NCBI RefSeq assembly: GCF_000969985.1
Contig: NZ_CP009526.1
Coordinates: 3,968,001-4,032,000, forward strand
From: Methanosarcina barkeri str. Wiesmoor
GTDB taxonomy: Archaea; Halobacteriota; Methanosarcinia; Methanosarcinales; Methanosarcinaceae
Length of the DNA stretch: 64,000 nucleotides
Direction of reading: 5' to 3'
Below, one piece after another: positions 1-64,000 of this stretch. Every line of letters starts with the position of its first letter. Position 1 is the first letter of the stretch. The notes beneath the pieces are model-generated. The model was not told the origin of the DNA. It saw nothing but the letters and a program-made list of their open reading frames with translations, and made no database searches. The translations under genes and the position numbers were made by a program.

Positions 1-1
1 A

Positions 2-997
2 GATAGAAAGAGAGGGCAAGGATACTACAATATTATCAAGTTCCTTGACTCTAAAAACATAGACGTTCACGATATGTATATGCACGACGGGCATGGAGAT
101 GGGGTAAGGGTAGAGAGAGGTTCTAATATCAAGTTTTATAATAATACAGTGTATAAATTGGGACATGATGGCCTTTTTGCCATTGATTACCTGAACGTAG
201 AAGCCTGGAACAATAGAATTACCTGCAGGACCAACAGCGGCCTTAGAGTCTGGAACTCAAATCATGTAAAGTTCCATGATAACGTAATAGATTCCTTTTA
301 CCACTGGAGCGCAGGCGGCTCTGGAGTTCTGATTGAGAAAACAACAGGTGTAATGAATGACATAGAAGTGTATAATAACACTATTTATAATACCTATGGC
401 CCTGGAATCTGGCTGATAGGTTATGGAGAGGCTTATTCCAAGGAAGAGGCGCAGAATGTCCACATTTATAAGAATACCCTCTATAACACAGGTACTAACC
501 CCAGTATTGATTGGGTAGGAGGGATTGTAACCAGCGGGTTTTATGACACCCTTATTGAGAGGAACGTGTTTGACGGAGTATATCATGCAGCCATTGCCCA
601 GATGTATCCCCCTTCTTCCGAAGACACAAACAATTCAGTTGATCTCTCACCTCAAGGTACAGGCTACAATACGATTGTCCGTAATAACATAATCATTGAT
701 ACCCAGAAGCGCAAAAAAGACCCTGAAGGGACAGGATACGCAGTGATTAATTATCTTCCTGAAACGCATTCCTTTGTGCTGGAAAACAACTGTCTATACA
801 ATAATACAGGTGGAAATTATAAAAATGCAAGTTCAACCACTGACATATATGTAAATCCTCTCTTTGTAAACCAGAATAAGCATGATTATCATCTGAAATC
901 AAATTCTCCCTGCAGAGGTGCAGGATATGTGTCGTCAAACTCTTCAAAAGAGCTAGATGAGAATGAAAACAAGGTAAACATGGGAAGGTATAACTAA
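2..997 (+). CDS. Right-handed parallel beta-helix protein, C-terminal part (5' end outside window)
   Basis: The frame is open from base 2 with no stop before it, and the first internal Met is at 74, so the gene starts upstream of the window. The protein is a series of short Asn-rich rungs such as NNTVYKL, NNTIYNT, KNTLYNT and NNIIIDT. This is the PbH1-type pattern of right-handed parallel beta-helices found in polysaccharide lyases and archaeal surface proteins. The end (TAA 995-997) has a short Pro/Cys-containing cap (SNSPCRGAG), common at the close of such helices. Without the N-terminus I cannot see a signal peptide. The fold is well supported. The substrate and any enzymatic activity are unknown. 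Confidence 0.8.
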   Translation, partial: DRKRGQGYYNIIKFLDSKNIDVHDMYMHDGHGDGVRVERGSNIKFYNNTVYKLGHDGLFAIDYLNVEAWNNRITCRTNSGLRVWNSNHVKFHDNVIDSFYHWSAGGSGVLIEKTTGVMNDIEVYNNTIYNTYGPGIWLIGYGEAYSKEEAQNVHIYKNTLYNTGTNPSIDWVGGIVTSGFYDTLIERNVFDGVYHAAIAQMYPPSSEDTNNSVDLSPQGTGYNTIVRNNIIIDTQKRKKDPEGTGYAVINYLPETHSFVLENNCLYNNTGGNYKNASSTTDIYVNPLFVNQNKHDYHLKSNSPCRGAGYVSSNSSKELDENENKVNMGRYN

Positions 998-1090
998 ACT
1001 TGTAGTGCTTACACCTGTAGTACTTGCACTTGTAGTACTTGCACTTATATTAATTACACCTGTAGTACTTGCACTTGTAGTAATTACGCA
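998..1090. repeat. Short degenerate direct repeats after the beta-helix gene
   Basis: Imperfect copies of a roughly 15-bp unit (ACTTGTAGTACTTGC and variants with ATTACACC) fill the gap between two convergent genes. There is no coding potential, and function is unknown. Confidence 0.7.
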
Positions 1091-1094
1091 AAAA

Positions 1095-2072
1095 TCAAAA
1101 ATTATTTTCTGAAAAATCCATTAACGTGAGCTGCTTCGAACGGGAAAGTTTTGCCTGCATGGGTTTCATGCAGTCTCCAGACAAATGGTATCTTTCCATA
1201 AGAGAGCTGAGTATTCCATAAAGTTTAGCCTTATAAGCTATATCAACTCCTCCTTTTGCATACAATTTGCGGTAAGGATCCGCAAGTTCGGGAAAGTTAA
1301 GTTCAAGGAAACCGAAGAAATGCTTTCTGGTTTCGCCCCTGAGGTTAAGAACACCAGGAAGAGCATATTCAACATTACATTCGGCTGCAAGAGACATAAT
1401 TTGCTCGAGATTCTGAGGATTATCGGTAAGAAAAGGAAGAATTGGCATCATATGGATTCCAGTAATAGCAGATGTGTTTTTAAAAGCCCGCAGAACTGAA
1501 AACCGCTTTTCAGGTGAAGAAGCAAGGGGTTCCAGTAGGGCACTTAATTTTTCATCCACCGTTGTAACCGTAACTGCGATATTTACAGATGTTAGCTCAG
1601 CAAGTTCTGAAAGAAGGTCATAGTCTCTAAGGATAAGGTCCGATTTTGTAGATATAGTGACCGGATTTCGGTATTTAATCATCAGCGTAAGAACCTCGCG
1701 CATCAACCTGTACTTTGCTTCTACAGGCTGATAACTATCGCAGACCCCGCCTATATTAATCACTTCCTTTTTCCAGCTTCGTGCTGCAAGCTGCTTTTCA
1801 AGAGCTTCCGCAACATTCGTTTTTACGTAAATCGTTTTAAAAAAGGCACATTTTTTATCCGCTACAGAGGAACAGATTTCTCTCCCGAATCCTGGATCTG
1901 TATAGGCAAACTTCTTCTTTTCTTCCAGATAGCTATGAGAGTACATTGCATAACAGTAATTACAACCGTGTTCACATCCCCTGTAAATATTCAAGTCCCA
2001 ATGAAATGGTAGATTACTGCTGGATTTATTTATCCGATTAAGAGCTTTTTTAACCTTGATTTCTTCGAACAT
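1095..2072 (-). CDS. Radical SAM protein, spore-photoproduct-lyase-like (SplB/COG1533) family
   Basis: The 325-residue protein carries the radical SAM cluster motif CEHGCNYC (Cys33, Cys37, Cys40), which binds a [4Fe-4S] cluster and S-adenosylmethionine. The [11 protein letters not shown] stretch and the later [14 protein letters not shown] stretch are typical of the SPL-like branch (COG1533), widespread in archaea and bacteria. Members are related to spore photoproduct lyase, but most have no proven substrate, so repair of DNA photoproducts should not be assumed. The ATG at 2072 is preceded by a weak purine-rich stretch. The downstream neighbour is convergent and the upstream neighbour is separated by a repeat-filled gap, so it is probably transcribed alone. 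Confidence 0.85.
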
Positions 2073-2105
2073 CCCGGAATAAGATAGGGTTGAGAACTAT
2101 AATAA

Positions 2106-2240
2106 ACTTAAGAAAGGAGAAACTAAGAAGAACTTAGAGAAACTTAATAAAAAAGAACCCAAAAAAACTTTGAGGAACTTAATAAAAAAGAACCCAAAAA
2201 AACTTTGAGAAACTTAATAAAAAAGAATCCAAAAAGAACT
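2106..2240. repeat. 35-bp AT-rich tandem repeat (about three copies)
   Basis: The unit AACTTAATAAAAAAGAACCC followed by AAAAAAACTTTGAG recurs with starts at 2141, 2176 and 2211 (35-bp spacing). Degenerate partial copies lie on both sides. It lies between two minus-strand genes and is non-coding. Confidence 0.75.
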
Positions 2241-2335
2241 TTGTAGCAGGAAACAGATTTCCAAAAAGTAGAAAAGGAGAACATTATTTTCAGTAGTTAC
2301 TCTCAGTAGGTATTCTCTGGAATAATTCTCTAGAA

Positions 2336-3166
2336 TTATTCTCTGTAAACTCCATCTCCTGTAATAAGTTTTCCTTCCACCTTTACCCAGCCTTCCTGAG
2401 GACCTGAAAGTTGGATAGAAATTCTATCAACGTAGTCATTATATCGCCATCCATGGATCCACCATTCATTCCGGCTATCGAGCTCGACAAAAATCTGGAC
2501 ATCGGCATCATGAGACGTATCATAGTGCGCATATACCAGGCTCTCATAATCAAAATATTCGGGGTTGATATGCTCAGGTAGAGGAATTTCCGAGCCTTCT
2601 TCGGATTCTCGAAGATTATATTTAGGTAGAAGCACTGACTCATTACCAACAGGGAATCGGGTATTAATCATATGGTCAGCCCTTACATTGGTCCCGAAAT
2701 CAAACGATTTCAAAACTGGGGTTTCTTCTGAGTATTCATTGGACTCCATTATTTGTTCTTCTTCCTGAACTTCATCTTCAATATTCTCGGACCCAGGCTC
2801 AGGTTCGGGCACAGCTACAGGAAGGGAATGATAAACCGGTTTAATTTCGGCAGCTTCTATTTTGAACATTAGTCCATGCTCAGTATCCTCAAGGCTAAGA
2901 TTCCAATTTGAAGGCTTATTGTAATAATCACCATTCACCATTTCGAGTCCCACCTCGGATTCATTTTCAAAAACAGGAACGGGCAAATATAAAGTTACAT
3001 TTTGCAGGGTGCTGCTGCTTTCTATAATTATATCGTATTCATAATTACTCATAAGACTGTCATTATACAGTTCCTCGTTTCTATTTGCCAGATAGATTGA
3101 GCCCAGCACAAGCAAAAGAAGAATAAATAATATAATACCTCCAAAAATTGTCACCTTTCTGATCAT
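2336..3166 (-). CDS. Membrane-anchored exported protein of unknown function
   Basis: The 276-residue protein begins with a short basic segment and a strong hydrophobic helix (residues about 6-27, GIILFILLLLVLGSIYLA), which acts as an uncleaved anchor or signal. The rest is hydrophilic and acidic, with beta-rich stretches at about 45-110, a low-complexity Glu/Pro linker near 118-150, and a C-terminal part rich in aromatic residues (NEWWIHGWRYNDY). A strong Shine-Dalgarno sequence, GGGGAGGA, lies about 10 nt before the ATG and supports this start. No family is recognised. Proteins of this layout are common at the Methanosarcina cell surface. Confidence 0.7.
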   Translation of the reverse strand: MIRKVTIFGGIILFILLLLVLGSIYLANRNEELYNDSLMSNYEYDIIIESSSTLQNVTLYLPVPVFENESEVGLEMVNGDYYNKPSNWNLSLEDTEHGLMFKIEAAEIKPVYHSLPVAVPEPEPGSENIEDEVQEEEQIMESNEYSEETPVLKSFDFGTNVRADHMINTRFPVGNESVLLPKYNLRESEEGSEIPLPEHINPEYFDYESLVYAHYDTSHDADVQIFVELDSRNEWWIHGWRYNDYVDRISIQLSGPQEGWVKVEGKLITGDGVYRE

Positions 3167-3418
3167 TGTCAGTCATCCTCCCCTAATGATTGAAAACAGA
3201 TATGTGAGAGTGATAATTAAACCTTACTAAATTTAACAAGAAGAATAATCATGAATTTGTCACGCATTTGTCGCACTGTATGAATAAACTACAAAAAGAA
3301 CCGAAGTAACCGGAATACACAATTTACTGGCAACAAACTACTGGCAACAAATTACTTTTTATAAATTAGAAGATTAGACTCAAAAAAACACTTAGTTTCT
3401 TGTAATTTGATAAGGAAC

Positions 3419-3437
3419 GTTAAATATATATTTTAAC
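3419..3437 (+). promoter_or_regulatory. TATA-like box just upstream of the radical SAM operon
   Basis: TTAAATATATATTTTAA lies at about 3419-3436, immediately before the ATG at 3438. Archaeal TATA boxes sit about 26 nt upstream of transcription start, so the transcript may begin inside the annotated 5' end. The GGGAGGA at 3442-3448 could then be a ribosome site for a later, unclear start. Confidence 0.4.
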
Positions 3438-4580
3438 ATGTGGGAGGAAGAATCGAAGAATCTGGAGACGTTAAGCTTGTTATCACCACCTCCGATACTG
3501 AAAGGGTACATGTACGGGGCACAGGAAGCCCATCAGGCACGGAACTCAAACAGGCTTTTAGCCATACGCCTTGAAACGAACAAATCCTGCAATCTTCGCT
3601 GTCGCTACTGCTATGCACAGAGTGGCGAAGACTCGGCAAAAATAGCCGATTTTAATAATCTCAAACGTATTATTTAGGAGGCAAAAGAACTCGGGATCAG
3701 GTCTGTGGTCGTAATTGGGGGAGGAGAGCCGACCCTGTACCCGAGTTTCAGGGACCTAATAGCTTATATTGATTCCCTGGGAATAATCCCGGTGATTTTT
3801 TCGAATACGGTTTTAATGACAGAAGAACTTGCAGAGTTCCTGTACAAACACAACGCCTCAGTAATGGGAAAGTTAGATTCCCTTAAGCCTGAGGTTCAGG
3901 ACTACCTAGCAGGAAGAGCAGGAGCCTCCGAAGATATCAGAAAGGGGCTTCGGAATCTTCTCAATGCAGGCTTTTCAAAACCTGCGAGACCTGGAGAACT
4001 TCGTCTGGGAGTTTCTTTCGTCAGTAACAAAATGAATCTGGAAGAAATTGAAGAGATCTGGCATTTCTGCAGGAAAAACAATATTTTCCCCAATATGGAA
4101 ATTCTAACGCCTACAGGCAGGGCAAATGACGAACTTGAGGATAAGCTACTAACGGCTGACGAGATAAAGGAATATAAATTAAAACTGCTGGAAATCGACC
4201 GGAAATATTATGGTTACGACTGGCTGCCCTACACACCGATTACCGCTAGTGGATGCCTTCAGCACCTCTACAGCCTGTATATCAATATAGACGGAAATAT
4301 CCGGCCCTGTGCACCTACAAAGCTGGACGAACATCCTGCGCTTAGAGTTGACGGGGAATATCCCTATAACGTAAATAAAATGAGCCTTCGGGAAATTTAT
4401 AATTCCGATCTTTTCACATATGTTCGAAACATCGATAAAATGCTCGAGGGAAGGTGCAGAAACTGTGAACATAATGAAGAGTGCATAGGCTGCCGGGGAT
4501 ATGCATACAGCGTAGGTGTAAAACATGGCATAGACCCTCTTAAAGCCCTCAGGATGGAGTGCCAGCAGTGCTTCAAGTAA
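3438..4580 (+). CDS. Radical SAM/SPASM protein with an in-frame UAG codon (possible pyrrolysine)
   Basis: Two open segments (3438-3677 and 3678-4580) lie in the same frame and are separated only by a TAG at 3675-3677. Reading through gives 380 residues. The N-terminal half has the radical SAM motif CNLRCRYC (Cys51, Cys55, Cys58) and, after the UAG at codon 80, the GGGEPTLYP motif. The C-terminus is a SPASM/twitch-like cysteine region (SGC, RPC, CRNC, EECIGC) binding auxiliary Fe-S clusters. The UAG falls in a helix between KRII and EAKELG, where relatives usually carry an ordinary polar residue. In Methanosarcina UAG can be decoded as pyrrolysine, so this may be a full-length enzyme. A plain nonsense mutation (for example from CAG or GAG) is the alternative. 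It is followed by an EgtD-like methyltransferase and an arginine-deiminase-fold protein on the same strand. The substrate is unknown. Confidence 0.75.
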
Positions 4581-4710
4581 ATGGCAGATTAGTAATTGAA
4601 TAGTAATTGAATGGTAAAAGAATGGTAAAAGCAAAACTCAGGCAATAAATAAGTTAAAAGAAATAAATAAAGATATGTACTGTTGAATAATTTGAGGAGA
4701 AGGTGAAAAA

Positions 4711-5736
4711 TTGAACAGTACAGGAAGAGTGGAGTTTGGACAGGTTTCGGAAAATAAGGAAAAGATAGTAATTACCAGTAAGGAGGACGTAGAAGAAAGA
4801 CTCTGTCAATGCCTGAAAAACCATGAACTACCTGATTACTTTCTATATATAGGCACTGGAGGAGCAAAAAACTGGCTGAGACTTGATGGGGCTGAGACGT
4901 TTTCTGTAGCCAGGCAGCTCAAAGCCCTTCTGGAAAAAAATCTAGACTCAATTGTGAGATTTATTCCAACAGGCATGAGTCTCGTAAGCGTGGGAGTGGG
5001 AAATGGGGAGAAGGAAAGAATTTTTCTCGAAGCACTAGTAAGGAAAAATCTAGCTGAAAACCCGGCCTCAGGAAAAGTGTCGATACGCTATTACCCTATC
5101 GATATAAACAGTGAATTTGTAGATATCGCTCTTGAAAAGGTCGATAACCTGCCTGTTGAAAAGAAGGGAATAGTTGGCTTTATAGAGGATACGACCGCTT
5201 TTAAAGAAAATTGGCGTCTCCCGATTCTTTTCTGCATATTAGGAAATACCTTTTGCAATTACGAGCCAGAGTTCATTCTTCAGCTTGTCCATGAAAACCT
5301 TGAGCAGGGAGACCTTTTTTTCTTTGATGCCAACCTGCTACCTACTGAAGGCACAGAGACACAATCTGCAAGGAAATCCGTACTGGGCACATATGCGTCA
5401 AGAGAGAATGCCCTCTTCAATATGTATCCCCTGCTTCAGTACGGAATGGCTCCTGAGGATTTTGATTTTGAACTCTTGCTTGCGCATGTAAACTCAAGGA
5501 TAGGGGGAGTATACAGAACCAAGAAGAGTCTGTATATCCTGAAGGATACTGAACTCAAAATCGGGACAGAAACCATAGGCTTAAGAGAAGGAGACGTCAT
5601 CCGTATGGGTTTTACTTATAAATATACATATGACCAGATTACAGCTTTTCTGGAAATTTGCGGATTTGAGATCCTCAAGGCTTTCCTGAGTGAAAAACGA
5701 GCAAACGTCATAATCCTTGCAAAAAAACGTATATGA
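4711..5736 (+). CDS. EgtD-like SAM-dependent methyltransferase (histidine-specific methyltransferase family)
   Basis: The 341-residue protein belongs to the EgtD/DUF2260-type family. It has the SAM-binding loop SVGVGNGEKERIF near residue 91, a YYPIDIN strand with acidic cofactor contact, and the LGNTFCNYEP segment typical of the family. EgtD trimethylates histidine in ergothioneine synthesis, but no other ergothioneine gene is visible here, so the acceptor is probably another amino acid or a modified residue. The start is TTG at 4711, preceded by GAGGAGAAGGTGA at 4694-4706. It lies 130 nt after the radical SAM gene and 32 nt before the deiminase-like gene, consistent with one operon. The family call is firm and the substrate is open. 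Confidence 0.8.
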   Translation: MNSTGRVEFGQVSENKEKIVITSKEDVEERLCQCLKNHELPDYFLYIGTGGAKNWLRLDGAETFSVARQLKALLEKNLDSIVRFIPTGMSLVSVGVGNGEKERIFLEALVRKNLAENPASGKVSIRYYPIDINSEFVDIALEKVDNLPVEKKGIVGFIEDTTAFKENWRLPILFCILGNTFCNYEPEFILQLVHENLEQGDLFFFDANLLPTEGTETQSARKSVLGTYASRENALFNMYPLLQYGMAPEDFDFELLLAHVNSRIGGVYRTKKSLYILKDTELKIGTETIGLREGDVIRMGFTYKYTYDQITAFLEICGFEILKAFLSEKRANVIILAKKRI

Positions 5737-5768
5737 GGATAACACGGATCAAAAGGTAGGTTCAGGGT

Positions 5769-6746
5769 ATGGGTTGCAAGATAAATGAACTTGATAGGGG
5801 AGAAAAAGAAAGATCAGGTATTGATTACGGGTGCGAGGAATTTGGAAGGCTGAAAAGCGTATTGATTCATACGCCTGGGGAAGAACTTTCTCTACTCAAC
5901 GACTCGAATTATAAACACTGGCTATACGATACGGTTCCTGAAATTTCCAGGTATATTAAAGAGCATAGAGACTATCAAGAGTTGCTGGAATCAAACGGAG
6001 TTAGAGTCTATGAACTTGAAGATTATGTTGACGAGAACACAGATCTAATTAAGAAGATGCCAAATCTAACTTTCTTGCATGATATTGCAGTTATCTCCGA
6101 AAAAGGGGCTATTCTCTCGAGAATGCGTCCGCCTGCCAGGGAGAAGGAAGAGGTTGTTGTAAAGGAAGCTCTAAATAATCTGGGAATTCCCATTCTCAGC
6201 GAATTCAATGGAGGACAAGGGTTTTTCGAAGGCTGCCTCCTGCTCTCAAAAGAAACAGTCTTTGTAGCTGATACGGAAAGACACACTTACCCATTTATAA
6301 GAGAATTTGTTTCAAACATTCTCAAAGAGTTCAGTGAAGTTATTTACGTCCGGGTTCCGAAAGCCAGGCGGTACATGCACCCTGATACCGTCTTCAACAG
6401 GATAAGGGAAGACCTTGCCCTTACTTATCTACCTGCATTTGAGGAAAGCTGCCTGTTTACGGAAGATTCCAGAGAAAAAATAGATTTTAAAGCTTTCATG
6501 AGCGAGAAAGGAATGGAAATTATTTCTGTTTCGGATTCCGAGCAAAGCCGCCTGGCCTGTTCTTTTGTTCCTTTAGAGAGCGGAACTATTTTTCACTACG
6601 ATACCGCACTTGATCAGAAAACCAGGAAAGAACTTGAAAATGAAGGTATTGAGATTATTTCTTTTCACCCGGATGCCCTACTTGCAGGAGGAGGAAGTCT
6701 GCGCTGCCATACTCTGAGGCTTTGTAGAAGGAAAATTAAAAATTAA
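5769..6746 (+). CDS. Arginine deiminase / amidinotransferase-fold protein
   Basis: The 325-residue protein has the signatures of the guanidino-modifying enzyme superfamily. Residues HDIAVIS match the early Asp-containing loop, GGQGFFEGC the Glu-containing turn, RYMHPDTVFNRI the His/Asp catalytic motif, and the C-terminal GGGSLRCHTLRL the nucleophilic cysteine. These enzymes hydrolyse or transfer the guanidino group of arginine or methylated arginines (arginine deiminase, DDAH, amidinotransferases). It follows the methyltransferase gene by 32 nt and is probably co-transcribed with it and the radical SAM gene. The set suggests modification of an arginine-like or peptide substrate, which is inference. 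No ornithine carbamoyltransferase or carbamate kinase lies nearby, so a classical arginine deiminase pathway is not indicated. Confidence 0.75.
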   Translation: MGCKINELDRGEKERSGIDYGCEEFGRLKSVLIHTPGEELSLLNDSNYKHWLYDTVPEISRYIKEHRDYQELLESNGVRVYELEDYVDENTDLIKKMPNLTFLHDIAVISEKGAILSRMRPPAREKEEVVVKEALNNLGIPILSEFNGGQGFFEGCLLLSKETVFVADTERHTYPFIREFVSNILKEFSEVIYVRVPKARRYMHPDTVFNRIREDLALTYLPAFEESCLFTEDSREKIDFKAFMSEKGMEIISVSDSEQSRLACSFVPLESGTIFHYDTALDQKTRKELENEGIEIISFHPDALLAGGGSLRCHTLRLCRRKIKN

Positions 6747-6809
6747 AGAAAGTTGGAAAAGATCTGAAGAGAAGGTCAGAAGAGCCGGACTGAGAAAGAA
6801 CAACCCGGG

Positions 6810-7703
6810 TCAATATATAAAGTCAAGAATAATCGACACTGCGTAGATTATTAGAACTCCGTGATAAACAGGCAGTATCTTCATTCCGGCACCCGGATTT
6901 TTTTCTTTCCACAGGTAAAGGTTTGCCCCTGCAAGGAGCACAAAACCCACAAGAAAACCGTAAAAAGCGATCTCCCCAAGCTCTTGGAGAAAGAAAATAG
7001 CTGCAAGGAAATGCAGGGCCGTAAAACCTGTAATCCAGTACATTGTCCCTTTTTCACCGTAGAGTACAGCTATTGACTTCATGTCTCTTGAGCGATCGTT
7101 TTTCAGGTCTATAAAGTCATTCAATCCCAAATGCGCCATTGTCCAGGGATAGAAAAAAAACATGTAGAGCAACATGGTCATGTCTGGATGACCGTAGCAT
7201 AGATAACCTGCCGCCGGAAAAAGCGTAAAATCCGTCCTGCCCAAAAGCTGTGCAATTGGATAGTTCTGATTTCTCTTTTTTATCTGGTAAAAAGCCTCAA
7301 TGCTGTAAGAGTACAGCATAACTACAAACACGTATAAAGAGTTTGGATAAGGAAGTGTAAGAATCAAGGCTGAAACGACTGCTACAAGCAGGATAAATAA
7401 CAAAAAGGCATTTTTTGAAGAAACTTTTCCTGAAGGTATAGGTCTCTCTTTAAAAGGCCTCCAGTACCTTGTAAGCGTGTTTTCTACATCAAGCCGATCT
7501 CTCTTTCTATCCACATAATCATTAAGTATAAAACCAGCTTCAAACCCAAGCAGCCCAATTAAAGCCACCTTAATAGTCAACGCCCAGGAAAAGCCGCCAT
7601 AATTTGCAAAAGCAAGCACTAGCCCAGAGCAGGAAACAAGAGGCCAGGCAGGAAGAAAATGAGCACGTATAAGGTCAAGATAAGCTTTCAGGGTTTCTAT
7701 CAT
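6810..7703 (-). CDS. UbiA-family prenyltransferase
   Basis: The 297-residue integral membrane protein has about eight to nine hydrophobic helices. It carries the two aspartate motifs of the UbiA superfamily: NDYVDRKRD (Asn61, Asp65, Asp69) and NDFIDLKNDRSRD. These bind Mg-prenyl diphosphate and transfer a prenyl chain to an acceptor. In archaea such enzymes make membrane lipids (geranylgeranylglyceryl phosphate alkylation) or methanophenazine-type carriers. This paralog cannot be assigned to one of these by sequence inspection. It is convergent with the deiminase-like gene, so it does not belong to that operon. Confidence 0.85.
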   Translation of the reverse strand: MIETLKAYLDLIRAHFLPAWPLVSCSGLVLAFANYGGFSWALTIKVALIGLLGFEAGFILNDYVDRKRDRLDVENTLTRYWRPFKERPIPSGKVSSKNAFLLFILLVAVVSALILTLPYPNSLYVFVVMLYSYSIEAFYQIKKRNQNYPIAQLLGRTDFTLFPAAGYLCYGHPDMTMLLYMFFFYPWTMAHLGLNDFIDLKNDRSRDMKSIAVLYGEKGTMYWITGFTALHFLAAIFFLQELGEIAFYGFLVGFVLLAGANLYLWKEKNPGAGMKILPVYHGVLIIYAVSIILDFIY

Positions 7704-8265
7704 TTTTTAGCCTCAATAGCAATAGAGGTAATTAAGGAAACTATTACATAAAAACTATGAAAATAGGGTAAAACTGCTGTTAAGAAGCCATTATTTTTGG
7801 AAATGATTTATTTACGAATGTAGTTACATTTACGAATGTAGTTACTTTTTTGTTTCAGGCTGAGGCTTTTCAGAGTTTCACTTGTTAGGTCCAAATGGAG
7901 ATATAGCATATAAGAGTATCAATAAGTCTAAAGTATTTTTAGAGACTTGCCCGATGTTACAGGTTTCAAGGACTGTCTGTGAATTTTCCCAGATATAAGG
8001 ATAAAACAAGATACGAAAGGATCTTCAGATTAACTTCAATAAGCTTGAAGCTATTTTTATAAGATATGATTATTAAATATATGTTAATGTAGTCTCTGAC
8101 AACAATAATAAAAAAATTCGAGATAACTGTATTGAGAAAATTTTTTGAGAAATTGCCGATATGAAGAGATATAAAATCAGAGTCGAGTTATACAAATCAT
8201 TTTAAAAAACTAAAATTGTAGCCTATTAAAAGGCTACTTGGATAATTCCTTTTTACGCTACTAAA
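7704..8265. other. Intergenic region without a recognisable gene
   Basis: AT-rich, with no long frames. A 17-bp direct duplication (TTTACGAATGTAGTTAC) occurs twice near 7811-7845. The only other structure is the hairpin at 8218-8237. Confidence 0.6.
8218..8237 (-). terminator. Hairpin terminator downstream of the lipoprotein gene
   Basis: GTAGCCT and AGGCTAC form a perfect 7-bp stem around ATTAAA. On the minus strand it is followed by a T-rich run, as expected for ending the transcript of the lipoprotein gene that stops at 8266. Confidence 0.5.
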
Positions 8266-8649
8266 TTATACGGTTTGTGTAGCGTTGTCATCTGCAGAGT
8301 CGTTGTCTTCAACTGTAACATTGTCATCTGCAGAATCATTGTCTTCAACGGTCATATTGTCATCTGCAGAGTCGTTGTCTTCAACGGTCATATCGTCTGC
8401 AGAGTCGTTGTCTTCAACGGTCATATTGTCAGTAGCAAAGTCGTCATCTGTAATGTTGTCGGCTGGAACTTCTGCGGCTACATCTTCGGTCTGAGTTCCA
8501 TTTTCGTCTGCTACTGGAGCCTGGTCAGTCACTTCTTCTTGAGATCCATCTTCTGCTGTTGTGTCAGCATTCTTGTCAGAACAACCAGCTGCAAAGACAA
8601 CAGCACTAATGACAAGGAGCATTGCCATAATCTTTAACATTTTTTTCAT
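8266..8649 (-). CDS. Acidic repeat-containing lipoprotein
   Basis: The 127-residue protein starts with a lipoprotein signal peptide ending in the lipobox FAAGC (Cys23). The mature chain is almost entirely Asp, Glu, Asn, Thr and Val, with no aromatic residues. The C-terminal half is four copies of a 12-residue unit (VEDNDSADDNMT and variants) encoded by 36-bp DNA repeats, so copy number may vary between strains. A highly acidic flexible surface tether or cation-binding coat is plausible, but no function is known. The open frames on the opposite strand are by-products of the repeats. The gene stands alone with its own terminator. Confidence 0.8.
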   Translation of the reverse strand: MKKMLKIMAMLLVISAVVFAAGCSDKNADTTAEDGSQEEVTDQAPVADENGTQTEDVAAEVPADNITDDDFATDNMTVEDNDSADDMTVEDNDSADDNMTVEDNDSADDNVTVEDNDSADDNATQTV

Positions 8650-9047
8650 TAATAATACCTCTAAAGTTCTCTTCCTTTTTTACACCCAGCTCATATAAAA
8701 TTATGAGATTTTCATATGAGATATTTATGCATGACCAGTCAATAACATTAAAACTTTTCGATTTGATAAAAGAATGATACCGCAAAATGGTTTATTTGGT
8801 TAGAATATATGCACCACCCTGAATATTATTAATACTATCCAAATTATTAAACTCAGAACTACATATTAATTTTCAAACTTTATTAAATAAATATAACCAT
8901 GAGAATAAATATATAAACTGTTAGAAAAGAATAACCACTCAGCGGAAGAAAAGTATTTAAATTGGATGTAATATTCCTCCGTTAAGGAAGCGCAAACCTG
9001 CTAACATCCGGTTTGGAAAAGATCTGAAGGCAGTCTGAGGATAAAAT
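8650..9047. other. Intergenic region with divergent promoters
   Basis: This AT-rich region lies between two divergently transcribed genes. No RNA gene or clear inverted repeat was found. Confidence 0.5.
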
Positions 9048-9650
9048 CTGAAAAATTACAAAACTCTTAAATTCTGTGGTAAGGCTCAGAAGGAATTCAA
9101 AAATTCCCTGTTCATAGGTTATGCCAGACCTGTGGAAAGTGAAGCTGAGGCAAAAACTTTCATAAAAGGTATAAAGGAATTGCACCGCGATGCAAACCAT
9201 AATGTTTCGGCTTATTTTATAAAAGAAAAAAGCTCTTTTGCTCTCAAATATGACGACGACGGTGAGCCTGCAGGCAGCTCAGGAAAACCTATTTTTAAAA
9301 TACTCGAATCAAAAGAAATTCTGAACGCAGCTGTGGTCGTGACCCGGTATTTTGGGGGAATAAAACTGGGTTTCGGAGGACTTTCGAGAGCATACAGAGA
9401 TACGGCACTCTCGGCTATTGAAGATGCAGAAGTTATCGAAGTCTTCGAGCAGGCCAGATTAAGAATATGTCTGAGCTATTCAGAAAGTCAAAAAGTAAGA
9501 AATCTGGTAGAAAAATACGCAGAACTCCAGGAAGAAACGTATTCAGATAATGTGGAATTCATCATTCTTGTAAGAAAGGATCTTGAAGATGAATTCATTA
9601 AAAAAATAATAGATCAAACAAAAAATAAGGTCGCACTTGAAAAACTTTAA
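9048..9650 (+). CDS. YigZ/IMPACT family protein with a CTG in place of the start codon
   Basis: The protein matches the YigZ/IMPACT (UPF0029) family, with the hallmark stretch DDDGEPAGSSGKPI and then VTRYFGGIKLGFGGL. IMPACT proteins act in translation and stress control in eukaryotes; prokaryotic members are of uncertain function. The first ATG/GTG/TTG in frame is GTG 9132, but the conserved N-terminus (NYKTLK, then FIGYARPVESEAEA) continues upstream to 9048. There a CTG sits 6 nt after a TGAGGA ribosome site at 9036-9041. Family members normally start with Met at this point, so the CTG is either a true near-cognate start or a mutated ATG. Full length from CTG is 200 residues, normal for the family. 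Confidence 0.8.
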   Translation: MKNYKTLKFCGKAQKEFKNSLFIGYARPVESEAEAKTFIKGIKELHRDANHNVSAYFIKEKSSFALKYDDDGEPAGSSGKPIFKILESKEILNAAVVVTRYFGGIKLGFGGLSRAYRDTALSAIEDAEVIEVFEQARLRICLSYSESQKVRNLVEKYAELQEETYSDNVEFIILVRKDLEDEFIKKIIDQTKNKVALEKL

Positions 9651-9825
9651 CTTCATTAATTAAACTTGCACTCTTACCAGACGCCCCGGAAATAAAAGAA
9701 CCTGAAGCCGAAGAGAAAAAAGTCAAAACCGTAGAGAAATCAGCTCTCAATATTTTTCTGCAGCATTGATCCCTTCTTGCGGCATTATCTTGATGTAACT
9801 GTCACGCTGACAAGAATTTACACCT

Positions 9826-10533
9826 TTACAATTCAAGATCTCTTATGTGGCGCTCGTACTGTTCTTCCCAGGCCGGAGCAGTTATGCAGACCTGCTTGAG
9901 ATTTCCACGGAACCAGAACCTTTTTCCTGCAGGCACGACAACTACGTCTCCAGCTTGGGCCTCAAATTCTTTATCCTCAACTATCCAAACCCCCCTGCCT
10001 TCAAGGATATAATAAATAAAATCGCTTTTTTCATGCAGGAACTCCTCTGTGTGCCCTTTCTGTGTTTCCTGATAGAGTACACCGGCATTTCCGGATTCGG
10101 CTTTAGTGGTGTAGATTCTCATCTTCACTCCTTTTTTCTCAATTACTGCCGCATCCTCAGGCTTGAAAACCACACGCATGGATTCGGTAGAGCCAGCACG
10201 TAACCCCGTATGAGAGCTTTCTTCAAGCGAATTAAGAAGGAGAAGATTTTTCTCAAATCCGCCCTTTTCATGTTTTTTCCGCTGCCTTATTGTCTCAAGT
10301 TCAGCTTTTGAAGAGCCTCTCAGTTCCGCGATTCTGTAAATTACCTCAAGCAGGTCTGCAAGCTCTTCAAGCTTTTTACTTTCAAGATACTCCTTCAGTT
10401 CCTCTTCGAGCTTATTTTCAAGTTCAGGAAGAAAACTGGAGTCTGAAAGCTCACGGATCATGCATTCCTTGCCTGAAAGTTTGAAAATTTCAGGTATAAA
10501 GTCCCTAACTGCTTTTGAATTATTTACTGCCAT
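9826..10533 (-). CDS. MazG-like NTP pyrophosphohydrolase fused to a cupin domain
   Basis: Residues 1-100 resemble the small MazG/PRA-PH-like nucleoside triphosphate pyrophosphohydrolases, with the acidic helices EEELKEYLESKKLEELADLL and EVIYRIAELRG that form the metal site. Residues about 120-235 are a cupin_2 barrel, including FLHEKSDFIYYILEGRG and AGDVVVVPAGKRFWFRG. The first part would hydrolyse non-canonical or specific NTPs. The second usually binds a metal and a small ligand or epimerises sugars. The fusion in one frame is clear and has no frameshift. It lies 103 nt after the MtaA-like gene on the same strand and may be co-transcribed. Confidence 0.75.
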   Translation of the reverse strand: MAVNNSKAVRDFIPEIFKLSGKECMIRELSDSSFLPELENKLEEELKEYLESKKLEELADLLEVIYRIAELRGSSKAELETIRQRKKHEKGGFEKNLLLLNSLEESSHTGLRAGSTESMRVVFKPEDAAVIEKKGVKMRIYTTKAESGNAGVLYQETQKGHTEEFLHEKSDFIYYILEGRGVWIVEDKEFEAQAGDVVVVPAGKRFWFRGNLKQVCITAPAWEEQYERHIRDLEL

Positions 10534-10610
10534 AATTTTGCCCGGTCACAGGAATTTGTGTTTAAGATCAGCCAATTGTTGCTCACCGTTTAAATAAAAG
10601 CAATGAAGAT

Positions 10611-11636
10611 TCACTGTAAGAAGTAATCGTCTCTTGCCCTGACAAGCGCCTTTATATTCTCAAGTGGAGTATGTGGGGCCAGCCCGCAACCTGGAGCAAG
10701 GATATCAATTCCATCTTCAAGGCAGGCAGTAGCCTCAAGGAGAACTGCTTCAGGCCCTTTTGCAAGCAGGGTATCGGACGGAGAAATATTTCCTATAAGC
10801 CGTACCCGATCGCCTATAGCCGCTTTTGCGAAACTTACACTTACTTTTTCTTCAATACTTATCCCATCAAAACCTGCATCTCCGAGAGAATTAAGAACGG
10901 CTGTGGCGTCGCCACACATGTGAAGGACTTTCAAGCCTTTTACTTTCCTGCAAAATTTCCTGTAAAGGGGAAAGACCGATTCTTCGAACATCTTAGGGGA
11001 AATAATATCAGGTCCTGCTTCGGAGTCTATAAGGGTTATGGCATGTGCGCCTCTTTCAAGCAGACCATTGGCATATTCTATGCAGGCATCGGTAAGAACA
11101 CCCATTAGTTCCTCAACAACTTCAGTATCCTTCACAAACCATGTAATATAATTTTTTATTCCGGCAAGCATGAAAGCAAGTCCAGCAGGGCCAACAACCC
11201 CTGCAACAACAGGCACCGTCTCTCCTACTTTTTCGTTAAGAATTTCAACCGCTTCCAGGACTACCGAGGTCCGCCTGCCCTCAAGAAGCGAATCTGGAAC
11301 CGTTATGTTCTTCACATCTTTCTCGTTTTTGCAGGGGAAATCCGTAATATAAGGCTGCATATCTATACTTCCTTCGTCTACTGTGCACCCAAGGGTCTCT
11401 GCAAGTACGGTGATGTCAAAAGGACAGCGTACATTCTCAAATCCTGCAGTTTCATACCCGGCAAGTGCAAGCGTAGCCATCTGATCGGCATTGAAATTTG
11501 CCTGGGGCCAGTATGCTCCAGTCGTTTCCATTAGTTCTACAGTGCCTGTCTGAGTTACGGAACAGACAGGAATAATGTCTACAGCCTCTCCTTTGAGTGC
11601 CTTTTCAAACCTCTCTCTCAGGGTAAATTGACTCAT
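10611..11636 (-). CDS. Methylcobamide:coenzyme M methyltransferase (MtaA/MtbA family)
   Basis: The protein belongs to the uroporphyrinogen-decarboxylase-like methyltransferases. It has the N-terminal CSVTQTGTVELM segment and a zinc site made by HMCGD and the C-terminal APGCGLAP cysteine. Such enzymes (MtaA for methanol, MtbA for methylamines) move the methyl group from a methylated corrinoid protein to coenzyme M, feeding methyl-coenzyme M reductase in the cytoplasm. No corrinoid protein or substrate methyltransferase gene is adjacent, so the methyl donor is unknown; this may be a secondary paralog. I place the start at the ATG at 11636 because GGTGAT lies 5 nt before it; a GTG at 11645 is the alternative. 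Length (about 341 residues) is normal. Confidence 0.85.
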   Translation of the reverse strand: MSQFTLRERFEKALKGEAVDIIPVCSVTQTGTVELMETTGAYWPQANFNADQMATLALAGYETAGFENVRCPFDITVLAETLGCTVDEGSIDMQPYITDFPCKNEKDVKNITVPDSLLEGRRTSVVLEAVEILNEKVGETVPVVAGVVGPAGLAFMLAGIKNYITWFVKDTEVVEELMGVLTDACIEYANGLLERGAHAITLIDSEAGPDIISPKMFEESVFPLYRKFCRKVKGLKVLHMCGDATAVLNSLGDAGFDGISIEEKVSVSFAKAAIGDRVRLIGNISPSDTLLAKGPEAVLLEATACLEDGIDILAPGCGLAPHTPLENIKALVRARDDYFLQ

Positions 11637-11870
11637 TTTTATCACCAGAATGTAATTATCAGCTAAAGAATATGCTTTTGAGAGAATCTATTCAGAGAAA
11701 CAATGTATTGAAGCAAAGATATAAAAATATATGAATGAAAAACCTCACAGGAATTAAAAAATAAGTGATATGAGTTAAAAATATATAGGAGGTAAAAATG
11801 GCAGGAGGGAAAAATGGGCTCCAATGAAAAAAGCGGAAGAAATAATGGTTATGAAGTTGGAAATAATATG

Positions 11871-12073
11871 AAAAATGGGGATGACGTTGAATATGATGTA
11901 AAAATGGGGATGAGATTGGATATGATATAAAAATGGGGATGAGATTGGATATGATATAAAAATGGGGATGAGATTGGATATGATATAAAAATGGAGATGA
12001 TGTTGAATATGATATAAAAATGGAGATGACGTTGAATATGATATAAAAATGGAGATGACGTTGAATATAATGT
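11871..12073. repeat. 29-bp minisatellite, seven tandem copies
   Basis: The unit AAAAATGGGGATGAGATTGG plus ATATGATAT starts at 11871, 11900, 11929, 11958, 11987, 12016 and 12045. Middle copies are identical and outer copies diverge slightly (GGAGATGACGTTGAAT). The reverse strand stays open in more than one frame only because of the repetition. There are no spacers, so it is not CRISPR. The flanks to 11637 and 12151 hold no gene. Confidence 0.9.
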
Positions 12074-12151
12074 GAAACATCTGGTTGATGTTGATATGAT
12101 ACGAAAAATTTGGGTTTCGATTTAAATTGAGACACTTAAATGTCCATCAAT

Positions 12152-13849
12152 TTATTGAGAAGTGTTTTCTCGCCAGTTACCCAGAGGTACTGTAATTTCA
12201 AATCTTGCACCCGTTCCTTCAGTTCCGGTTTCTTTAATCTCCATGTCTGTAATGGAAAGAATACCTTTGACAAGGAAAAGCCCGAGCCCTGTATTTTTTC
12301 CAATGGATTTTTGAAAAATCAGCTCTTTCATTTCAGGAGAAATCCCTATACCATTATCCTTTATTTCAATTATAAGATTGTCATCAGTTCTGCGTGAACT
12401 AACACTGATTTCAGTTACATGTTCTCCATGTGACCCTGCGTTGTCAAAAAGATTGTAAAAAGCTTTTTTCAGCAGTGGATCGGCATAGATTTCCACTCTG
12501 CTTTCCTCGATAGAAAACTTCAAGCTCTGACCAGAGAAAGGAAAGGATGCTTCTCTTGCTGTATTACTTACGGATTGCCAGATCGGAGAAACTACTCCGA
12601 GTTCCTGGTAGTCTTTGGTGAAAACAATCTGGCTGTGGATTGTTTCAATACCTTTATTGAGATTATTCAGATACTTCACTATTCTTGGATCATTCTTGAC
12701 ATTTTCAGGAAGAGTCTCGGAAATTAGTTCAGTGTACCCGGAAAGTACATTCACCTGGTTGAGAATATCATGTCTGGTAATGTTGCTCATGAGGTTTATC
12801 TTCTTATTAGCCTGTTTCAGAGCTTCTTGATATCTATATGTTTCAGTAGTGTCATGCATCATTAGTAGCCTGCCTTCTTCATCATCTTTTGTTAGAAGGG
12901 GGCTGACACTAAGAGTAAAAAGTTTTGTTTCAAGCCCGCTCTTCAAGAAAATTTCTTTGTGGAAATTGCTCTCATGAGCTTCACTCTGAGGCATTTGTAC
13001 TTCATTCCCAAAAAGCTCATTTAAGTTTCTCCCGAGGACCTCCTTTTTTGTTTTCCCTGCCAGTTCAAGAGCAGCCTTATTGATGTCTACTATGGAATCT
13101 GCAAGATCTACTACGATATATCCGTCACTCATAGATTCGATTACGTTTTCTCTAGCAATCGGAATAATGTTAAGGAACTCATGCTGCATGATACCCCAGA
13201 AGAGAATCAAACCTGTAATTGTAAATGCAAAAGGAGTAGGGTCAAGGAATGAAAAAGGACCTATATTTGCAATATGAAGAATATTCCCCAGGACTGGAAT
13301 ACAGGCTGCCGTTAGAGCAATTGCTGCCTGAGCCCTGTAGGGAGCAGTTAGATGGACAAACTGATTGAAGAAGAAGAAAATTCCGAGAAAAATTAAAATA
13401 AACGAATATATATAAAATACCCAGAAAAAAGGCCCGTGTATAAGCACAAGAAGAGGAAAGCCCTTTGAGATGTCCAGGTAATAGCCTAAAAAATACATCC
13501 CGTGAAAGCTGTTTGTAAGCATCAGAAGGATTATGAACAAAGGCATTATGAAAAATTCGTTCTGATATTTCCTTATGAATTCCTTACATATCCCTGAGTA
13601 TTCCGATGCAAATAAAAACCATGCTACTGGAGCAAAGGCCATCCCAATATACTCGAGACGGGCAAAAAGATATTTGAGCTCAATGTCCATGAATCCGACT
13701 TCAAAGGCATAATTAACGGACCAGAGAGACATGCTTAGCATAATAAGTATGAAATATTTTGAGAAATACATCCTGCGGTACTGGAAAGCTTTGTAGGCTT
13801 TGATTGCAAGCAAAGTCGACATAACTCCTGAAAAAATTAATGCTCCCAT
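12152..13849 (-). CDS. Sensor histidine kinase with N-terminal seven-helix membrane domain and PAS domain
   Basis: The 565-residue protein starts with about seven membrane helices (residues 5-215) like the 7TM histidine-kinase sensor module. A PAS domain follows (about 225-335, ENVIESMSDGYIVVDLADSI). The dimerisation helix contains the phospho-acceptor His in NITRHDILNQV, and a C-terminal HATPase domain follows with N-box KKAFYNLFDNAGSHG, G1 IEIKDNGIGISPEMK and G2 NTGLGLFLVKGI. It should autophosphorylate and signal to a response regulator, but none is encoded nearby (orphan kinase, common in Methanosarcina). The ligand is unknown. Confidence 0.88.
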   Translation of the reverse strand: MGALIFSGVMSTLLAIKAYKAFQYRRMYFSKYFILIMLSMSLWSVNYAFEVGFMDIELKYLFARLEYIGMAFAPVAWFLFASEYSGICKEFIRKYQNEFFIMPLFIILLMLTNSFHGMYFLGYYLDISKGFPLLVLIHGPFFWVFYIYSFILIFLGIFFFFNQFVHLTAPYRAQAAIALTAACIPVLGNILHIANIGPFSFLDPTPFAFTITGLILFWGIMQHEFLNIIPIARENVIESMSDGYIVVDLADSIVDINKAALELAGKTKKEVLGRNLNELFGNEVQMPQSEAHESNFHKEIFLKSGLETKLFTLSVSPLLTKDDEEGRLLMMHDTTETYRYQEALKQANKKINLMSNITRHDILNQVNVLSGYTELISETLPENVKNDPRIVKYLNNLNKGIETIHSQIVFTKDYQELGVVSPIWQSVSNTAREASFPFSGQSLKFSIEESRVEIYADPLLKKAFYNLFDNAGSHGEHVTEISVSSRRTDDNLIIEIKDNGIGISPEMKELIFQKSIGKNTGLGLFLVKGILSITDMEIKETGTEGTGARFEITVPLGNWRENTSQ

Positions 13850-14797
13850 ATAGGGAAACGCGGCGGCGGGGATTTGCAGGCTGATGAGACTACCTTCCTT
13901 TATGAGTCAGTGTCATGCGGAGAATTGGGTGAAAGAAGTTAAAAAACATAAAATGTTTTAATAATTACACAAAGCCCAAATATATAAATTTATGTATTAA
14001 GTGGAGAAGTCACCAAACTGTTCATACTAGAACATTACTTTTGAAAGAAAAATAAAGGAAAACGAGTCAGAAAAATAAAAAAGATTTATAAATATGCTTT
14101 AGGCAAATCGACGTAAAAATCCATTAAATATTTCTACTGATATCGATTTATTTAGAACTTTTAAACTTCAATTTAAATTAAAAAGCCATTAAATGTTAAT
14201 CATGTATTTATTAATACAGATTCACAATAAATAAGAGAAATTGCAAATCAGATTAGATATATAATCCTCATGACACTGATATTCAATTGAACTTATAAAA
14301 ATAGCAATCAAAGATATTCATATATTAGGATGTACTTGCTGTCGAAAGTAAGATAAAAATAAGAAAGAAAAACGTTGTCTGGAACAGAGAAATCCCGGAA
14401 ATTCGGAATGCAATTATAAGAATAAGAGCATCTTAATTAAGAGTATCTTAATTTCGGCTCAATCAAGGTTAAAATTCTCTCAGGGCGAATCATTTCAAGA
14501 ATCTTCGAGAATTAAGGAGGGAGTAACTTGCCCGATCCGCTTCCAGGACTCTGCAGCATGGAGCCTAGAATTTCACCCATTAAGGCAGCAAAGGTGTCTT
14601 TCACGGTCTCAACTATTTTACTGGAAAATTAATTTTTTTGCCCTGAGAGCACTTTTACTCTTTGGTTTAGGGGAAATCAAAATATATAAAACTTACTGAC
14701 AAAAATCTAAATGTAAAATAATGAAAAATAAAAAAGTTTGAGAATTTGAAGAAAGATAAATCAGTCATTCTCTGAAATAAAAATTGAAAAGGAATCT
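13850..14797. other. Long AT-rich intergenic region
   Basis: About 950 bp with no frame above 60 codons. Apart from a GC-richer patch at about 14512-14615 (listed separately), I see only AT-rich sequence and no tRNA or rRNA fold. Confidence 0.55.
14512..14604 (-). CDS. Possible small ORF or gene remnant (30 residues)
   Basis: A GTG-initiated frame reads VKDTFAALMGEIL, then GSMLQSPGSGSGKLLPP, ending in TAA at 14512-14514. It coincides with a GC-rich patch inside an AT-rich gap, which hints at coding origin. The frame is open a little further upstream but has no ATG. No family is recognised. It may be a short protein or the tail of a lost gene. Confidence 0.2.
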   Translation of the reverse strand: MKDTFAALMGEILGSMLQSPGSGSGKLLPP

Positions 14798-15874
14798 TCA
14801 GAATTTTTCATTGCTCGGTGAAAACTTGAGAATTTCAGGAAGTCCCAGATTGAATTTGCATTTTTCAGAACTTGAAGCCTCAAGAATCTGATGTTTTATA
14901 TAGTAAAGTGCGTTCAGAATACTGTCACTGTCTTCAGAATTCATATCTCCGGCGTAGGGATGGATATTTTCTTCAAGGGCATTCAGAAGCTCTGGATCAA
15001 GGTCGTTTACGAAGTAAGTATCCAGAACCAGAAGGTTCGAAATCTGCTCGTAGAAAGCTGTAAGTTCCCGAAGCCAGTCTGGAACTCCGTAATCCCTTGC
15101 ATACTTCTCCCTGTTCAGGAACGCAAGGTAACTGGAGATAGTATCTATGAGATCTTCGGTTAGCCTGTTGTCAGGAAACACGACTGGGAAACGTTTTATC
15201 ACTGCAGGAGCTGTGTAGCTCGAGTACGCCATTTTAGACTTACAGACTGAAGGAAAGAGTCTGGCAATCGAACTATTAAGCACTGCAGTAATATAGGCAT
15301 ACCTGCTTGGATCCTTGAGAACAATGCCGCATCCGTTCTCAAATACATGGTTCCCTTCAGCATCATATGCAGCCTGCAGATGATAGCCTTCAGTAGCAAT
15401 AATCTTAGGAGTGTTAAAGTATTCCAGAAATTTTCTGCCTTCTATACTATAATCTGCAGATTTGAGAGGAGAAGTATCGTGAAGGAACTTCTTTTTGAAT
15501 TCCAGAATTCTCCCATAAGCCATAGGGAATCTTGTCTTGAGTTCTTCGGGAGGAATTACGTTGTATTCGTTCTTTTTTCCCGTAGCGGACAATTCATAAG
15601 GCAGCATGAAACGATAAGGTGAAGGGCGAAATGCAAATTTTTCGGAAAAGGCTCCTGATACATAGGAATAAACAATTTCAGGTTCTATAAATACAGGCCT
15701 GCATAGGCCTTCGCAAAGGTAATATGAGTCGGAACCGCCCTCTTCAGGAAGGGCAAGCCTGTGAAGTAGACCGTTTTGTGTGTTTATACCCCCAAAGATG
15801 CTCTCGGAGATATCTCCAAGTGTAACAGGTATTTCACAGATCTGTTCTACAATATTGTTTTGTTTAACAAACAT
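14798..15874 (-). CDS. TaqI-like C-terminal DNA-specificity domain protein, without a methyltransferase domain
   Basis: The 358-residue protein matches the target-recognition (TaqI_C) part of Eco57I/TaqI-type restriction-modification enzymes. It begins with a substrate-recognition entry (VTLGDISESIFGGINTQNG) and includes FFNTP-like (EYFNTPKIIATEGYH) and AVLNSSIARLFPS segments. It ends with the helical tail rich in ALYYIKHQI. The SAM-binding and NPPY catalytic motifs of the methyltransferase are absent, and no such gene is adjacent. It is therefore a solitary DNA-binding specificity module, either a relic of a split or deleted type II system or a free-standing DNA-binding protein. The frame is intact over its full length, which argues against recent decay. 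Confidence 0.65.
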   Translation of the reverse strand: MFVKQNNIVEQICEIPVTLGDISESIFGGINTQNGLLHRLALPEEGGSDSYYLCEGLCRPVFIEPEIVYSYVSGAFSEKFAFRPSPYRFMLPYELSATGKKNEYNVIPPEELKTRFPMAYGRILEFKKKFLHDTSPLKSADYSIEGRKFLEYFNTPKIIATEGYHLQAAYDAEGNHVFENGCGIVLKDPSRYAYITAVLNSSIARLFPSVCKSKMAYSSYTAPAVIKRFPVVFPDNRLTEDLIDTISSYLAFLNREKYARDYGVPDWLRELTAFYEQISNLLVLDTYFVNDLDPELLNALEENIHPYAGDMNSEDSDSILNALYYIKHQILEASSSEKCKFNLGLPEILKFSPSNEKF

Positions 15875-16215
15875 CTATTTTTCACTTCTGTAAAAGTACG
15901 TTGAGAAATATATTCTCTTGTGCTTTTTATTTTCAGGACGAAATTCTAGAGGATCATTCCAATTATATGGCGCCTCAAGAATTTTGGACTTCTAGACCCC
16001 TATTTAAACATCAAAGTCCACCTGAAATATAGGGTAGATTTGGGTACTAATACATAGGATTATACAATAGCATGAGTATATAAATATAATCGTACTGATA
16101 ATAAATTATAAATATAAATCATGACAAATAAGAAGCCCAGATAAAAGAGGATTTGATAGGATTTGTACTGCAACTGACTAAAAGAGCTTAAATATTTACA
16201 TTCCGATTATAGCAT
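15875..16215. other. Intergenic region between divergent genes
   Basis: It contains a TATA-like CTTAAATATTTA at about 16188-16199 just before the GNAT gene, which suggests a very short leader. No other feature was seen. Confidence 0.45.
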
Positions 16216-16755
16216 ATGCAGGAAAGAGATAAGCCCAAATCCCTTATAATAAGAGAGGCTACGCCGCAAGATACTCAGGAAATGCTTGAAATCTTTAATT
16301 ACTATATAGATAATAGTTTTGCAGCCTACCTCGAAATTCCTGTTGGTCCGGAATTTTTCAAGACCTCCAACGACGAGGGCGAATCGAACAAAAGTGAGCC
16401 TTACCCTTTTTACGTAATGGAAGAAGATAACAGAGTGATTGGTCTCGGAGCCCTCAGGCCGTATTTACCGTTTCCTAATTTTCAGCACACCGGAGTACTC
16501 TCATATTTTATCCTGCCAGAATACACAAGAAAAGGCCAGGGAACAAAACTGCTGGATTTTCTGTGTCAGGAAGCTAAAAAGAAGAATATGAAAAGTCTCC
16601 TTGCAAACGTCTCCTCGAAAAACCAGGCCAGTCTGAATTTCCATCTTAAACATGGATTTGTAGAATGCGGCAGGTTTAAAGACGCAGGAACGAAGTTCGG
16701 AAAATATTTTGATATTGTGTGGTTTCAGAAGTTTCTGGGAGAAAGCCCGGAATAA
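16216..16755 (+). CDS. GNAT-family N-acetyltransferase
   Basis: The 179-residue protein has the GNAT layout: an N-terminal strand IIREATPQDTQEMLEIF, a central beta-bulge region VLSYFILPEYTRKGQGTKLL that includes the acetyl-CoA pyrophosphate loop (RKGQGTK), and the late SLNFHLKHGFVECGRF motif. It resembles the phosphinothricin/amino-acid N-acetyltransferase branch in size and order. The substrate is not predictable. The gene is monocistronic, with ATG at 16216. Confidence 0.85.
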   Translation: MQERDKPKSLIIREATPQDTQEMLEIFNYYIDNSFAAYLEIPVGPEFFKTSNDEGESNKSEPYPFYVMEEDNRVIGLGALRPYLPFPNFQHTGVLSYFILPEYTRKGQGTKLLDFLCQEAKKKNMKSLLANVSSKNQASLNFHLKHGFVECGRFKDAGTKFGKYFDIVWFQKFLGESPE

Positions 16756-16958
16756 TCCTCTTGAGAAGCTGTGTAACTCCTTTTTAACATTATTTAAACC
16801 GCTTCATCGAACATCCTGTAAATCTCTGAGAAGCTGGAAAGCTATTTGTTAACTCACTGAAAAGCTGTACAGCTTCTTATTAACCTTCCTAAGAAAAACT
16901 GTACAGCCCCTGGTTTCCTGTCGTGTCACTAGTCTCCTGCTGCCCATATGCCTGACAA

Positions 16959-16994
16959 TCAGGACATTTTTCAGGACATTTTTCAGGACATTTT
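16959..16994. repeat. 12-bp direct repeat, three copies
   Basis: TCAGGACATTTT occurs three times in tandem between convergent genes. It is non-coding. Confidence 0.7.
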
Positions 16995-17014
16995 CTTTTT
17001 TTCAGCACTCTGGA

Positions 17015-19642
17015 TTAGATTGTGATACGAGAATCTGCAAGAGGCAGATAATCAATACCCTCTGTATTCACGGTATAAGCTGCATCACAGATACCGTCTC
17101 CATTTTTATCTTCATGGGTCTGGCTGAAACCGTTTCCATTTGGAGTAGCCCAGAAATTCCCACATAGGTAAGTTCCATCAACAATATTCTTTTCCGGTGT
17201 CAGGGTTGTATTCAAGCTAGTACCTGCGTTAGAACCTTGTAAGTAAATATTGTTTACGTTGTTGAAATAGTTATTATAAATCGAGCTGTTTCCTGAATCA
17301 AGAAGGAAAAGCCCATATTCCGAGTTTGAAGTAACCATGTTACTGTCCAGGATATTATTCATGGAGGAACCCAAATAGATTCCGTGCCTGGAGTTTGAAT
17401 TTGCCTGGTTACCTGACAGCCTGTTATCGTTGGAATTCTTCAAATAGAAACCAAATATATTATTCGAGACGTTATTATCACTCAGGCTATTGTTACTGCA
17501 AAAAGCAATCCACATCCCGTAATTGCTGCCGGATACCGCGTTGTTGGAAAATGCATTTTCGCTGGAATTCTGCAGATAAATAGAGACATAATTGTTCGAG
17601 GCTTCATTATTAATTAACGTGTTTTCAGCCGAATCCCAGACACTGATTCCGGAATCGGTGCTGTTTAACGCAGTATTGCCTGTAAGAACATTTCCACTGG
17701 ATGTCTTTACATGGATGCCGATCTGGTTATTTAATGCCCTGTTGTCATCCAGCTCATTATCATTACTCGAAGAGTACAGCCATAAACCATAATTGCTATC
17801 CGACACCGTGTTATTACTGAGCAGGTTTGAGCTGGAATTCCTCAGCACGATAGAAACACTGTTTTTTGAGGCTGTGGAATTGCTTAATGTATTTCCTACG
17901 GAATCCCATAGATTGATACCAGAGTTTGTGCTCCCTGACACCTTACTGTTGTTAAGTACATTTCCGCTGGAAACTTTCAGATAGGCCCCGATTTTATTGT
18001 TTGATAGAATATTTCCTTCCAGCGTATTATTGCTAGAAGAATCCACCCAGATACCGTAGTTACTACCTGATACCGAGTTATTGAGAAGCGTATTTTCCGA
18101 GGAATTACGCAAGAGAACTGAAATTCCATCCCCCGAGACTGTATTACTGTCCAGGAAATTGTTGCTGGAAGAGTCAAGACGGATTCCAGATCCTTCAGCC
18201 GAACCTGAGTTGCCGAGAATCGAGGAACTGTTCCCGCTGGAAATGTTTAAAGTAGAATCTGTGTAATTGTTAGAGAGCTGGTTGCTTTCAATATTGCAGT
18301 ACTTAACTCCATTAAGGTGGATACCTGAATTGGGGTAGTCTACAGGCCCGATTATATTCAGCCCGCGAATTGTCACTCCATCCGCAGTAACATAGAAAAC
18401 GTCGTCCATACTGCTGGCTGCCTTGATAATAGTGTCTCCACTGGTGTCCCCAGAACTGGAAGATTGAGAGATAAGGGTCAAATTCGTTACGTACACGTTG
18501 ATGTTTTCTTCATAGACGCCCGGGAAAATAAGGATTGTATCACCAGGAAGTGCGTTGTCTATTGCCGCCTGGATCGAGGTAAAATCCGCAACCGGCCCTG
18601 TACTATTATTTACAGTAGTATTTACAGTAATCACTGCCGGCTCAAATCCTTTAAGAGGAAGATAATCTATGAACTGGGTACCTTCAATATTATACTGAGA
18701 ATCAAAAATTCCGTCAAGGTCAATATCCCTGGCTTTTTCAGGATATATAGTCCCATCGGGTCTTGCCCAGAGATTACCTCCGAGGTAAGGGCCGCCAGCT
18801 ATGTTAGTGCCCTCGGTTTTAGTCATGTTCCAGATATTTTTACCCGAAATTATTTCTGAATCTACATTTACCGTATTATTGAAACAGTTATTATAAATCA
18901 GATTGTTTGAAGTTTCGTAAATATGCAGTCCTGATTTCTCACTGAGAATTACAGTGTTACCTATTATAGTATTGCTGTTTGATTCACCTGTGAGAAAAAC
19001 GCCTTCTGTATTTTGAGAAATAGTATTATTCTCAAGGAAATTATTTGAGGAGTCAAAAAATGAAATTCCTTTACTGCAATTTGAGATTAAATTATTACTC
19101 AAATTATTGTACAGGCTACCACCAAGACTGATACCGGTCAGACAGTTTGAAATTTCATTATTATCAAGCTTGTTGCCTGAACTCATCATGTATAGATCGA
19201 TACCGCAGTTGTTATTGAACAGTTTATTGCTTTCAATACAGCAATCAATAAATCCAAAAACATGAATTCCGGCGGAGTTGGATCCACTTATGCCAAGGCC
19301 TTTAATACGTACACCGTTTGCCCAGATAAGGAAGACATCTTGAGAAACGTCGGCTGCCTGGACTAAAGTATCGGAGAAATTTCCAGATTCGGAAACAATA
19401 GATATGTTCTTGTTAATTACAATATTCTCCTCATAAATACCGGGTTTGACAACTATTTCATCTCCTGGATTTGCAGCAGCTACAGCAGCCTGAATGGTAG
19501 TGAACTCTGCAGGCCGACCAGTGTCGTTACTTACAGAAAGTACATTAGCTGCTGCACTTCCCGCAGTCATCAGGTAAAGTGAGAGAATTACTAAAAAAAT
19601 AATATTCGAGATTCCTTTTACGTACATCATAATACTCCCCAT
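17015..19642 (-). CDS. Large exported NosD-like parallel beta-helix surface protein
   Basis: The 875-residue protein has an N-terminal signal peptide (residues about 9-32, IIFLVILSLYLMTAGSAAA). Two successive NosD/beta-helix units follow. Each unit opens with the same signature, FTTIQAAVAAANPGDEIVV near 45 and DFTSIQAAIDNALPGDTILI near 350. Dozens of rungs of the type SSNNFLENNTISQN and SGNVLNNSKVSG then stack into a right-handed helix. Each unit closes with a PDG/NG segment and a calcium-type DKNGDGICDAAY or DLDGIFDSQY motif followed by DYLPL. Such proteins are common in the Methanosarcina envelope. There is no PGF-type anchor at the C-terminus, so it is probably secreted or held by the S-layer. 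The internal duplication of whole units is clear. Confidence 0.85.
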   Translation of the reverse strand: MGSIMMYVKGISNIIFLVILSLYLMTAGSAAANVLSVSNDTGRPAEFTTIQAAVAAANPGDEIVVKPGIYEENIVINKNISIVSESGNFSDTLVQAADVSQDVFLIWANGVRIKGLGISGSNSAGIHVFGFIDCCIESNKLFNNNCGIDLYMMSSGNKLDNNEISNCLTGISLGGSLYNNLSNNLISNCSKGISFFDSSNNFLENNTISQNTEGVFLTGESNSNTIIGNTVILSEKSGLHIYETSNNLIYNNCFNNTVNVDSEIISGKNIWNMTKTEGTNIAGGPYLGGNLWARPDGTIYPEKARDIDLDGIFDSQYNIEGTQFIDYLPLKGFEPAVITVNTTVNNSTGPVADFTSIQAAIDNALPGDTILIFPGVYEENINVYVTNLTLISQSSSSGDTSGDTIIKAASSMDDVFYVTADGVTIRGLNIIGPVDYPNSGIHLNGVKYCNIESNQLSNNYTDSTLNISSGNSSSILGNSGSAEGSGIRLDSSSNNFLDSNTVSGDGISVLLRNSSENTLLNNSVSGSNYGIWVDSSSNNTLEGNILSNNKIGAYLKVSSGNVLNNSKVSGSTNSGINLWDSVGNTLSNSTASKNSVSIVLRNSSSNLLSNNTVSDSNYGLWLYSSSNDNELDDNRALNNQIGIHVKTSSGNVLTGNTALNSTDSGISVWDSAENTLINNEASNNYVSIYLQNSSENAFSNNAVSGSNYGMWIAFCSNNSLSDNNVSNNIFGFYLKNSNDNRLSGNQANSNSRHGIYLGSSMNNILDSNMVTSNSEYGLFLLDSGNSSIYNNYFNNVNNIYLQGSNAGTSLNTTLTPEKNIVDGTYLCGNFWATPNGNGFSQTHEDKNGDGICDAAYTVNTEGIDYLPLADSRITI

Positions 19643-19860
19643 ATTAAAATTTTGTAAGTTGTGAAATTTCGTTTTTACGGCAACTATTGGAGTTAATAGC
19701 CAGACATAGAGAATTTATGTGAGGCATTACAGGACGTTTTAGAACCGAGGAAATTGAGATTAAATCAATTAGATCGGTAAGATCGGTTAAATCAGTTTGA
19801 CTGGTTAATCAGTTGAACCAGTTTGACTAGTAATCGGTTGAACCAGTTTGACTGAGTAAC

Positions 19861-19995
19861 ATGGAATTGCCCACAGTTTCCATAACTCCAGGATGTGAGG
19901 TCAGTCGTAAAAAAGACGAAAGAAACAAAACACTCAAAATAATCTTTTTTACTCTGATTCTTATCCGGTTTATTGTCCTGGCTGGCTTGCTGTAA
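19861..19995 (+). CDS. Possible small single-pass membrane protein (44 residues)
   Basis: An ATG frame gives 44 residues with a polar N-terminus (MELPTVSITPGCEVSRKKDE) and one clear membrane helix (KIIFFTLILIRFIVLAGLL) right up to the TAA. The positive-inside pattern (RKKDERNK before the helix) fits a real membrane protein. There is no good ribosome site; the preceding DNA is repeats of CAGTTTGACT. No family is recognised. Confidence 0.4.
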   Translation: MELPTVSITPGCEVSRKKDERNKTLKIIFFTLILIRFIVLAGLL

Positions 19996-20458
19996 TTATA
20001 ACGTAGAAGAACAGCATTTTTCGGCAGGAACTGTACAAATTATGGAAACTAATAACATATATAGAAAATTTGTACTGTTATAAAAAATTAACCCAGGGGT
20101 TAAAAACTGTGTTCAAAAAGATAAAACTTCAAGACAATAAAACGGATAAATCTAAAATCAGCCGTTGATCAAAGTAAGAAACCAGCCTCTCTATTGACTT
20201 TTCTATACGGACTGAGACTATAGTATTCAGATAAGATTAATAAAAATTAATATATAGAATTATCATTATACTTAAATCTGAATTATAATCAATACAATGG
20301 CTACATAACTCATTTGAGCGGGCTTTTTGTAAGGAACTTTTAAGCAGTATGCACAAGCATCGGTAATATATTTAGGGAAATAGGGAATATTGAAACAAAA
20401 CTCACTTAACTAAAATAATGGGAGAGAACTTGTTAAAGAGACTTTATGAGGTGAAAAT
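19996..20458. other. AT-rich leader region before the oxidoreductase gene
   Basis: No gene was found. GAGGTG at about 20448-20453 is the ribosome site for the TTG start at 20459. Confidence 0.5.
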
Positions 20459-21385
20459 TTGAAAGCGATAAGGATTCATGATTTTGGGGAGCCCGACGTT
20501 CTAAAATATGAGGATATTCCTGAGTCTCAACCAGGTCCGGGTGAAGTTCGGATTAGAGCTATTGCAGCCGGAGTCAACCCAATAGATTGGAAGATACGTA
20601 GAGGCTATATGGAACTGCCCTTGCCGATGACTATGGGATCGGATGTTGCAGGTGTTGTGGATGCGATAGGGCAAGGTGTTGATTCCTTCCAGCCTGAAGA
20701 CGAAGTTTTTGGTAAAGCATCTGCAGGGCAGGGGGGATATGCTGAATATATAGTTGTCAATTCTACACAGATAGCTCAAAAACCCAAAAGTATCGGATTT
20801 ATTGAAAGTGCTGCTATTCCAACTGCTGGCCTGGCTGCCTGGCAGTCACTTTTCGATATTGCCGGACTCGAAAAAGGGCAATCAGTGCTCATTCATGGTG
20901 CTTCTGGAGGAGTTGGAACTTTTGCAGTCCAGTTCGCCAAATGGAAAGGGGCATACGTTATAGGTACCGCGTCGAGTAAAAATGCAGAATTCTTGAAAAG
21001 CATAGGTTGCGATGAAGTAATTGACTATAGGAACCAGCAGTTTGAGGAGATTGTGAGTAATCTTGACGTAGTACTTGATACGATTGGGGGAGACACGTTC
21101 GAAAGATCCTGGGGCGTGTTAAAACCCGGAGGATTCCTGGTGACAACTGTAGCCAGCATTCCCGAAGGAACACCACAAAAACACGGAGTGCGGGCAGAAA
21201 GGCTCATTACCCAGGCTGACGGAAAAGAACTCGCTCAAATAGCAGCTATAATAGACGAAAGAAAAATCAAGCCTATTGTAACGACCGTGCTTCCTTTGGC
21301 CGATGCACAAAAAGCGCATGAAATGAGTGAAAGCGGACATACTCGCGGAAAGATTGTACTGCGCATTGCAGAGGACCCGAAGTAA
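20459..21385 (+). CDS. NADPH:quinone oxidoreductase-like medium-chain dehydrogenase/reductase
   Basis: The 308-residue protein has the MDR layout. The N-terminal GroES-like domain (GPGEVRIRAIAAGVNPIDWK and MGSDVAGVVDAIG) is followed by a Rossmann domain with GASGGVGTFAVQFAKWKGA near residue 142. The cysteine cluster of zinc alcohol dehydrogenases is absent, so it is of the zinc-free quinone/enal-reductase branch, using NADPH to reduce quinones or alpha-beta unsaturated carbonyls. TTG is used as start, 5 to 6 nt after GAGGTG. The gene has no operon partner. This branch is often acquired from bacteria, but base composition here looks ordinary. Confidence 0.88.
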   Translation: MKAIRIHDFGEPDVLKYEDIPESQPGPGEVRIRAIAAGVNPIDWKIRRGYMELPLPMTMGSDVAGVVDAIGQGVDSFQPEDEVFGKASAGQGGYAEYIVVNSTQIAQKPKSIGFIESAAIPTAGLAAWQSLFDIAGLEKGQSVLIHGASGGVGTFAVQFAKWKGAYVIGTASSKNAEFLKSIGCDEVIDYRNQQFEEIVSNLDVVLDTIGGDTFERSWGVLKPGGFLVTTVASIPEGTPQKHGVRAERLITQADGKELAQIAAIIDERKIKPIVTTVLPLADAQKAHEMSESGHTRGKIVLRIAEDPK

Positions 21386-21620
21386 AGCCTGAATCTACAA
21401 TTATCCATAAGCATTGCTGGCAAGCATGGAAGTTTGAATTATTTCTTCAATACCCTAATACTGGAGGTAGAGGTAATATAGTCCTTTGGACTCCATCGAC
21501 CTGCCTGTGAAATTATGATTTATTCCTCGGTAAGAGAAAGAAATACATTAAAAAGAAATTTCAGTGAAAGGAATTGATTCAAAAGATCTGAGCATCTTAA
21601 CTGTCGAGTGGGGGAGATAA

Positions 21621-22010
21621 ATGCCAGAACAATCTAAAAAATCCAGGAGTCTTATTCCGCTTTATATACTCATTGCTCTTTTTTATATAATAAATTCATT
21701 TCAGGAAGGTGGAAATCGTGTCCTTCTAGAATCGGTATCTCAAGAATCTGATTTTCAAGTTAACCTCACAGAAGGTGCAACCTATAAATTCTGGATTGAT
21801 AATCCCAATGGTCCCGAGAAAGTAAATGTGACAATAAGTAAAGATTCGTACATTGTACTCCAAAACACGTTTGTATTGACCCAGCCAAGAAAGAGCTATC
21901 TTCCTGAAAACCCCGAATTTACTGTGAAAGAAAGCGGGATTTATCATGTGCACGCCAAACCACTCAACCCCGGAACGGTTTATATGGAAATTGAGAAACT
22001 TGATAATTAA
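21621..22010 (+). CDS. Exported or membrane-anchored small beta-rich protein
   Basis: The 129-residue protein has an N-terminal membrane helix (LIPLYILIALFYIINSF) followed by an extracellular beta-sandwich-like segment (VNLTEGATYKFWIDNP, VNVTISKDSYIV, FTVKESGIYHVHAKP). Its layout is reminiscent of small archaeal surface proteins with emp24-like folds, but I recognise no family. ATG 21621 follows GGGGGAGA at about 21610. It lies upstream of a DUF1232 gene, separated by an 18-bp repeat array. Confidence 0.6.
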   Translation: MPEQSKKSRSLIPLYILIALFYIINSFQEGGNRVLLESVSQESDFQVNLTEGATYKFWIDNPNGPEKVNVTISKDSYIVLQNTFVLTQPRKSYLPENPEFTVKESGIYHVHAKPLNPGTVYMEIEKLDN

Positions 22011-22026
22011 GAATTGCAATGACTAA

Positions 22027-22098
22027 AATACAATTGAAGTAATAAATACAATTGAAGTAATAAATACAATTGAAGTAATAAATACAATTGAAGTAATA
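22027..22098. repeat. 18-bp tandem repeat, four perfect copies
   Basis: AATACAATTGAAGTAATA repeats at 22027, 22045, 22063 and 22081, between two co-directional genes. The unit contains the palindrome CAATTG. It is non-coding. Confidence 0.9.
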
Positions 22099-22117
22099 TA
22101 AGATTGGGGGATAATTA

Positions 22118-22513
22118 TTGGATAAAATCAATAATCTCAGAACGAAACCGGTTGACGCAAATTTAGAACACTTTAACATTAGCCCAGAAAAAACTTCTGA
22201 CACTGACCTGGGTTTTCCTGAAGAAGTAAGAGACTATCGTTATCGTTCAACAGATTTCAGAAATATCTGGTATTATTTAGGACTATTGTTTTCTATGTTA
22301 TTAGATTCTTTTAAAGGGAGATACCCGCTTCCAAAGAAAACCACAATATTGCTAATATTCGCTTTTCTGTACTTAATAAGTCCAGTTGACATCATTCCAG
22401 ACGTTTTTCCTTTAATTGGACTTGTGGATGATGTCGCTGTGCTTGTTTTTTCACTTAATTTTATTAGAGACGACCTGGAAAATTATAGAGCCTGGAAAAA
22501 TTATAGTAACTGA
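22118..22513 (+). CDS. DUF1232 (YkvA-like) membrane protein
   Basis: The 131-residue protein carries the DUF1232 signature in its second half (LYLISPVDIIPDVFPLIGLV followed by DDVAVLVFSL). A polar N-terminal 45 residues and a membrane helix precede it. The family is of unknown function and is found in bacteria and archaea. The start is TTG at 22118, 5 nt after GGGGGATA. A further Met is not available near the start. Confidence 0.8.
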   Translation: MDKINNLRTKPVDANLEHFNISPEKTSDTDLGFPEEVRDYRYRSTDFRNIWYYLGLLFSMLLDSFKGRYPLPKKTTILLIFAFLYLISPVDIIPDVFPLIGLVDDVAVLVFSLNFIRDDLENYRAWKNYSN

Positions 22514-22616
22514 AAAACCAATATTGAAGCTTTAACTGCCTGGAATATAAGTTTAAGAAAAACGTTTATTATTTTTGATTTCATACTTCAAGTGCATAAA
22601 TCCTGGCTGGAATAAA

Positions 22617-22680
<64 letters not shown>

Positions 22681-22705
22681 CTGTCTACCTTAAGATTATA
22701 CATCC

Positions 22706-23350
22706 TCAGGTACTTCCGGGAATGATTGTATCTGTTTTTTTCCAGTAAGTTCTCATTCCATTGCAAGTTAAATACGCACCTGCAGGCACCTGAATTAGTA
22801 TCAAGACCAGAGACAGCATATCCACACCGGAACCCATTGCACTTGCTAATATCATAAATTTTACCAGAGGATTCAATAAATTCAGGACTCCCAAAATTCC
22901 AGGTAGTATTATAGAGATTACAACAAATGGTGCCAGTAAGATAAGAATGAATCTTGATTTAGACAGTACTTCCTCCGAATAAGCAAATCCACCAAAATAA
23001 GTAATTCCTAAAAAAGTTTTTTCTGAGGTTAGAAAATCTGGAACAAAGATAAGATGAAGAAATTCATGAATGAAAATAATAACTGCACTCAACCCGATAA
23101 AGAACACAAGGTCTTGTAAGCCTATGGTTACCGATATTTGCGAGGGAGTAACACCAAAATCTGCTAAAGAGAAAGGCGAAAATATTTCAATGATTTTAAA
23201 AGAAAGCAGAGAGCTCAGGATCATTAAAGGGACTGCTGCGAACATAGAAGACGCAAGATTTCGAGGCTCACGTAGCTGTATCCAGTTATTTGCAATTAGC
23301 TCGGAGTGCCTTTCAAGATTTGTTTGAGGTAACTTTTTTCTTAACCGGAT
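22706..23350 (-). CDS. DUF3267-type membrane zinc metalloprotease-like protein
   Basis: The protein has four to five membrane helices and the zinc-binding motif HEFLH in IIFIHEFLHLIFVP, typical of the DUF3267 putative zincin family. The first ATG is at 23245, but the frame stays open upstream to a TAA at 23366-23368. The extension (RLRKKLPQTNLERHSELI, then LREPRNLASS) is the usual N-terminus of the family. No ATG/GTG/TTG is found there; an ATC at 23348-23350 sits 7 nt after a GAGG and is the position where a Met would be expected. I therefore extend the gene, with the exact start uncertain. The substrate and true protease activity are unproven. Confidence 0.65.
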   Translation of the reverse strand: MRLRKKLPQTNLERHSELIANNWIQLREPRNLASSMFAAVPLMILSSLLSFKIIEIFSPFSLADFGVTPSQISVTIGLQDLVFFIGLSAVIIFIHEFLHLIFVPDFLTSEKTFLGITYFGGFAYSEEVLSKSRFILILLAPFVVISIILPGILGVLNLLNPLVKFMILASAMGSGVDMLSLVLILIQVPAGAYLTCNGMRTYWKKTDTIIPGST

Positions 23351-23689
23351 AATACCGCCTCTTTTTTACATTAATATCAGTATACTGAAAGTCTATCTTA
23401 GTTTCGCATTATAAAGGAATAGCCTCCATCATAATGTAGTAAATTATCGTCCATGTTTTCTAGAATTATCTATTTTAAGGAAAATTTATTCTACTCATAT
23501 TATATATTCACCAGCAATATCAACTTTTAATTTCCATGCTTTTGATTGATTGCAGTATGATATACCGGAATAAATCTGAGTTTTGAAAATCCGATTTTGA
23601 AAATCCGATTAAATGTTAGAGAGATGAAAAGTAAATATGTGTAACTGAGATCGTCAGTAAATATATTGCTGTGAGTGGAGGGTAATACA

Positions 23690-24112
23690 ATGTCAAAATT
23701 TGTACATGGGATAACAGTTTTGATTGCATGTTTAGTTCTGGCAACGCTTCCAGCGGCTGTATGTGCTAAACCAGACATAGAAAGTCAAAATAAGATGATA
23801 ACCGAAAGTGACAACGGAAATACCATATATATTAAAGAAGGACACGCTTTTTTCCTGAAGCTTAAAGAAAATCCGAGCACAGGTTATTCCTGGCAACTCA
23901 GGCTAAGTAACGGACTAAACCAGCTCTCGGACAAATACCACCCCTTCGAATCTTCGGAAAATAATTTTGTTATTGGTGCCGGTGGGTTCCGTTTATGGAG
24001 AATTGAAGGTGTAGCTAAAGGCAATCAACAGGTAAACGCAATATACAAAAGATCCTGGGAGCCAGAAACAGGCCAGGAACAGAATTTCAAACTTAATATT
24101 GTAGTGGTCTAA
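23690..24112 (+). CDS. Chagasin-type (MEROPS I42) cysteine protease inhibitor, exported
   Basis: The 140-residue protein has a signal peptide (about 5-27, ending VCA) and the three loops of the chagasin fold: NPSTGYSW (BC loop), GAGGFRLWRIEG (DE loop) and YKRSWEP (FG loop). These loops insert in the active site of papain-like proteases. I choose the ATG at 23690 because GGAGGG lies 7 nt upstream; an upstream GTG at 23675 would place that ribosome site inside the gene. It probably guards surface proteins from endogenous or foreign cysteine proteases. It is monocistronic. Confidence 0.85.
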   Translation: MSKFVHGITVLIACLVLATLPAAVCAKPDIESQNKMITESDNGNTIYIKEGHAFFLKLKENPSTGYSWQLRLSNGLNQLSDKYHPFESSENNFVIGAGGFRLWRIEGVAKGNQQVNAIYKRSWEPETGQEQNFKLNIVVV

Positions 24113-24151
24113 GCCAAATTCTCAATCTAAAATCTTTTATCTCTTTTTACG

Positions 24152-24325
24152 TTATGTAAAACTCAGTTGAATGATATCTGTATCGCTTTTCGGCTTTCTT
24201 CTCCTCCTTGCATAAGAGCCAAAAACAGCTATCTTCGTTGCTCCGCCTTTTTCAAGGAAAGAGAAATTTTCGAACAAGTCTTTTTCCGGGGCAGCATTTT
24301 CTATGTAAGTACATTTTCTTTGTGA
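24152..24325 (-). pseudogene. Fragment of a MNT-type nucleotidyltransferase
   Basis: The minus strand reads ATKIAVFGSYARRRRKPKSD followed by TDI in one frame, ending in TAA at 24152-24154. This is the GSxAR...SDxD active-site motif of small nucleotidyltransferases (HEPN/MNT toxin-antitoxin family). Only about 57 codons remain, there is no ATG, and the third catalytic Asp region is gone. It is a decayed remnant. Confidence 0.65.
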
Positions 24326-24437
24326 TCATTTAAAGGTATGCTGAAGTTAAAAATGAAGACCATTGAAGGAGAAAACAGAGCCCTACGCAAGAACAACAGT
24401 TTTTCTATACTTTCTCCCGACCTCAAAAAGAAACATT

Positions 24438-24956
24438 TTATGTTATTCCTGCTAATTCAGACGCTTTCTGAAGGTGATCTGTACCGGAACTGCGAAGTGT
24501 TCTGGCCTTTTGGAAATTCTCAGCTCCTACAGTGCCATTTTTCGCTTCATTTGCTCCCTGCAACAAAAACTGACCTGCAGAGTTATAGTCCTGAAGAGCC
24601 AACCTCCATTCTTTCTGCGCATCCTGGAGTTTTGGAGATACGATATATTGATCATTTTCCTGAATGGCGCTCTGAGTATCATTTACTATGTATTGTGCAT
24701 ACACTGCAAGCATGGTATAATCAGAATTATTTGTAGCGTTAGATACACCGTCAAGATCTGTTTTAAGTATTTTCAAATGCTTCTGGACATTAGTTCCCCA
24801 CGCAATATCCTGGTAGGCTGACTTGAAGGTGTTTAGAGGTGAAGTTGGTTGAGCCTGAGAAGCATTTTCACCGTTTTGTGATCCGGTGAAACCCACGATA
24901 ATCAGTACAACTAGTAAAATAAATAATGTGAAGTAGATGTATTTTTTCATATACAC
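24438..24956 (-). CDS. Exported helical protein of unknown function
   Basis: The 172-residue protein has an N-terminal hydrophobic segment (YIYFTLFILLVVLIIVGFTG), then a short Pro/Gln/Ser linker and a long helical region with regularly spaced hydrophobic residues (QKEWRLALQDYNSAGQFLL, QKARTLRSSGTDHLQKASEL). It is probably anchored outside the membrane. No lipobox cysteine is present. No family is recognised. GGGGAG about 10 nt upstream of the ATG supports the start. Confidence 0.65.
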   Translation of the reverse strand: MYMKKYIYFTLFILLVVLIIVGFTGSQNGENASQAQPTSPLNTFKSAYQDIAWGTNVQKHLKILKTDLDGVSNATNNSDYTMLAVYAQYIVNDTQSAIQENDQYIVSPKLQDAQKEWRLALQDYNSAGQFLLQGANEAKNGTVGAENFQKARTLRSSGTDHLQKASELAGIT

Positions 24957-25064
24957 TCCCCTAAAAATCCATTATATACTATATAAATTTAGAAAAGATG
25001 TATTATAAGATTTCCATTCATGCATCATCGAATAACATAAAATTCATCTCCTGTATACGTTTTT

Positions 25065-25239
25065 AAAAGAATAATAAAAAGAATAATAAAAAGAATAATA
25101 AAAAGAATAATAAAAAGAATAATAAAAAGAATAATAAAAAGAATAATAAAAAGAATAATAAAAAGAATAATAAAAAGAATAATAAAAAGAATAATAAAAA
25201 GAATAATAAAAAGAATAATAAAAAGAATAATAAAAAGAA
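25065..25239. repeat. 12-bp AT-rich tandem repeat, about 14-15 copies
   Basis: AAAAGAATAATA repeats without interruption. On the minus strand it encodes an artificial FLLFFLLF or IILFIILF polypeptide in several frames, which is not a gene. The array is extremely regular and probably unstable in length. Confidence 0.92.
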
Positions 25240-25240
25240 C

Positions 25241-25911
25241 GTTATAGACAGCAATGCTGACGCTGATCATTAGCAGAAGAATCTATTTTCATGTAAGAAA
25301 TTCAACCGCTTATCCTTAAAAGATGGCTAAATATACACAGTTGCGTTGGAGTACTGTATTGGCAGAAAATACATCAGATTTATTGACAGTAGTTCTGTAT
25401 AGATATGGAATTCAAAGAACTTTTAAAACGATAATGAAGTATATGAAATTCAAGCATTGGATCCGCATGTAAACAGAGAAAAGTTTAGAGATAAGAAAAG
25501 TTTAGAGATAAAAAAGTATGAGGCTCTATGTTCTGATGAATTTTGTAGCGTAATTTTGTAGCATATCAATTGGTTTGCTTGCGAACTTGCAAAATGGTGT
25601 CAAAAATCCAAATTTGTTTGCAAATTACGTGGGAGTCAAATGTTTATCAAATTATAATGGAGCAAGTGATGAGCTAATTTAGTGATATTGTAGGAATATA
25701 GCTTCCGAGATAACAATATTTATATGTTTGTATAATTATTGGAATAACTGAGATTCCACAAAACAGAACAAAAACAAGGGTTAGTGTAAATGTGGAATTG
25801 ATAAGATTTGATAACGTAAGTTTACCTCAATGGAAATACCCTCTAAAAATTTAATTTGGATATCATAAAGGGAGATAAAATACTACTCAAAGGTATATCA
25901 GGCGGAATGAT
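25241..25911. other. Intergenic region upstream of the solute-binding/GTPase/ABC set
   Basis: No long frame was found. The only coding-like element is a 20-codon frame at 25792-25854, preceded by an AT-rich tract. It begins VELIRFDNVSLPQ, which resembles the opening of an ABC ATPase, and stops at TAA 25852-25854. It may be the remnant of a lost ATPase gene. Confidence 0.4.
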
Positions 25912-27144
25912 ATGACAGCAATTGATGAAACAATGAGTATATACCAGATCTTAAGCGAATATCCATTTTTGCTAAAAATATTCAAACAGCATGGGATGGA
26001 TAAATTTGAGAATAAGGAAGTTCTCGAAAAACTTGGCCCTTTACTAAAATTGAAAACAGCCCTATCAATGGTATCTGTGAATAAAGACTCTTTTATTGAG
26101 CTCTTGAATCAGGCTGTTGTGGCCAACGAAGCAAAAGGAGATTTTACCCTTGCAGATTCCCCGGAACGACAAAAGGAGCTGACCCTTCTTGCTCTTTTGC
26201 CCTGCGGCATGAAGATGCCCTTTACCCGTGCATTTGATGACTTTTCAGCTGAATACAGCCGACAAATGAATAATATACTCCATTCTCTTGTCGAAGGTAA
26301 TGTCAATCATGAGCTATCTTATTATGCCTATATTGATTCGGTTACATCGATTGACGAACTTCCAGATATAATCATCAGCTCTGATATTAACAGCTTTTAC
26401 CATAAATCTTTTCAAGAGAATTTTCTCAATAAGGAATATTTTATAAATCTTAATTCATCCCCAATGAACAGTAATTTTGAATCCATTGGTTTTGCCGACC
26501 CTCGTGGACAGTTTACCATGATCTCTGCAAACCTTCTTGTTCTGGTTACAATAGATGAACTCATGAAGGATGATAGCAAACCGGAGTCCTGGGAAGACAT
26601 CTTAAAAGAGGAGTACCGGAACAAGGTTGTTATGCGGGGACAGGACGGCTTTTTCTGTAATGGAGTATTGCTCCCGTTCTACCGGCTGTACGGAATGGAA
26701 GGAATTAAAAAGCTTGCTTCGTCAGTATATACAGGAATCCATCCATCCGAGATGGTTAAAATGATAGACAGCAAAAGAGATGATGTACCACCCATGTATA
26801 TCATGCCTTACTTCTTTGCTAAAAAAATTCAAGACAAATCCAGGATAACAATCAATATACCTTTGGAAGGTGCTATTGTAAGCCCTGTGCAGATGCTGGT
26901 TAAAAAAAGTGGTGCAGAGCGGGTTAAGGAGATCACGGATTTCTTCTGTGGAGAAAAATTTGCGAAAATTTCTACCAGAGCTTTTTTCCCGACAACAAAT
27001 CCTAAAGTTGAAAACAATCTTGAAGGAACCAAACTCTATTGGCTGGGCTGGGACTTCCTGATGAACAATGACATAGGAGCACTTAAAAAAGAGCTTGAAG
27101 GAGTTTTCAATAAACAGTTCTATGAAACTGGAGGTATTGTGTGA
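25912..27144 (+). CDS. Cytosolic solute-binding-fold protein with N-terminal DUF1858/ScdA-like module
   Basis: Residues 5-60 (MSIYQILSEYPFLLKIFKQH, then GMDKF) resemble the small helical DUF1858/ScdA_N-type module of anaerobic Fe-S and NO-related proteins. Residues about 75-405 have the layout of periplasmic-binding-protein-like type 2 solute-binding proteins: PDIIISSDINSFYH, MISANLLVLVTIDEL, a hinge-like ESWEDILKEEYRNKVVMRG, and FFPTTNPKVEN near the end. There is no signal peptide or lipobox, so the protein should stay in the cytoplasm, which is unusual for this fold. Its stop overlaps the next gene by 4 bases, a sign of translational coupling to the GTPase and, further down, to an ABC ATPase. 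The ligand is unknown. Confidence 0.7.
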   Translation: MTAIDETMSIYQILSEYPFLLKIFKQHGMDKFENKEVLEKLGPLLKLKTALSMVSVNKDSFIELLNQAVVANEAKGDFTLADSPERQKELTLLALLPCGMKMPFTRAFDDFSAEYSRQMNNILHSLVEGNVNHELSYYAYIDSVTSIDELPDIIISSDINSFYHKSFQENFLNKEYFINLNSSPMNSNFESIGFADPRGQFTMISANLLVLVTIDELMKDDSKPESWEDILKEEYRNKVVMRGQDGFFCNGVLLPFYRLYGMEGIKKLASSVYTGIHPSEMVKMIDSKRDDVPPMYIMPYFFAKKIQDKSRITINIPLEGAIVSPVQMLVKKSGAERVKEITDFFCGEKFAKISTRAFFPTTNPKVENNLEGTKLYWLGWDFLMNNDIGALKKELEGVFNKQFYETGGIV

Positions 27145-27833
27145 GGCTTGTTACGGTAGCAGGCCCTCCATCCTCAGGAAAAACCAGCATCATTATCAAG
27201 GCCATCGAAGAACTTAGACAAAAGGGTTTCACAATTGGTGTGGTAAAATTTGACTGCCTCTCGGCTCAGGATGAGGAGCTCTATTCAGCTCACAATATTC
27301 CGGTCAAGACCGGTCTCTCTAGAGGACTCTGTCCTGACCACTTTTTTGTAAGCAATATTGAAGAAGCCCTCAGATGGGCCAAAGAGAAGAAGTTTGATTT
27401 TCTGATTACCGAGAGTGCAGGTCTTTGCAACCGCTGTTCTCCCCATATTAAAGATGTTCTGGCAATCTGTGTTATTGATAACCTGAGTGGTGTCAACACA
27501 CCTAAAAAAATCGGCCCCATGTTAAAACTTGCAGACATTGTTGTTATTACTAAAGGAGACATTGTTTCCCAGGCAGAACGTGAGGTCTTTGCATACAGGG
27601 TCAGACAGGTTAATCCCAGAGGAATGATAGTCCAGATTAATGGTGTTACAGGACAGGGTAGTTTCTATCTTGCAAAACTTGTGGAAAAAGCCTCTACATT
27701 GGAAACCCTTCAGGGAGCTACACTTCGATTTACCATGCCAGGAGCTCTATGTTCATACTGTCTTGGAGAGAGAAAAATCGGGGATGACAGGCAGATTGGC
27801 GTTTCAAAGCTGGTAAATTTCAGAGGAGAATAA
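27141..27833 (+). CDS. HypB/UreG/CobW-like GTPase with two CxxC motifs
   Basis: The 230-residue protein opens with a P-loop (AGPPSSGKTSIIIKA). It continues with the GTPase layout of HypB/UreG metal-insertion chaperones: VVKFDCLSAQDEEL, FDFLITESAGLCNRCSPH, and the guanine-specificity-like ITKGD. Two cysteine pairs, CNRC near residue 94 and CSYC near 207, could bind a metal or Fe-S cluster. HypB and UreG use GTP to load nickel into hydrogenase and urease. Here neither target is adjacent, so the client is unknown. GTG at 27141 overlaps the upstream stop (ATGTGTGAGG region), indicating coupling with the solute-binding-like protein. Confidence 0.75.
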   Translation: MRLVTVAGPPSSGKTSIIIKAIEELRQKGFTIGVVKFDCLSAQDEELYSAHNIPVKTGLSRGLCPDHFFVSNIEEALRWAKEKKFDFLITESAGLCNRCSPHIKDVLAICVIDNLSGVNTPKKIGPMLKLADIVVITKGDIVSQAEREVFAYRVRQVNPRGMIVQINGVTGQGSFYLAKLVEKASTLETLQGATLRFTMPGALCSYCLGERKIGDDRQIGVSKLVNFRGE

Positions 27834-27892
27834 TAAATTTCAGAGGAGAATAGATTGAAGGAAGAAGAATAGATTAAAGGGAGAAGAAGAGC

Positions 27893-28906
27893 TTGCGGAC
27901 AGATTTACTTCATATGACGATAAATGAACTCAGGGAGATGATGCCCTGGATAGAGGATTATTTCTCTGCATTTGCAATTGATCCTGTGCAATTCGGGAAC
28001 AGTAAACTGGAAGAACTGGGTTCGATACCTGGTGAAGATTATTTTATCGAAATGGGGAGCAGCTCTCTCGCCTTTATTGATGGTTTCTTTCTATTTATTG
28101 AGCAGGCAAGAGCTCTTCAACAGGGCAGCGGGTCCACAGTCGAATCCCTTACAGTGCTCCCAGGACATAATAAGAATGGTGAAAAAGAAGCCTTTTCGGT
28201 AAATCTAAAAAAAGGTGAAGTGACAGCAATTGTCGGTCCGACAGGATCAGGCAAGTCACGTCTTCTGGCTGATATTGAATCTCTGGCTCAGGAGGATACT
28301 CCTACAGGCCGAAAAATACTGGTTAATGGCCAGGCTCCAGATGATGAGGAGCGTTTCTCGACTGAGGGACGTTTTATCGCGCAGCTTTCACAGAACATGA
28401 ATTTTGTTATGGATCTCAGTGTCGAGGAGTTTCTGACCATGCATGCCGAGAGCCGTATGGTTGACGAGGTATCCCGTATTGTTCAGAAAATATATGATAC
28501 TGCAAACATCCTGGCAGGAGAGCCTTTCAGCAGGGAAACTCCTGTTACAGAGCTCTCGGGGGGACAGTCCCGCGCTCTGATGATTGCAGATACTGCACTT
28601 CTCAGTCCGGCATCTGTTGTCCTGATCGATGAGATTGAGAATGCAGGCGTCGACAAGGTTAGATCTCTGGAACTTCTGGTAAGTAATAACAAGATTGTTT
28701 TAATCAGTACTCACGATCCTCTTCTAGCTCTGTCGGCAGACCAGCGACTGGTCATTCAAAATGGCGGGATTTCAAAACTGATAAAAACCACACCGGATGA
28801 GAAAAAATACCTGAAAAGCCTCGAAAAAATAGACAGCAAACTTACTCTTCTCCGAAATCAGTTGAGAATGGGTGAAGAAATCGACCTTAGTGACTTTCTG
28901 GTGTAG
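27893..28906 (+). CDS. ABC-type ATPase with an extra N-terminal domain, no cognate permease
   Basis: Residues 1-95 form a helical region (MTINELREMMPWIEDYFSAF, AIDPVQF) similar in style to the N-terminal module of the solute-binding-like protein two genes upstream. Residues about 98-320 are a complete ABC ATPase: Walker A GPTGSGKS, Q-loop region LSQNMNFV, signature LSGGQ, Walker B VVLIDEIENAG and H-loop STHD. No transmembrane helices are present here, and no permease gene lies within several kilobases. The start is TTG at 27893, with ATG 27914 as an alternative. It probably works with the GTPase and binding-fold protein as a cytosolic ATP/GTP-driven complex, perhaps in cofactor or metal handling (inference). 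Confidence 0.72.
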   Translation: MRTDLLHMTINELREMMPWIEDYFSAFAIDPVQFGNSKLEELGSIPGEDYFIEMGSSSLAFIDGFFLFIEQARALQQGSGSTVESLTVLPGHNKNGEKEAFSVNLKKGEVTAIVGPTGSGKSRLLADIESLAQEDTPTGRKILVNGQAPDDEERFSTEGRFIAQLSQNMNFVMDLSVEEFLTMHAESRMVDEVSRIVQKIYDTANILAGEPFSRETPVTELSGGQSRALMIADTALLSPASVVLIDEIENAGVDKVRSLELLVSNNKIVLISTHDPLLALSADQRLVIQNGGISKLIKTTPDEKKYLKSLEKIDSKLTLLRNQLRMGEEIDLSDFLV

Positions 28907-28974
28907 CTTAATTTCGTCGGGATAAAAAGGAACTCGATTCTATCAAAAAACAACTGACAGACATAAGAGATCAT

Positions 28975-29097
28975 ATGGTAGACATAGACTGTATACTCAC
29001 TGATAAGGAAAGAAAGCTCGTAGATAAAAGCTATGAGCACCATAAAAAAGAAAAACTGACATCCCTTTCGGATTTCAAGAAAGAACTGGGACTCTAA
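28975..29097 (+). CDS. RelB-like antitoxin, short or N-truncated
   Basis: The frame reads MVDIDCILTDKERKLVDKSY, then ends in DFKKELGL. The VDIDxILTxEE core and the terminal LxxLKKELGL helix are typical of short archaeal RelB-type antitoxins. Such proteins usually begin about 15 residues earlier with a helix; here that helix is present in frame (ELDSIKKQLTDIRDH) but has no ATG/GTG/TTG. The next gene, a RelE-type toxin, starts 1 nt after the stop. The start codon may have been lost or may be non-canonical. Confidence 0.5.
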   Translation: MVDIDCILTDKERKLVDKSYEHHKKEKLTSLSDFKKELGL

Positions 29098-29098
29098 T

Positions 29099-29361
29099 AT
29101 GTTTGAGATTTTTCTGGACACGCCTGAAAGAATTTCATCAAAAAATTCGATTCCAAAAACAGCCAGAGAATCATCAAAGCCACTGAAAAACTCGCTGAAG
29201 ACCCTTTTCTCCATGATTCCAAAAAAATCTACGGCACCAGCGAAAAGCTTTTTAGAATAAGAGTTGGAGATTTCAGGATTCTTTATCGGATTGACTATGA
29301 AGAGATTATCATAATTATTATCAACGTCGATTCGAGAAAGAGAGTATATCGAGATTTCTAA
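29099..29361 (+). pseudogene. RelE/ParE-type toxin with a frameshift
   Basis: ATG 29099 gives MFEIFLDTP. The family sequence then continues in a shifted frame as KNFIKKFDSKNSQRIIKATE, EKLAEDPFLHDSKKIYGTSE and KLFRIRVGDFRILYRIDY to the TAA at 29359-29361. One net base is missing between about 29120 and 29130. The FRIRVGDFRILYRI core with its basic residues is the ribosome-dependent mRNase signature of RelE. With the toxin broken and the antitoxin nearly intact, the module is probably inactive. Confidence 0.7.
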
Positions 29362-29417
29362 GTTTAAAAGCAACCTGTTTTAAATCACTTTTTTATTATA
29401 TTTCCACCACGGCGCCA

Positions 29418-29623
29418 TCAAAATCTCCCCATTGCGCCGTCCGTGATATTTTCAAGTTCTTCAGCTCCAAGACAGACCTTTATTGCTTCTCTTATACGTT
29501 CCATAGCCTGCTCAACTGTTTTTCCTTGCGTATAGAAACCCGAGATTTCAGGAACCCTTGCAACCTATACATATCTTCATCCCGTTCGATCAATAAAGTA
29601 AAATCTGGGTTTTGGAATTCCAT
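29418..29623 (-). pseudogene. HicB-type antitoxin with a frameshift
   Basis: ATG at 29621-29623 gives MEFQNPDFTLLIERDEDMY. The matching continuation is in another frame: VARVPEISGFYTQGKTVEQA, then MERIREAIKVCLGAEELENI and a TGA at 29418-29420. This is the complete HicB half-RNase-H-like fold (PEIxGFYTQGxTxEEA) split by an indel near 29565. No HicA toxin is visible next to it. Confidence 0.7.
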
Positions 29624-29768
29624 TTTGAATTCAACAGATATAAGAAAATAAAAGATATGCCAAAAAGGAAAGATAAACATGAATATCCAATAAGAAAAAT
29701 AAATACGTTTTTTGGATGAGCTCAAATCAAAGTTGCGCTGATGCCCCACTACAAATTTCATTGCCTAC

Positions 29769-29788
29769 CCCCGCAGTTTTCTGCGGGG
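29769..29788. terminator. Perfect GC-rich hairpin
   Basis: CCCCGCAG and CTGCGGGG form an 8-bp stem with a TTTT loop, 35 nt after the end of the minus-strand exported-protein gene. No T-run follows, so it may be a terminator or a mobile-element relic. Confidence 0.4.
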
Positions 29789-29822
29789 AATTTAGCTGAA
29801 ATAAATATAGAGATAGATGTTA

Positions 29823-30788
29823 TTATTCAATCACTTCAATCTTATCGATAAAGACACTTCCAGAGCCTGGAGAATCTCCCAATTCGGGCTTGTTTGCAAC
29901 AACAAATTCTAATTTTTCAATGTTTTTCAGGTTCAGGCTTTTATCCGATTCAGAACCCCATAAATCAAAATTACTATAGGAGATTTCTACTGGTGTCCAG
30001 TCACCTACAGCTTTTGTTTGTGCAAAGTATATTCCGAATTGTGATCCGTCTTTATCTATAAGTTTGATCTGAATTGTATTCGGCTCACCACTAAGTTTGT
30101 AGTAAAACCTTATTCCTTTTCCATCTGTTAGTATTTCAGAATCAATATTTTTAGAAATCCCCACAAATCCATCTTTCTTAAGATTGTAGGCTATTTCGAT
30201 AGCTTCATTTTCCATCCCTGATACGGAATTCACTTTTTCCGTAGATCCCATTTTTTCATCAAAAGGAAGCCAGCCAGAAGCACTGTCCATAGAATCAATT
30301 ATGTTTTCATCAATCGTCTCCTGAAATTCACTGCTACCTGTTGGCTCCGTATTTATATTAGAATCCCCTGAACCAGGTTTAACATTGAGCATATACTTAC
30401 AGGTTTTTTCCCTCCCGTTTTGTGATGTACCTGTGATTTCAATAACATAATCACCTGGTGGCACCGTACTATCTACATTTATTATTAGATATGACATATA
30501 GGTAGGTTGACCCTTCTTGGGTGAAAAAGTAACTGAAATTCCATTTGGAAGATTATTTGATGTGAGAATAACTTCATTATTATAGTGATGTATGATTGGA
30601 CTTTCATCCTTAACAATAATTGTTGTTTGTATGGGAGCCCCACCCGGAATTGTATCACCACTTATAGGAGATACGGAGATCCCGAAACCCGTTGTGATAA
30701 ACACAGTATATATACCTACCACTCCGACAAGTATTGTGATTACAGTGGCAAGTTTTTCCACTAAATTAAACTCTTTTATGCTTTTCAT
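29823..30788 (-). CDS. Membrane-anchored surface protein with Ig-like and carbohydrate-binding-like domains
   Basis: The 321-residue protein has an N-terminal anchor helix (LATVITILVGVVGIYTVFIT). A beta-sandwich region follows (about 40-135, with NLPNGISVTFSPKKGQPTYM and PPGDYVIEITGTSQNGR), typical of archaeal NEW/Ig-like surface domains. After a Ser/Thr-rich linker, the C-terminal 160 residues resemble CBM11/CIA30-like jelly-roll modules (SGWLPFDEKMGSTEKV, GIRFYYKLSGEPNTIQIKL, GSVFIDKIEVIE). It is probably exposed on the cell surface and binds sugar polymers. No operon partner was found. Confidence 0.7.
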   Translation of the reverse strand: MKSIKEFNLVEKLATVITILVGVVGIYTVFITTGFGISVSPISGDTIPGGAPIQTTIIVKDESPIIHHYNNEVILTSNNLPNGISVTFSPKKGQPTYMSYLIINVDSTVPPGDYVIEITGTSQNGREKTCKYMLNVKPGSGDSNINTEPTGSSEFQETIDENIIDSMDSASGWLPFDEKMGSTEKVNSVSGMENEAIEIAYNLKKDGFVGISKNIDSEILTDGKGIRFYYKLSGEPNTIQIKLIDKDGSQFGIYFAQTKAVGDWTPVEISYSNFDLWGSESDKSLNLKNIEKLEFVVANKPELGDSPGSGSVFIDKIEVIE

Positions 30789-31659
30789 ATATCCTCCTCT
30801 AATAAAAAAAGGAAAAAGCCGATAAAAACATTTTGATTTTTTTAAGAATTATATAAAAATAGTTTTAATTAATATGATGTCCAATTATTACACATATAAT
30901 TTTAGAATGTATTGATCAGATTCCTTTTCTGCTCTACTTATTAGCTTTGTAGAAATCATTGACTCAAGCCAATCATAATTGCACTGATATAACCTACTGC
31001 AAACAATTGAGTATATTAATGTCACCGCTCCAAAAACGACGCTAGACCTCCTTTCAAGTATTCGAATTATATAAAGTGAACATCTACTATGCAGAAGTGA
31101 AGAAAAATTCTTACCCAATGAACCAGAAAGAACTGTTTTATTATATTTTTATTATAGTTATTTCTCAAATCCTTGATTGGGAATTCTATGTGTGTCCTCT
31201 GTTTATGAAGATTTTAATAATTACTTGCTAGTTCTTCGCTGTGTTGTGTGGGTTGAAAACAATTGCTCCGTAAGAAAGTATCTGGACCAAAAAAATCAAT
31301 CTTGAATAGGATTGCCGACCATAAGTGTTTCTAAATTTTAGATATCCTGCCTTGATATTGAGAGGATTAATCCTTAGCTCCGCATTTTTAAGCGCATAAA
31401 CGTCGCTTGATGTTGACTTATGCACTTAAAATTAAGCGCATCATATACAAGGTAGAATCTCTAAATTGCAATCAACTGACTTTGCATATTTGTGGAAAAG
31501 CATGTATGAGCCTAAAAAGACGGAGGTCAGGATTAATGCAATTTACCCGCGCAAAATAGCGAGAATCTTATAAGATATCAAATGATAAGTTTAATTTCTA
31601 ACTTCGGTAGACTATCCTGTACAATGGCTATTACTTCTTATTTATTCGTTCATTTTCTC
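30789..31659. other. Long AT-rich intergenic region
   Basis: About 870 bp holding only short, low-quality frames. No RNA gene, insertion sequence end or tandem repeat was recognised. Confidence 0.5.
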
Positions 31660-31950
31660 TTATTTCCAGAACTTCTTCGTCTTCACGTAATTCCTCTCCG
31701 CAATCAGGATATCCCTGTAAAATGCCTCTTCATCCACTCTCATCTTTTCAATCACCCTTGATGCGTTTTCAGGCCCAACTCCCCTGCTCGCAAGTGCAAT
31801 AACAGCTTTTTTCCACTGCGAGTTCACAATGCTGGCGTTCCGGTAGCTCTGTATACGTTTCTTTTCTTCGGGAGAGACTTTGACCTTTTTTGCCTGTTTT
31901 ATGACAAGCTTGATTTCCTCTTCTTCCCAGGGTTTGAGGGCTGCAATCAT
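31660..31950 (-). pseudogene. Duplicated 3' end of the lhr helicase gene
   Basis: The 96-codon frame [20 protein letters not shown] to KTKKFWK matches the last 97 residues of the neighbouring Lhr helicase, with about nine substitutions and one codon missing (IQSYRNAS against IQRVYRNAS). It lacks everything upstream of the zinc ribbon. It lies 262 bp downstream of the intact gene in the same orientation. It is therefore a partial tandem duplication, older than the amidohydrolase repeat judging from its divergence. It may be translated, but no helicase core remains. Confidence 0.85.
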
Positions 31951-32212
31951 CTTGTATTTAGAGTAGCAAACGGATTCAAATCATAAATAAACAAAAAAGA
32001 AAATTGAATTGGGGAATAAAGACATCTGATTATTGTAGACGGAGGGCGAAAAATGGTATACATTATAAAGTGATTATGTCAGATGTCTTTGCTATATAAT
32101 ATTTAGGAGCGATTATATAAGTGCTATTATCTACTGCTATTTAACATGCATTTATTTCAGTACTCATATTTTTACATTCAATCGTGCACCAGCACAAATT
32201 ATATCCTATTTT

Positions 32213-35080
32213 TCATTCCCAGAACTTCTTCGTCTTCACATAATTCCTCTCTGCAACCAGAATATCCCTGTAAAATGCCTCTTCGTCCACCCTCATCTTT
32301 TCAATAACCCTTGACGCCGTTTCAGGCCCAACCCCTCTGCTCGCAAGCGCAATAACCGCCTTTTTTCCCTGCGAGTGTACTATGCTTGCGTTTCTGTAAA
32401 CTCTCTGTATACGTTTCTTTTCTTCGGGGGTAACCTTGACCTTTTTTGCCTGTTTTTTGACAAGGTTGATTTCCTCTTCTTCCCAGGGTTTGAGAGCTGC
32501 AATCATCCTGGATTCGCAGACCGGGCAGACGATTTCTTCAGGGACGTTCTTGACCTGCCGGCGGGAAGTCCATTTCTTGCAGTTCGTACAGAATAAAATA
32601 ATTCTGTCGTTCATAATGCGTTCCTTAAGTGCAAGCACGATTGAACGGTCGGCTTTCTCCGGTGCGACCAGGTCTTTTTTCATGGCAAAACCGGCTGAAC
32701 CTATCGGGGTTGGCAGGGAAACTTCAACTGAAATCTCGCCGGCTGCAAGTTTTTTAAGGACTTCTTTTGTCCTCGGGACGTCAAGCAGGTCGTGGAAGAT
32801 TTCGCGGATTACCTCGTCGTACATTGAAGAGCCCTGGTAGATTTCCAGCAGCTTTTTCATGCTGATCCGGTCGTAGTCAATGTCCCGGGAAAGGGCTCCG
32901 AATTTTCTGGCAACGTGTACCATTTTCCATTTCATCAGCGTTGTATTTTTCAGGGTCATTTCTATAATCGGCTCAACGTGTTCAGGGCGGAGGGAGAGAA
33001 GCATGTCTCGGATCTGGAAAGAGCCTACCCGGCGCGGAAGGGTCAGCTTTATCCTGTAGGGGTCGACTTCCTGGGCAACACTGCTCCCAAAGCGGGCTGA
33101 AAGAAGCGAGGTCAGGACTCTAGCAAGGGTGCCGTTTGTGTTATGGCCGAAACAGGCATTCAGAGTCACAGCATCTCCTTCGTCTTCGATCACAATCGTC
33201 TCTGCATCAGGAAGTGGGAAGCCTCCTTCTACGTGTTCGCGTACCAGGCGGATTAATTCGAGCACAGCATTTCTTGTTACCGGATATTTTGCCTGAAGCT
33301 GTTCGGCAATAGCGTCATCATCAAGTTCTGCGCGGATAAAAGCTGCAATTTCCGCCCTTAGTTTTCCTACATCCTGAGCGACCTCAAAAGGCACAGGAAT
33401 TTCTTCGCCGGTCCAGCTCGGAACCTCACCCGTGCCTTCCACGGGCTCGACTTTGATCCTATCCTTCCCCTGCTCGCGGTCAGGCATCTCAACGACCCGC
33501 CACATATAGCCTTTTGTTATGAAAATGGCACCCGGCTCTGCAAAATTAACAACAAAAGCTTCGTCCAGCACGCCGACTGATTTTCCGCTTACAATATCGT
33601 AGATTTCGTACTTTTTTTCGTCCGGAATCATGGAAAGGTTTTCGTAATAGTATTCCCGACTTTTCCTACGCCTCTTGACAATGTTTGAACCTTTTTCATG
33701 CCATATCAGTTTGTAGTCCCCTATCTGGTCCACAACCCTTTGCAGTTCTTCAAGCTGCAGATCCCGGAATGGGTATGTCCGTTGAAGAATTCTTAGGATT
33801 TTATCAATTTCAATCTCCCCGAAATCCATAACCATGCCTGCAATCTGATTTGCCACGACATCCAGGGATTTTATATGCGGAGAAACCTCTTCCACCCTGC
33901 CTTCCAGTGCAGCTTTCGTAATTGCCATACTTTCTGCAGTATCATCGACTTCCATAGAAACAATAGTGCCGCGTGAAACAGAATGCAGCTTATGCCCTGC
34001 TCTTCCGACTCTCTGGAGCAGCCTTGAAACCTGGCGTGGAGACCCGTACTGGACCACCCGGTCGACGTTTCCTATATCGATTCCAAGTTCCATTGACGAG
34101 GTACAGATAAGGCCTTTCAGGGCTCCGGATTTGAAGGCTTCCTCAGCCTCCACACGAGCTTCAAAAGAAAGCGAGCCATGGTGTACCCCTATGGATGTAC
34201 CGAGTTTCCGAAAACCGGCAGCTAGAGCTTCGGCACTCTGCCGCGTATTTACAAAAATAAGAGTCGACTGGCTATCTTCGACAATTTTCCGGATGCAGAG
34301 CAGATGAGAGGCAAATTCAGGCTCGCAGCCAACTGCTTTTGCAATTTTCAGGACTTCTTTTTCCCGTATTTTTCCCTTTTCTGAAACCTGAGGGTTGACC
34401 ACATCGAACTCAAGCAGTTTCAACAGGGCTACCTCAATTACAGTGAAATCCCTTCCATTGCCTGCCAGGAACTTTGAAATTTCCCAGGGGTTCCCGACTG
34501 TCGCAGAAAGCCCGATTCTCTGGAACTCTCCTGAAATTTCTACAAGCCTCTCAAGCCCAACAGCCAACTGAGTTCCACGTTTTGAACCTGCAAGTTCATG
34601 GATTTCATCTATCACGACATGAGTCACGGTTTCGAGGTTCTGGCGCAGGCGGGAGCCGGTAAACATTGCCTGCAAGGTCTCAGGAGTAGTGATCAGTACA
34701 TCAGGTGGATTTTTTGACTGGCGCTGTCTTTCACTTTGCGGAGTATCCCCATGCCGAACCTGAACTTTGATGTCGAGCAACTGCCCGAGGATTTCAATAC
34801 GAGAAAGCATATCCCTGTTAAGTGCTCTCAATGGAGTTATATAAAGGGCAGAAATTCCCTTTCTGGCTTCCGGCTTTTTTTTCAAGATATTGTCAAAAAC
34901 CGGCAACACAGCTGATTCGGTCTTGCCTGAACCCGTCGGAGCTATCAAAAGAGTATGCTTTCCATCCATTATGTGAGGAAATGACCTTTCCTGAGGTTCT
35001 GTGGGTTTTGTAAAGCCAAGAGTTTTGATGGCTTCCTGAATCTTTGGGTGAAAAGTGTTAAAGATGTTGTGAAACGACAT
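32213..35080 (-). CDS. lhr: Lhr-type superfamily 2 DNA/RNA helicase
   Basis: The 955-residue protein has all SF2 motifs: I ([18 protein letters not shown]), II ([11 protein letters not shown]), III (LSATVG), and V/VI ([20 protein letters not shown]-like segment, [12 protein letters not shown]). A winged-helix and domain-4 region follows as in the Lhr core. Near the C-terminus a zinc ribbon is visible (CTNCKKW and CPVCES, about residues 842-866), with a basic helical tail. Lhr helicases unwind DNA or RNA:DNA hybrids with 3'-to-5' polarity and act in repair. The length fits archaeal Lhr-core proteins with an added C-terminal ribbon. No operon partner is visible. Its last 97 codons are duplicated downstream. 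Confidence 0.88.
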
Positions 35081-35401
35081 GTTTTTGTAATCAGTTTTTG
35101 GTTAAATCATTCAATTGTTGTGTTAGTTGGCATCAGTATAAATGTTTCTATGAAAGCAATGTTTCTATTCAAGCATGGAAATAAAGTGAGTGAGGCAAAT
35201 AGAAAAGCGAGGAGAAGAATGCAAGAAAAATGTAAGGAATTATATTGGCATTAAAATATATAAATTAATTTATGCTAAAAATATAAGATTAAAAGTTAGA
35301 CAGAGCTGAAGGTGAGATTACATAATTTATTTTCAAGGTACGTAATCTATATAAAGGTTTGAATACAAAAACATATTTAATAAACTTAATTAAGGAATCA
35401 A
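35081..35401. other. Intergenic promoter region
   Basis: AT-rich region between divergent genes. No RNA gene or repeat was found. Confidence 0.45.
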
Positions 35402-35905
35402 ATGTCAGGGAAAAAATATTTAATTATAGTTGCAGTCATATGCCTTTTGTTAGTAGGGATTGTTATTATAAACCCATCTATGCATCATAACTCTCCTACT
35501 GGCAAAGAAGAAAACAACTCTCTTATTGGCGAAGAAAACAATAATGAAGAAGAAAACAATAATGAAGAAGAAAACAATAATGGAGAAGAAAACAATAGTG
35601 TGAGCGATAATTCTAATTCGTTTTTCATAAATAATTGGGGTAATGCAAATCATGAAGTCAATGTAGAACTACTTGACTCAAAAAATACCTCTGTATTTAG
35701 CGAATCATATACCTCAGTTCCTGGAGAAACTATAAAAGACCAATTTCCAGTTACACCAGTATCTGAAGGAGAAATTGTAGTTACATTAGATAATAATATC
35801 ATCAGGACCCAAACTATTTCAGAGGATTTAATAGGCTTGGTACTATACATCGACATAGATATGACAACCAGTAATCCATTGGACCTAAGCGTTGTTTATC
35901 CATGA
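35402..35905 (+). CDS. Membrane-anchored protein with Asn/Glu repeats and a small beta domain
   Basis: The 167-residue protein has an N-terminal anchor helix (YLIIVAVICLLLVGIVII), a linker of EENNNE units encoded by 18-bp repeats (residues about 38-70), and a C-terminal beta-rich domain (FFINNWGNANHEVNVELLDS, ETIKDQFPVTPVSEGEIVVT). The last part resembles small archaeal surface Ig-like domains. The linker length is likely variable between strains. ATG 35402 directly follows an A-rich leader without a clear ribosome site. Function is unknown. Confidence 0.65.
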   Translation: MSGKKYLIIVAVICLLLVGIVIINPSMHHNSPTGKEENNSLIGEENNNEEENNNEEENNNGEENNSVSDNSNSFFINNWGNANHEVNVELLDSKNTSVFSESYTSVPGETIKDQFPVTPVSEGEIVVTLDNNIIRTQTISEDLIGLVLYIDIDMTTSNPLDLSVVYP

Positions 35906-35978
35906 AATAAATGATGCACTATTCACCGCCGGGGTTGGGAAAAGCATTCCTATAATTATGCATAAAATCTGGAATTAT

Positions 35979-37513
35979 TTATCCTGAGAAGTTAGCAGAT
36001 ACCTCAACTTTGGTGGCACTATCTTTGAATACATTTTCCGATTTTTCCACTTCATCCAGACCATTTACGGGCAGCTCAAATATGAAAGATGAACCTTTTC
36101 CCTGAACACTTGTAAACCATACTCTGCCCTTATGCAAATCAACAAACTGTTTTACCAGAGCAAGCCCAAGGCCGGTACCTCCGTACTGCCGGTTCATACC
36201 CGAATCAATCTGTTTAAAAGGCTCAAAAAGGTATTTCTGGTCTTCAGAGGATATACCTATTCCCGTATCTGTGACCGAAAATATAGCTCTGTTTCCGATT
36301 TTTTTACAGTAGACAGATACTTTGCCTCCTTCTGGAGTGAACTTGACAGCGTTACTTATGAGGTTATAAAGGATCTGTATAAGGCGGCTTCTGTCTGCCT
36401 GAATTCCAATATCCAGCTCCAGATTAAAGTCCATTTCAAGAGATTTAACCTGAGAAAGAGGCAAGATAGTGGATTTTACCTCATCGAAAACCGATCCAAT
36501 AGAGAACTCACTGTAGTTAAGTTCCATTTTTCCGGCTTCTACTTTTGAGAGGTCAAGGATATCGTTTATAAGTCCAAGGAGATGTTTTCCGCTGACAGGA
36601 TGTTATTAACATATTTCAGCTGCTTTCCGTTGAGATCCCCAAAAACTTTTTCGAGCAGAATATCCGAAAAACCAATAATGGAGTTGAGAGGCGTCCTCAG
36701 CTCGTGACTCATATTGGTAAGAAACTCACTCTTTGTGCGGTTGGCAGCTTCAGCTTCCAGTTTTGCTCGGAGGAGATTCTCTTCGGTTCTTTTACGCTCA
36801 GATAGGTCAATGAAACATTCAACAAAATAATCTTTGTCCTCTATGGTTACCGGAACCACACTCTTAAGGATCGAAATGATTTCCTTTTGAGCATTGATAA
36901 TCATTTTTTCTGACTTATCCACATTTAGTCCGAGATCACTGATAGGACATTTTCCGACCTCTGCAGGACAGATAAATTGGCGACATATATTTCCGACAAT
37001 CTCTTCTTTTGATCTTCCAATCGTTTTAATTGCAATAGGGTTTACATCAACTATTTTGTGGCCGGAAGCTTCGATTAATAATATTCCGCAAAGGCTTTTT
37101 TCCAGTAAAGCACTCAATATCTCTCTTTCTTTTTGCACCAAACGTTCCGATACTTTACGTAAAGTTATGTCCCGGACGATTATCAAAAGAGTTTTTCTTT
37201 GGTCACGTATGGCTAAGGAACTAACCTCTACATCGAGGATACTATTATCTGACTGTCTGACTGTCTGACCTTTTGATCTTCGCCTCAAAAAACGCCGATC
37301 TGTTCTCCAGAGTTACATTCAATGCGTTCTGGAAGCCGGGAAGAGATTCTTCAGTAAATAGAGAAATGAGGGAAATTTTTTCAAGATGAACCATATCATA
37401 TCCGAGAAGTTTACAGCCTTTAGGGTTAACTTCCAGAATACGCTCCCTTTTGTTATGAAAATTGCATCATTGGATTACTCAAATAGAACCCTATATATTT
37501 CGTCTTTAGCCAT
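35979..37513 (-). pseudogene. PAS-PAS-histidine kinase with several frameshifts and a stop
   Basis: Family-type sequence runs over about 510 codons but in different frames. ATG 37511-37513 gives MAKDEIYRVLFE and then a TAA. A shifted frame continues ERILEVNPKGCKLLGYDMVH as a PAS domain. The next segment holds a second PAS ([20 protein letters not shown]) and the HisKA helix [20 protein letters not shown]. After a one-base deletion near 36590 the sequence resumes [20 protein letters not shown] and an HATPase domain (ATDTGIGISSEDQK-like, QYGGTGLGLALVKQF). At least three lesions and the early stop make it non-functional as a single protein. Confidence 0.8.
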
Positions 37514-37781
37514 TAGATTGATATGACAACGTCGGTAAAATGGAGGAAATAGAAATTAAAGAATAAGTTAAGCACCAAACTAAAAGAATATTAGGAAAAT
37601 TTAGAAATGTTTTGAAAAATTCTTATATAGGATATAATCTCCAGATTATGCGTCCAGATACTCAGGAAATGTTATGACTTTTTAGAACGTCTTAATTAGA
37701 ACCAAAACACACACTACTTTAAACACCAGGTCGAATGTTTTCACTACTTCCCATTAAAACATGAACTTTATTTGATCTTTT

Positions 37782-37919
37782 TTAAGGTCTGTTACCCTTT
37801 TTCAGTCTTGATAGGGCATGACCTGGCTTCATGAGATTCTTCACTGATCTTAATTTTGTTCCAGCCAGCAGATAGACTTCAGCCGAATCAAGTTCTATGC
37901 TGCCCGAGTAAAATGCTGT
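37782..37919 (-). pseudogene. Remnant of a metallophosphoesterase C-terminus
   Basis: The minus strand reads AFYSGSIELDSAEVYLLAGT then KLRSVKNLMKPGHALSRLKK to a TAA at 37782-37784. This resembles the C-terminus of the intact phosphoesterase at 43726-44583 (VFYSGGIKLEASEVYLLDGT). The upstream part is lost. It is a degraded paralog fragment located 3' of lysS. The rest of 37514-38039 holds no gene. Confidence 0.6.
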
Positions 37920-38039
37920 TCAGACTTTTCAGGAATAAGCTCCTCAGGAATAAAAAAGAAGGGGATTTTCTCCCCGACTGGCCCGTCCGTTTAGCAGGAC
38001 AAACTCGGACCTGCAGAACAAAATTAAGTACGAAATCAA

Positions 38040-39587
38040 TCAGTCTTCCCTTTTCATCTGTGGGAAAAGGATTACTTCTTTGATAGAGTCCAGGCCCGCT
38101 AGAATCATGGTAAGCCTGTCGATTCCAAGTCCCATGCCGCCTGTAGGGGGCATTCCGTATCCGAGGGCATTTACGAAATCGTAATCAATGGTCTGGGCTT
38201 CAAGGTCTCCTAACTTTCTTTTCTTGTCCTGTTCTTCGAACCTTTTTTGCTGTTCAATAGGATCGTTCAGTTCGGAATAACCATTTGCCAATTCCCAGCC
38301 ATTTAAGAAGAGCTCGAATCTCTCGACAAAGCCTTCTTTTGACCTGTGATTTTTGGCAAGAGGGGAGTTTTCCACAGGGAAATCATAAATGAAAGTCGGA
38401 TTTATCAGCTTGTCCTCTACCAGGCCTTCAAAGAGCAAGGCAAGGAACTCTCCGTAAGTTTTTGCTTTTTCGTAGTCCTCGATTCTGTTTTCGATTGCGA
38501 TTTGTTTCAATTCTTCAAGCGAGTGTGCAAAAACATCAAGTCCAGCATATTCTTTTAAGGCATCTTCCATGGAAATTCTTTTCCAGGGGGTATGAAGATT
38601 AAGTGTGTTTTCGCCAATTTTAACTTCATAGCTGCCAGTCAGCTTGAACACAAGTTCCGAAATTAGGCCTTCGGTTAAATCCATCATGTCATTGTAATCC
38701 CTGTAAGCTTCATAGACTTCGATCATGGTGAACTCAGGGTTATGAGTTGTGTCGATATCTTCATTCCTGAAATTCTTGGAGATCTCAAAGACCTTCTCGT
38801 AACCGCCAACAACAAGCCTCTTAAGATAAAGTTCAGGAGCAATTCTAAGGAAGAGTTTCTGACCGAGACAGTTATGGAAAGTCGTGAAAGGCCTTGCATT
38901 TGCGCCTCCGTACACATTCTGGAGTATTGGAGTTTCAAATTCCAGAAATTCCCTGTCAGAAAGGTATCGTCTGATCTCAGAGATGAGTTTGCTCCTCATG
39001 ACGAAAATCTCTCTCTTATCAGCATTGACTATAAGGTCAAGATACCTTTTTCTGTACCTGGTTTCAACGTCTTTTAAGCCGTGGAATTTTTCGGGAAGGG
39101 CACAGAGAGATTTTGAGAGAAGGGAGAATTCGGACACGCTGATAGAGTTCTCACCCCGTTTTGTCCTGAAAAGTGTGCCCTGAACACCTACGATATCTCC
39201 TGAATCTACCAGGGTTTTAAAAGTCTTGAAATCCTCATCAGGAAGATTTCCTTTCCTTAAAGTAACCTGAATTCTGCCCCCCTGGTCTCCAAGATCGGCA
39301 AATATCATTTTTCCAAGCCTGCGAATATTGTAAAGCCTTCCTGCGGTTCTAACCGTTAGCCCTTCATTCTTTTCAAAGTCCTCGAACTTTTTCTGGATAT
39401 CACAGATATCCCCATTCTTTTCAAATTTATAGGGGTACGGATTAAGTCCCTGGCTTTTGATGCCGTTTAGTTTTGCAAGTTTAGAATCATCAAAGACCCT
39501 GCTATCTGAAATATCATTATTGTCAGATTCATTGTCAGACGGTACAAGGCTATCTGACATTTTTTCATTGTTAATTTCCATGCTCAT
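38040..39587 (-). CDS. lysS: Lysyl-tRNA synthetase, class II
   Basis: The 515-residue protein has an anticodon-binding OB domain (VRTAGRLYNIRRLGKMIFAD, about 75-175) and class II catalytic motifs: motif 2 FRNEDIDTTHNPEFTMIEVY and motif 3 GMGLGIDRLTMIL near the C-terminus. It charges tRNA-Lys with lysine in the cytoplasm. A low-complexity acidic N-terminal extension (about 40 residues, SDNESDNNDISDS) precedes the core. Methanosarcina species are known to carry both class I and class II LysRS; the class I gene is not in this window. It is apparently monocistronic, with about 500 bp of AT-rich DNA upstream. Confidence 0.95.
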   Translation of the reverse strand: MSMEINNEKMSDSLVPSDNESDNNDISDSRVFDDSKLAKLNGIKSQGLNPYPYKFEKNGDICDIQKKFEDFEKNEGLTVRTAGRLYNIRRLGKMIFADLGDQGGRIQVTLRKGNLPDEDFKTFKTLVDSGDIVGVQGTLFRTKRGENSISVSEFSLLSKSLCALPEKFHGLKDVETRYRKRYLDLIVNADKREIFVMRSKLISEIRRYLSDREFLEFETPILQNVYGGANARPFTTFHNCLGQKLFLRIAPELYLKRLVVGGYEKVFEISKNFRNEDIDTTHNPEFTMIEVYEAYRDYNDMMDLTEGLISELVFKLTGSYEVKIGENTLNLHTPWKRISMEDALKEYAGLDVFAHSLEELKQIAIENRIEDYEKAKTYGEFLALLFEGLVEDKLINPTFIYDFPVENSPLAKNHRSKEGFVERFELFLNGWELANGYSELNDPIEQQKRFEEQDKKRKLGDLEAQTIDYDFVNALGYGMPPTGGMGLGIDRLTMILAGLDSIKEVILFPQMKRED

Positions 39588-40099
39588 CGAATCAGTACAT
39601 CCTCTTCAGGTGAATACGAATAAACCGCTTAGTAATCGATTAGTGATCAATCAGTAAACCGATAATAAATTATTAAGTCGATCAGTAATCATATATAAGT
39701 CAGTAAGTAAGTTAACCATGAACAAATCAATAATAAATCAATATCAACGAATCAGCCATTAATAAATCAACCCGAGTGCCCACAGGAGAAAAGAATCTTG
39801 GAAGGTCTCACGGAGATTTGTGAATTTTTAGATATGTAAGTTACTAGACAATGAATTTTTTATTCATATTTCTATGGCTGAAAGCTGCAAGTCTGAATGC
39901 CAGGAATAATGAATGTCTATTAGCCTGAGTCATGACATTTAATTTTTTCCATACATCCATGCATATTATATAAACATTGAGAACACAAGTACATATATTA
40001 ATAAATTATTAGTGAAATCAGCATTATTTTATGAGAAAAATAAGTATCAAATTAGTTGCAAAATTTTCATAGTACTATTGCAAATGTATCCTATGTCTA
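39588..40099. other. AT-rich region upstream of lysS
   Basis: It contains short degenerate repeats of AATCAGTAA/AATCAATAA type (about 39630-39780). No T-box-like or tRNA-like fold was found. Confidence 0.45.
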
Positions 40100-42937
40100 T
40101 TAATTCATAGACTTCGGATTTTCCACTACACTAAAAGTAATTTTAAATTTGGTCCCCGGTTTTCGTTTAAGTTCGATTTTCCCACCAAGCTGGTCAACAA
40201 GAGTACTTACTAACTGCAGTCCCAGTGATTCAAGATTGCCTAATTCTAAATTATCAGGAATTCCTTTTCCATTATCTGAAACTATCAGGATGAAAAGAGA
40301 TTTACTTATCTCGTCATTGGTTCCTTTCCTGCAAAGCTTAATTCGAATTTCCCCATCTTGGTCTTCAGTAAACGCATGTTTGAGGGAATTGGAGACTAGC
40401 TCATTAACAATTATTCCTAACGGGACAGCAGTATCCATATTAAAGAATGCATTTTCTTCGAGATCTGTGAATAAGCCGAGATTTTTACTATAAAGTCTGT
40501 AAGTCTGGAAAAGGTTCTCAGCCAATTTTTTAAGGTATTCAGAAAAATTCACGGTGTCGGTTCCCTCTCCTTTATATAGTTCTTCGTGGATGAGAGCCAT
40601 AGATATAACTCGATTCTGGCTTTCCCTAAAAGCCTCAATAACATTGAGATTATCGAACTTCTCAGCCTGAAGATCAAGAAGAGAAGAGATAACCTGCAGA
40701 TTATTTTTGATCCTGTGGTGAATTTCTTTCTTACGGGCAGTCTCGAGATTTGACAGAGCTTCCTCTGCCTTTTTTTTCTCGGTGATATCGAGAACAAAGG
40801 CTAATCCTTCATAAGGCACATTGAAGGTAGATACTCCAATAATGACAGGTACGCGCGAGCCATCTTTGCGGATGTACTCCTTCTCATAAAGAGTACTCAC
40901 ACCTTTTGATTTGAGTTCAGCAATAGCTCGTTCATCCAGGGAAAAGTATTCCGGTGGAGTCATCTTATCCCATTTAATTTGCCCAGTCTGCAAGTCCTCG
41001 CGAGTGTAACCGACAATCTTCAGGAACTTATCGTTAGAATCTGTTATCGAACCGTTCAAAGTGTAGAAACACACACCGATCATATCTGATTCGTAAAATC
41101 GACGTAGACGCTTTTCGCTCTCACGCAATGCTTCTTCCGCCTTGACACGCTCAGTAATGTCCCTTACAATAGCTGAGATAGCTACAAGCTTTCCAGATGC
41201 GTCAAAAACCGGAGAAAGAGTTATTGAAGCATTTATTAAGGTACCATCCTTTTTCAACTGCAGAGTTTTGTAATGTCGGATCTTTTCTTTTTGTTTAATT
41301 TTTTCAATTAACTGTTTTATTTCCCCTTTGAGATTATCCGGTTCAAGGATTGAGACATTTTTCCCCAGAATTTCTTCAGCTGAATATTCATAAATCTGCT
41401 CTGCACCCTTATTCCAGCTTGTAATAATACATTCAAGAGACTCAGTTATAATAGCATCGTCCGATGATTCCATTGCATTCAACAATGTCTGAATTTTCTC
41501 TTCAGCTTTTTTACTTTCAGTAATGTCCTGAACTATTCCTTTTATTTTAGTGGGGGTGTTTTCACTATTATACACGAATTCGGATTTTAGATGGACTATA
41601 CGTTCTTCCCCATTTGCTAAGACAATCCTGTAATCGATAACAAAAAGATCTTTCTTTGCAGCTTTTTTAAGGGCATTACGGTAGTAGTCTCGGTCATCGG
41701 GATGTATACAACCTAAATATTCATAGTAAGAAGGTGCTGACTCTTGAGGATCACGTCCGAAAATACGATACATTTCCTCAGACCAGTAGGCTTTATCAGT
41801 TTCAATATCCCACTCCCAGTTTCCAATATGAGCCATTTTCTGAGCTTCAGCAAGACCTGTCTCACTCTCTTTTAATGAATTGTAAGCCTTCTCAAGCTCG
41901 GCTGTTCGCTCTTTAACTTTTTCTTCTAGACATTTATGTGTTTTTTTTAGAGTCTCTTCAACTTTTTTGCGCTCTGTAATATCGCGGACAATTCCTCCAC
42001 TGAAGAGTGGCTTTCCATTCCAATCTTTATTCACCATAAATCTATCAGAGAACCAGCGATATCTGCCGTCCTTGTGTTTAAACCGGTACTCCAGAGTTCC
42101 AGAAACAGTATCGCATGCCTGAGCCAGTCCCGAAGTAACTATGGGACGATCATCGGGATGAATACAACCAAGAGCCTCACTCTCGTTCATTGAACTTATT
42201 TCCTGGGCAGAGAAGCCAGTAATCTTCTCTACCACCGGGCTTATGTAATCATATCTATCGGTCTGAAGGTTTCGTCTGTAAGCTACATCGAGTGAGTTCT
42301 CAAGGACCGAACGGAACTGCTCTTCACTCTCCTTTAATGCGCCCAGAAGGTCTTCACGTTCCGCCAGCGACTGGGCCAGCTTAAGATTGCTGTAGCCTAA
42401 CTGTGAAATAACGTTAGCAAAAGTTATAAAGAAGGCCATGCCTGTATTCACTGCTTCCCTGCTCAACCGTGGAACTTTTTCAAGCGCAGCTATGTATTCT
42501 TCCTCATTAAAGCCATATTTTCTGGCCTGGGAGCGGAAAAGCTCATAGTCCAGAGGTTCATCTTCAAAAAAGAACTGACCTGAGAAAATATTGGCAACGT
42601 GCTGACCGCCAACTATAACGGGAGTCGCTATGTCCCACATGTTGTTTTTGCATTTATAGAGCTTGAACTCTCCTGGAGAAATGCCTGCAGACAGCTCTAT
42701 GTCACTCTCTACGCAGTGCTTACAGGTTTCGGGGTGAACTCTGTGGAATCGCGTGCAGATATCCTGCCATCCTACGCCTACCAGAACATTGCCTTTTAGA
42801 TCGTCCAGGCTCATGGGTATCTGAGTAATCTTGTAGAAGTTGTCCATCATAGACTGGATCGCCTGAACGTCAACGATATCAGTGATTTCCAGTTTATCCA
42901 CCTCCCGAGCAGGTGAAAGAATATCTTCTATAGTCAC
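40100..42937 (-). CDS. Multi-PAS sensor histidine kinase with PocR sensory domain
   Basis: The 945-residue soluble protein starts with a PocR ligand-binding domain (about 20-190) holding conserved cysteines (HPETCKHCVESD, YKCKNNMW). Four PAS/PAC units follow (roughly 205-330, 365-480, 485-605, 610-730; each ends in a DITERKKVEE- or DITEKKKAEE-like linker). The transmitter is of the HisKA_2/HWE type with HHRIKNNLQVISSLLDLQAE (phospho-acceptor in HHRIKNN). The HATPase domain contains PLGIIVNELVSNSLKHAF and DNGKGIPDNLELGNL. There is no membrane helix, so it senses an internal signal. PocR domains are thought to bind small hydrocarbon-like metabolites. No response regulator is nearby. Confidence 0.88.
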   Translation of the reverse strand: MTIEDILSPAREVDKLEITDIVDVQAIQSMMDNFYKITQIPMSLDDLKGNVLVGVGWQDICTRFHRVHPETCKHCVESDIELSAGISPGEFKLYKCKNNMWDIATPVIVGGQHVANIFSGQFFFEDEPLDYELFRSQARKYGFNEEEYIAALEKVPRLSREAVNTGMAFFITFANVISQLGYSNLKLAQSLAEREDLLGALKESEEQFRSVLENSLDVAYRRNLQTDRYDYISPVVEKITGFSAQEISSMNESEALGCIHPDDRPIVTSGLAQACDTVSGTLEYRFKHKDGRYRWFSDRFMVNKDWNGKPLFSGGIVRDITERKKVEETLKKTHKCLEEKVKERTAELEKAYNSLKESETGLAEAQKMAHIGNWEWDIETDKAYWSEEMYRIFGRDPQESAPSYYEYLGCIHPDDRDYYRNALKKAAKKDLFVIDYRIVLANGEERIVHLKSEFVYNSENTPTKIKGIVQDITESKKAEEKIQTLLNAMESSDDAIITESLECIITSWNKGAEQIYEYSAEEILGKNVSILEPDNLKGEIKQLIEKIKQKEKIRHYKTLQLKKDGTLINASITLSPVFDASGKLVAISAIVRDITERVKAEEALRESEKRLRRFYESDMIGVCFYTLNGSITDSNDKFLKIVGYTREDLQTGQIKWDKMTPPEYFSLDERAIAELKSKGVSTLYEKEYIRKDGSRVPVIIGVSTFNVPYEGLAFVLDITEKKKAEEALSNLETARKKEIHHRIKNNLQVISSLLDLQAEKFDNLNVIEAFRESQNRVISMALIHEELYKGEGTDTVNFSEYLKKLAENLFQTYRLYSKNLGLFTDLEENAFFNMDTAVPLGIIVNELVSNSLKHAFTEDQDGEIRIKLCRKGTNDEISKSLFILIVSDNGKGIPDNLELGNLESLGLQLVSTLVDQLGGKIELKRKPGTKFKITFSVVENPKSMN

Positions 42938-43725
42938 GAGGCTAAATAATGCAACTGCTCAAGTGAGATACAATGAGATTTTTGTTGCAACAATTACAGG
43001 CGTGACTATAACTTCTACCTGATGTGCTGCTCACTCTGGCCCAACACTTTCTCAGTCTGCTTGCATTCAGTTGTATTTTTCCGCCTGGAGTTTTCGATCC
43101 TTTCCCATTTTCCTTCCCTTTTGACCAAAGAAACCTGATGGTTCAAAACTAAGTTGATAGTATCTGCTGCGCTGCACATACTAAGAAAATATAAGCACTG
43201 AATGAGTATCTGTCATTTGTCAGTAGATAGAGAAGCTAATATTAATATTTTCAAAACTCCTCGATTCTATGAGTTTTCACTTACTCTATAAATAATACAA
43301 ATATCCAAAATAGTTATATGCGTTAAATTTTAAAAAGATTTGGATATTATGGTAATGTTAATACTGCACAGAATAATAAATGTGGGAATAATTTTTCCAT
43401 GCCTTCCACGCCTTCCGTGGTGATAAATTAAGTTCAAATATTCACGTTTGGGATTATAGACTCAGTATCAAAATCCAGTGATGAACATAAAATAAAAAAT
43501 CACTAGATTTTATAATTGGTCCCAATCTTGAAATACAATTTTGGGATTGAAGTCTTTAGATGTCGAATATTGATGTTGATGAAAACTGGATTCTTCTTGC
43601 GGATTCAGATTTTCAATCAAGAAATACAAAAATCACTAGATTTTGGAACAGGGTCGGATTATAGTTAAAGCTAAATTCTTTGTCTACATGCCAAATCATC
43701 TTATGTAGAGCCTTTTGAATTCATA
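42938..43725. other. Long AT-rich intergenic region
   Basis: The only structure noted is a direct repeat of AAAAATCACTAGATTTT at about 43497-43513 and 43629-43645. No gene was found. Confidence 0.5.
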
Positions 43726-44583
43726 TTATACTGAGCCTTTTGAATTCCTGCATCTTCGATTCCTATTCTTGTTTCTAACTCTTGTATGCTTCAGCTTCCG
43801 AATATTCCTGAGAAGTCCGAGCCTTGTTCCATCAAGTAAATACACTTCCGAAGCCTCAAGTTTAATTCCACCGGAGTAAAAAACCGGGCCCAGCAACTCC
43901 TCCTGAGTGGATTCGTTAAAAGGAACGCCTCCACAGAGCTCATTAAAAGCTGGCATTACGAAGAGTTCAGGATCTGCCCACTGTGCAAGATTCTCAAAAT
44001 TGAGGTTTCCGAAATGAGCTTTCAGGATTTCCAGATTGAACTTTGTCTTGATCCAGGCAGGTTCAACTACTGAGTAACCAAACGAATCTGTAAAACGAAA
44101 AGTGGGATGATTATGGGCGGTGACTACATAAGATGCAGCCAGCAGTTCAGGGTCAGGCCAGGTATGCCCATGGAAATATCCCACTCCGTCAATAACCACA
44201 CCACGCGCGGAATGAACCCTGATATCTTTTTGCCTGTTGAAAAGAAGTTCAATTCCTCCATCATGGTTTCCGGGAATAATATCAACGTGTGCATATTCTG
44301 CAAGGGTTTCGAGGAAGCGAGGAATTTCGTCTTTCTCCTGCCAGGAGACCTTAGGAACATTATGTTTCACGTCCCCAAGAAGTACTACTCTATCAGGGGA
44401 ATTTGCCCGGATATACCCAAGAAGCTTTTCCAGCCGCCCTTTCATCTGGCTGGGTAAATTTATCCCACTCCTGTACAGATCCCATTCGATCCCAAGGTGG
44501 ATATCGGCAACTACCAGTGAGGTTTCGGTGTTCCTGATGATGAGGGCAGGTTCTTCAATAAGAGGTGTGATTTCGGGTGGCAT
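43726..44583 (-). CDS. ICC-like metallophosphoesterase (COG1407 type)
   Basis: The 285-residue protein carries the calcineurin-like phosphoesterase motifs in order: VADIHLG, LGDVKHN, PGNHDGG, GYFHGHTWP and VVTAHNHPTF. These coordinate two metal ions for phosphodiester or phosphomonoester hydrolysis. The archaeal COG1407 family is often linked with helicases and DNA repair; here the lhr gene is about 9 kb away, so a direct link is not indicated. The C-terminus (VFYSGGIKLEASEVYLLDGT) is echoed by a decayed fragment at 37782-37919. The substrate is unknown. Confidence 0.88.
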   Translation of the reverse strand: MPPEITPLIEEPALIIRNTETSLVVADIHLGIEWDLYRSGINLPSQMKGRLEKLLGYIRANSPDRVVLLGDVKHNVPKVSWQEKDEIPRFLETLAEYAHVDIIPGNHDGGIELLFNRQKDIRVHSARGVVIDGVGYFHGHTWPDPELLAASYVVTAHNHPTFRFTDSFGYSVVEPAWIKTKFNLEILKAHFGNLNFENLAQWADPELFVMPAFNELCGGVPFNESTQEELLGPVFYSGGIKLEASEVYLLDGTRLGLLRNIRKLKHTRVRNKNRNRRCRNSKGSV

Positions 44584-45083
44584 AGTCGATAAAAGGTTGT
44601 TTTTCAGGATTTGAAAAAATTATTCTTTCTGAAAAGAAAACTATTCTTGGAAATAAAGTATGACTTTTCAGACCCGTAGCAATATGTAGTTTACGATATT
44701 TAAATGATCGGGACTGAACCGTATGTAATAGGTAGAGGGAAATATCATGATACAAAACGCGATTCTTGTAAAAATCCGAAAACTGAGAAGAACTAGAAGA
44801 CAGTAGAGAGAAGAACAAAGAATACGATCAATCAAAGCCTTACGTCGTGGTCCCGTCCTTTCCTGCAACCTAAGGCTTACTAGCACTCCAAATAAGAGAA
44901 ATAGCAGTATTACAACTCTCTGAACCAGACGAGCTGCACAAGATACCAAATTGTTTGCTGTCAGTTAGAACGCAATTTTGTATTCCAAAAATATATATAT
45001 GCTGCCATTTATATACATAGAATTGAATAATATAGTTTTTATCCATTGAAACAGGGGGAAATTTCAGATGGGGGTAAAGGAAA
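44584..45083. other. Intergenic region with the amidohydrolase promoter
   Basis: It contains no credible gene. Bases from 44994 belong to the duplicated segment; TTTATATACA at 45008-45017 is the probable TATA element, and AAAGGA at about 45077-45082 the ribosome site. Confidence 0.55.
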
Positions 45084-45268
45084 ATGGGAGCAACAACACC
45101 GGCTGATCAGGCAGCCAAACCAAAGACTCTTTTTACCAATGTTCACGTCTTCGACGGCGTGCACGAGAAGCGCATCGAGAATGCCTACGTGCTGGTTGAA
45201 GGTAATCTAATCAAGCAGATCTCGGCCCAGAAGATCACCGCTGACGGCGCGATGGTGATCGACGGCGG
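44994..45268 (+). repeat. Direct repeat, copy A: promoter, leader and 5' end of amidohydrolase
   Basis: These 275 bases are nearly identical to 48809-49082, with about four substitutions and one single-base indel (in the G-run of the leader). The repeat spans the TATA element, leader, start codon and first about 60 codons. Similarity drops sharply after GATCGACGGCGG. Confidence 0.95.
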
Positions 45269-46373
45269 GGGGCGCACGCTGATGCCCGGGCTCATCGATG
45301 CCCACTGGCATACCATGTTCTGTTTTTGGCCTATCAGCAAAATACTTAGTTCCGATTTCGGCCTTCTCAGCATAGCGGCCGCCAAATCGGCTGGAGAAAC
45401 CCTTCTGCGCGGCTTCACAACGGTGAGGGATGCCGGTGCCAATGTTTTCTCAATAAAGAAGGCCACTGATGAGGGTTTGATCGACGGCCCTCGAGTTTAT
45501 CCTGCCGGCGCATATATCAGCCAGACCTCCGGTCACGGCGATTTCCGTGGCCCTAATGACGTGCCTGAGAATCCAGGCACTCCGCTCGACTACATGCAGC
45601 GAGTCGGGAACGTGTTGATCGCAGATGGGGTGCCAGAGGTGATTAAGCGCACCCGGGAGGTGCTTCGCATGGGTGCCAGCCAGATCAAGGCCATGGCAGG
45701 CGGCGGTGTGACTTCACTTTATGATCCACTCGATGTCACAGAATACACATTCGAGGAGATGAAGGCGATCTGCAATGTTACCAGGACCTGGAACACCTAT
45801 GTCATGATCCACGCCAATACCGACGCGGCCATCCGGCAGTGGATTGAAGCCGGTGCTCTGTCCGTCGAGCACGGTTTCTTCATTGAGGAGGAAACAGCGA
45901 AACTAATGGCAGAAAAGTGCGTGTGGTGGAGTATGCAGCCGATGTCTGTTGGTGACGAAGACGCTTTTAAATTCGAGAATCCTATTAGCACGGCCAAGTA
46001 TGCGCAGTGTGTTGCCGGCCTGGAGAAAGTCATCGCGCTCACCAAAAAGTACCAGGTTAAAACCGCCTTCGGAACCGACATGCTTTTCGATCCTGAGCTC
46101 GCCGCAAAACAGGGCAAATTCCTGGCTAAGATGAAGAAGTGGTACACACCCTATGAAGCTCTGAAAATGGCCACCCACGATAATGCCCAGCTGCTCAAAC
46201 TTTGCGGTCCGCGCGACCCCTACCCCGCCGAGCTTGGAGTGGTGAAGGGAGGCGCTTATGCTGACCTGCTGCTGGTTGATGGAAATCCGCTGGAAAGTCT
46301 CGACCTAGTGGCCGATCAGAACAACTTCAAGATCATCATGAAGGACGGGAAGATCTACAAAAACACGCTCTGA
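45084..46373 (+). CDS. Metal-dependent amidohydrolase, copy 1 (prolidase/imidazolonepropionase-like)
   Basis: The 429-residue protein is an amidohydrolase-superfamily member with the metal site motifs DAHWHT (first His pair), SQIKAMAGGG (probable carboxylated lysine), MIHANT, VEHGFF and GTDM (catalytic Asp). The C-terminal composite beta-sandwich (GGAYADLLLVDGNPLES) is typical. Related enzymes hydrolyse Xaa-Pro or other dipeptides and cyclic amides. DNA here is GC-richer than the surroundings (frequent GCC, GGC, CTG codons), suggesting transfer from a bacterium. It is convergent with the ThrE-like exporter gene. A second, diverged copy with the same 5' end lies at 48898. Confidence 0.88.
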   Translation: MGATTPADQAAKPKTLFTNVHVFDGVHEKRIENAYVLVEGNLIKQISAQKITADGAMVIDGGGRTLMPGLIDAHWHTMFCFWPISKILSSDFGLLSIAAAKSAGETLLRGFTTVRDAGANVFSIKKATDEGLIDGPRVYPAGAYISQTSGHGDFRGPNDVPENPGTPLDYMQRVGNVLIADGVPEVIKRTREVLRMGASQIKAMAGGGVTSLYDPLDVTEYTFEEMKAICNVTRTWNTYVMIHANTDAAIRQWIEAGALSVEHGFFIEEETAKLMAEKCVWWSMQPMSVGDEDAFKFENPISTAKYAQCVAGLEKVIALTKKYQVKTAFGTDMLFDPELAAKQGKFLAKMKKWYTPYEALKMATHDNAQLLKLCGPRDPYPAELGVVKGGAYADLLLVDGNPLESLDLVADQNNFKIIMKDGKIYKNTL

Positions 46374-46587
46374 CCTGTGGCTTCATCGTGGGCGGTGGCT
46401 ACTTCCTGTTTCGGCAGGTATCGCAGACAGGCTGCGACAATGCCTCTCCGCTCCCCCCTTCGTTTTGGATCGGACTTTTCGCTTGAGAGAGATTGCAATC
46501 AATACTTTGTATCGCAGACGGGATATTCATTTGGGAATAACAAATATGGAGGAGATGGGCAATTCCTCTCTTATCTTTTTATTATTT

Positions 46588-47976
46588 TCACCTCATCGAT
46601 TTTTTCACTACATTGGATGATCCGATGGCGTCTCCGACAAATATACCGGCAATGATGGCACCAATGATGATGAACACCCGGAGGCCTGCACTCAGTCCCA
46701 CGATTGGCCCTTGTTCATTTGCTATGTACAATGCCTGAAGAAAAGCATAGCCTGGTACCAGGATCATGATTACCGGTAGGAGAATGGTGGCAGACGGAAT
46801 CCGGAATCTGGCAGAAGCTAATTTGGCATAAACCGTGAGAATTACTGCTCCTAGAAAGGTGCCCTGCCAGTAACCGAACACGTTTCCCATCTGCACTCCC
46901 CCCCATACCAGCCACCCACCTGCCAGCACTAATCCCAGGTTCTGCGGCATCACTCTGAACAGGAAAGCAAGCCCGATAACCAGCACTGGAATGAATACCC
47001 AGGCCCACACCGGAGCTACTCCTGGCAAGGATTCCGGTATGGGCGCAGGGAAAAGACTCCGAGCAACTGAAAGCCCGATAAGTGCACCCAGGAGCAGCTT
47101 CAAGGCAACAACCAGAGCATTGGTTAAATGAATGATGCCAGAAAGAGTGTTGCCGTAGATGATTTCCCTCGGAGCGATGGTGAGACCGAAACCAGGAATG
47201 AACCAGACGACCGCACATACCGCAACACCGAGTGGAATTATACCTGGATAAAGGACGGCAAGACCACTTGCCAGAACAACAACAGTCGCTGCTGCGAGGA
47301 TTTCCATGATAATTTCCATTCTGGAATTGTGTGAAGCGAAAAGGGTAACTCCGAAGGATATGAGGCCAAATACCCCACCAAGAAAGACGTTGAGCCATGA
47401 CATCTCAATGACGACCGCAAAGCCCGCCCCACACAGCACAAACGCCAGCGGATTCATGAGATTGCCATACACAACAGGAGCACGATCAATTTCCTTCAGG
47501 CGCTCCAGCCCTTGCACCGGGAGGACCTCCTTGCCTACAACCTGGTCGCTGAGATTTCCTACCTGTGCCAGCTTGGCCAAATTATAGTCGGTATCCCTCG
47601 TTATGGCCATGTATATCGTCTGCCGGCTTTCATCGTTCAGCCAGACCGCAATCTCAATAGAATTTGGTGTTGCATTAATCTCCCCGTTTAATCCCAGTGC
47701 TTTGATAATACGGGTCAGGGACACATCTGTTTCAAATGAATAACCGCCATATCTCAGGTATGCCCTGGCCATTGCGATGATAAATCGGAACGAATCGTCG
47801 AAATGGTGAATTGTATCATCTTGAATCTTCATCTCAATACCTGGTGATATGGCCACCTTTTCATTCACACTTATCCTCTTCCCAATTTTCAAAACAATAA
47901 AGGAATCGCGGCCTAGCTTCGGGCTTGAAGCGGATTGGCTGCCTGGAAAAACTGAATGTCTTAGAGGCATGGACAA
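46588..47976 (-). CDS. ThrE-family threonine/serine exporter-like membrane protein
   Basis: The 462-residue protein has a soluble N-terminal half (about 1-165) of the DUF1212/ThrE type (YLRYGGYSFETDVSLTRIIK, EIAVWLNDESRQTIYMAITR) and about ten membrane helices in the C-terminal half. Typical segments are NPLAFVLCGAGFAVV and YPGIIPLGVAVCAVVWF. ThrE proteins export threonine, serine and small peptides. It is convergent with amidohydrolase copy 1, suggesting a cassette that cleaves peptides and exports surplus amino acids (inference). Its last about 27 codons recur as a fragment at 51936-52020. The cassette is GC-richer than its surroundings. Confidence 0.82.
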   Translation of the reverse strand: MSMPLRHSVFPGSQSASSPKLGRDSFIVLKIGKRISVNEKVAISPGIEMKIQDDTIHHFDDSFRFIIAMARAYLRYGGYSFETDVSLTRIIKALGLNGEINATPNSIEIAVWLNDESRQTIYMAITRDTDYNLAKLAQVGNLSDQVVGKEVLPVQGLERLKEIDRAPVVYGNLMNPLAFVLCGAGFAVVIEMSWLNVFLGGVFGLISFGVTLFASHNSRMEIIMEILAAATVVVLASGLAVLYPGIIPLGVAVCAVVWFIPGFGLTIAPREIIYGNTLSGIIHLTNALVVALKLLLGALIGLSVARSLFPAPIPESLPGVAPVWAWVFIPVLVIGLAFLFRVMPQNLGLVLAGGWLVWGGVQMGNVFGYWQGTFLGAVILTVYAKLASARFRIPSATILLPVIMILVPGYAFLQALYIANEQGPIVGLSAGLRVFIIIGAIIAGIFVGDAIGSSNVVKKSMR

Positions 47977-48397
47977 AGAAGGTAACTGTTATGTAATAAT
48001 GAGATATTTATAAAAAAGAACATACGAATTATACGTGCTGAAATTAGATAAGGGATTTTTAAATCGAATTTGAGATCATTTACAATGGCATATAATGGCG
48101 TCAGGCATGGAGTAGAAGCTTGCTCTTGTTTCGTCTTTCAAGAGAAAGAAAGGTTCAGAAACCTATCACTTAATTTTATGTCTTTAAGTTCCACAATGCC
48201 TGTATTTTTGAAAGTGATCCTTGCTGTGGTTTCATCCCAAGATTTATGAGTTCAGGAATAACCTTTTTTTAACAACGCTCAGTGATCATCTTAACTCTTT
48301 TTCCGAAAACTTTTCGACCCTTTCCGAGAGCTTTTTATCATTTTCCGCATCTCTATAACTCGCCCTGTACTTCAAAAATCCTGCCATACATGTATCT
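47977..48397. other. Intergenic region before the membrane-protein remnant
   Basis: No supported gene. Short frames on the minus strand (48286-48474) look accidental. Confidence 0.45.
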
Positions 48398-48729
48398 TTG
48401 TTTGTCTTCGAGAAGATAATTTCCACTACCATCTCCGTCACCCTAGCTTTCTGTATCGTCTGGGGCATCACCAAGGACTGTTCTATTCCTGGGAACTATA
48501 TCATTAAACAGGAGAACGCGATCATATGGCTCTCAATCATGAACAGTAAGCTTCCGTTCTTTCTTACGGACGATGTCGAGACTGCCTTGAAGGTCTCGAA
48601 TTGCTCGGCATCCTCCTCTTTGCGGTCGGGTATTACCGGGCATTCAGTAAAGAGCTTTCCTCAAAGATAATCTCTAGGATCGACACGTCCTTCATCGGGC
48701 TTATCATCACGGAGATCACCAGCAGGTAA
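48398..48729 (+). pseudogene. Fragment of a membrane protein gene with a frameshift
   Basis: One frame reads MFVFEKIISTTISVTLAFCI then VWGITKDCSIPGNY. A second frame continues EGLELLGILLFAVGYYRAFS and ISRIDTSFIGLIITEITSR to TAA at 48727-48729. The shift lies near 48585-48590. Hydrophobic segments in both frames suggest an integral membrane protein. I cannot name the family. Confidence 0.45.
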
Positions 48730-48808
48730 AGTCCCGATTCTTTTTAAAAAATCACGGTCTGAATCTGCCGTTCAGAGGAACAGCAATCAACGTTTCTATT
48801 TCAAAACC

Positions 48809-49082
48809 TATATATGCTGCCATTTATATACATAGAATTGAATAATATAGTTTTTATTCATTGAAACGGGGGAAATTTCAGATGGGGGTAAAGGAAAATG
48901 GGAGCAACAACGCCGGCTGATCAGGCAGCCAAATCAAAGACTCTTTTTACCAATGTTCACGTCTTCGACGGCGTGCACAAGAAGCGCATCGAGAATGCCT
49001 ACGTGCTGGTTGAAGGTAATCTAATCAAGCAGATCTCGGCCCAGAAGATCACCGCTGACGGCGCGATGGTGATCGACGGCGG
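48809..49082 (+). repeat. Direct repeat, copy B: promoter, leader and 5' end of amidohydrolase
   Basis: Matches 44994-45268 at about 98 percent, including the TATA element (48823-48832). One base in the leader G-run is missing relative to copy A. Confidence 0.95.
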
Positions 49083-50208
49083 CGGCCGTACGATGACACC
49101 CGGCTTTATTGCCGCGCATGAACATCTGATCGGGCAAATGCCGTTCGGAGATATCTTCACCCAAGATACCAGATACTATGCATATGTAGCCACCCAGACA
49201 GTGAATACCTACCTTATGAAAGGTTATACGACGGTCCGGGACGTCGCCGGAAATACATACTCACTGAAGAAGGCCATCGACCGGGGTTATGTCGTGGGAC
49301 CCCGCATCTATCCTTCCGGACCCATGATCTCCCAGACAGCAGGGCATGCAGACCATCGGCATGATTCCGAAGAGTCCCAGCTCATCGACGGACCCTGGGA
49401 TCCGATGGTGCGTTATGGCGACATGGCGATCGTGGACGGGGTGCCGGAGATGTTGAAGGCCGTCAGGGAAAACCTGCGGCGGGGTGCATCGCAGATCAAG
49501 ATTGCTGTGGGAGGGGGCACCGGCTCTTACGCCGATCCTCTCGAAGTGGTGGAGTTCACGCCGGAAGAGATCCGGGCCGCCGTCCAGGCCACCGCGGACT
49601 TTGGCACTTACGTCTTGGCCCATGTTTACAACAACGATGGAATTCGGCGGGCGATCGACAACGGCGTGAAAAGTATCGAGCATGCCAACCTAGTTGACGA
49701 GGAGACGCTCCGCTGTATGAAAGAGAAGAATGTCTGGCTCTCCCCGCAGATCATTGTCTTCACCTTTATTCCCCACGGATACACAGAGGACCAGGCCAAC
49801 AAGCATCGTCAGGCCTATGCCGGCATCGACAATATGTTCAAAATATGCAAGAAGATCGGCTTTACCAAGATCGTCTTTGGCTCGGACATCATCACCGACC
49901 CCGAAACCTTGGAACACATCAACGATGAATTCAAGCATCGCGCCAAGTGGTTCACACCGGCGGAGATCCTTCGCCAAGCGACCGCGAATGGTGCAGAGCT
50001 GCTCGCCATGTCGGGTCCCAAGAACCCCTACCCTGGCAAACTCGGTGTGATCGAGGAGGGAGCCTATGCAGATTTATTGCTCATTAACGGCAACCCACTC
50101 GAGGATATTTCGGTCCTGACAAAACCGGAAGAGAACCTCGTGCTGATCATGAAGGACGGCAAGATCTACAAGAACACGCTCTATGAAAGAACTCAGAACA
50201 ATAAATGA
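48898..50208 (+). CDS. Metal-dependent amidohydrolase, copy 2
   Basis: The 436-residue enzyme shares its first about 60 residues almost exactly with copy 1 (TLFTNVHVFDGVHKKRIENA) but then diverges strongly. It keeps the metal ligands AAHEHL, SQIKIAVGGG, LAHVYN, IEHANL and GSDII. The C-terminus GGAYADLL-like strand (EGAYADLLLINGNPLED) and the DGKIYKNTL tail are again similar in both copies. The mid-region differences suggest a different substrate. It overlaps by 26 nt the upstream alternative start of the MlrC gene and is probably co-transcribed with it. Confidence 0.88.
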   Translation: MGATTPADQAAKSKTLFTNVHVFDGVHKKRIENAYVLVEGNLIKQISAQKITADGAMVIDGGGRTMTPGFIAAHEHLIGQMPFGDIFTQDTRYYAYVATQTVNTYLMKGYTTVRDVAGNTYSLKKAIDRGYVVGPRIYPSGPMISQTAGHADHRHDSEESQLIDGPWDPMVRYGDMAIVDGVPEMLKAVRENLRRGASQIKIAVGGGTGSYADPLEVVEFTPEEIRAAVQATADFGTYVLAHVYNNDGIRRAIDNGVKSIEHANLVDEETLRCMKEKNVWLSPQIIVFTFIPHGYTEDQANKHRQAYAGIDNMFKICKKIGFTKIVFGSDIITDPETLEHINDEFKHRAKWFTPAEILRQATANGAELLAMSGPKNPYPGKLGVIEEGAYADLLLINGNPLEDISVLTKPEENLVLIMKDGKIYKNTLYERTQNNK

Positions 50209-50221
50209 GAAGAGGATCAAG

Positions 50222-51880
50222 ATGAAAAGCGTTGGCAAGGAAGGGAAAATCAGAATTGCGCTGGCTGGCCTGTTTGAAGAAGTTAATACCTTTGCAGATG
50301 AAACGATGGGAAAGGCGAAGATCACCGGTAACATGACCACCGGCTTTCAGCAGTGGGCAGATCAAGCCCTCATCGATGACTACAAAGGGTCAAAAACCTA
50401 CATGGGAGGGTTTATTGCTGCGCTCGAAGAGTTTCCTGAAGTGGATATTGTTCCTACGACATTCTGGAGTTTTAGCGCCGGGGGCACTATTGAGGGTAAG
50501 GCCTATCAGCAAATGAAGAAGGATATCCTCGATCGTTTGGCGGCATCCATGCCTCTCGATGCGGTCGCGCTGTGTTTGCATGGGGCGGGTGTTGCCGAGG
50601 GCATCGATGATGCTGAGACAGATCTGACTGCAGCGATCCGAAAGCAGCTCGGGCCAAGAGTCAAAGTAATCAGCGCTCAGGATCACCACAGCAACCTGAG
50701 CGATGACGATGTCCGGCAGTTGGATCTGCTCTCCCTAGTTTACCACTATCCCCATATTGACATGTATGAAACCGCTTATCGGGCCGCCAAACTGCTTCCA
50801 GGTATGGTCAAGGGCGACATCAAGCCTTATGGTCATTTCGAGCGCCTGCCATTAATAATGCAGGCCATGTCGACTATGGACGGCAATCTCTATGCGCCGA
50901 TCAGGAAGAAGGTGGAAGAATTCTCCAAGCGGGATGGCATCTACGAATTCTCGTTTGCTTATGGATTCCCCTTCGCTGATGTGCCCTTCAACTCGCCTGT
51001 TGTCAATTGCTGGGCGACAAGTCCCGAACTGGCCGAGAAAACAGCCAAAGAGTTCGCAGCATTGCTCTGGCAATACCGGGACCGGTTCGTAGCGAAACCG
51101 CTCTCTACCGAAGAAGCCGTACACCAGGCCCTGACAATGCTGGTTAAGCAGGGGCGGATCCTGCCGACGGAGGTTGGCCGTCCACTGTTGTATGACGAGA
51201 GTACGGCGCTGTTGAGCAGTGCGAAGGAAGAACTTGAGCGATCTTCCGGGTTCCTGCCAGACGAAAAGAATCCCGGACCGATCGTGATCGCTGACAAATC
51301 AGACAATCCGGGAGCAGGTGCTCCGGGAGATGCCACCCATCTTCTCCGGGAACTTATCAAGAACAACGTGCAACAAGCAGCAGTATGCGCGATCCGGGAT
51401 CCGGAGACAGTGCAGAAAGCTATAAAAGCTGGCGTGAGAAAGATCATTGACGTCGAACTGGGCGGCAAGGGCAGCAAGCTGGGGGGCGCGCCAATAAGGG
51501 GAAAAGCCTACGTCAAATCGATAAGCGATGGGCGTTACACGATCGTTTCTCCCATGGGCACAGGGACGAAGTTCGATGTGGGGCCTGCCGTTGGGCTGCT
51601 GATAGAAGGTATAGATGTGGCGGTGATCTCTGGCACAATGCAGGCGTTTGACGCCAACCAGATGAAACTGGTCGGATTTGACCCACAAGACTACCGCATT
51701 GTGGTCGTCAAGTCAGCCAATCACTTCCGTGCCTGGTGGACCGGGATTGCCAGCCAGATCATCGACTGCGATGCTCCTGGCATTGGCTCAAATGACCTTA
51801 GCACCTTTGCCTTCAAAAGGAAGACACGAAAGGTGTACCCTCTGGATGCGGATGCAGTCTATCCTGAACCTGGCAAGTGA
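50222..51880 (+). CDS. M81-family (MlrC-like) metallopeptidase
   Basis: About 552 residues of the M81/MlrC (DUF1485) family. N-terminal features include RIALAGLFEEVNTF, ALCLHGAGVAEGIDDAE and SAQDHHSNLS, with metal-ligand His/Asp residues. The C-terminal part has ADKSDNPGAGAPGDATHLLR and the KSANHFRAWW motif. MlrC hydrolyses linear peptides such as the tetrapeptide product of microcystin breakdown. Here microcystin is unlikely as a substrate; general peptide or amide hydrolysis is more reasonable. I use ATG 50222 (GAGAAGAGG just before it) rather than ATG 50183. It forms an operon with amidohydrolase copy 2. The base composition is GC-rich, as in the rest of the cassette. Confidence 0.85.
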   Translation: MKSVGKEGKIRIALAGLFEEVNTFADETMGKAKITGNMTTGFQQWADQALIDDYKGSKTYMGGFIAALEEFPEVDIVPTTFWSFSAGGTIEGKAYQQMKKDILDRLAASMPLDAVALCLHGAGVAEGIDDAETDLTAAIRKQLGPRVKVISAQDHHSNLSDDDVRQLDLLSLVYHYPHIDMYETAYRAAKLLPGMVKGDIKPYGHFERLPLIMQAMSTMDGNLYAPIRKKVEEFSKRDGIYEFSFAYGFPFADVPFNSPVVNCWATSPELAEKTAKEFAALLWQYRDRFVAKPLSTEEAVHQALTMLVKQGRILPTEVGRPLLYDESTALLSSAKEELERSSGFLPDEKNPGPIVIADKSDNPGAGAPGDATHLLRELIKNNVQQAAVCAIRDPETVQKAIKAGVRKIIDVELGGKGSKLGGAPIRGKAYVKSISDGRYTIVSPMGTGTKFDVGPAVGLLIEGIDVAVISGTMQAFDANQMKLVGFDPQDYRIVVVKSANHFRAWWTGIASQIIDCDAPGIGSNDLSTFAFKRKTRKVYPLDADAVYPEPGK

Positions 51881-51935
51881 TGGAGAAGTAAAGGATACGA
51901 AGAAATATGGACAAATATCTGCTATGCCGCTTCTC

Positions 51936-52020
51936 TCATCCTTTTATTCTTTTCACCACATAGAATGATCCAATGGCGCCTCCAATAAATATACTGGCAA
52001 GTATGGCATCAAAAAAGTTT
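51936..52020 (-). pseudogene. Truncated 3' end of a ThrE-like exporter gene
   Basis: The minus strand reads FFDAILASIFIGGAIGSFYV then VKRIKG and TGA at 51936-51938. It matches the end of the ThrE-like protein (IIAGIFVGDAIGSSNVVKKS) in sequence and in position relative to the preceding plus-strand gene. It marks the 3' border of the second cassette copy. Confidence 0.75.
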
Positions 52021-52101
52021 AAGATTCTGTTAAATAATTAAAAGCTACGTATTTTTAACTGAACTGTGCTGGGAGGAAATAACATATCCGAAGAAATAAA
52101 A

Positions 52102-52563
52102 ATGAGAACAGCAAAACTTGAAGACATTAAAGAACTGAAACTGTTGATATACGAGACAATTGATGCATGTTATCCCGGCGCTTATTCCTACGAAGCTATT
52201 GATTATTTCAAAGAGTACCACAACACAAAGAATATCCTTAACGATATACTCAACGGATATTCCCTGATTCTTACCTGCGGGAGAGACATGATAGGGACAG
52301 GAACTCTTCTTGGTTCAAACGCCAGAAGAGTCTTTGTAAAGCCGGCATATCAAAACAAGGGACTTGGAAAGAGAATTATGCACGGGCTTGAAGAAAAGGC
52401 CGTGGAAAATGGAGTCAGGATAATGGATCTGGACGCTTCATTTGTAGCATACTCTTTCTATAGGGCTCTTGGCTATGAAACACAGGCTGAAGACTTAATT
52501 CCCGTGAAAAATGAGCAAAACTTAAGGTATTACAAAATGGTCAAAAAGCTTGAAGATAAATAA
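52102..52563 (+). CDS. GNAT-family N-acetyltransferase
   Basis: A small GNAT protein with MRTAKLEDIKELKLLIYETI at the start, ARRVFVKPAYQNKGLGKRIM as the acetyl-CoA loop (QNKGLGK) and FVAYSFYRALGYETQ as the final motif. The first good ATG is 52102, but a strong ribosome site GGGAGGA (52071-52077) is far from it. The only codon at the right distance is ATA 52084, which would add MSEEIK and complete the first beta strand. A GTG at 52066 lies before the ribosome site and is unlikely. The substrate is unknown. The gene directly follows the acquired cassette. Confidence 0.8.
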   Translation: MRTAKLEDIKELKLLIYETIDACYPGAYSYEAIDYFKEYHNTKNILNDILNGYSLILTCGRDMIGTGTLLGSNARRVFVKPAYQNKGLGKRIMHGLEEKAVENGVRIMDLDASFVAYSFYRALGYETQAEDLIPVKNEQNLRYYKMVKKLEDK

Positions 52564-52735
52564 AAATTGTTGTTGACAGAACTCTTTTGACAGAACTCTT
52601 ATCAGTCAGATTGGTTTTTCAAAACCTCAAGGAAACGATTTGCAGCAGCAAGATAAAGTTCCGGGAAGAAAGAGAAGCCCCGGAAAAAGAATCAAAGATA
52701 TAATCCGAATTACAGTAAATATTCAAATCTAGATT

Positions 52736-53659
52736 TTACTTCTCATACTTAAGTATATCATCAATAGTATCCACGTACTCGATGTTGATTCCCACCTCTT
52801 TCTCTATGTACTCTTTAGCATCTACGATTTCCGGCTTCTGCTCAATGACATTGAAACCGCCAAGCTGCCGTTCTACATATTTATATATAACAAGCTGGCT
52901 GTTTTCCCTCGGAATGAGGAAAAGGGTTTTGCCCCCGGCTTTTGCTGCCTTCGCTTTTTCCAGAACTCCACCTATCTGACCGACATTGCCTTTATCATCA
53001 ATTGTGCCTGTGAGAGTTATACTATTGTTCAGTTTGGTATTGTTATCAATGGCTGAAATCGTAAGCAGGGTCATGAGAGCTCCTGCGCTGGGACCATCGA
53101 CTCCCGGAGTTTCATTCGAAGCGGTAATGCTGAAAATAATATCACTGCTTGACATTTGTCTACCGGTTTTGTTTTCAGCAACGAAAACTGCAGTGTTTGC
53201 AGCACCCTGGAAGACCACACCCATCAAAGGAGTTGTCTGGACAAGCACACGACCTTTTCCTGGCTGGACCTCAGCTGAAATATTGAGCAAAGCTCCCTTC
53301 TCAGAAACATTTCTCTGGATAAAAGGACCCGACCTCTCAAGTTCAACTTTCTGGAAAACTGCAGGCCCCTGAAGGGTAGCAAAACCTTCAACTCCTGTCG
53401 GACATGTTTGAGAGCCATTTTCAAGCTCAAATACTTTTTCGCGATAGGATTTTAACTGAAAAGCATAAGACTGAAGCGACTCATTACTCTGATTTATCTG
53501 CGTCTTAAGGTTTTCATTTTCCGCTTCAAGGTAATTTAGGCGAGTCTGCATATCCTGGACTTGCCCTTCCTCAAAGGAAGGCTGTTCTTCAAACAGGACA
53601 AAGTAAGCGTTTGCAACAAGCGAAATAGCCAGTAAAAAAACAAGAAGTTTGGACTTCAT
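52736..53659 (-). CDS. Membrane-anchored Lon-like (S16) serine protease
   Basis: About 307 residues: an N-terminal anchor helix (LLVFLLAISLVANAYFVL), a coiled coil (about 33-75, LNYLEAENENLKTQIN), a short beta region and a C-terminal S16 Lon-type proteolytic domain. The catalytic Ser lies in DGPSAGALMTLL and the Lys in LEKAKAAKAGGKTLFL. No ATPase domain is present, so it is an ATP-independent archaeal Lon-like protease outside the membrane. The ATG at 53659 is chosen because AGGTGG precedes it; a start 12 nt upstream is less likely. Confidence 0.85.
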   Translation of the reverse strand: MKSKLLVFLLAISLVANAYFVLFEEQPSFEEGQVQDMQTRLNYLEAENENLKTQINQSNESLQSYAFQLKSYREKVFELENGSQTCPTGVEGFATLQGPAVFQKVELERSGPFIQRNVSEKGALLNISAEVQPGKGRVLVQTTPLMGVVFQGAANTAVFVAENKTGRQMSSSDIIFSITASNETPGVDGPSAGALMTLLTISAIDNNTKLNNSITLTGTIDDKGNVGQIGGVLEKAKAAKAGGKTLFLIPRENSQLVIYKYVERQLGGFNVIEQKPEIVDAKEYIEKEVGINIEYVDTIDDILKYEK

Positions 53660-53774
53660 ACCACCTACCACTTTTTAACTTGCTTCGTAAATAATTATTT
53701 TTCTTTCTGGAAACCATGCAGGAAAACTGCAAGAGACATTTATAACATATAACCACAGAATTTGACGTAAAGAC

Positions 53775-53828
53775 CCAATAGGTGAATATAATTACCAATA
53801 AATGAATATGTTGATTACCGAGAAGTGA
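53775..53828. repeat. Degenerate repeat array interrupted by the insertion sequence (left part)
   Basis: Imperfect copies of a roughly 26-bp unit with ATTACCGAGAAGTGAA/ATTACCAATAAATGAA occur here and resume at 55541-55640 on the other side of the element. The insertion sequence therefore entered one unit of this array. Confidence 0.55.
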
Positions 53829-53921
53829 ACTACCCCTGAGCTAAAGACTCAGGGGCTTCCTGGTTCATTCCTTTCTCTTTTGAGAACACGTCCCCAGGCT
53901 CTTCCCCGCGTTCCGCAGGTG

Positions 53922-55033
53922 TCACAATCCAATTAGATTTTGATCTATGAGAGCAAATTTCTTGATATTGATAGCGGCATTTATGTCTCTATCTAACACA
54001 GTTTTACAGTCTGGGCAAGTCCATTCTCTATCTTTTAATGCCAAATCTGAATTATGATACCCACAAACATGACATACTTTAGAAGATGGTTCAAATTGCC
54101 CAATTCTCAGGATGGTTTTTCCGTACCATTCAGCTTTATACTCTAGTTTTGTTACAAAACTGCTCCATGCAGAATCAATTATAGACTGTGATAAGTGATG
54201 ATTCTTCTGCATTCCTTTAACATTCAGAGTTTCCAGAGCTATAGCTTGGTTTTCGCTAACAAGTCTAAAAGAGAGTTTGTTCTGGAAATCCTTTCTCTGA
54301 TTGCTTATATTCTCATGGAGTACAGCAAGCCTCTTTTTGGCTTTTGCTCTGTTCTTTGAACCTTTTTGTTTCCTTGAAACTCTTTTCTGAAGTACTTTAA
54401 GTCTCTTGAGGGAGTTTTTAAGATACTTAGGATTCTCTATTTTTTCACCTGTTGAGAGTACCGCAAAGTCTTTAATACCTACATCAATTCCTACGGTTGT
54501 TGATTCGTAGAATTCCTGTTTTTCGGGAAGTTCTATTTCATCTTCAACAAGGATACTAATGTAGTAATTCCCTTTGCAAGACCTTGAAACGGTAGCTGTT
54601 TTAAGCTCGCCTTCAAACTTCCTATGAAGAACTGCTTTGATTTCCCCAATTTTTGGAAGCTTAACTGTGTTGTTTTCAAAATTCACAGAATAGTGTTGGG
54701 GTATAGGAAATGATTGAATTGGATTTTTCTTTGATTTAAACTTAGGAAATCCATTCTTTTCTCTGAAAAATCTGGTGAAAGCAGACTCAACCTGCTTAGT
54801 CATTCCCTGCAATGATTGAGAATTGACTTTTCCTAACCATTCATTAGAAGATTTCAAGACAGGAATCTTTTTGTTTAGTCAAATCTGGAAATAGATTTTC
54901 CTGTCTGTTCATAAGTTTTAATTTTTTGATCCAACGCCCAATTGTAGACAAATCTACAGCTACCTATATGCTGATTCAATTGAGTAGCTTGTATAGTTGT
55001 AGGATAGAGTCTAAATTTGAACACTTTCATCAT
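53922..55033 (-). pseudogene. tnpB: TnpB RNA-guided nuclease of IS605 family, one frameshift
   Basis: ATG at 55033 gives MMKVFKFRLYPTTIQATQLN to SISRFD. One base is then missing near 54886 (TTTGACTAAAC where TTTGATCTAAAC is expected), and the sequence continues LNKKIPVLKSSNEWLGKVNS in the next frame to 53922. RuvC residues are present: TVGIDVGIKDFAVLS (Asp), ALETLNVKGM (Glu) and DRDINAAINI (Asp). The zinc ribbon CHVCGYH...CPDC is intact. Total length (about 370 codons) is normal. By analogy a guide RNA would be transcribed from the 3' end and right flank (53830-54000). As read, no full-length protein is made. Confidence 0.85.
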
Positions 55034-55069
55034 ACAGGGTAGTATATGCTTTAACAATACATATAGTTT

Positions 55070-55474
55070 TTGGTAAATATAAAGTATGAAACTCGGAATC
55101 ATAGCAAATTTTTGTTAATGTACCACATTATTTTCGTTTGCAAATACCGAAAAATCATACTTGAACTGATTAGCGAAGAACTCAAACAGATTATGTTTGA
55201 TATTGCAGAAGAATCAGATTTTGAAATCCTTGAAATGGAAACAGACAAAGATCACATACATTTTCTGATTAAGAGTGTGCCGAAAGTTAGTGTTTTGTCA
55301 ATTGTCAGAAAATTGAAACAAGAATCTACGAACAGAATATGGAAAACACAAAAAGAGTATCGTGAAAAGTATTATTGGAGTGAAAATACGTTATGGAGTG
55401 ATGGTTATTTTGCGTCTACAATCGGAAATGTTAGTAAAGAGGCGGCAGAATATTATATACGAAATCAGGGGTGA
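55070..55474 (+). CDS. tnpA: TnpA, Y1 HUH transposase of IS200/IS605 family
   Basis: The 134-residue protein has the small Y1 transposase layout: an N-terminal strand LLMYHIIFVCKYRK, the metal-binding HUH-type motif DKDHIHFLIK, and the catalytic tyrosine in AAEYYIRNQG at the C-terminus. It cuts and joins single-stranded DNA at the element ends. The TTG at 55070 is the only acceptable early start in frame. Its 5' region lies across from the tnpB 5' region, as in IS605. Confidence 0.85.
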   Translation: MVNIKYETRNHSKFLLMYHIIFVCKYRKIILELISEELKQIMFDIAEESDFEILEMETDKDHIHFLIKSVPKVSVLSIVRKLKQESTNRIWKTQKEYREKYYWSENTLWSDGYFASTIGNVSKEAAEYYIRNQG

Positions 55475-55540
55475 AGTTGACGCTTATATCCCACGAAGCT
55501 AAAGACTTCGGGGTTTTACGCTTTGACCTATAAAATATTG

Positions 55541-55640
55541 GATACCGAGAAGTAAATATCCTGATACCAATAAAGATATCAATGGATGAATATCCTGGTT
55601 ACCAAGAAATGAAATTGGCTACCGAGAAGTAAATATATGG
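55541..55640. repeat. Degenerate repeat array, right part
   Basis: Copies of ATACCGAGAAGTAAATAT, TTACCAAGAAATGAA and CTACCGAGAAGTAAATAT continue the array seen before the insertion sequence. It is non-coding. Confidence 0.6.
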
Positions 55641-55715
55641 ATTCAGGAAATCTTCGATCCTAACCCATATGCTTATATTAAAAACTTATATAACTGTATA
55701 GACCTAGTTTTAACC

Positions 55716-56139
55716 TTATTTTTCAGGGATTTCCTTCTCAGCCTCCTCTCCTTTATTCTTCCACATTAACATTACTTTCAGGTTTTTCTCATTTTCCGAT
55801 TTGGTGATAACTGCTTTTCCATTCATAGTCAGAAGTAAGTTAAAAGTCAGTTCCACCTGACATGGCCTGAATTCAGGAGGAGTTTCCTCTAGATTGTCTA
55901 CAACTTTTTTAGAAATCTCCTTAATCATAAGCATCGCATTATCAAATGATTCCTTGGATTTCTCTTCCAGGGCTTTCGGAGATACGAGCGCAAATTTTTT
56001 TACTGTACCTGGAGCGTGCCCCAGTTCGGCTAAAATACACCCTGCTTTTAAGGCCTCTCTGCCGGAATTCTCAATAACCTTTTCATCAACAGTGACTTTT
56101 TCATCAACAGTGACTTTATCCAGAAACTGCTCCCCCCAT
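55716..56139 (-). CDS. Trypsin-co-occurring (Trypco1) domain protein, frame shifted in a G6 run at its start
   Basis: The C-terminal part (VELTFNLLLTMNGKAVITKS, then ENEKNLKVMLMWK) matches the Trypco1 domain found beside trypsin-like proteases and other conflict-system effectors. The frame is open from 56138 down to 55716, but the only ATG at the expected place (56137-56139) is one base out of frame. It is followed by six G residues, and with five the reading would be MGEQFLDKV. The first usable in-frame ATG is 55934. An 18-bp duplication gives VTVDEKVTVDEK near the start. It is either phase-variable, recently broken, or affected by a homopolymer error. No protease gene is adjacent. Confidence 0.55.
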
Positions 56140-56289
56140 TAGGTGATATGGTCACGCCTCATAGAAAAAGAGAGTGTGACCCTGAGTAAGAATAGATTAA
56201 CGCAAGTAAAATTGTATATATATGGATAAATAATTATTGACGTTTTAATGATTTAAGCTAAAGTTCAGACCTTAAATGCCCTATTAACT

Positions 56290-57705
56290 TTATTCGGTTT
56301 CTTTTACATTTGGTCCTTCTTTTGTATCCTGTACGATATATCCCAGGGATTTTATTTTTTCTCTGATAGCATCTGAAACTGTCCAATCTTTCTTTTTTCT
56401 GGCAGCTTCACGCTCTTCAACCAGTCTCATCACTTCTGTGGGGATTTCCTTTTTTCCGGATTCGGAAAAGAGGCCCAGGGTATCTGAAAACTGCCTGTAA
56501 AGGGAATAGAGCTTCTCAAGGACATGTCGATTTTTTTCGGATTCAAGATACTTGTTAGCTGTACGGGAAAGCTCCTTAAAAACCGTTAAAGCTTTCGGGA
56601 TGTTGAAATCGTCCTCAAGAGCTTCTCTGAACTGTGTTTCAAGTTCAGGGAGGATTTTAAGAACTTCTTCATCTCCAGGATAATCTGTATTCTCTGCGCT
56701 TTCCAGGCTAAATTCAAGGTTCTCAAGCGTTTCTTTAAGCCGTAAATAATTGTTCTTTGCATTTTCGGCAAAAGCATCAGAATAGTCCAATTTTTTACGA
56801 TAGTGGACTGAGAGAAACATGAAACGCACAACTTCCCCACCGTACTTCCCGACAATCTCGGGCAAGGTGAAGACGTTTCCTTTGGACTTGCTCATCTTCT
56901 CTCCTTCTACTATAAGATGTTCTCCGTGAATCCAGTAGCATGCAAACGGTTTTCCTGTTGCTCCTTCCGATTGTGCAATCTCATTTTCGTGGTGAGGAAA
57001 AATAAGGTCCACTCCACCTAAATGCATATCCAGAGTGGGCCCAAAGCAGTTCATGGCCATCACTGAGCATTCGATATGCCAGCCAGGACGGATTTTCCCC
57101 CATGGGCTTTCATAATAAATTCCCCTTTCAATTTCCTCAGGGGTTGAAGTTTTCAGGAGAGCGAAATCGCGGGGATTATCTTTATCATATTCATCCACGT
57201 CCACCGATGCACCAATTATAATGCTATCAAAATCAAGCTTTGAAAGTTTGCCATAATCCGGAAATGACGAAATTCTGTAATAGACCGACCCACCTTTTTC
57301 ATAAGCCATCCCCTTATCTATTAGCTTTTGCGTAAGTTCAATCATGCTGTCAATATTTTCCGTAGCCCTAGGGTAAGCTGAAGCTCTTTTTATGTTCAGC
57401 ATATCAAGGCCTTTAAAAAACTCTGCCGTGTATTTATCCGTAAAATCCTTAAGGGACATTCCGGCTGCTTTCGAATCCCGGATAGTTTTGTCATCTATAT
57501 CAGTAATATTCATTACAAGTTTTACTTTATATCCGAGGTACTCAAGACTTCTCACAATATTATCTGCCATCAGAAAAGTACGATAGTTGCCTATATGCGG
57601 CATGTTGTAAACTGTAGGCCCGCAGGCGTAAATCGAAACTTCGCCTTCCTTTAAAGGTTTGAAAACCTCTTTCTTTCGTGTAAGAGTATTGTAAACCTGG
57701 AGCAT
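56290..57705 (-). CDS. cysS: Cysteinyl-tRNA synthetase
   Basis: The 471-residue class I synthetase has the HIGH-type motif PHIGN in [17 protein letters not shown] (with zinc ligand Cys28 of CGPT) and the KMSKS loop in [13 protein letters not shown]. Another zinc-site segment is [10 protein letters not shown], with HHENE following. The helical C-terminal domain is normal. It charges tRNA-Cys with cysteine. Many methanogens make Cys-tRNA through SepRS; Methanosarcina carries both routes. Start ATG 57705. Monocistronic; maf follows downstream of other sequence on the same strand. Confidence 0.95.
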
Positions 57706-57860
57706 CCGGAACGCCTCTGGAGATCTAAGTACCTGAAGTAATTATAGAAATGAATATAGAAATGAAACAAAACTTTTTTAATGTATCCAAATTCGATTTA
57801 GAGTTATTTTAATCATTTCTTATTACCTAATTGGTCAGATATACTTTATTACTTTTACCG

Positions 57861-57883
57861 CAAGCCTTTTTTTAAAAGGCTTG
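57861..57883 (-). terminator. Hairpin between cysS and maf
   Basis: CAAGCCTTTT and AAAAGGCTTG form a 10-bp perfect stem with a TTT loop. It lies between cysS and maf, both on the minus strand. It lies upstream of cysS and downstream (3') of maf, so it can terminate the maf transcript. Confidence 0.55.
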
Positions 57884-57941
57884 ACCGAAAATTTAAGCAA
57901 CGAAAGGATCAAACATCATAGCGGTTGCAGTACAATGGTTT

Positions 57942-58535
57942 TCAGGATAGACCTTCCTCAAATATAGATACTCCAGCTTTCTGCAGGATCTTTCCAAGAC
58001 GGAAAAGAGGGAGACCTACGACGTTAAAGAAATCACCCTCGATTTTTTCCACAAAGGCTGCCCCTTTTCCCTGAACAGCAAAAGCCCCTGCTTTATCAAG
58101 AGGTTCTCCTGTTCTGACATAGGCTGAAATCTGTTCATTACTTATTTTGTCCATCCAGACTGTCGTGGATTTCAGTTCACTGATTTCTTTCCCGCTGTCA
58201 AGGTCAAGGACTGTAAGCCCGGTTATAACCAGGAATCGCTGTCCACTTAAGAGTTTCAGCATTTTCTCTGCCTCTTCGGAAGATTTGGGTTTTCCCAGGA
58301 GTTCTCCATTAAAAAACACCGAGGTATCAGCAGAAATTACAAGCCCGGAATTGAAATGCTTAGCCACATCTCTGGCTTTTTCGGCGGAGTGCTTTAAGAG
58401 AAGTTCTTTAGGGTGCATGCCAGGGCAAGGAGATTCCTCGTAGGAACTGGCATAGACCAGAAAGTTATCTCCTATAAGTTGTTTAAGCAATTCTTTTCGC
58501 CTTGGAGATGCAGATGCGAGAATTATCTGACGCAT
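57942..58535 (-). CDS. maf: Maf-family nucleotide pyrophosphatase
   Basis: The 197-residue protein has the Maf signature [13 protein letters not shown] at the N-terminus and the [10 protein letters not shown] and [18 protein letters not shown] blocks. Maf proteins hydrolyse non-canonical or modified nucleoside triphosphates (house-cleaning, dTTP/UTP-type specificity) in the cytoplasm. Residues [20 protein letters not shown] mark the last conserved loop with catalytic Asp. Length and order are normal. A 36-bp duplication lies just upstream of its start. Confidence 0.92.
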
Positions 58536-58562
58536 GGAAAAAACTCAGGACGCATAGGATAT

Positions 58563-58634
58563 ATTTGTATTGCAGATAGAGAAGACATGGAAATTAATAT
58601 TTGTATTGCAGATAGAGAAGACATGGGAATTAAT
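58563..58634. repeat. 36-bp tandem duplication upstream of maf
   Basis: ATTTGTATTGCAGATAGAGA followed by AGACATGGAAATTAAT occurs at 58563 and again at 58599 with one substitution. It lies between maf and the antiporter gene. Confidence 0.85.
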
Positions 58635-58664
58635 TCGTGAAATTTTGATTAGTGAACTTGTTGA

Positions 58665-60680
58665 TTATCCATGAATACTTTCAAAGAATCTCCTGATATT
58701 GCAAAGATCCTCAGGTTTTCCCAGAAGGATACAGGCATCTTTTGCCTGAAGGATGAAATTACCTTCTGGAGTGTAAATCAGATCCGAGCCTCTGCGAACC
58801 GAAAGTACTGTAACTCCGTGTTTTTTTCTAAAGTTCAGGTCTTCAAGAGCTTTTCCATCGAAACTTGAACCATCCTCCACTTTAAGGACCTGAATATCAA
58901 CTCCCGGAAGCCCCTCTTTTATACTGAACTCGCTATCATCACATATATTCCCGGACAATTTCCGCAGCATCCGGTAGTCATTAGCCCGCACATCATTTAC
59001 GAGTTTTTCAATGTTTTCTCTCGGAACCAGATACTTTTCCAGCACTCGGACAAAGATTTCTACTGAGGTTTCGTACTCCTCGGGGATGATTTCATCCGCT
59101 CCTAGGGAATTGAGGCGTTTCATTTCCTGCAGATCCCTTACTTTTGCGATGATGCAGATGTTCGGATTTAATTTTTTTGCAATTTCTACTATCTTACCTG
59201 TGGCGGTCGAATCCGAGATCCCAATAATAAGAACTCTTGCACTCTTAACGCCTGCATGTTCCAGTACAGCCTCAAAAGTTGCATCTCCATAGTGGATGTT
59301 CCCCCCGTTCTGTTTTTCCTGAATAACAGTTTCAGGGTTTGCTTCTACAATAATATAAGGGATGCCTGCGGCTTTTGCAGCCTTCGAGACTGTTCTTCCG
59401 GAAAAACCAAAACCTACGATGATTAAATGGTCTTTCATTTCAGGCTCAGCCTGTTCCTCTTCTTTAATAGGTTCCGAATATAAGCCATGTATTAGCTTCA
59501 GGCCATTGGTTGTTCCTGAAACTTTTGTGACAAGGAAATCAACAGGCTTGTAGGAAGCATTAATCAAAAAAGGTGTAACTCCCATAGTAAGTATAGAAAC
59601 TGCAAGAAACGCCTGGTAAGTCTCTTCAGTCAGGAGAGAATATTCCACCCCCAATCTGGATAGAACAAAAGAAAATTCTCCTACCTGAGACAACGCAAGC
59701 CCTGCCAATATAGCTGTACGGAGTGGGTAGCCGAGAAGAAAAGTTATAGTTACTCCTGCAATTGATTTTACAAAAATTAAGGCAATTGAAGCAAGAATAA
59801 GGATAGGGAGATGATCAAGCAAATATCCGACGTTCAAGAGCATCCCTACAGATACAAAAAAGAAGCTCATGAACATATCTCTCAAAGGTACAATATTGCC
59901 CATTGCTTGCTGGCTGTACTGGGAACCTGATATGACAATTCCAGCTAAAAACGCACCCAGGGCAAGAGACAGTCCGATACTTGAAGTAAAAAGAGCAGTA
60001 GAAAGGCAAATGAAGACAACGCTTACAAGGAATAATTCTTTATTGCCTGTCCTGCCCACATGGTAGAATATATAGGGAATCAGGAACTTGGCACTCAGGA
60101 TAAAAACCAGAATGACCAATGAACCTTTAAGAAAAACAGTTGAAAGTGAACCTTCAAAATTCAGAGAGTCTCCAGCCAATAATGGAGTAATAAGAATTAG
60201 GGGGACAATAGCGAGATCCTGAAATATCAAAATTGCGAGTGAGGTTTTCCCATGTTGTGTATAAACTTCGTTTCTGTCCTGGAGGACTTTGAGTACTATT
60301 GCAGTACTGCTAAGTGAAATCAAGAAACCGAAAAAAACAGAGGTAGCCGAGCTAAAACCTAAAGATGAACAAATAATAAGGGTAAGAAACGTAGTTAAGA
60401 GGATCTGGAGAATTCCACCCAAAAATAAAGCCTTTTTCATCTTCCATAGTTCTTTTAAGGAGAGATCAACTCCAATTGTAAAAAGCAAAAAGATTACACC
60501 GAGATCGGCATTTAGTTCATTCTGTCCTCCATTGAGAATACCAAGCCCATATGGACCAATCAGCATTCCGGTTACAAGAAAACCAAGTACAGGAGGAACT
60601 TGAAATCTGTAGAAAATAGTAAGAATTAAGATAGCAAAACCAAGAAGTACGTCAACGTTTGCCAGTAAAGAGGATACCAT
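58665..60680 (-). CDS. CPA2-type cation:proton antiporter with TrkA domains (KefB-like)
   Basis: The 671-residue protein has about twelve membrane helices (residues 5-380) of the Na+/H+ exchanger CPA2 fold, for example LLTFLTLIICSSLGFSSATS-like and GIVISGSQYSQQAMGNIVPL segments. A cytoplasmic TrkA-N Rossmann domain follows (about 408-530, IVGFGFSGRTVSKAAKAAGI), and then a TrkA-C domain (GVDIQVLKVEDGSSFDG). It exchanges potassium or sodium for protons under control of nucleotides bound in the Rossmann domain. Start ATG 60680. It is followed 30 nt downstream by the duplicated region and maf, but this gap suggests separate transcription. Confidence 0.9.
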   Translation of the reverse strand: MVSSLLANVDVLLGFAILILTIFYRFQVPPVLGFLVTGMLIGPYGLGILNGGQNELNADLGVIFLLFTIGVDLSLKELWKMKKALFLGGILQILLTTFLTLIICSSLGFSSATSVFFGFLISLSSTAIVLKVLQDRNEVYTQHGKTSLAILIFQDLAIVPLILITPLLAGDSLNFEGSLSTVFLKGSLVILVFILSAKFLIPYIFYHVGRTGNKELFLVSVVFICLSTALFTSSIGLSLALGAFLAGIVISGSQYSQQAMGNIVPLRDMFMSFFFVSVGMLLNVGYLLDHLPILILASIALIFVKSIAGVTITFLLGYPLRTAILAGLALSQVGEFSFVLSRLGVEYSLLTEETYQAFLAVSILTMGVTPFLINASYKPVDFLVTKVSGTTNGLKLIHGLYSEPIKEEEQAEPEMKDHLIIVGFGFSGRTVSKAAKAAGIPYIIVEANPETVIQEKQNGGNIHYGDATFEAVLEHAGVKSARVLIIGISDSTATGKIVEIAKKLNPNICIIAKVRDLQEMKRLNSLGADEIIPEEYETSVEIFVRVLEKYLVPRENIEKLVNDVRANDYRMLRKLSGNICDDSEFSIKEGLPGVDIQVLKVEDGSSFDGKALEDLNFRKKHGVTVLSVRRGSDLIYTPEGNFILQAKDACILLGKPEDLCNIRRFFESIHG

Positions 60681-61028
60681 TTATCTTGCTCCTCCATAAA
60701 TTGAAATAGGATTATCTGAACCTTTAGAAATCTTAAAAAACCTAAGATAGGCCCTAGGATTAAACATTAGAATTATATCTGCCAACCCCAAAATGTTTTG
60801 ACTGATCAATAACAATATTTATTAAAAGATATAGTATTTTCGGTGAGAGACCAAATTTTCATAAATCCAGAAAACTGCTTCCATAGAAATCTAAAACTAA
60901 GGAAAATAAATGAAAAACAAGTGAAAAATAAGTGAAACTTAGATACACTATTTAAATATTAAATATAAGAGCCGATGAAAAATTGATAAATAAATAAAGT
61001 ATGTTGAGTATATCAAAGAAGTAAAAGA
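60681..61028. other. Intergenic region
   Basis: AT-rich, with no gene, repeat or RNA recognised. Confidence 0.45.
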
Positions 61029-61418
61029 TCAAGTCGCTCTGCCATGTTGACAGAAATGGTTGTTTGGATTTGCATTTTTTAGATCATATTCCTTCCAGAC
61101 CTCACATGAACTGCAGATACATTGCCTGTCAAAGTCAAGGTCCTGACATGGGGCCGTACCTTCCGAGCAATAAACACCCGGAACATTTTCTGGGTCTGGA
61201 ACTTCACCTGCGGGCGCATTCTTCAATGCCTGTTTTGCACTCTGAACTTCACTCTGTGCACATTGACTCTTAGCCTGAACTGGGCACTGCGAGCACCTAC
61301 ACCTGCTAATATTTTTTTCTACATAAGGAACCACAAACTCCGTGCCTCTTTCAAAAGTTACATTTCGATCTCTAGGTGTTATAGTACTCTTCTCTTCGAT
61401 TGGTGCATCTCTTCCCAT
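61029..61418 (-). CDS. DUF2769 cysteine-rich protein
   Basis: The 129-residue protein has the conserved cysteine pattern of DUF2769: CRCSQCPVQAKSQC near the middle, YCSEGTAPC, and CICSSCEVW near the end (nine or more Cys in all). The family is found mostly in Methanosarcinales and is presumed to bind metal or Fe-S clusters, but no function is proven. No signal peptide is present, so it is cytoplasmic. A run GGTAATAGAATATG lies before the ATG at 61418. Stands alone. Confidence 0.8.
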   Translation of the reverse strand: MGRDAPIEEKSTITPRDRNVTFERGTEFVVPYVEKNISRCRCSQCPVQAKSQCAQSEVQSAKQALKNAPAGEVPDPENVPGVYCSEGTAPCQDLDFDRQCICSSCEVWKEYDLKNANPNNHFCQHGRAT

Positions 61419-61525
61419 ATTCTATTACCCCCAAACTTAATACTCAAATTGGTTTTTATCCCCCACGTAATAATATAATACAAATTTTATAATTTATAGT
61501 TCATTGTAAATTTAGAGGTCTAGAG

Positions 61526-61857
61526 AGTGAACTGCCACTAAGCTAAAGACTTAGCGGCTTCCGAATTCATAGATGACCATCGGCATCTCCAAAGGCTTTA
61601 ATTCCGGCTGAACCGTCCGTACTGAGTCTCGCTCTTTCGCTCGTTTCGGCTTTACGTAGTTACAAGCTTGAGTCGAAAGTTTTTCTACGACCTACTAAGC
61701 CTGATGGTAGACTCTTGGATAAAGGTTGCTTGGTTTTCGCATACCTTAATCTAATATTAAATTATCCGATGATCTATATGAAGTTAAAGAATACTGAAAA
61801 GAATAGAGGAGAAGTTGACGCTTATATCCCCTGAGCTAAAGACACAGCGATTTTACG
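61526..61857. mobile_element. Miniature non-autonomous derivative of the IS605-type element
   Basis: Both ends match those of the insertion sequence at 53826-55528. The left end is GTGAACTGCCACTAAG-CTAAAGA-CTTAGCGGCTTCC, with a 9-bp hairpin around the same CTAAAGA loop (61534-61558). The right end is GAAGTTGACGCTTATATCCC followed by CTGAGCTAAAGAC...TTTTACG. The roughly 330-bp interior has no open frame and no similarity to tnpA or tnpB that I can see. It is a MITE-like element that could be mobilised by TnpA of the neighbouring full-length copy. Confidence 0.75.
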
Positions 61858-62126
61858 AACGAGTATAGAGTAATCGCAGAGCGGATATGTAGTAGTGATC
61901 TTAAGAGGCTACTGCATTTAAGGTTATTTAATTTGAGGTTACCGCAATTGAAAGAAAACAGGTTTCAATTGAAAGATATTGAAAAAAAGGAGGATAATTA
62001 GAATTATTGGCTCGCTGAGAAGTGAAAAAATAAAAATAAGAAAGTTGTAAATAAGAAAGTTGTGACCGATAAAACCGGCTCCTTATAGGTGATATGATAC
62101 CGATTAGAAGCACAGACTATGTAATT

Positions 62127-62597
62127 TCAATTATGTGAGCCTTCAGACTCCGTATCTTCCGAACTGACAACCGGATATCCTGCATCTGTCCAGGCAATGA
62201 TACCTCCTACCATATTATAAACCTGGGTATATCCTGCGTTTACAAGCATTCTACCTGCTGTATCACTTCTGCGTCCTGTTCTGCAGTAAACCAGTATTTT
62301 CTCTTTAGGTACTTCGTCTATATGAGCTTTAAGCAGACTCTCTGAACTCAAATTTGATCCAAAGGCATTGCTTAAGGGAATTAAGGTCGCTCCTTTAATA
62401 TGAGATGAGTTAAACTCATCAGGCGTACGAACATCAAGTACGAATACATCGCCTTTCTCAATCATCTCTTTTGCCTCCTGTACACTTACTTTTTCAAGTC
62501 CTGAGGTTTTTTCCGTTCTCTGTTCCGAAAAGATTAAAAATACTACCAGAAACAGGAAAATAAGAGAACCAAAATACATCAAATTTCCTTTATTCAA
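62127..62597 (-). CDS. Membrane-anchored rhodanese-like sulfurtransferase
   Basis: The protein has one N-terminal membrane helix (LMYFGSLIFLFLVVFLIF) and a single rhodanese domain with FVLDVRTPDEFNSSHIKGAT and the active-site loop VYCRTGRRSDTAG (catalytic Cys). It transfers sulfane sulfur or acts as a redox/sulfur carrier outside the membrane. I use the TTG at 62597 because GGAGGA lies 6 nt upstream; an ATG 51 nt further upstream is less likely. Length about 156 residues. Stands alone. Confidence 0.85.
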   Translation of the reverse strand: MNKGNLMYFGSLIFLFLVVFLIFSEQRTEKTSGLEKVSVQEAKEMIEKGDVFVLDVRTPDEFNSSHIKGATLIPLSNAFGSNLSSESLLKAHIDEVPKEKILVYCRTGRRSDTAGRMLVNAGYTQVYNMVGGIIAWTDAGYPVVSSEDTESEGSHN

Positions 62598-63654
62598 CCA
62601 AGTTCCTCCAGCGCTATAAATGAGACCCTTAAAAGTTAATAGATACATTTATTCCTTTGCAGAATACACAAGGTTTCTATGAACTCTTTATTTCTGTAAA
62701 TCCTTAAACAAATTAAACCAGCTTACACATTAAATTTCTTTTTATTTTTATTAGTGATCTTCAATCTAGCCATTTATTGGGCAAATGCTGAATCAGAAAA
62801 CAGCACTAAAGGTTTAGCTAAATCAGAAAAAAAGTTAATTGAGAATTAAGAGAAAGACCCTGTATAAATTAAATCAGTAACAAGAAAAGTATAACTCTAG
62901 CGCATCGATTATCAAATAGATGCATAATAAGCAAATAATTACAGCTTATAACGCAAGCATTATTTAAAAGTCAAATGGAATTCTGTAACACAAAAAACGC
63001 AACCAGTCGCAGAGTAACTCGATCTGGATATTACAAACTAAGGAAAAACTCGATCTGGTATTGCAAACCAAGGAAAGCACGGAAAACACGAAAAGCACGG
63101 AAAAGCCGCGCCTTTACTACTTATTTCCGTGTCTTCCGCACTTCCAGTGGTTTTCAAAAAATTCATCCCTGACGTACTTTGGAATCAATGCACTAGTATA
63201 ACTCTAATCACCAGGCACAAAGTAGAAGTTATTAATTTGAGTCTCAGGATTTTTTTCCTTAATCAAGCCATACTTAAAAGTCAGTATACTTAAAATTCAG
63301 AAATGAAGAAACTTTCCAAAAAATTCGAGATGTTTTTTAGATTACAAAATTTAAGAAAAATGAAACGAGGCTCATTCGTAAATCCACTTCGATGACTGCC
63401 ATCCAGTATAGAGAAAGAAACTACACAGTTAAACTAAAGAACCAGTCGCATAAGACTTTAAACTGTCTAATTCATAATATATGTGATAGAGGTACGCGCT
63501 CATACTTCTTTTATTACTTAAACGTAATTTCTGTTAAGAGTACTCCCCTATAGAAACTCTAAACTTGAACTATTGAGGACTTAATGGTCCCTGCAGCCTG
63601 ATGTAAGACATTACGAATGAGTAATCATGCTTTAACTATATTATGACAGTCTAG
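62598..63654. other. Long AT-rich intergenic region
   Basis: No supported gene. A 49-codon frame at 62700-62849 with one membrane helix (LNFFLFLLVIFNLAIYWANA) lacks ATG/GTG/TTG at its start. Near 63061-63110 there are short AAAGCACGGAAAACACGAAA-type repeats. Confidence 0.45.
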
Positions 63655-63996
63655 TTAACAACAGTCATTCCAGCCATTCATCCAGGAGTTGCCTGTTCCG
63701 AAGAAGCAAACATTTCCGAAGAGGCCATCGCATCCGAAGAAGCTACCTCCAAAGAAGGCGTCGAAGTCAAAGTCACAGTCGCATCCGCATCCACATTTAT
63801 CTTTGTGACAGCATTTATCTTTGTGACAGCATTTATCTTTGTGACAGCATTTATCTCCGTATCCCCAGTCACAGCATTTATCCTTGCCGCAGTCGCAATT
63901 GTTATTCCAATAGCCTGCACTGGCTGATCCAGCTGTTAGTGATGCTACAAAAAAGACCAGCACTAACACGCTCATTGTCTTCTTAAGTATTCTCAT
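63655..63996 (-). CDS. Small exported cysteine-rich protein with CCHKDK repeats
   Basis: The 113-residue protein has a signal peptide (MRILKKTMSVLVLVFFVASL then TAGSASA) and a mature part of about 86 residues with 18 Cys. The central part repeats CCHKDK three times (18-bp DNA repeats) after CDCGKDKCC and before CGCGCDCD, and a Phe/Gly-rich tail follows (FFGGSFFGCDGLFG). The composition suggests binding of soft metal ions or disulfide-linked surface material. No family is recognised. The DNA repeat may vary in number. The gene ends at 63655 with a TAG-like/TAA stop region upstream of an AT-rich gap; it is the last gene in the window. Confidence 0.75.
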   Translation of the reverse strand: MRILKKTMSVLVLVFFVASLTAGSASAGYWNNNCDCGKDKCCDWGYGDKCCHKDKCCHKDKCCHKDKCGCGCDCDFDFDAFFGGSFFGCDGLFGNVCFFGTGNSWMNGWNDCC

Positions 63997-64000
63997 TTGT

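Follow-up and report, generated by a model that had tools for sequence, protein, structure and literature searches.

An in-frame UAG kept across Methanosarcina species in a radical SAM/SPASM gene, a candidate near-neutral pyrrolysine codon

The methylamine methyltransferases MtmB, MtbB and MttB have an in-frame UAG that is read through to full-length protein, and their pyrrolysine is catalytic and conserved. Recoded stops also occur in radical SAM proteins, where, as in the selenoproteins ArsS and TrsS, the codon is UGA and the residue is selenocysteine. Outside methylamine metabolism, pyrrolysine has been described in Thg1, the Methanosarcina tRNA-His guanylyltransferase, and is ascribed to neutral evolution in the title of Heinemann et al. 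2009, as cited in PMC8211752 and PMC2933860; the neutral idea is given for other candidates in PMC3639795. Here we consider a radical SAM/SPASM gene in a 64,000-nucleotide stretch of the Methanosarcina barkeri str. Wiesmoor genome (the window), in which a UAG at codon 80 may be read in the same way.

The gene resembles each of these systems in part. It shares with MtmB, MtbB and MttB an in-frame UAG in Methanosarcina and a full-length product, here a predicted one, but its codon-80 position is variable and probably surface-exposed, rather than catalytic and conserved. As in Thg1, the candidate pyrrolysine codon lies in an enzyme outside methylamine metabolism; unlike Thg1, the gene belongs to another protein family, has its TAG in five genomes and two clades with reversion to CAG, and is a prediction from sequence. 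With ArsS and TrsS it has in common a radical SAM protein with a recoded stop, although this is UAG and not UGA, and Cys is absent from position 80 in the relatives, unlike the selenoprotein case. The combination of a radical SAM core and SPASM domain is that of SkfB and other maturases, but these are distant; the best PDB sequence match is 6efn (SkfB; E 2.7e-12). In the literature searched, with most subscription journals outside it, a radical SAM enzyme is nowhere described as a pyrrolysine candidate. In the pyrrolysine survey PMC3639795, supplementary lists aside, the term "radical" is absent, and in PMC1242214 and PMC1914089, with the same proviso, a radical SAM protein or Fe-S oxidoreductase appears only as a selenoprotein.

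If the TAG at 3675-3677 is taken as a residue, positions 3438-4580 of the plus strand form a single open frame of 380 codons, with that one in-frame TAG and a TAA end; without readthrough, the same DNA would give a 79-aa product (3438-3677) and a 291-aa ORF from GTG 3705. The Pfam Radical_SAM domain (PF04055, E 3.7e-21, residues 49-207) crosses the TAG codon, and the SPASM auxiliary-cluster domain (PF13186, E 2.4e-7) covers residues 273-344 (4254-4469, plus strand). The CxxxCxxC 4Fe-4S motif (C51, C55 and C58; 3588-3611) lies 5′ of the TAG, and the GGGEP motif (residues 94-98; 3717-3731) and SPASM domain lie 3′ of it, as the original prediction had placed the codon relative to the two motifs. 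Its description of two same-frame parts of one radical SAM/SPASM protein also agrees with the 380-codon frame and with the lack of any junction indel against same-length orthologs. The product has both the radical SAM motif and domain and the C-terminal cysteine-rich SPASM domain that mark this family, with invariant SPASM-region cysteines at C273, C291, C340, C343, C349 and C352, and it reaches none of the NCBIfam equivalog cut-offs. The number 80 is counted from ATG 3438, an uncertain start: an AT-rich, TATA-like stretch (3420-3436) stops two bases before this ATG, and translation may therefore start farther 3′, at TTG 3477 or ATG 3510.

Among 31 Methanosarcina genomes, including that of the window (G000, 4.9 Mb), 22 have a full-length ortholog, all of equal length and without an indel at the junction. 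Codon 80 is TAG in five of these, in independent assemblies (G000, G029, G024, G019 and G001), CAG (Gln) in four (G014, G021, G017 and G002), TTG (Leu) in one (G010) and TCN (Ser) in 12, as it is in the outgroup G031. Two of the TAG assemblies are near complete and three are drafts, so that sequencing error is not credible. Alignment of orthologs at this codon had been set beforehand as a check, and its outcome was split, with 5 TAG against 17 sense codons. A sense codon in all close relatives would have marked an ordinary nonsense mutation; instead, five genomes have the TAG in common, and so it is no nonsense mutation of a single genome.

A gene tree computed without codon 80 and a second tree from rpoB and pylS concur in nesting the CAG lineages inside TAG lineages. 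In both, G024 (TAG) is the outgroup to two sister groups, one holding G014 (CAG) with G000 and G029 (TAG), the other G017, G002 and G021 (all CAG). The remaining TAG genomes, G019 and G001, group in a clade of their own, and both TAG clades lie among lineages with Ser codons. Ancestral codon reconstruction places TAG at the base of the window-genome clade with a posterior of 0.98-1.0 across settings; this reconstruction scores TAG as a sense codon, and its result is consistent with decoding without being independent proof of it. On this reconstruction, the history is one TCG-to-TAG change followed by two TAG-to-CAG changes, plus a second (or deeper) origin of TAG. By parsimony, the alternative of a CAG ancestor costs only one extra step (4 changes against 3). 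Two bases separate TCG from CAG, with TAG or CCG (Pro) as the one-step intermediates, and a stem leading to a CAG ancestor would still pass through TAG or CCG. Proline is disfavoured in a helix.

Downstream of the TAG, the coding sequence has remained under constraint. Over the 300 codons past it, G000 and G029, both TAG, differ by 32 synonymous and 13 nonsynonymous changes (dN/dS 0.102), and G019 and G001, also both TAG, by 38 and 16 (dN/dS 0.103); both values fall inside the range for sense-codon pairs (0.05-0.22). The codons changed nonsynonymously number 12 in the first pair and 16 in the second, fewer than the minima of 15 and 21 in 5000 neutral simulations in which the number of substitutions was matched to that observed. 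Between the TAG and GTG 3705, the sole candidate for a restart close by, codons 81-88 specify identical amino acids in all TAG genomes, and no second stop or frameshift was found in the gene in any of the five. The strength of purifying selection and the unchanged codons 81-88 argue that the distal half is produced, most simply within one chain; it would thus appear to be still made and used in the TAG genomes.

Residue 80 falls in the helix after the cluster motif (residues 72-84 in an AlphaFold2 model of low confidence, mean pLDDT 56), at 149 degrees from the hydrophobic face, on a side that bears charged residues too. It is probably exposed at the surface, on the outward side of the first barrel helix, as judged chiefly from helix periodicity, the model being weak. 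The position takes Ser, Gln and Leu in relatives. Given this tolerance and the outer helix face, a catalytic role for pyrrolysine is unlikely, and near-neutral insertion is likely. The variable position 80 differs from the conserved active-site residue of catalytic pyrrolysine enzymes, and it matches the neutral, Thg1-like proteins, in which an ordinary residue is replaced at a tolerant position.

Both pylS and tRNA-Pyl(CUA) occur in each of the five TAG genomes. The window's genome also has an in-frame TAG in three mtmB copies and one mttB, the established pyrrolysine codon of these genes. The gene therefore has what is expected of UAG-pyrrolysine proteins, with tRNA-Pyl(CUA) and PylRS in the cell and, on either side of the UAG, both homology and coding constraint. 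No structured readthrough element was found 3′ of the codon-80 UAG (z -0.49); the need for one is debated. We also scanned a sample for internal stops, comprising 10 genomes at this locus and 4 genomes over an unrelated 200-kb region, with filters on length, coverage and support from several other genomes. All internal stops with multigenome support in the sampled regions were TAG, with no TAA and no TGA: codon 80, two sites in the adjacent methyltransferase gene, one in a neighbouring radical SAM gene and one in a transporter gene. Excluding the event in the discovery clade, these make about six independent TAG events and zero TAA or TGA; under a random-nonsense null, with a TAG share of 0.33-0.44, the chance of such a result is roughly 0.001-0.008 for the sampled regions. 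With the shared TAG, the purifying selection downstream and the pyl genes, this pattern lends weight to the candidate pyrrolysine reading first proposed for the gene.

In G022, TAG replaces the conserved Trp100 of the neighbouring radical SAM gene, which is Rv2578c/PA0069-like (L153:14430, L206; ortholog of window 1095-2072, minus strand), the rest of the frame being intact. Apparent TGA stops in this neighbouring gene in G017 and G007 were actually C-terminal ends. The transporter site is at about codon 48 of a ~500-codon gene of G029 (C2, about 1156228; L167), in the 200-kb comparison region far from the radical SAM locus; three relatives have Gln there, and the name MATE-like was read from the sequence by eye.

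We consider it quite probable that the gene encodes a full-length enzyme in which the codon-80 UAG is decoded as pyrrolysine at a tolerant surface helix position, a near-neutral use of UAG as a sense codon. From the open frame, the distribution of the TAG, the trees, the constraint and the pyl genes, we infer that the residue is pyrrolysine, that the efficiency of decoding is sufficient and that the position is neutral. On this reading, the gene would give one radical SAM/SPASM enzyme of ~380 residues, with tRNA-Pyl(CUA) reading the UAG and pyrrolysine placed where the first barrel helix faces outward. Before the window-genome clade diversified, TCG (Ser) would have become TAG in one step, and the TAG would have outlasted several speciation events because UAG is decoded in these cells in any case. 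It would later have changed twice to CAG (Gln), while TCG changed again to TAG in another clade. UAG may in this way act as a near-neutral sense codon and as a mutational bridge that links Ser codons to Gln codons.

An ordinary nonsense mutation, leaving a young pseudogene in the TAG strains, might be suspected, given that several Methanosarcina genomes have lost the cluster or have broken copies of it, so that some lineages can dispense with it. However, the TAG was present before several species diverged, and the 300 codons past it have since been under strong purifying selection; the five TAG copies have acquired no further stop or frameshift, some lineages have gone back to CAG with an intact gene, and truly broken copies, whether of the cluster or of control genes, show TAA or TGA and frameshifts. 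Decay of the gene is very unlikely on these grounds. Still less do we favour a split gene, in which a stub and a C-terminal protein begun at GTG 3705 join in trans. That GTG does open a long ORF and both parts are conserved, but codons 81-88, untranslated on such a model, keep their amino acids in all TAG genomes, and the chain would be broken within the first barrel helix, after the cluster cysteines and before GGGEP. A GGAGG overlapping the TAG has no start codon at proper spacing and is absent in G019 and G001.

As to the inserted residue, the sequence data would allow pyrrolysine or a canonical amino acid. Gln CAG and Ser TCG are each one base from UAG and both residues are tolerated at position 80, as might be expected if UAG were read mainly as a canonical amino acid through near-cognate suppression. 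The TAG genomes have, however, a dedicated tRNA-Pyl with a CUA anticodon and PylRS, and the bias toward TAG over TAA and TGA fits that anticodon, whereas near-cognate suppression is expected at TGA and TAA too; we regard it as highly improbable. One can also envision a selected use, in which the UAGs of the operon tie its expression to pyrrolysine supply, that is, to growth on methylamines. Two adjacent genes have three TAG sites, which arose about five times in 721 codons, compared with none in 1440 control codons. This would fit, but the TAG sites occupy variable positions and show reversion to sense codons, the operon is without TAG in most genomes, and the control set is two genes, with the codon-80 site picked in advance. 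On balance, selection for such a link seems unlikely. That the operon is a UAG hot spot, with UAG gating translation according to nutrient supply outside methylamine metabolism, is likewise doubtful from the sequences compared.

The adjacent genes bear on this last question. Downstream of the radical SAM/SPASM gene are a Methyltransf_33 gene, for an EgtD-like SAM methyltransferase (4711-5736, plus strand), and an arginine-deiminase-like gene (5769-6746, plus strand), both assigned by Pfam, and this order is repeated in relatives. Methyltransferase orthologs have TAGs of their own: TAG replaces CAG at codon 11 in the non-sister genomes G022 (L113) and G023 (L111), and AAG at codon 24 in G019 (L116) and G001 (L118). 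Each TAG-bearing ortholog has a single in-frame TAG and is otherwise intact; both sites are in the variable N-terminal part, and past the codon-24 site dN/dS between G019 and G001 is 0.27. The arginine-deiminase-like gene has an internal TAG in no genome. In two control genes of the same genus (565 and 875 codons) no TAG was found; the stops there were TGA or TAA, with one copy visibly broken by several of them. Several genomes lack the cluster or have it in broken form, with fragments or frameshifts at L025 (G004), L024 (G012), L129/L133 (G016) and L130/L132 (G020), consistent with an accessory function. The cluster may have more UAGs than is usual, owing to weak constraint or to conditional expression.

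Near-neutral decoding of the codon-80 UAG would add the radical SAM enzyme to the neutral pyrrolysine candidates, as a member with a clearer history. Nothing suggests a special function for pyrrolysine in this enzyme, where the residue is probably interchangeable with Ser, Gln or Leu. It would offer a case, ordered by phylogeny, in which a stop codon serves as a sense codon in a gene that does not encode a methyltransferase, arising from serine, kept across species and passing to glutamine. It also supports the view that UAG in Methanosarcina is a low-cost, ambiguous sense codon that is not confined to special contexts. Genes interrupted by UAG are easily misannotated, as pseudogenes or as two genes. 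The natural TAG, CAG and TCG variants of one enzyme provide test material for the effect of pyrrolysine on a protein that can do without it.

Elsewhere in the window, positions 8266-8649 (minus strand) encode a small protein, predicted to be secreted and lipoprotein-like, that carries acidic repeats in tandem (DNxTVEDNDSADD); the opposite strand is also open there.
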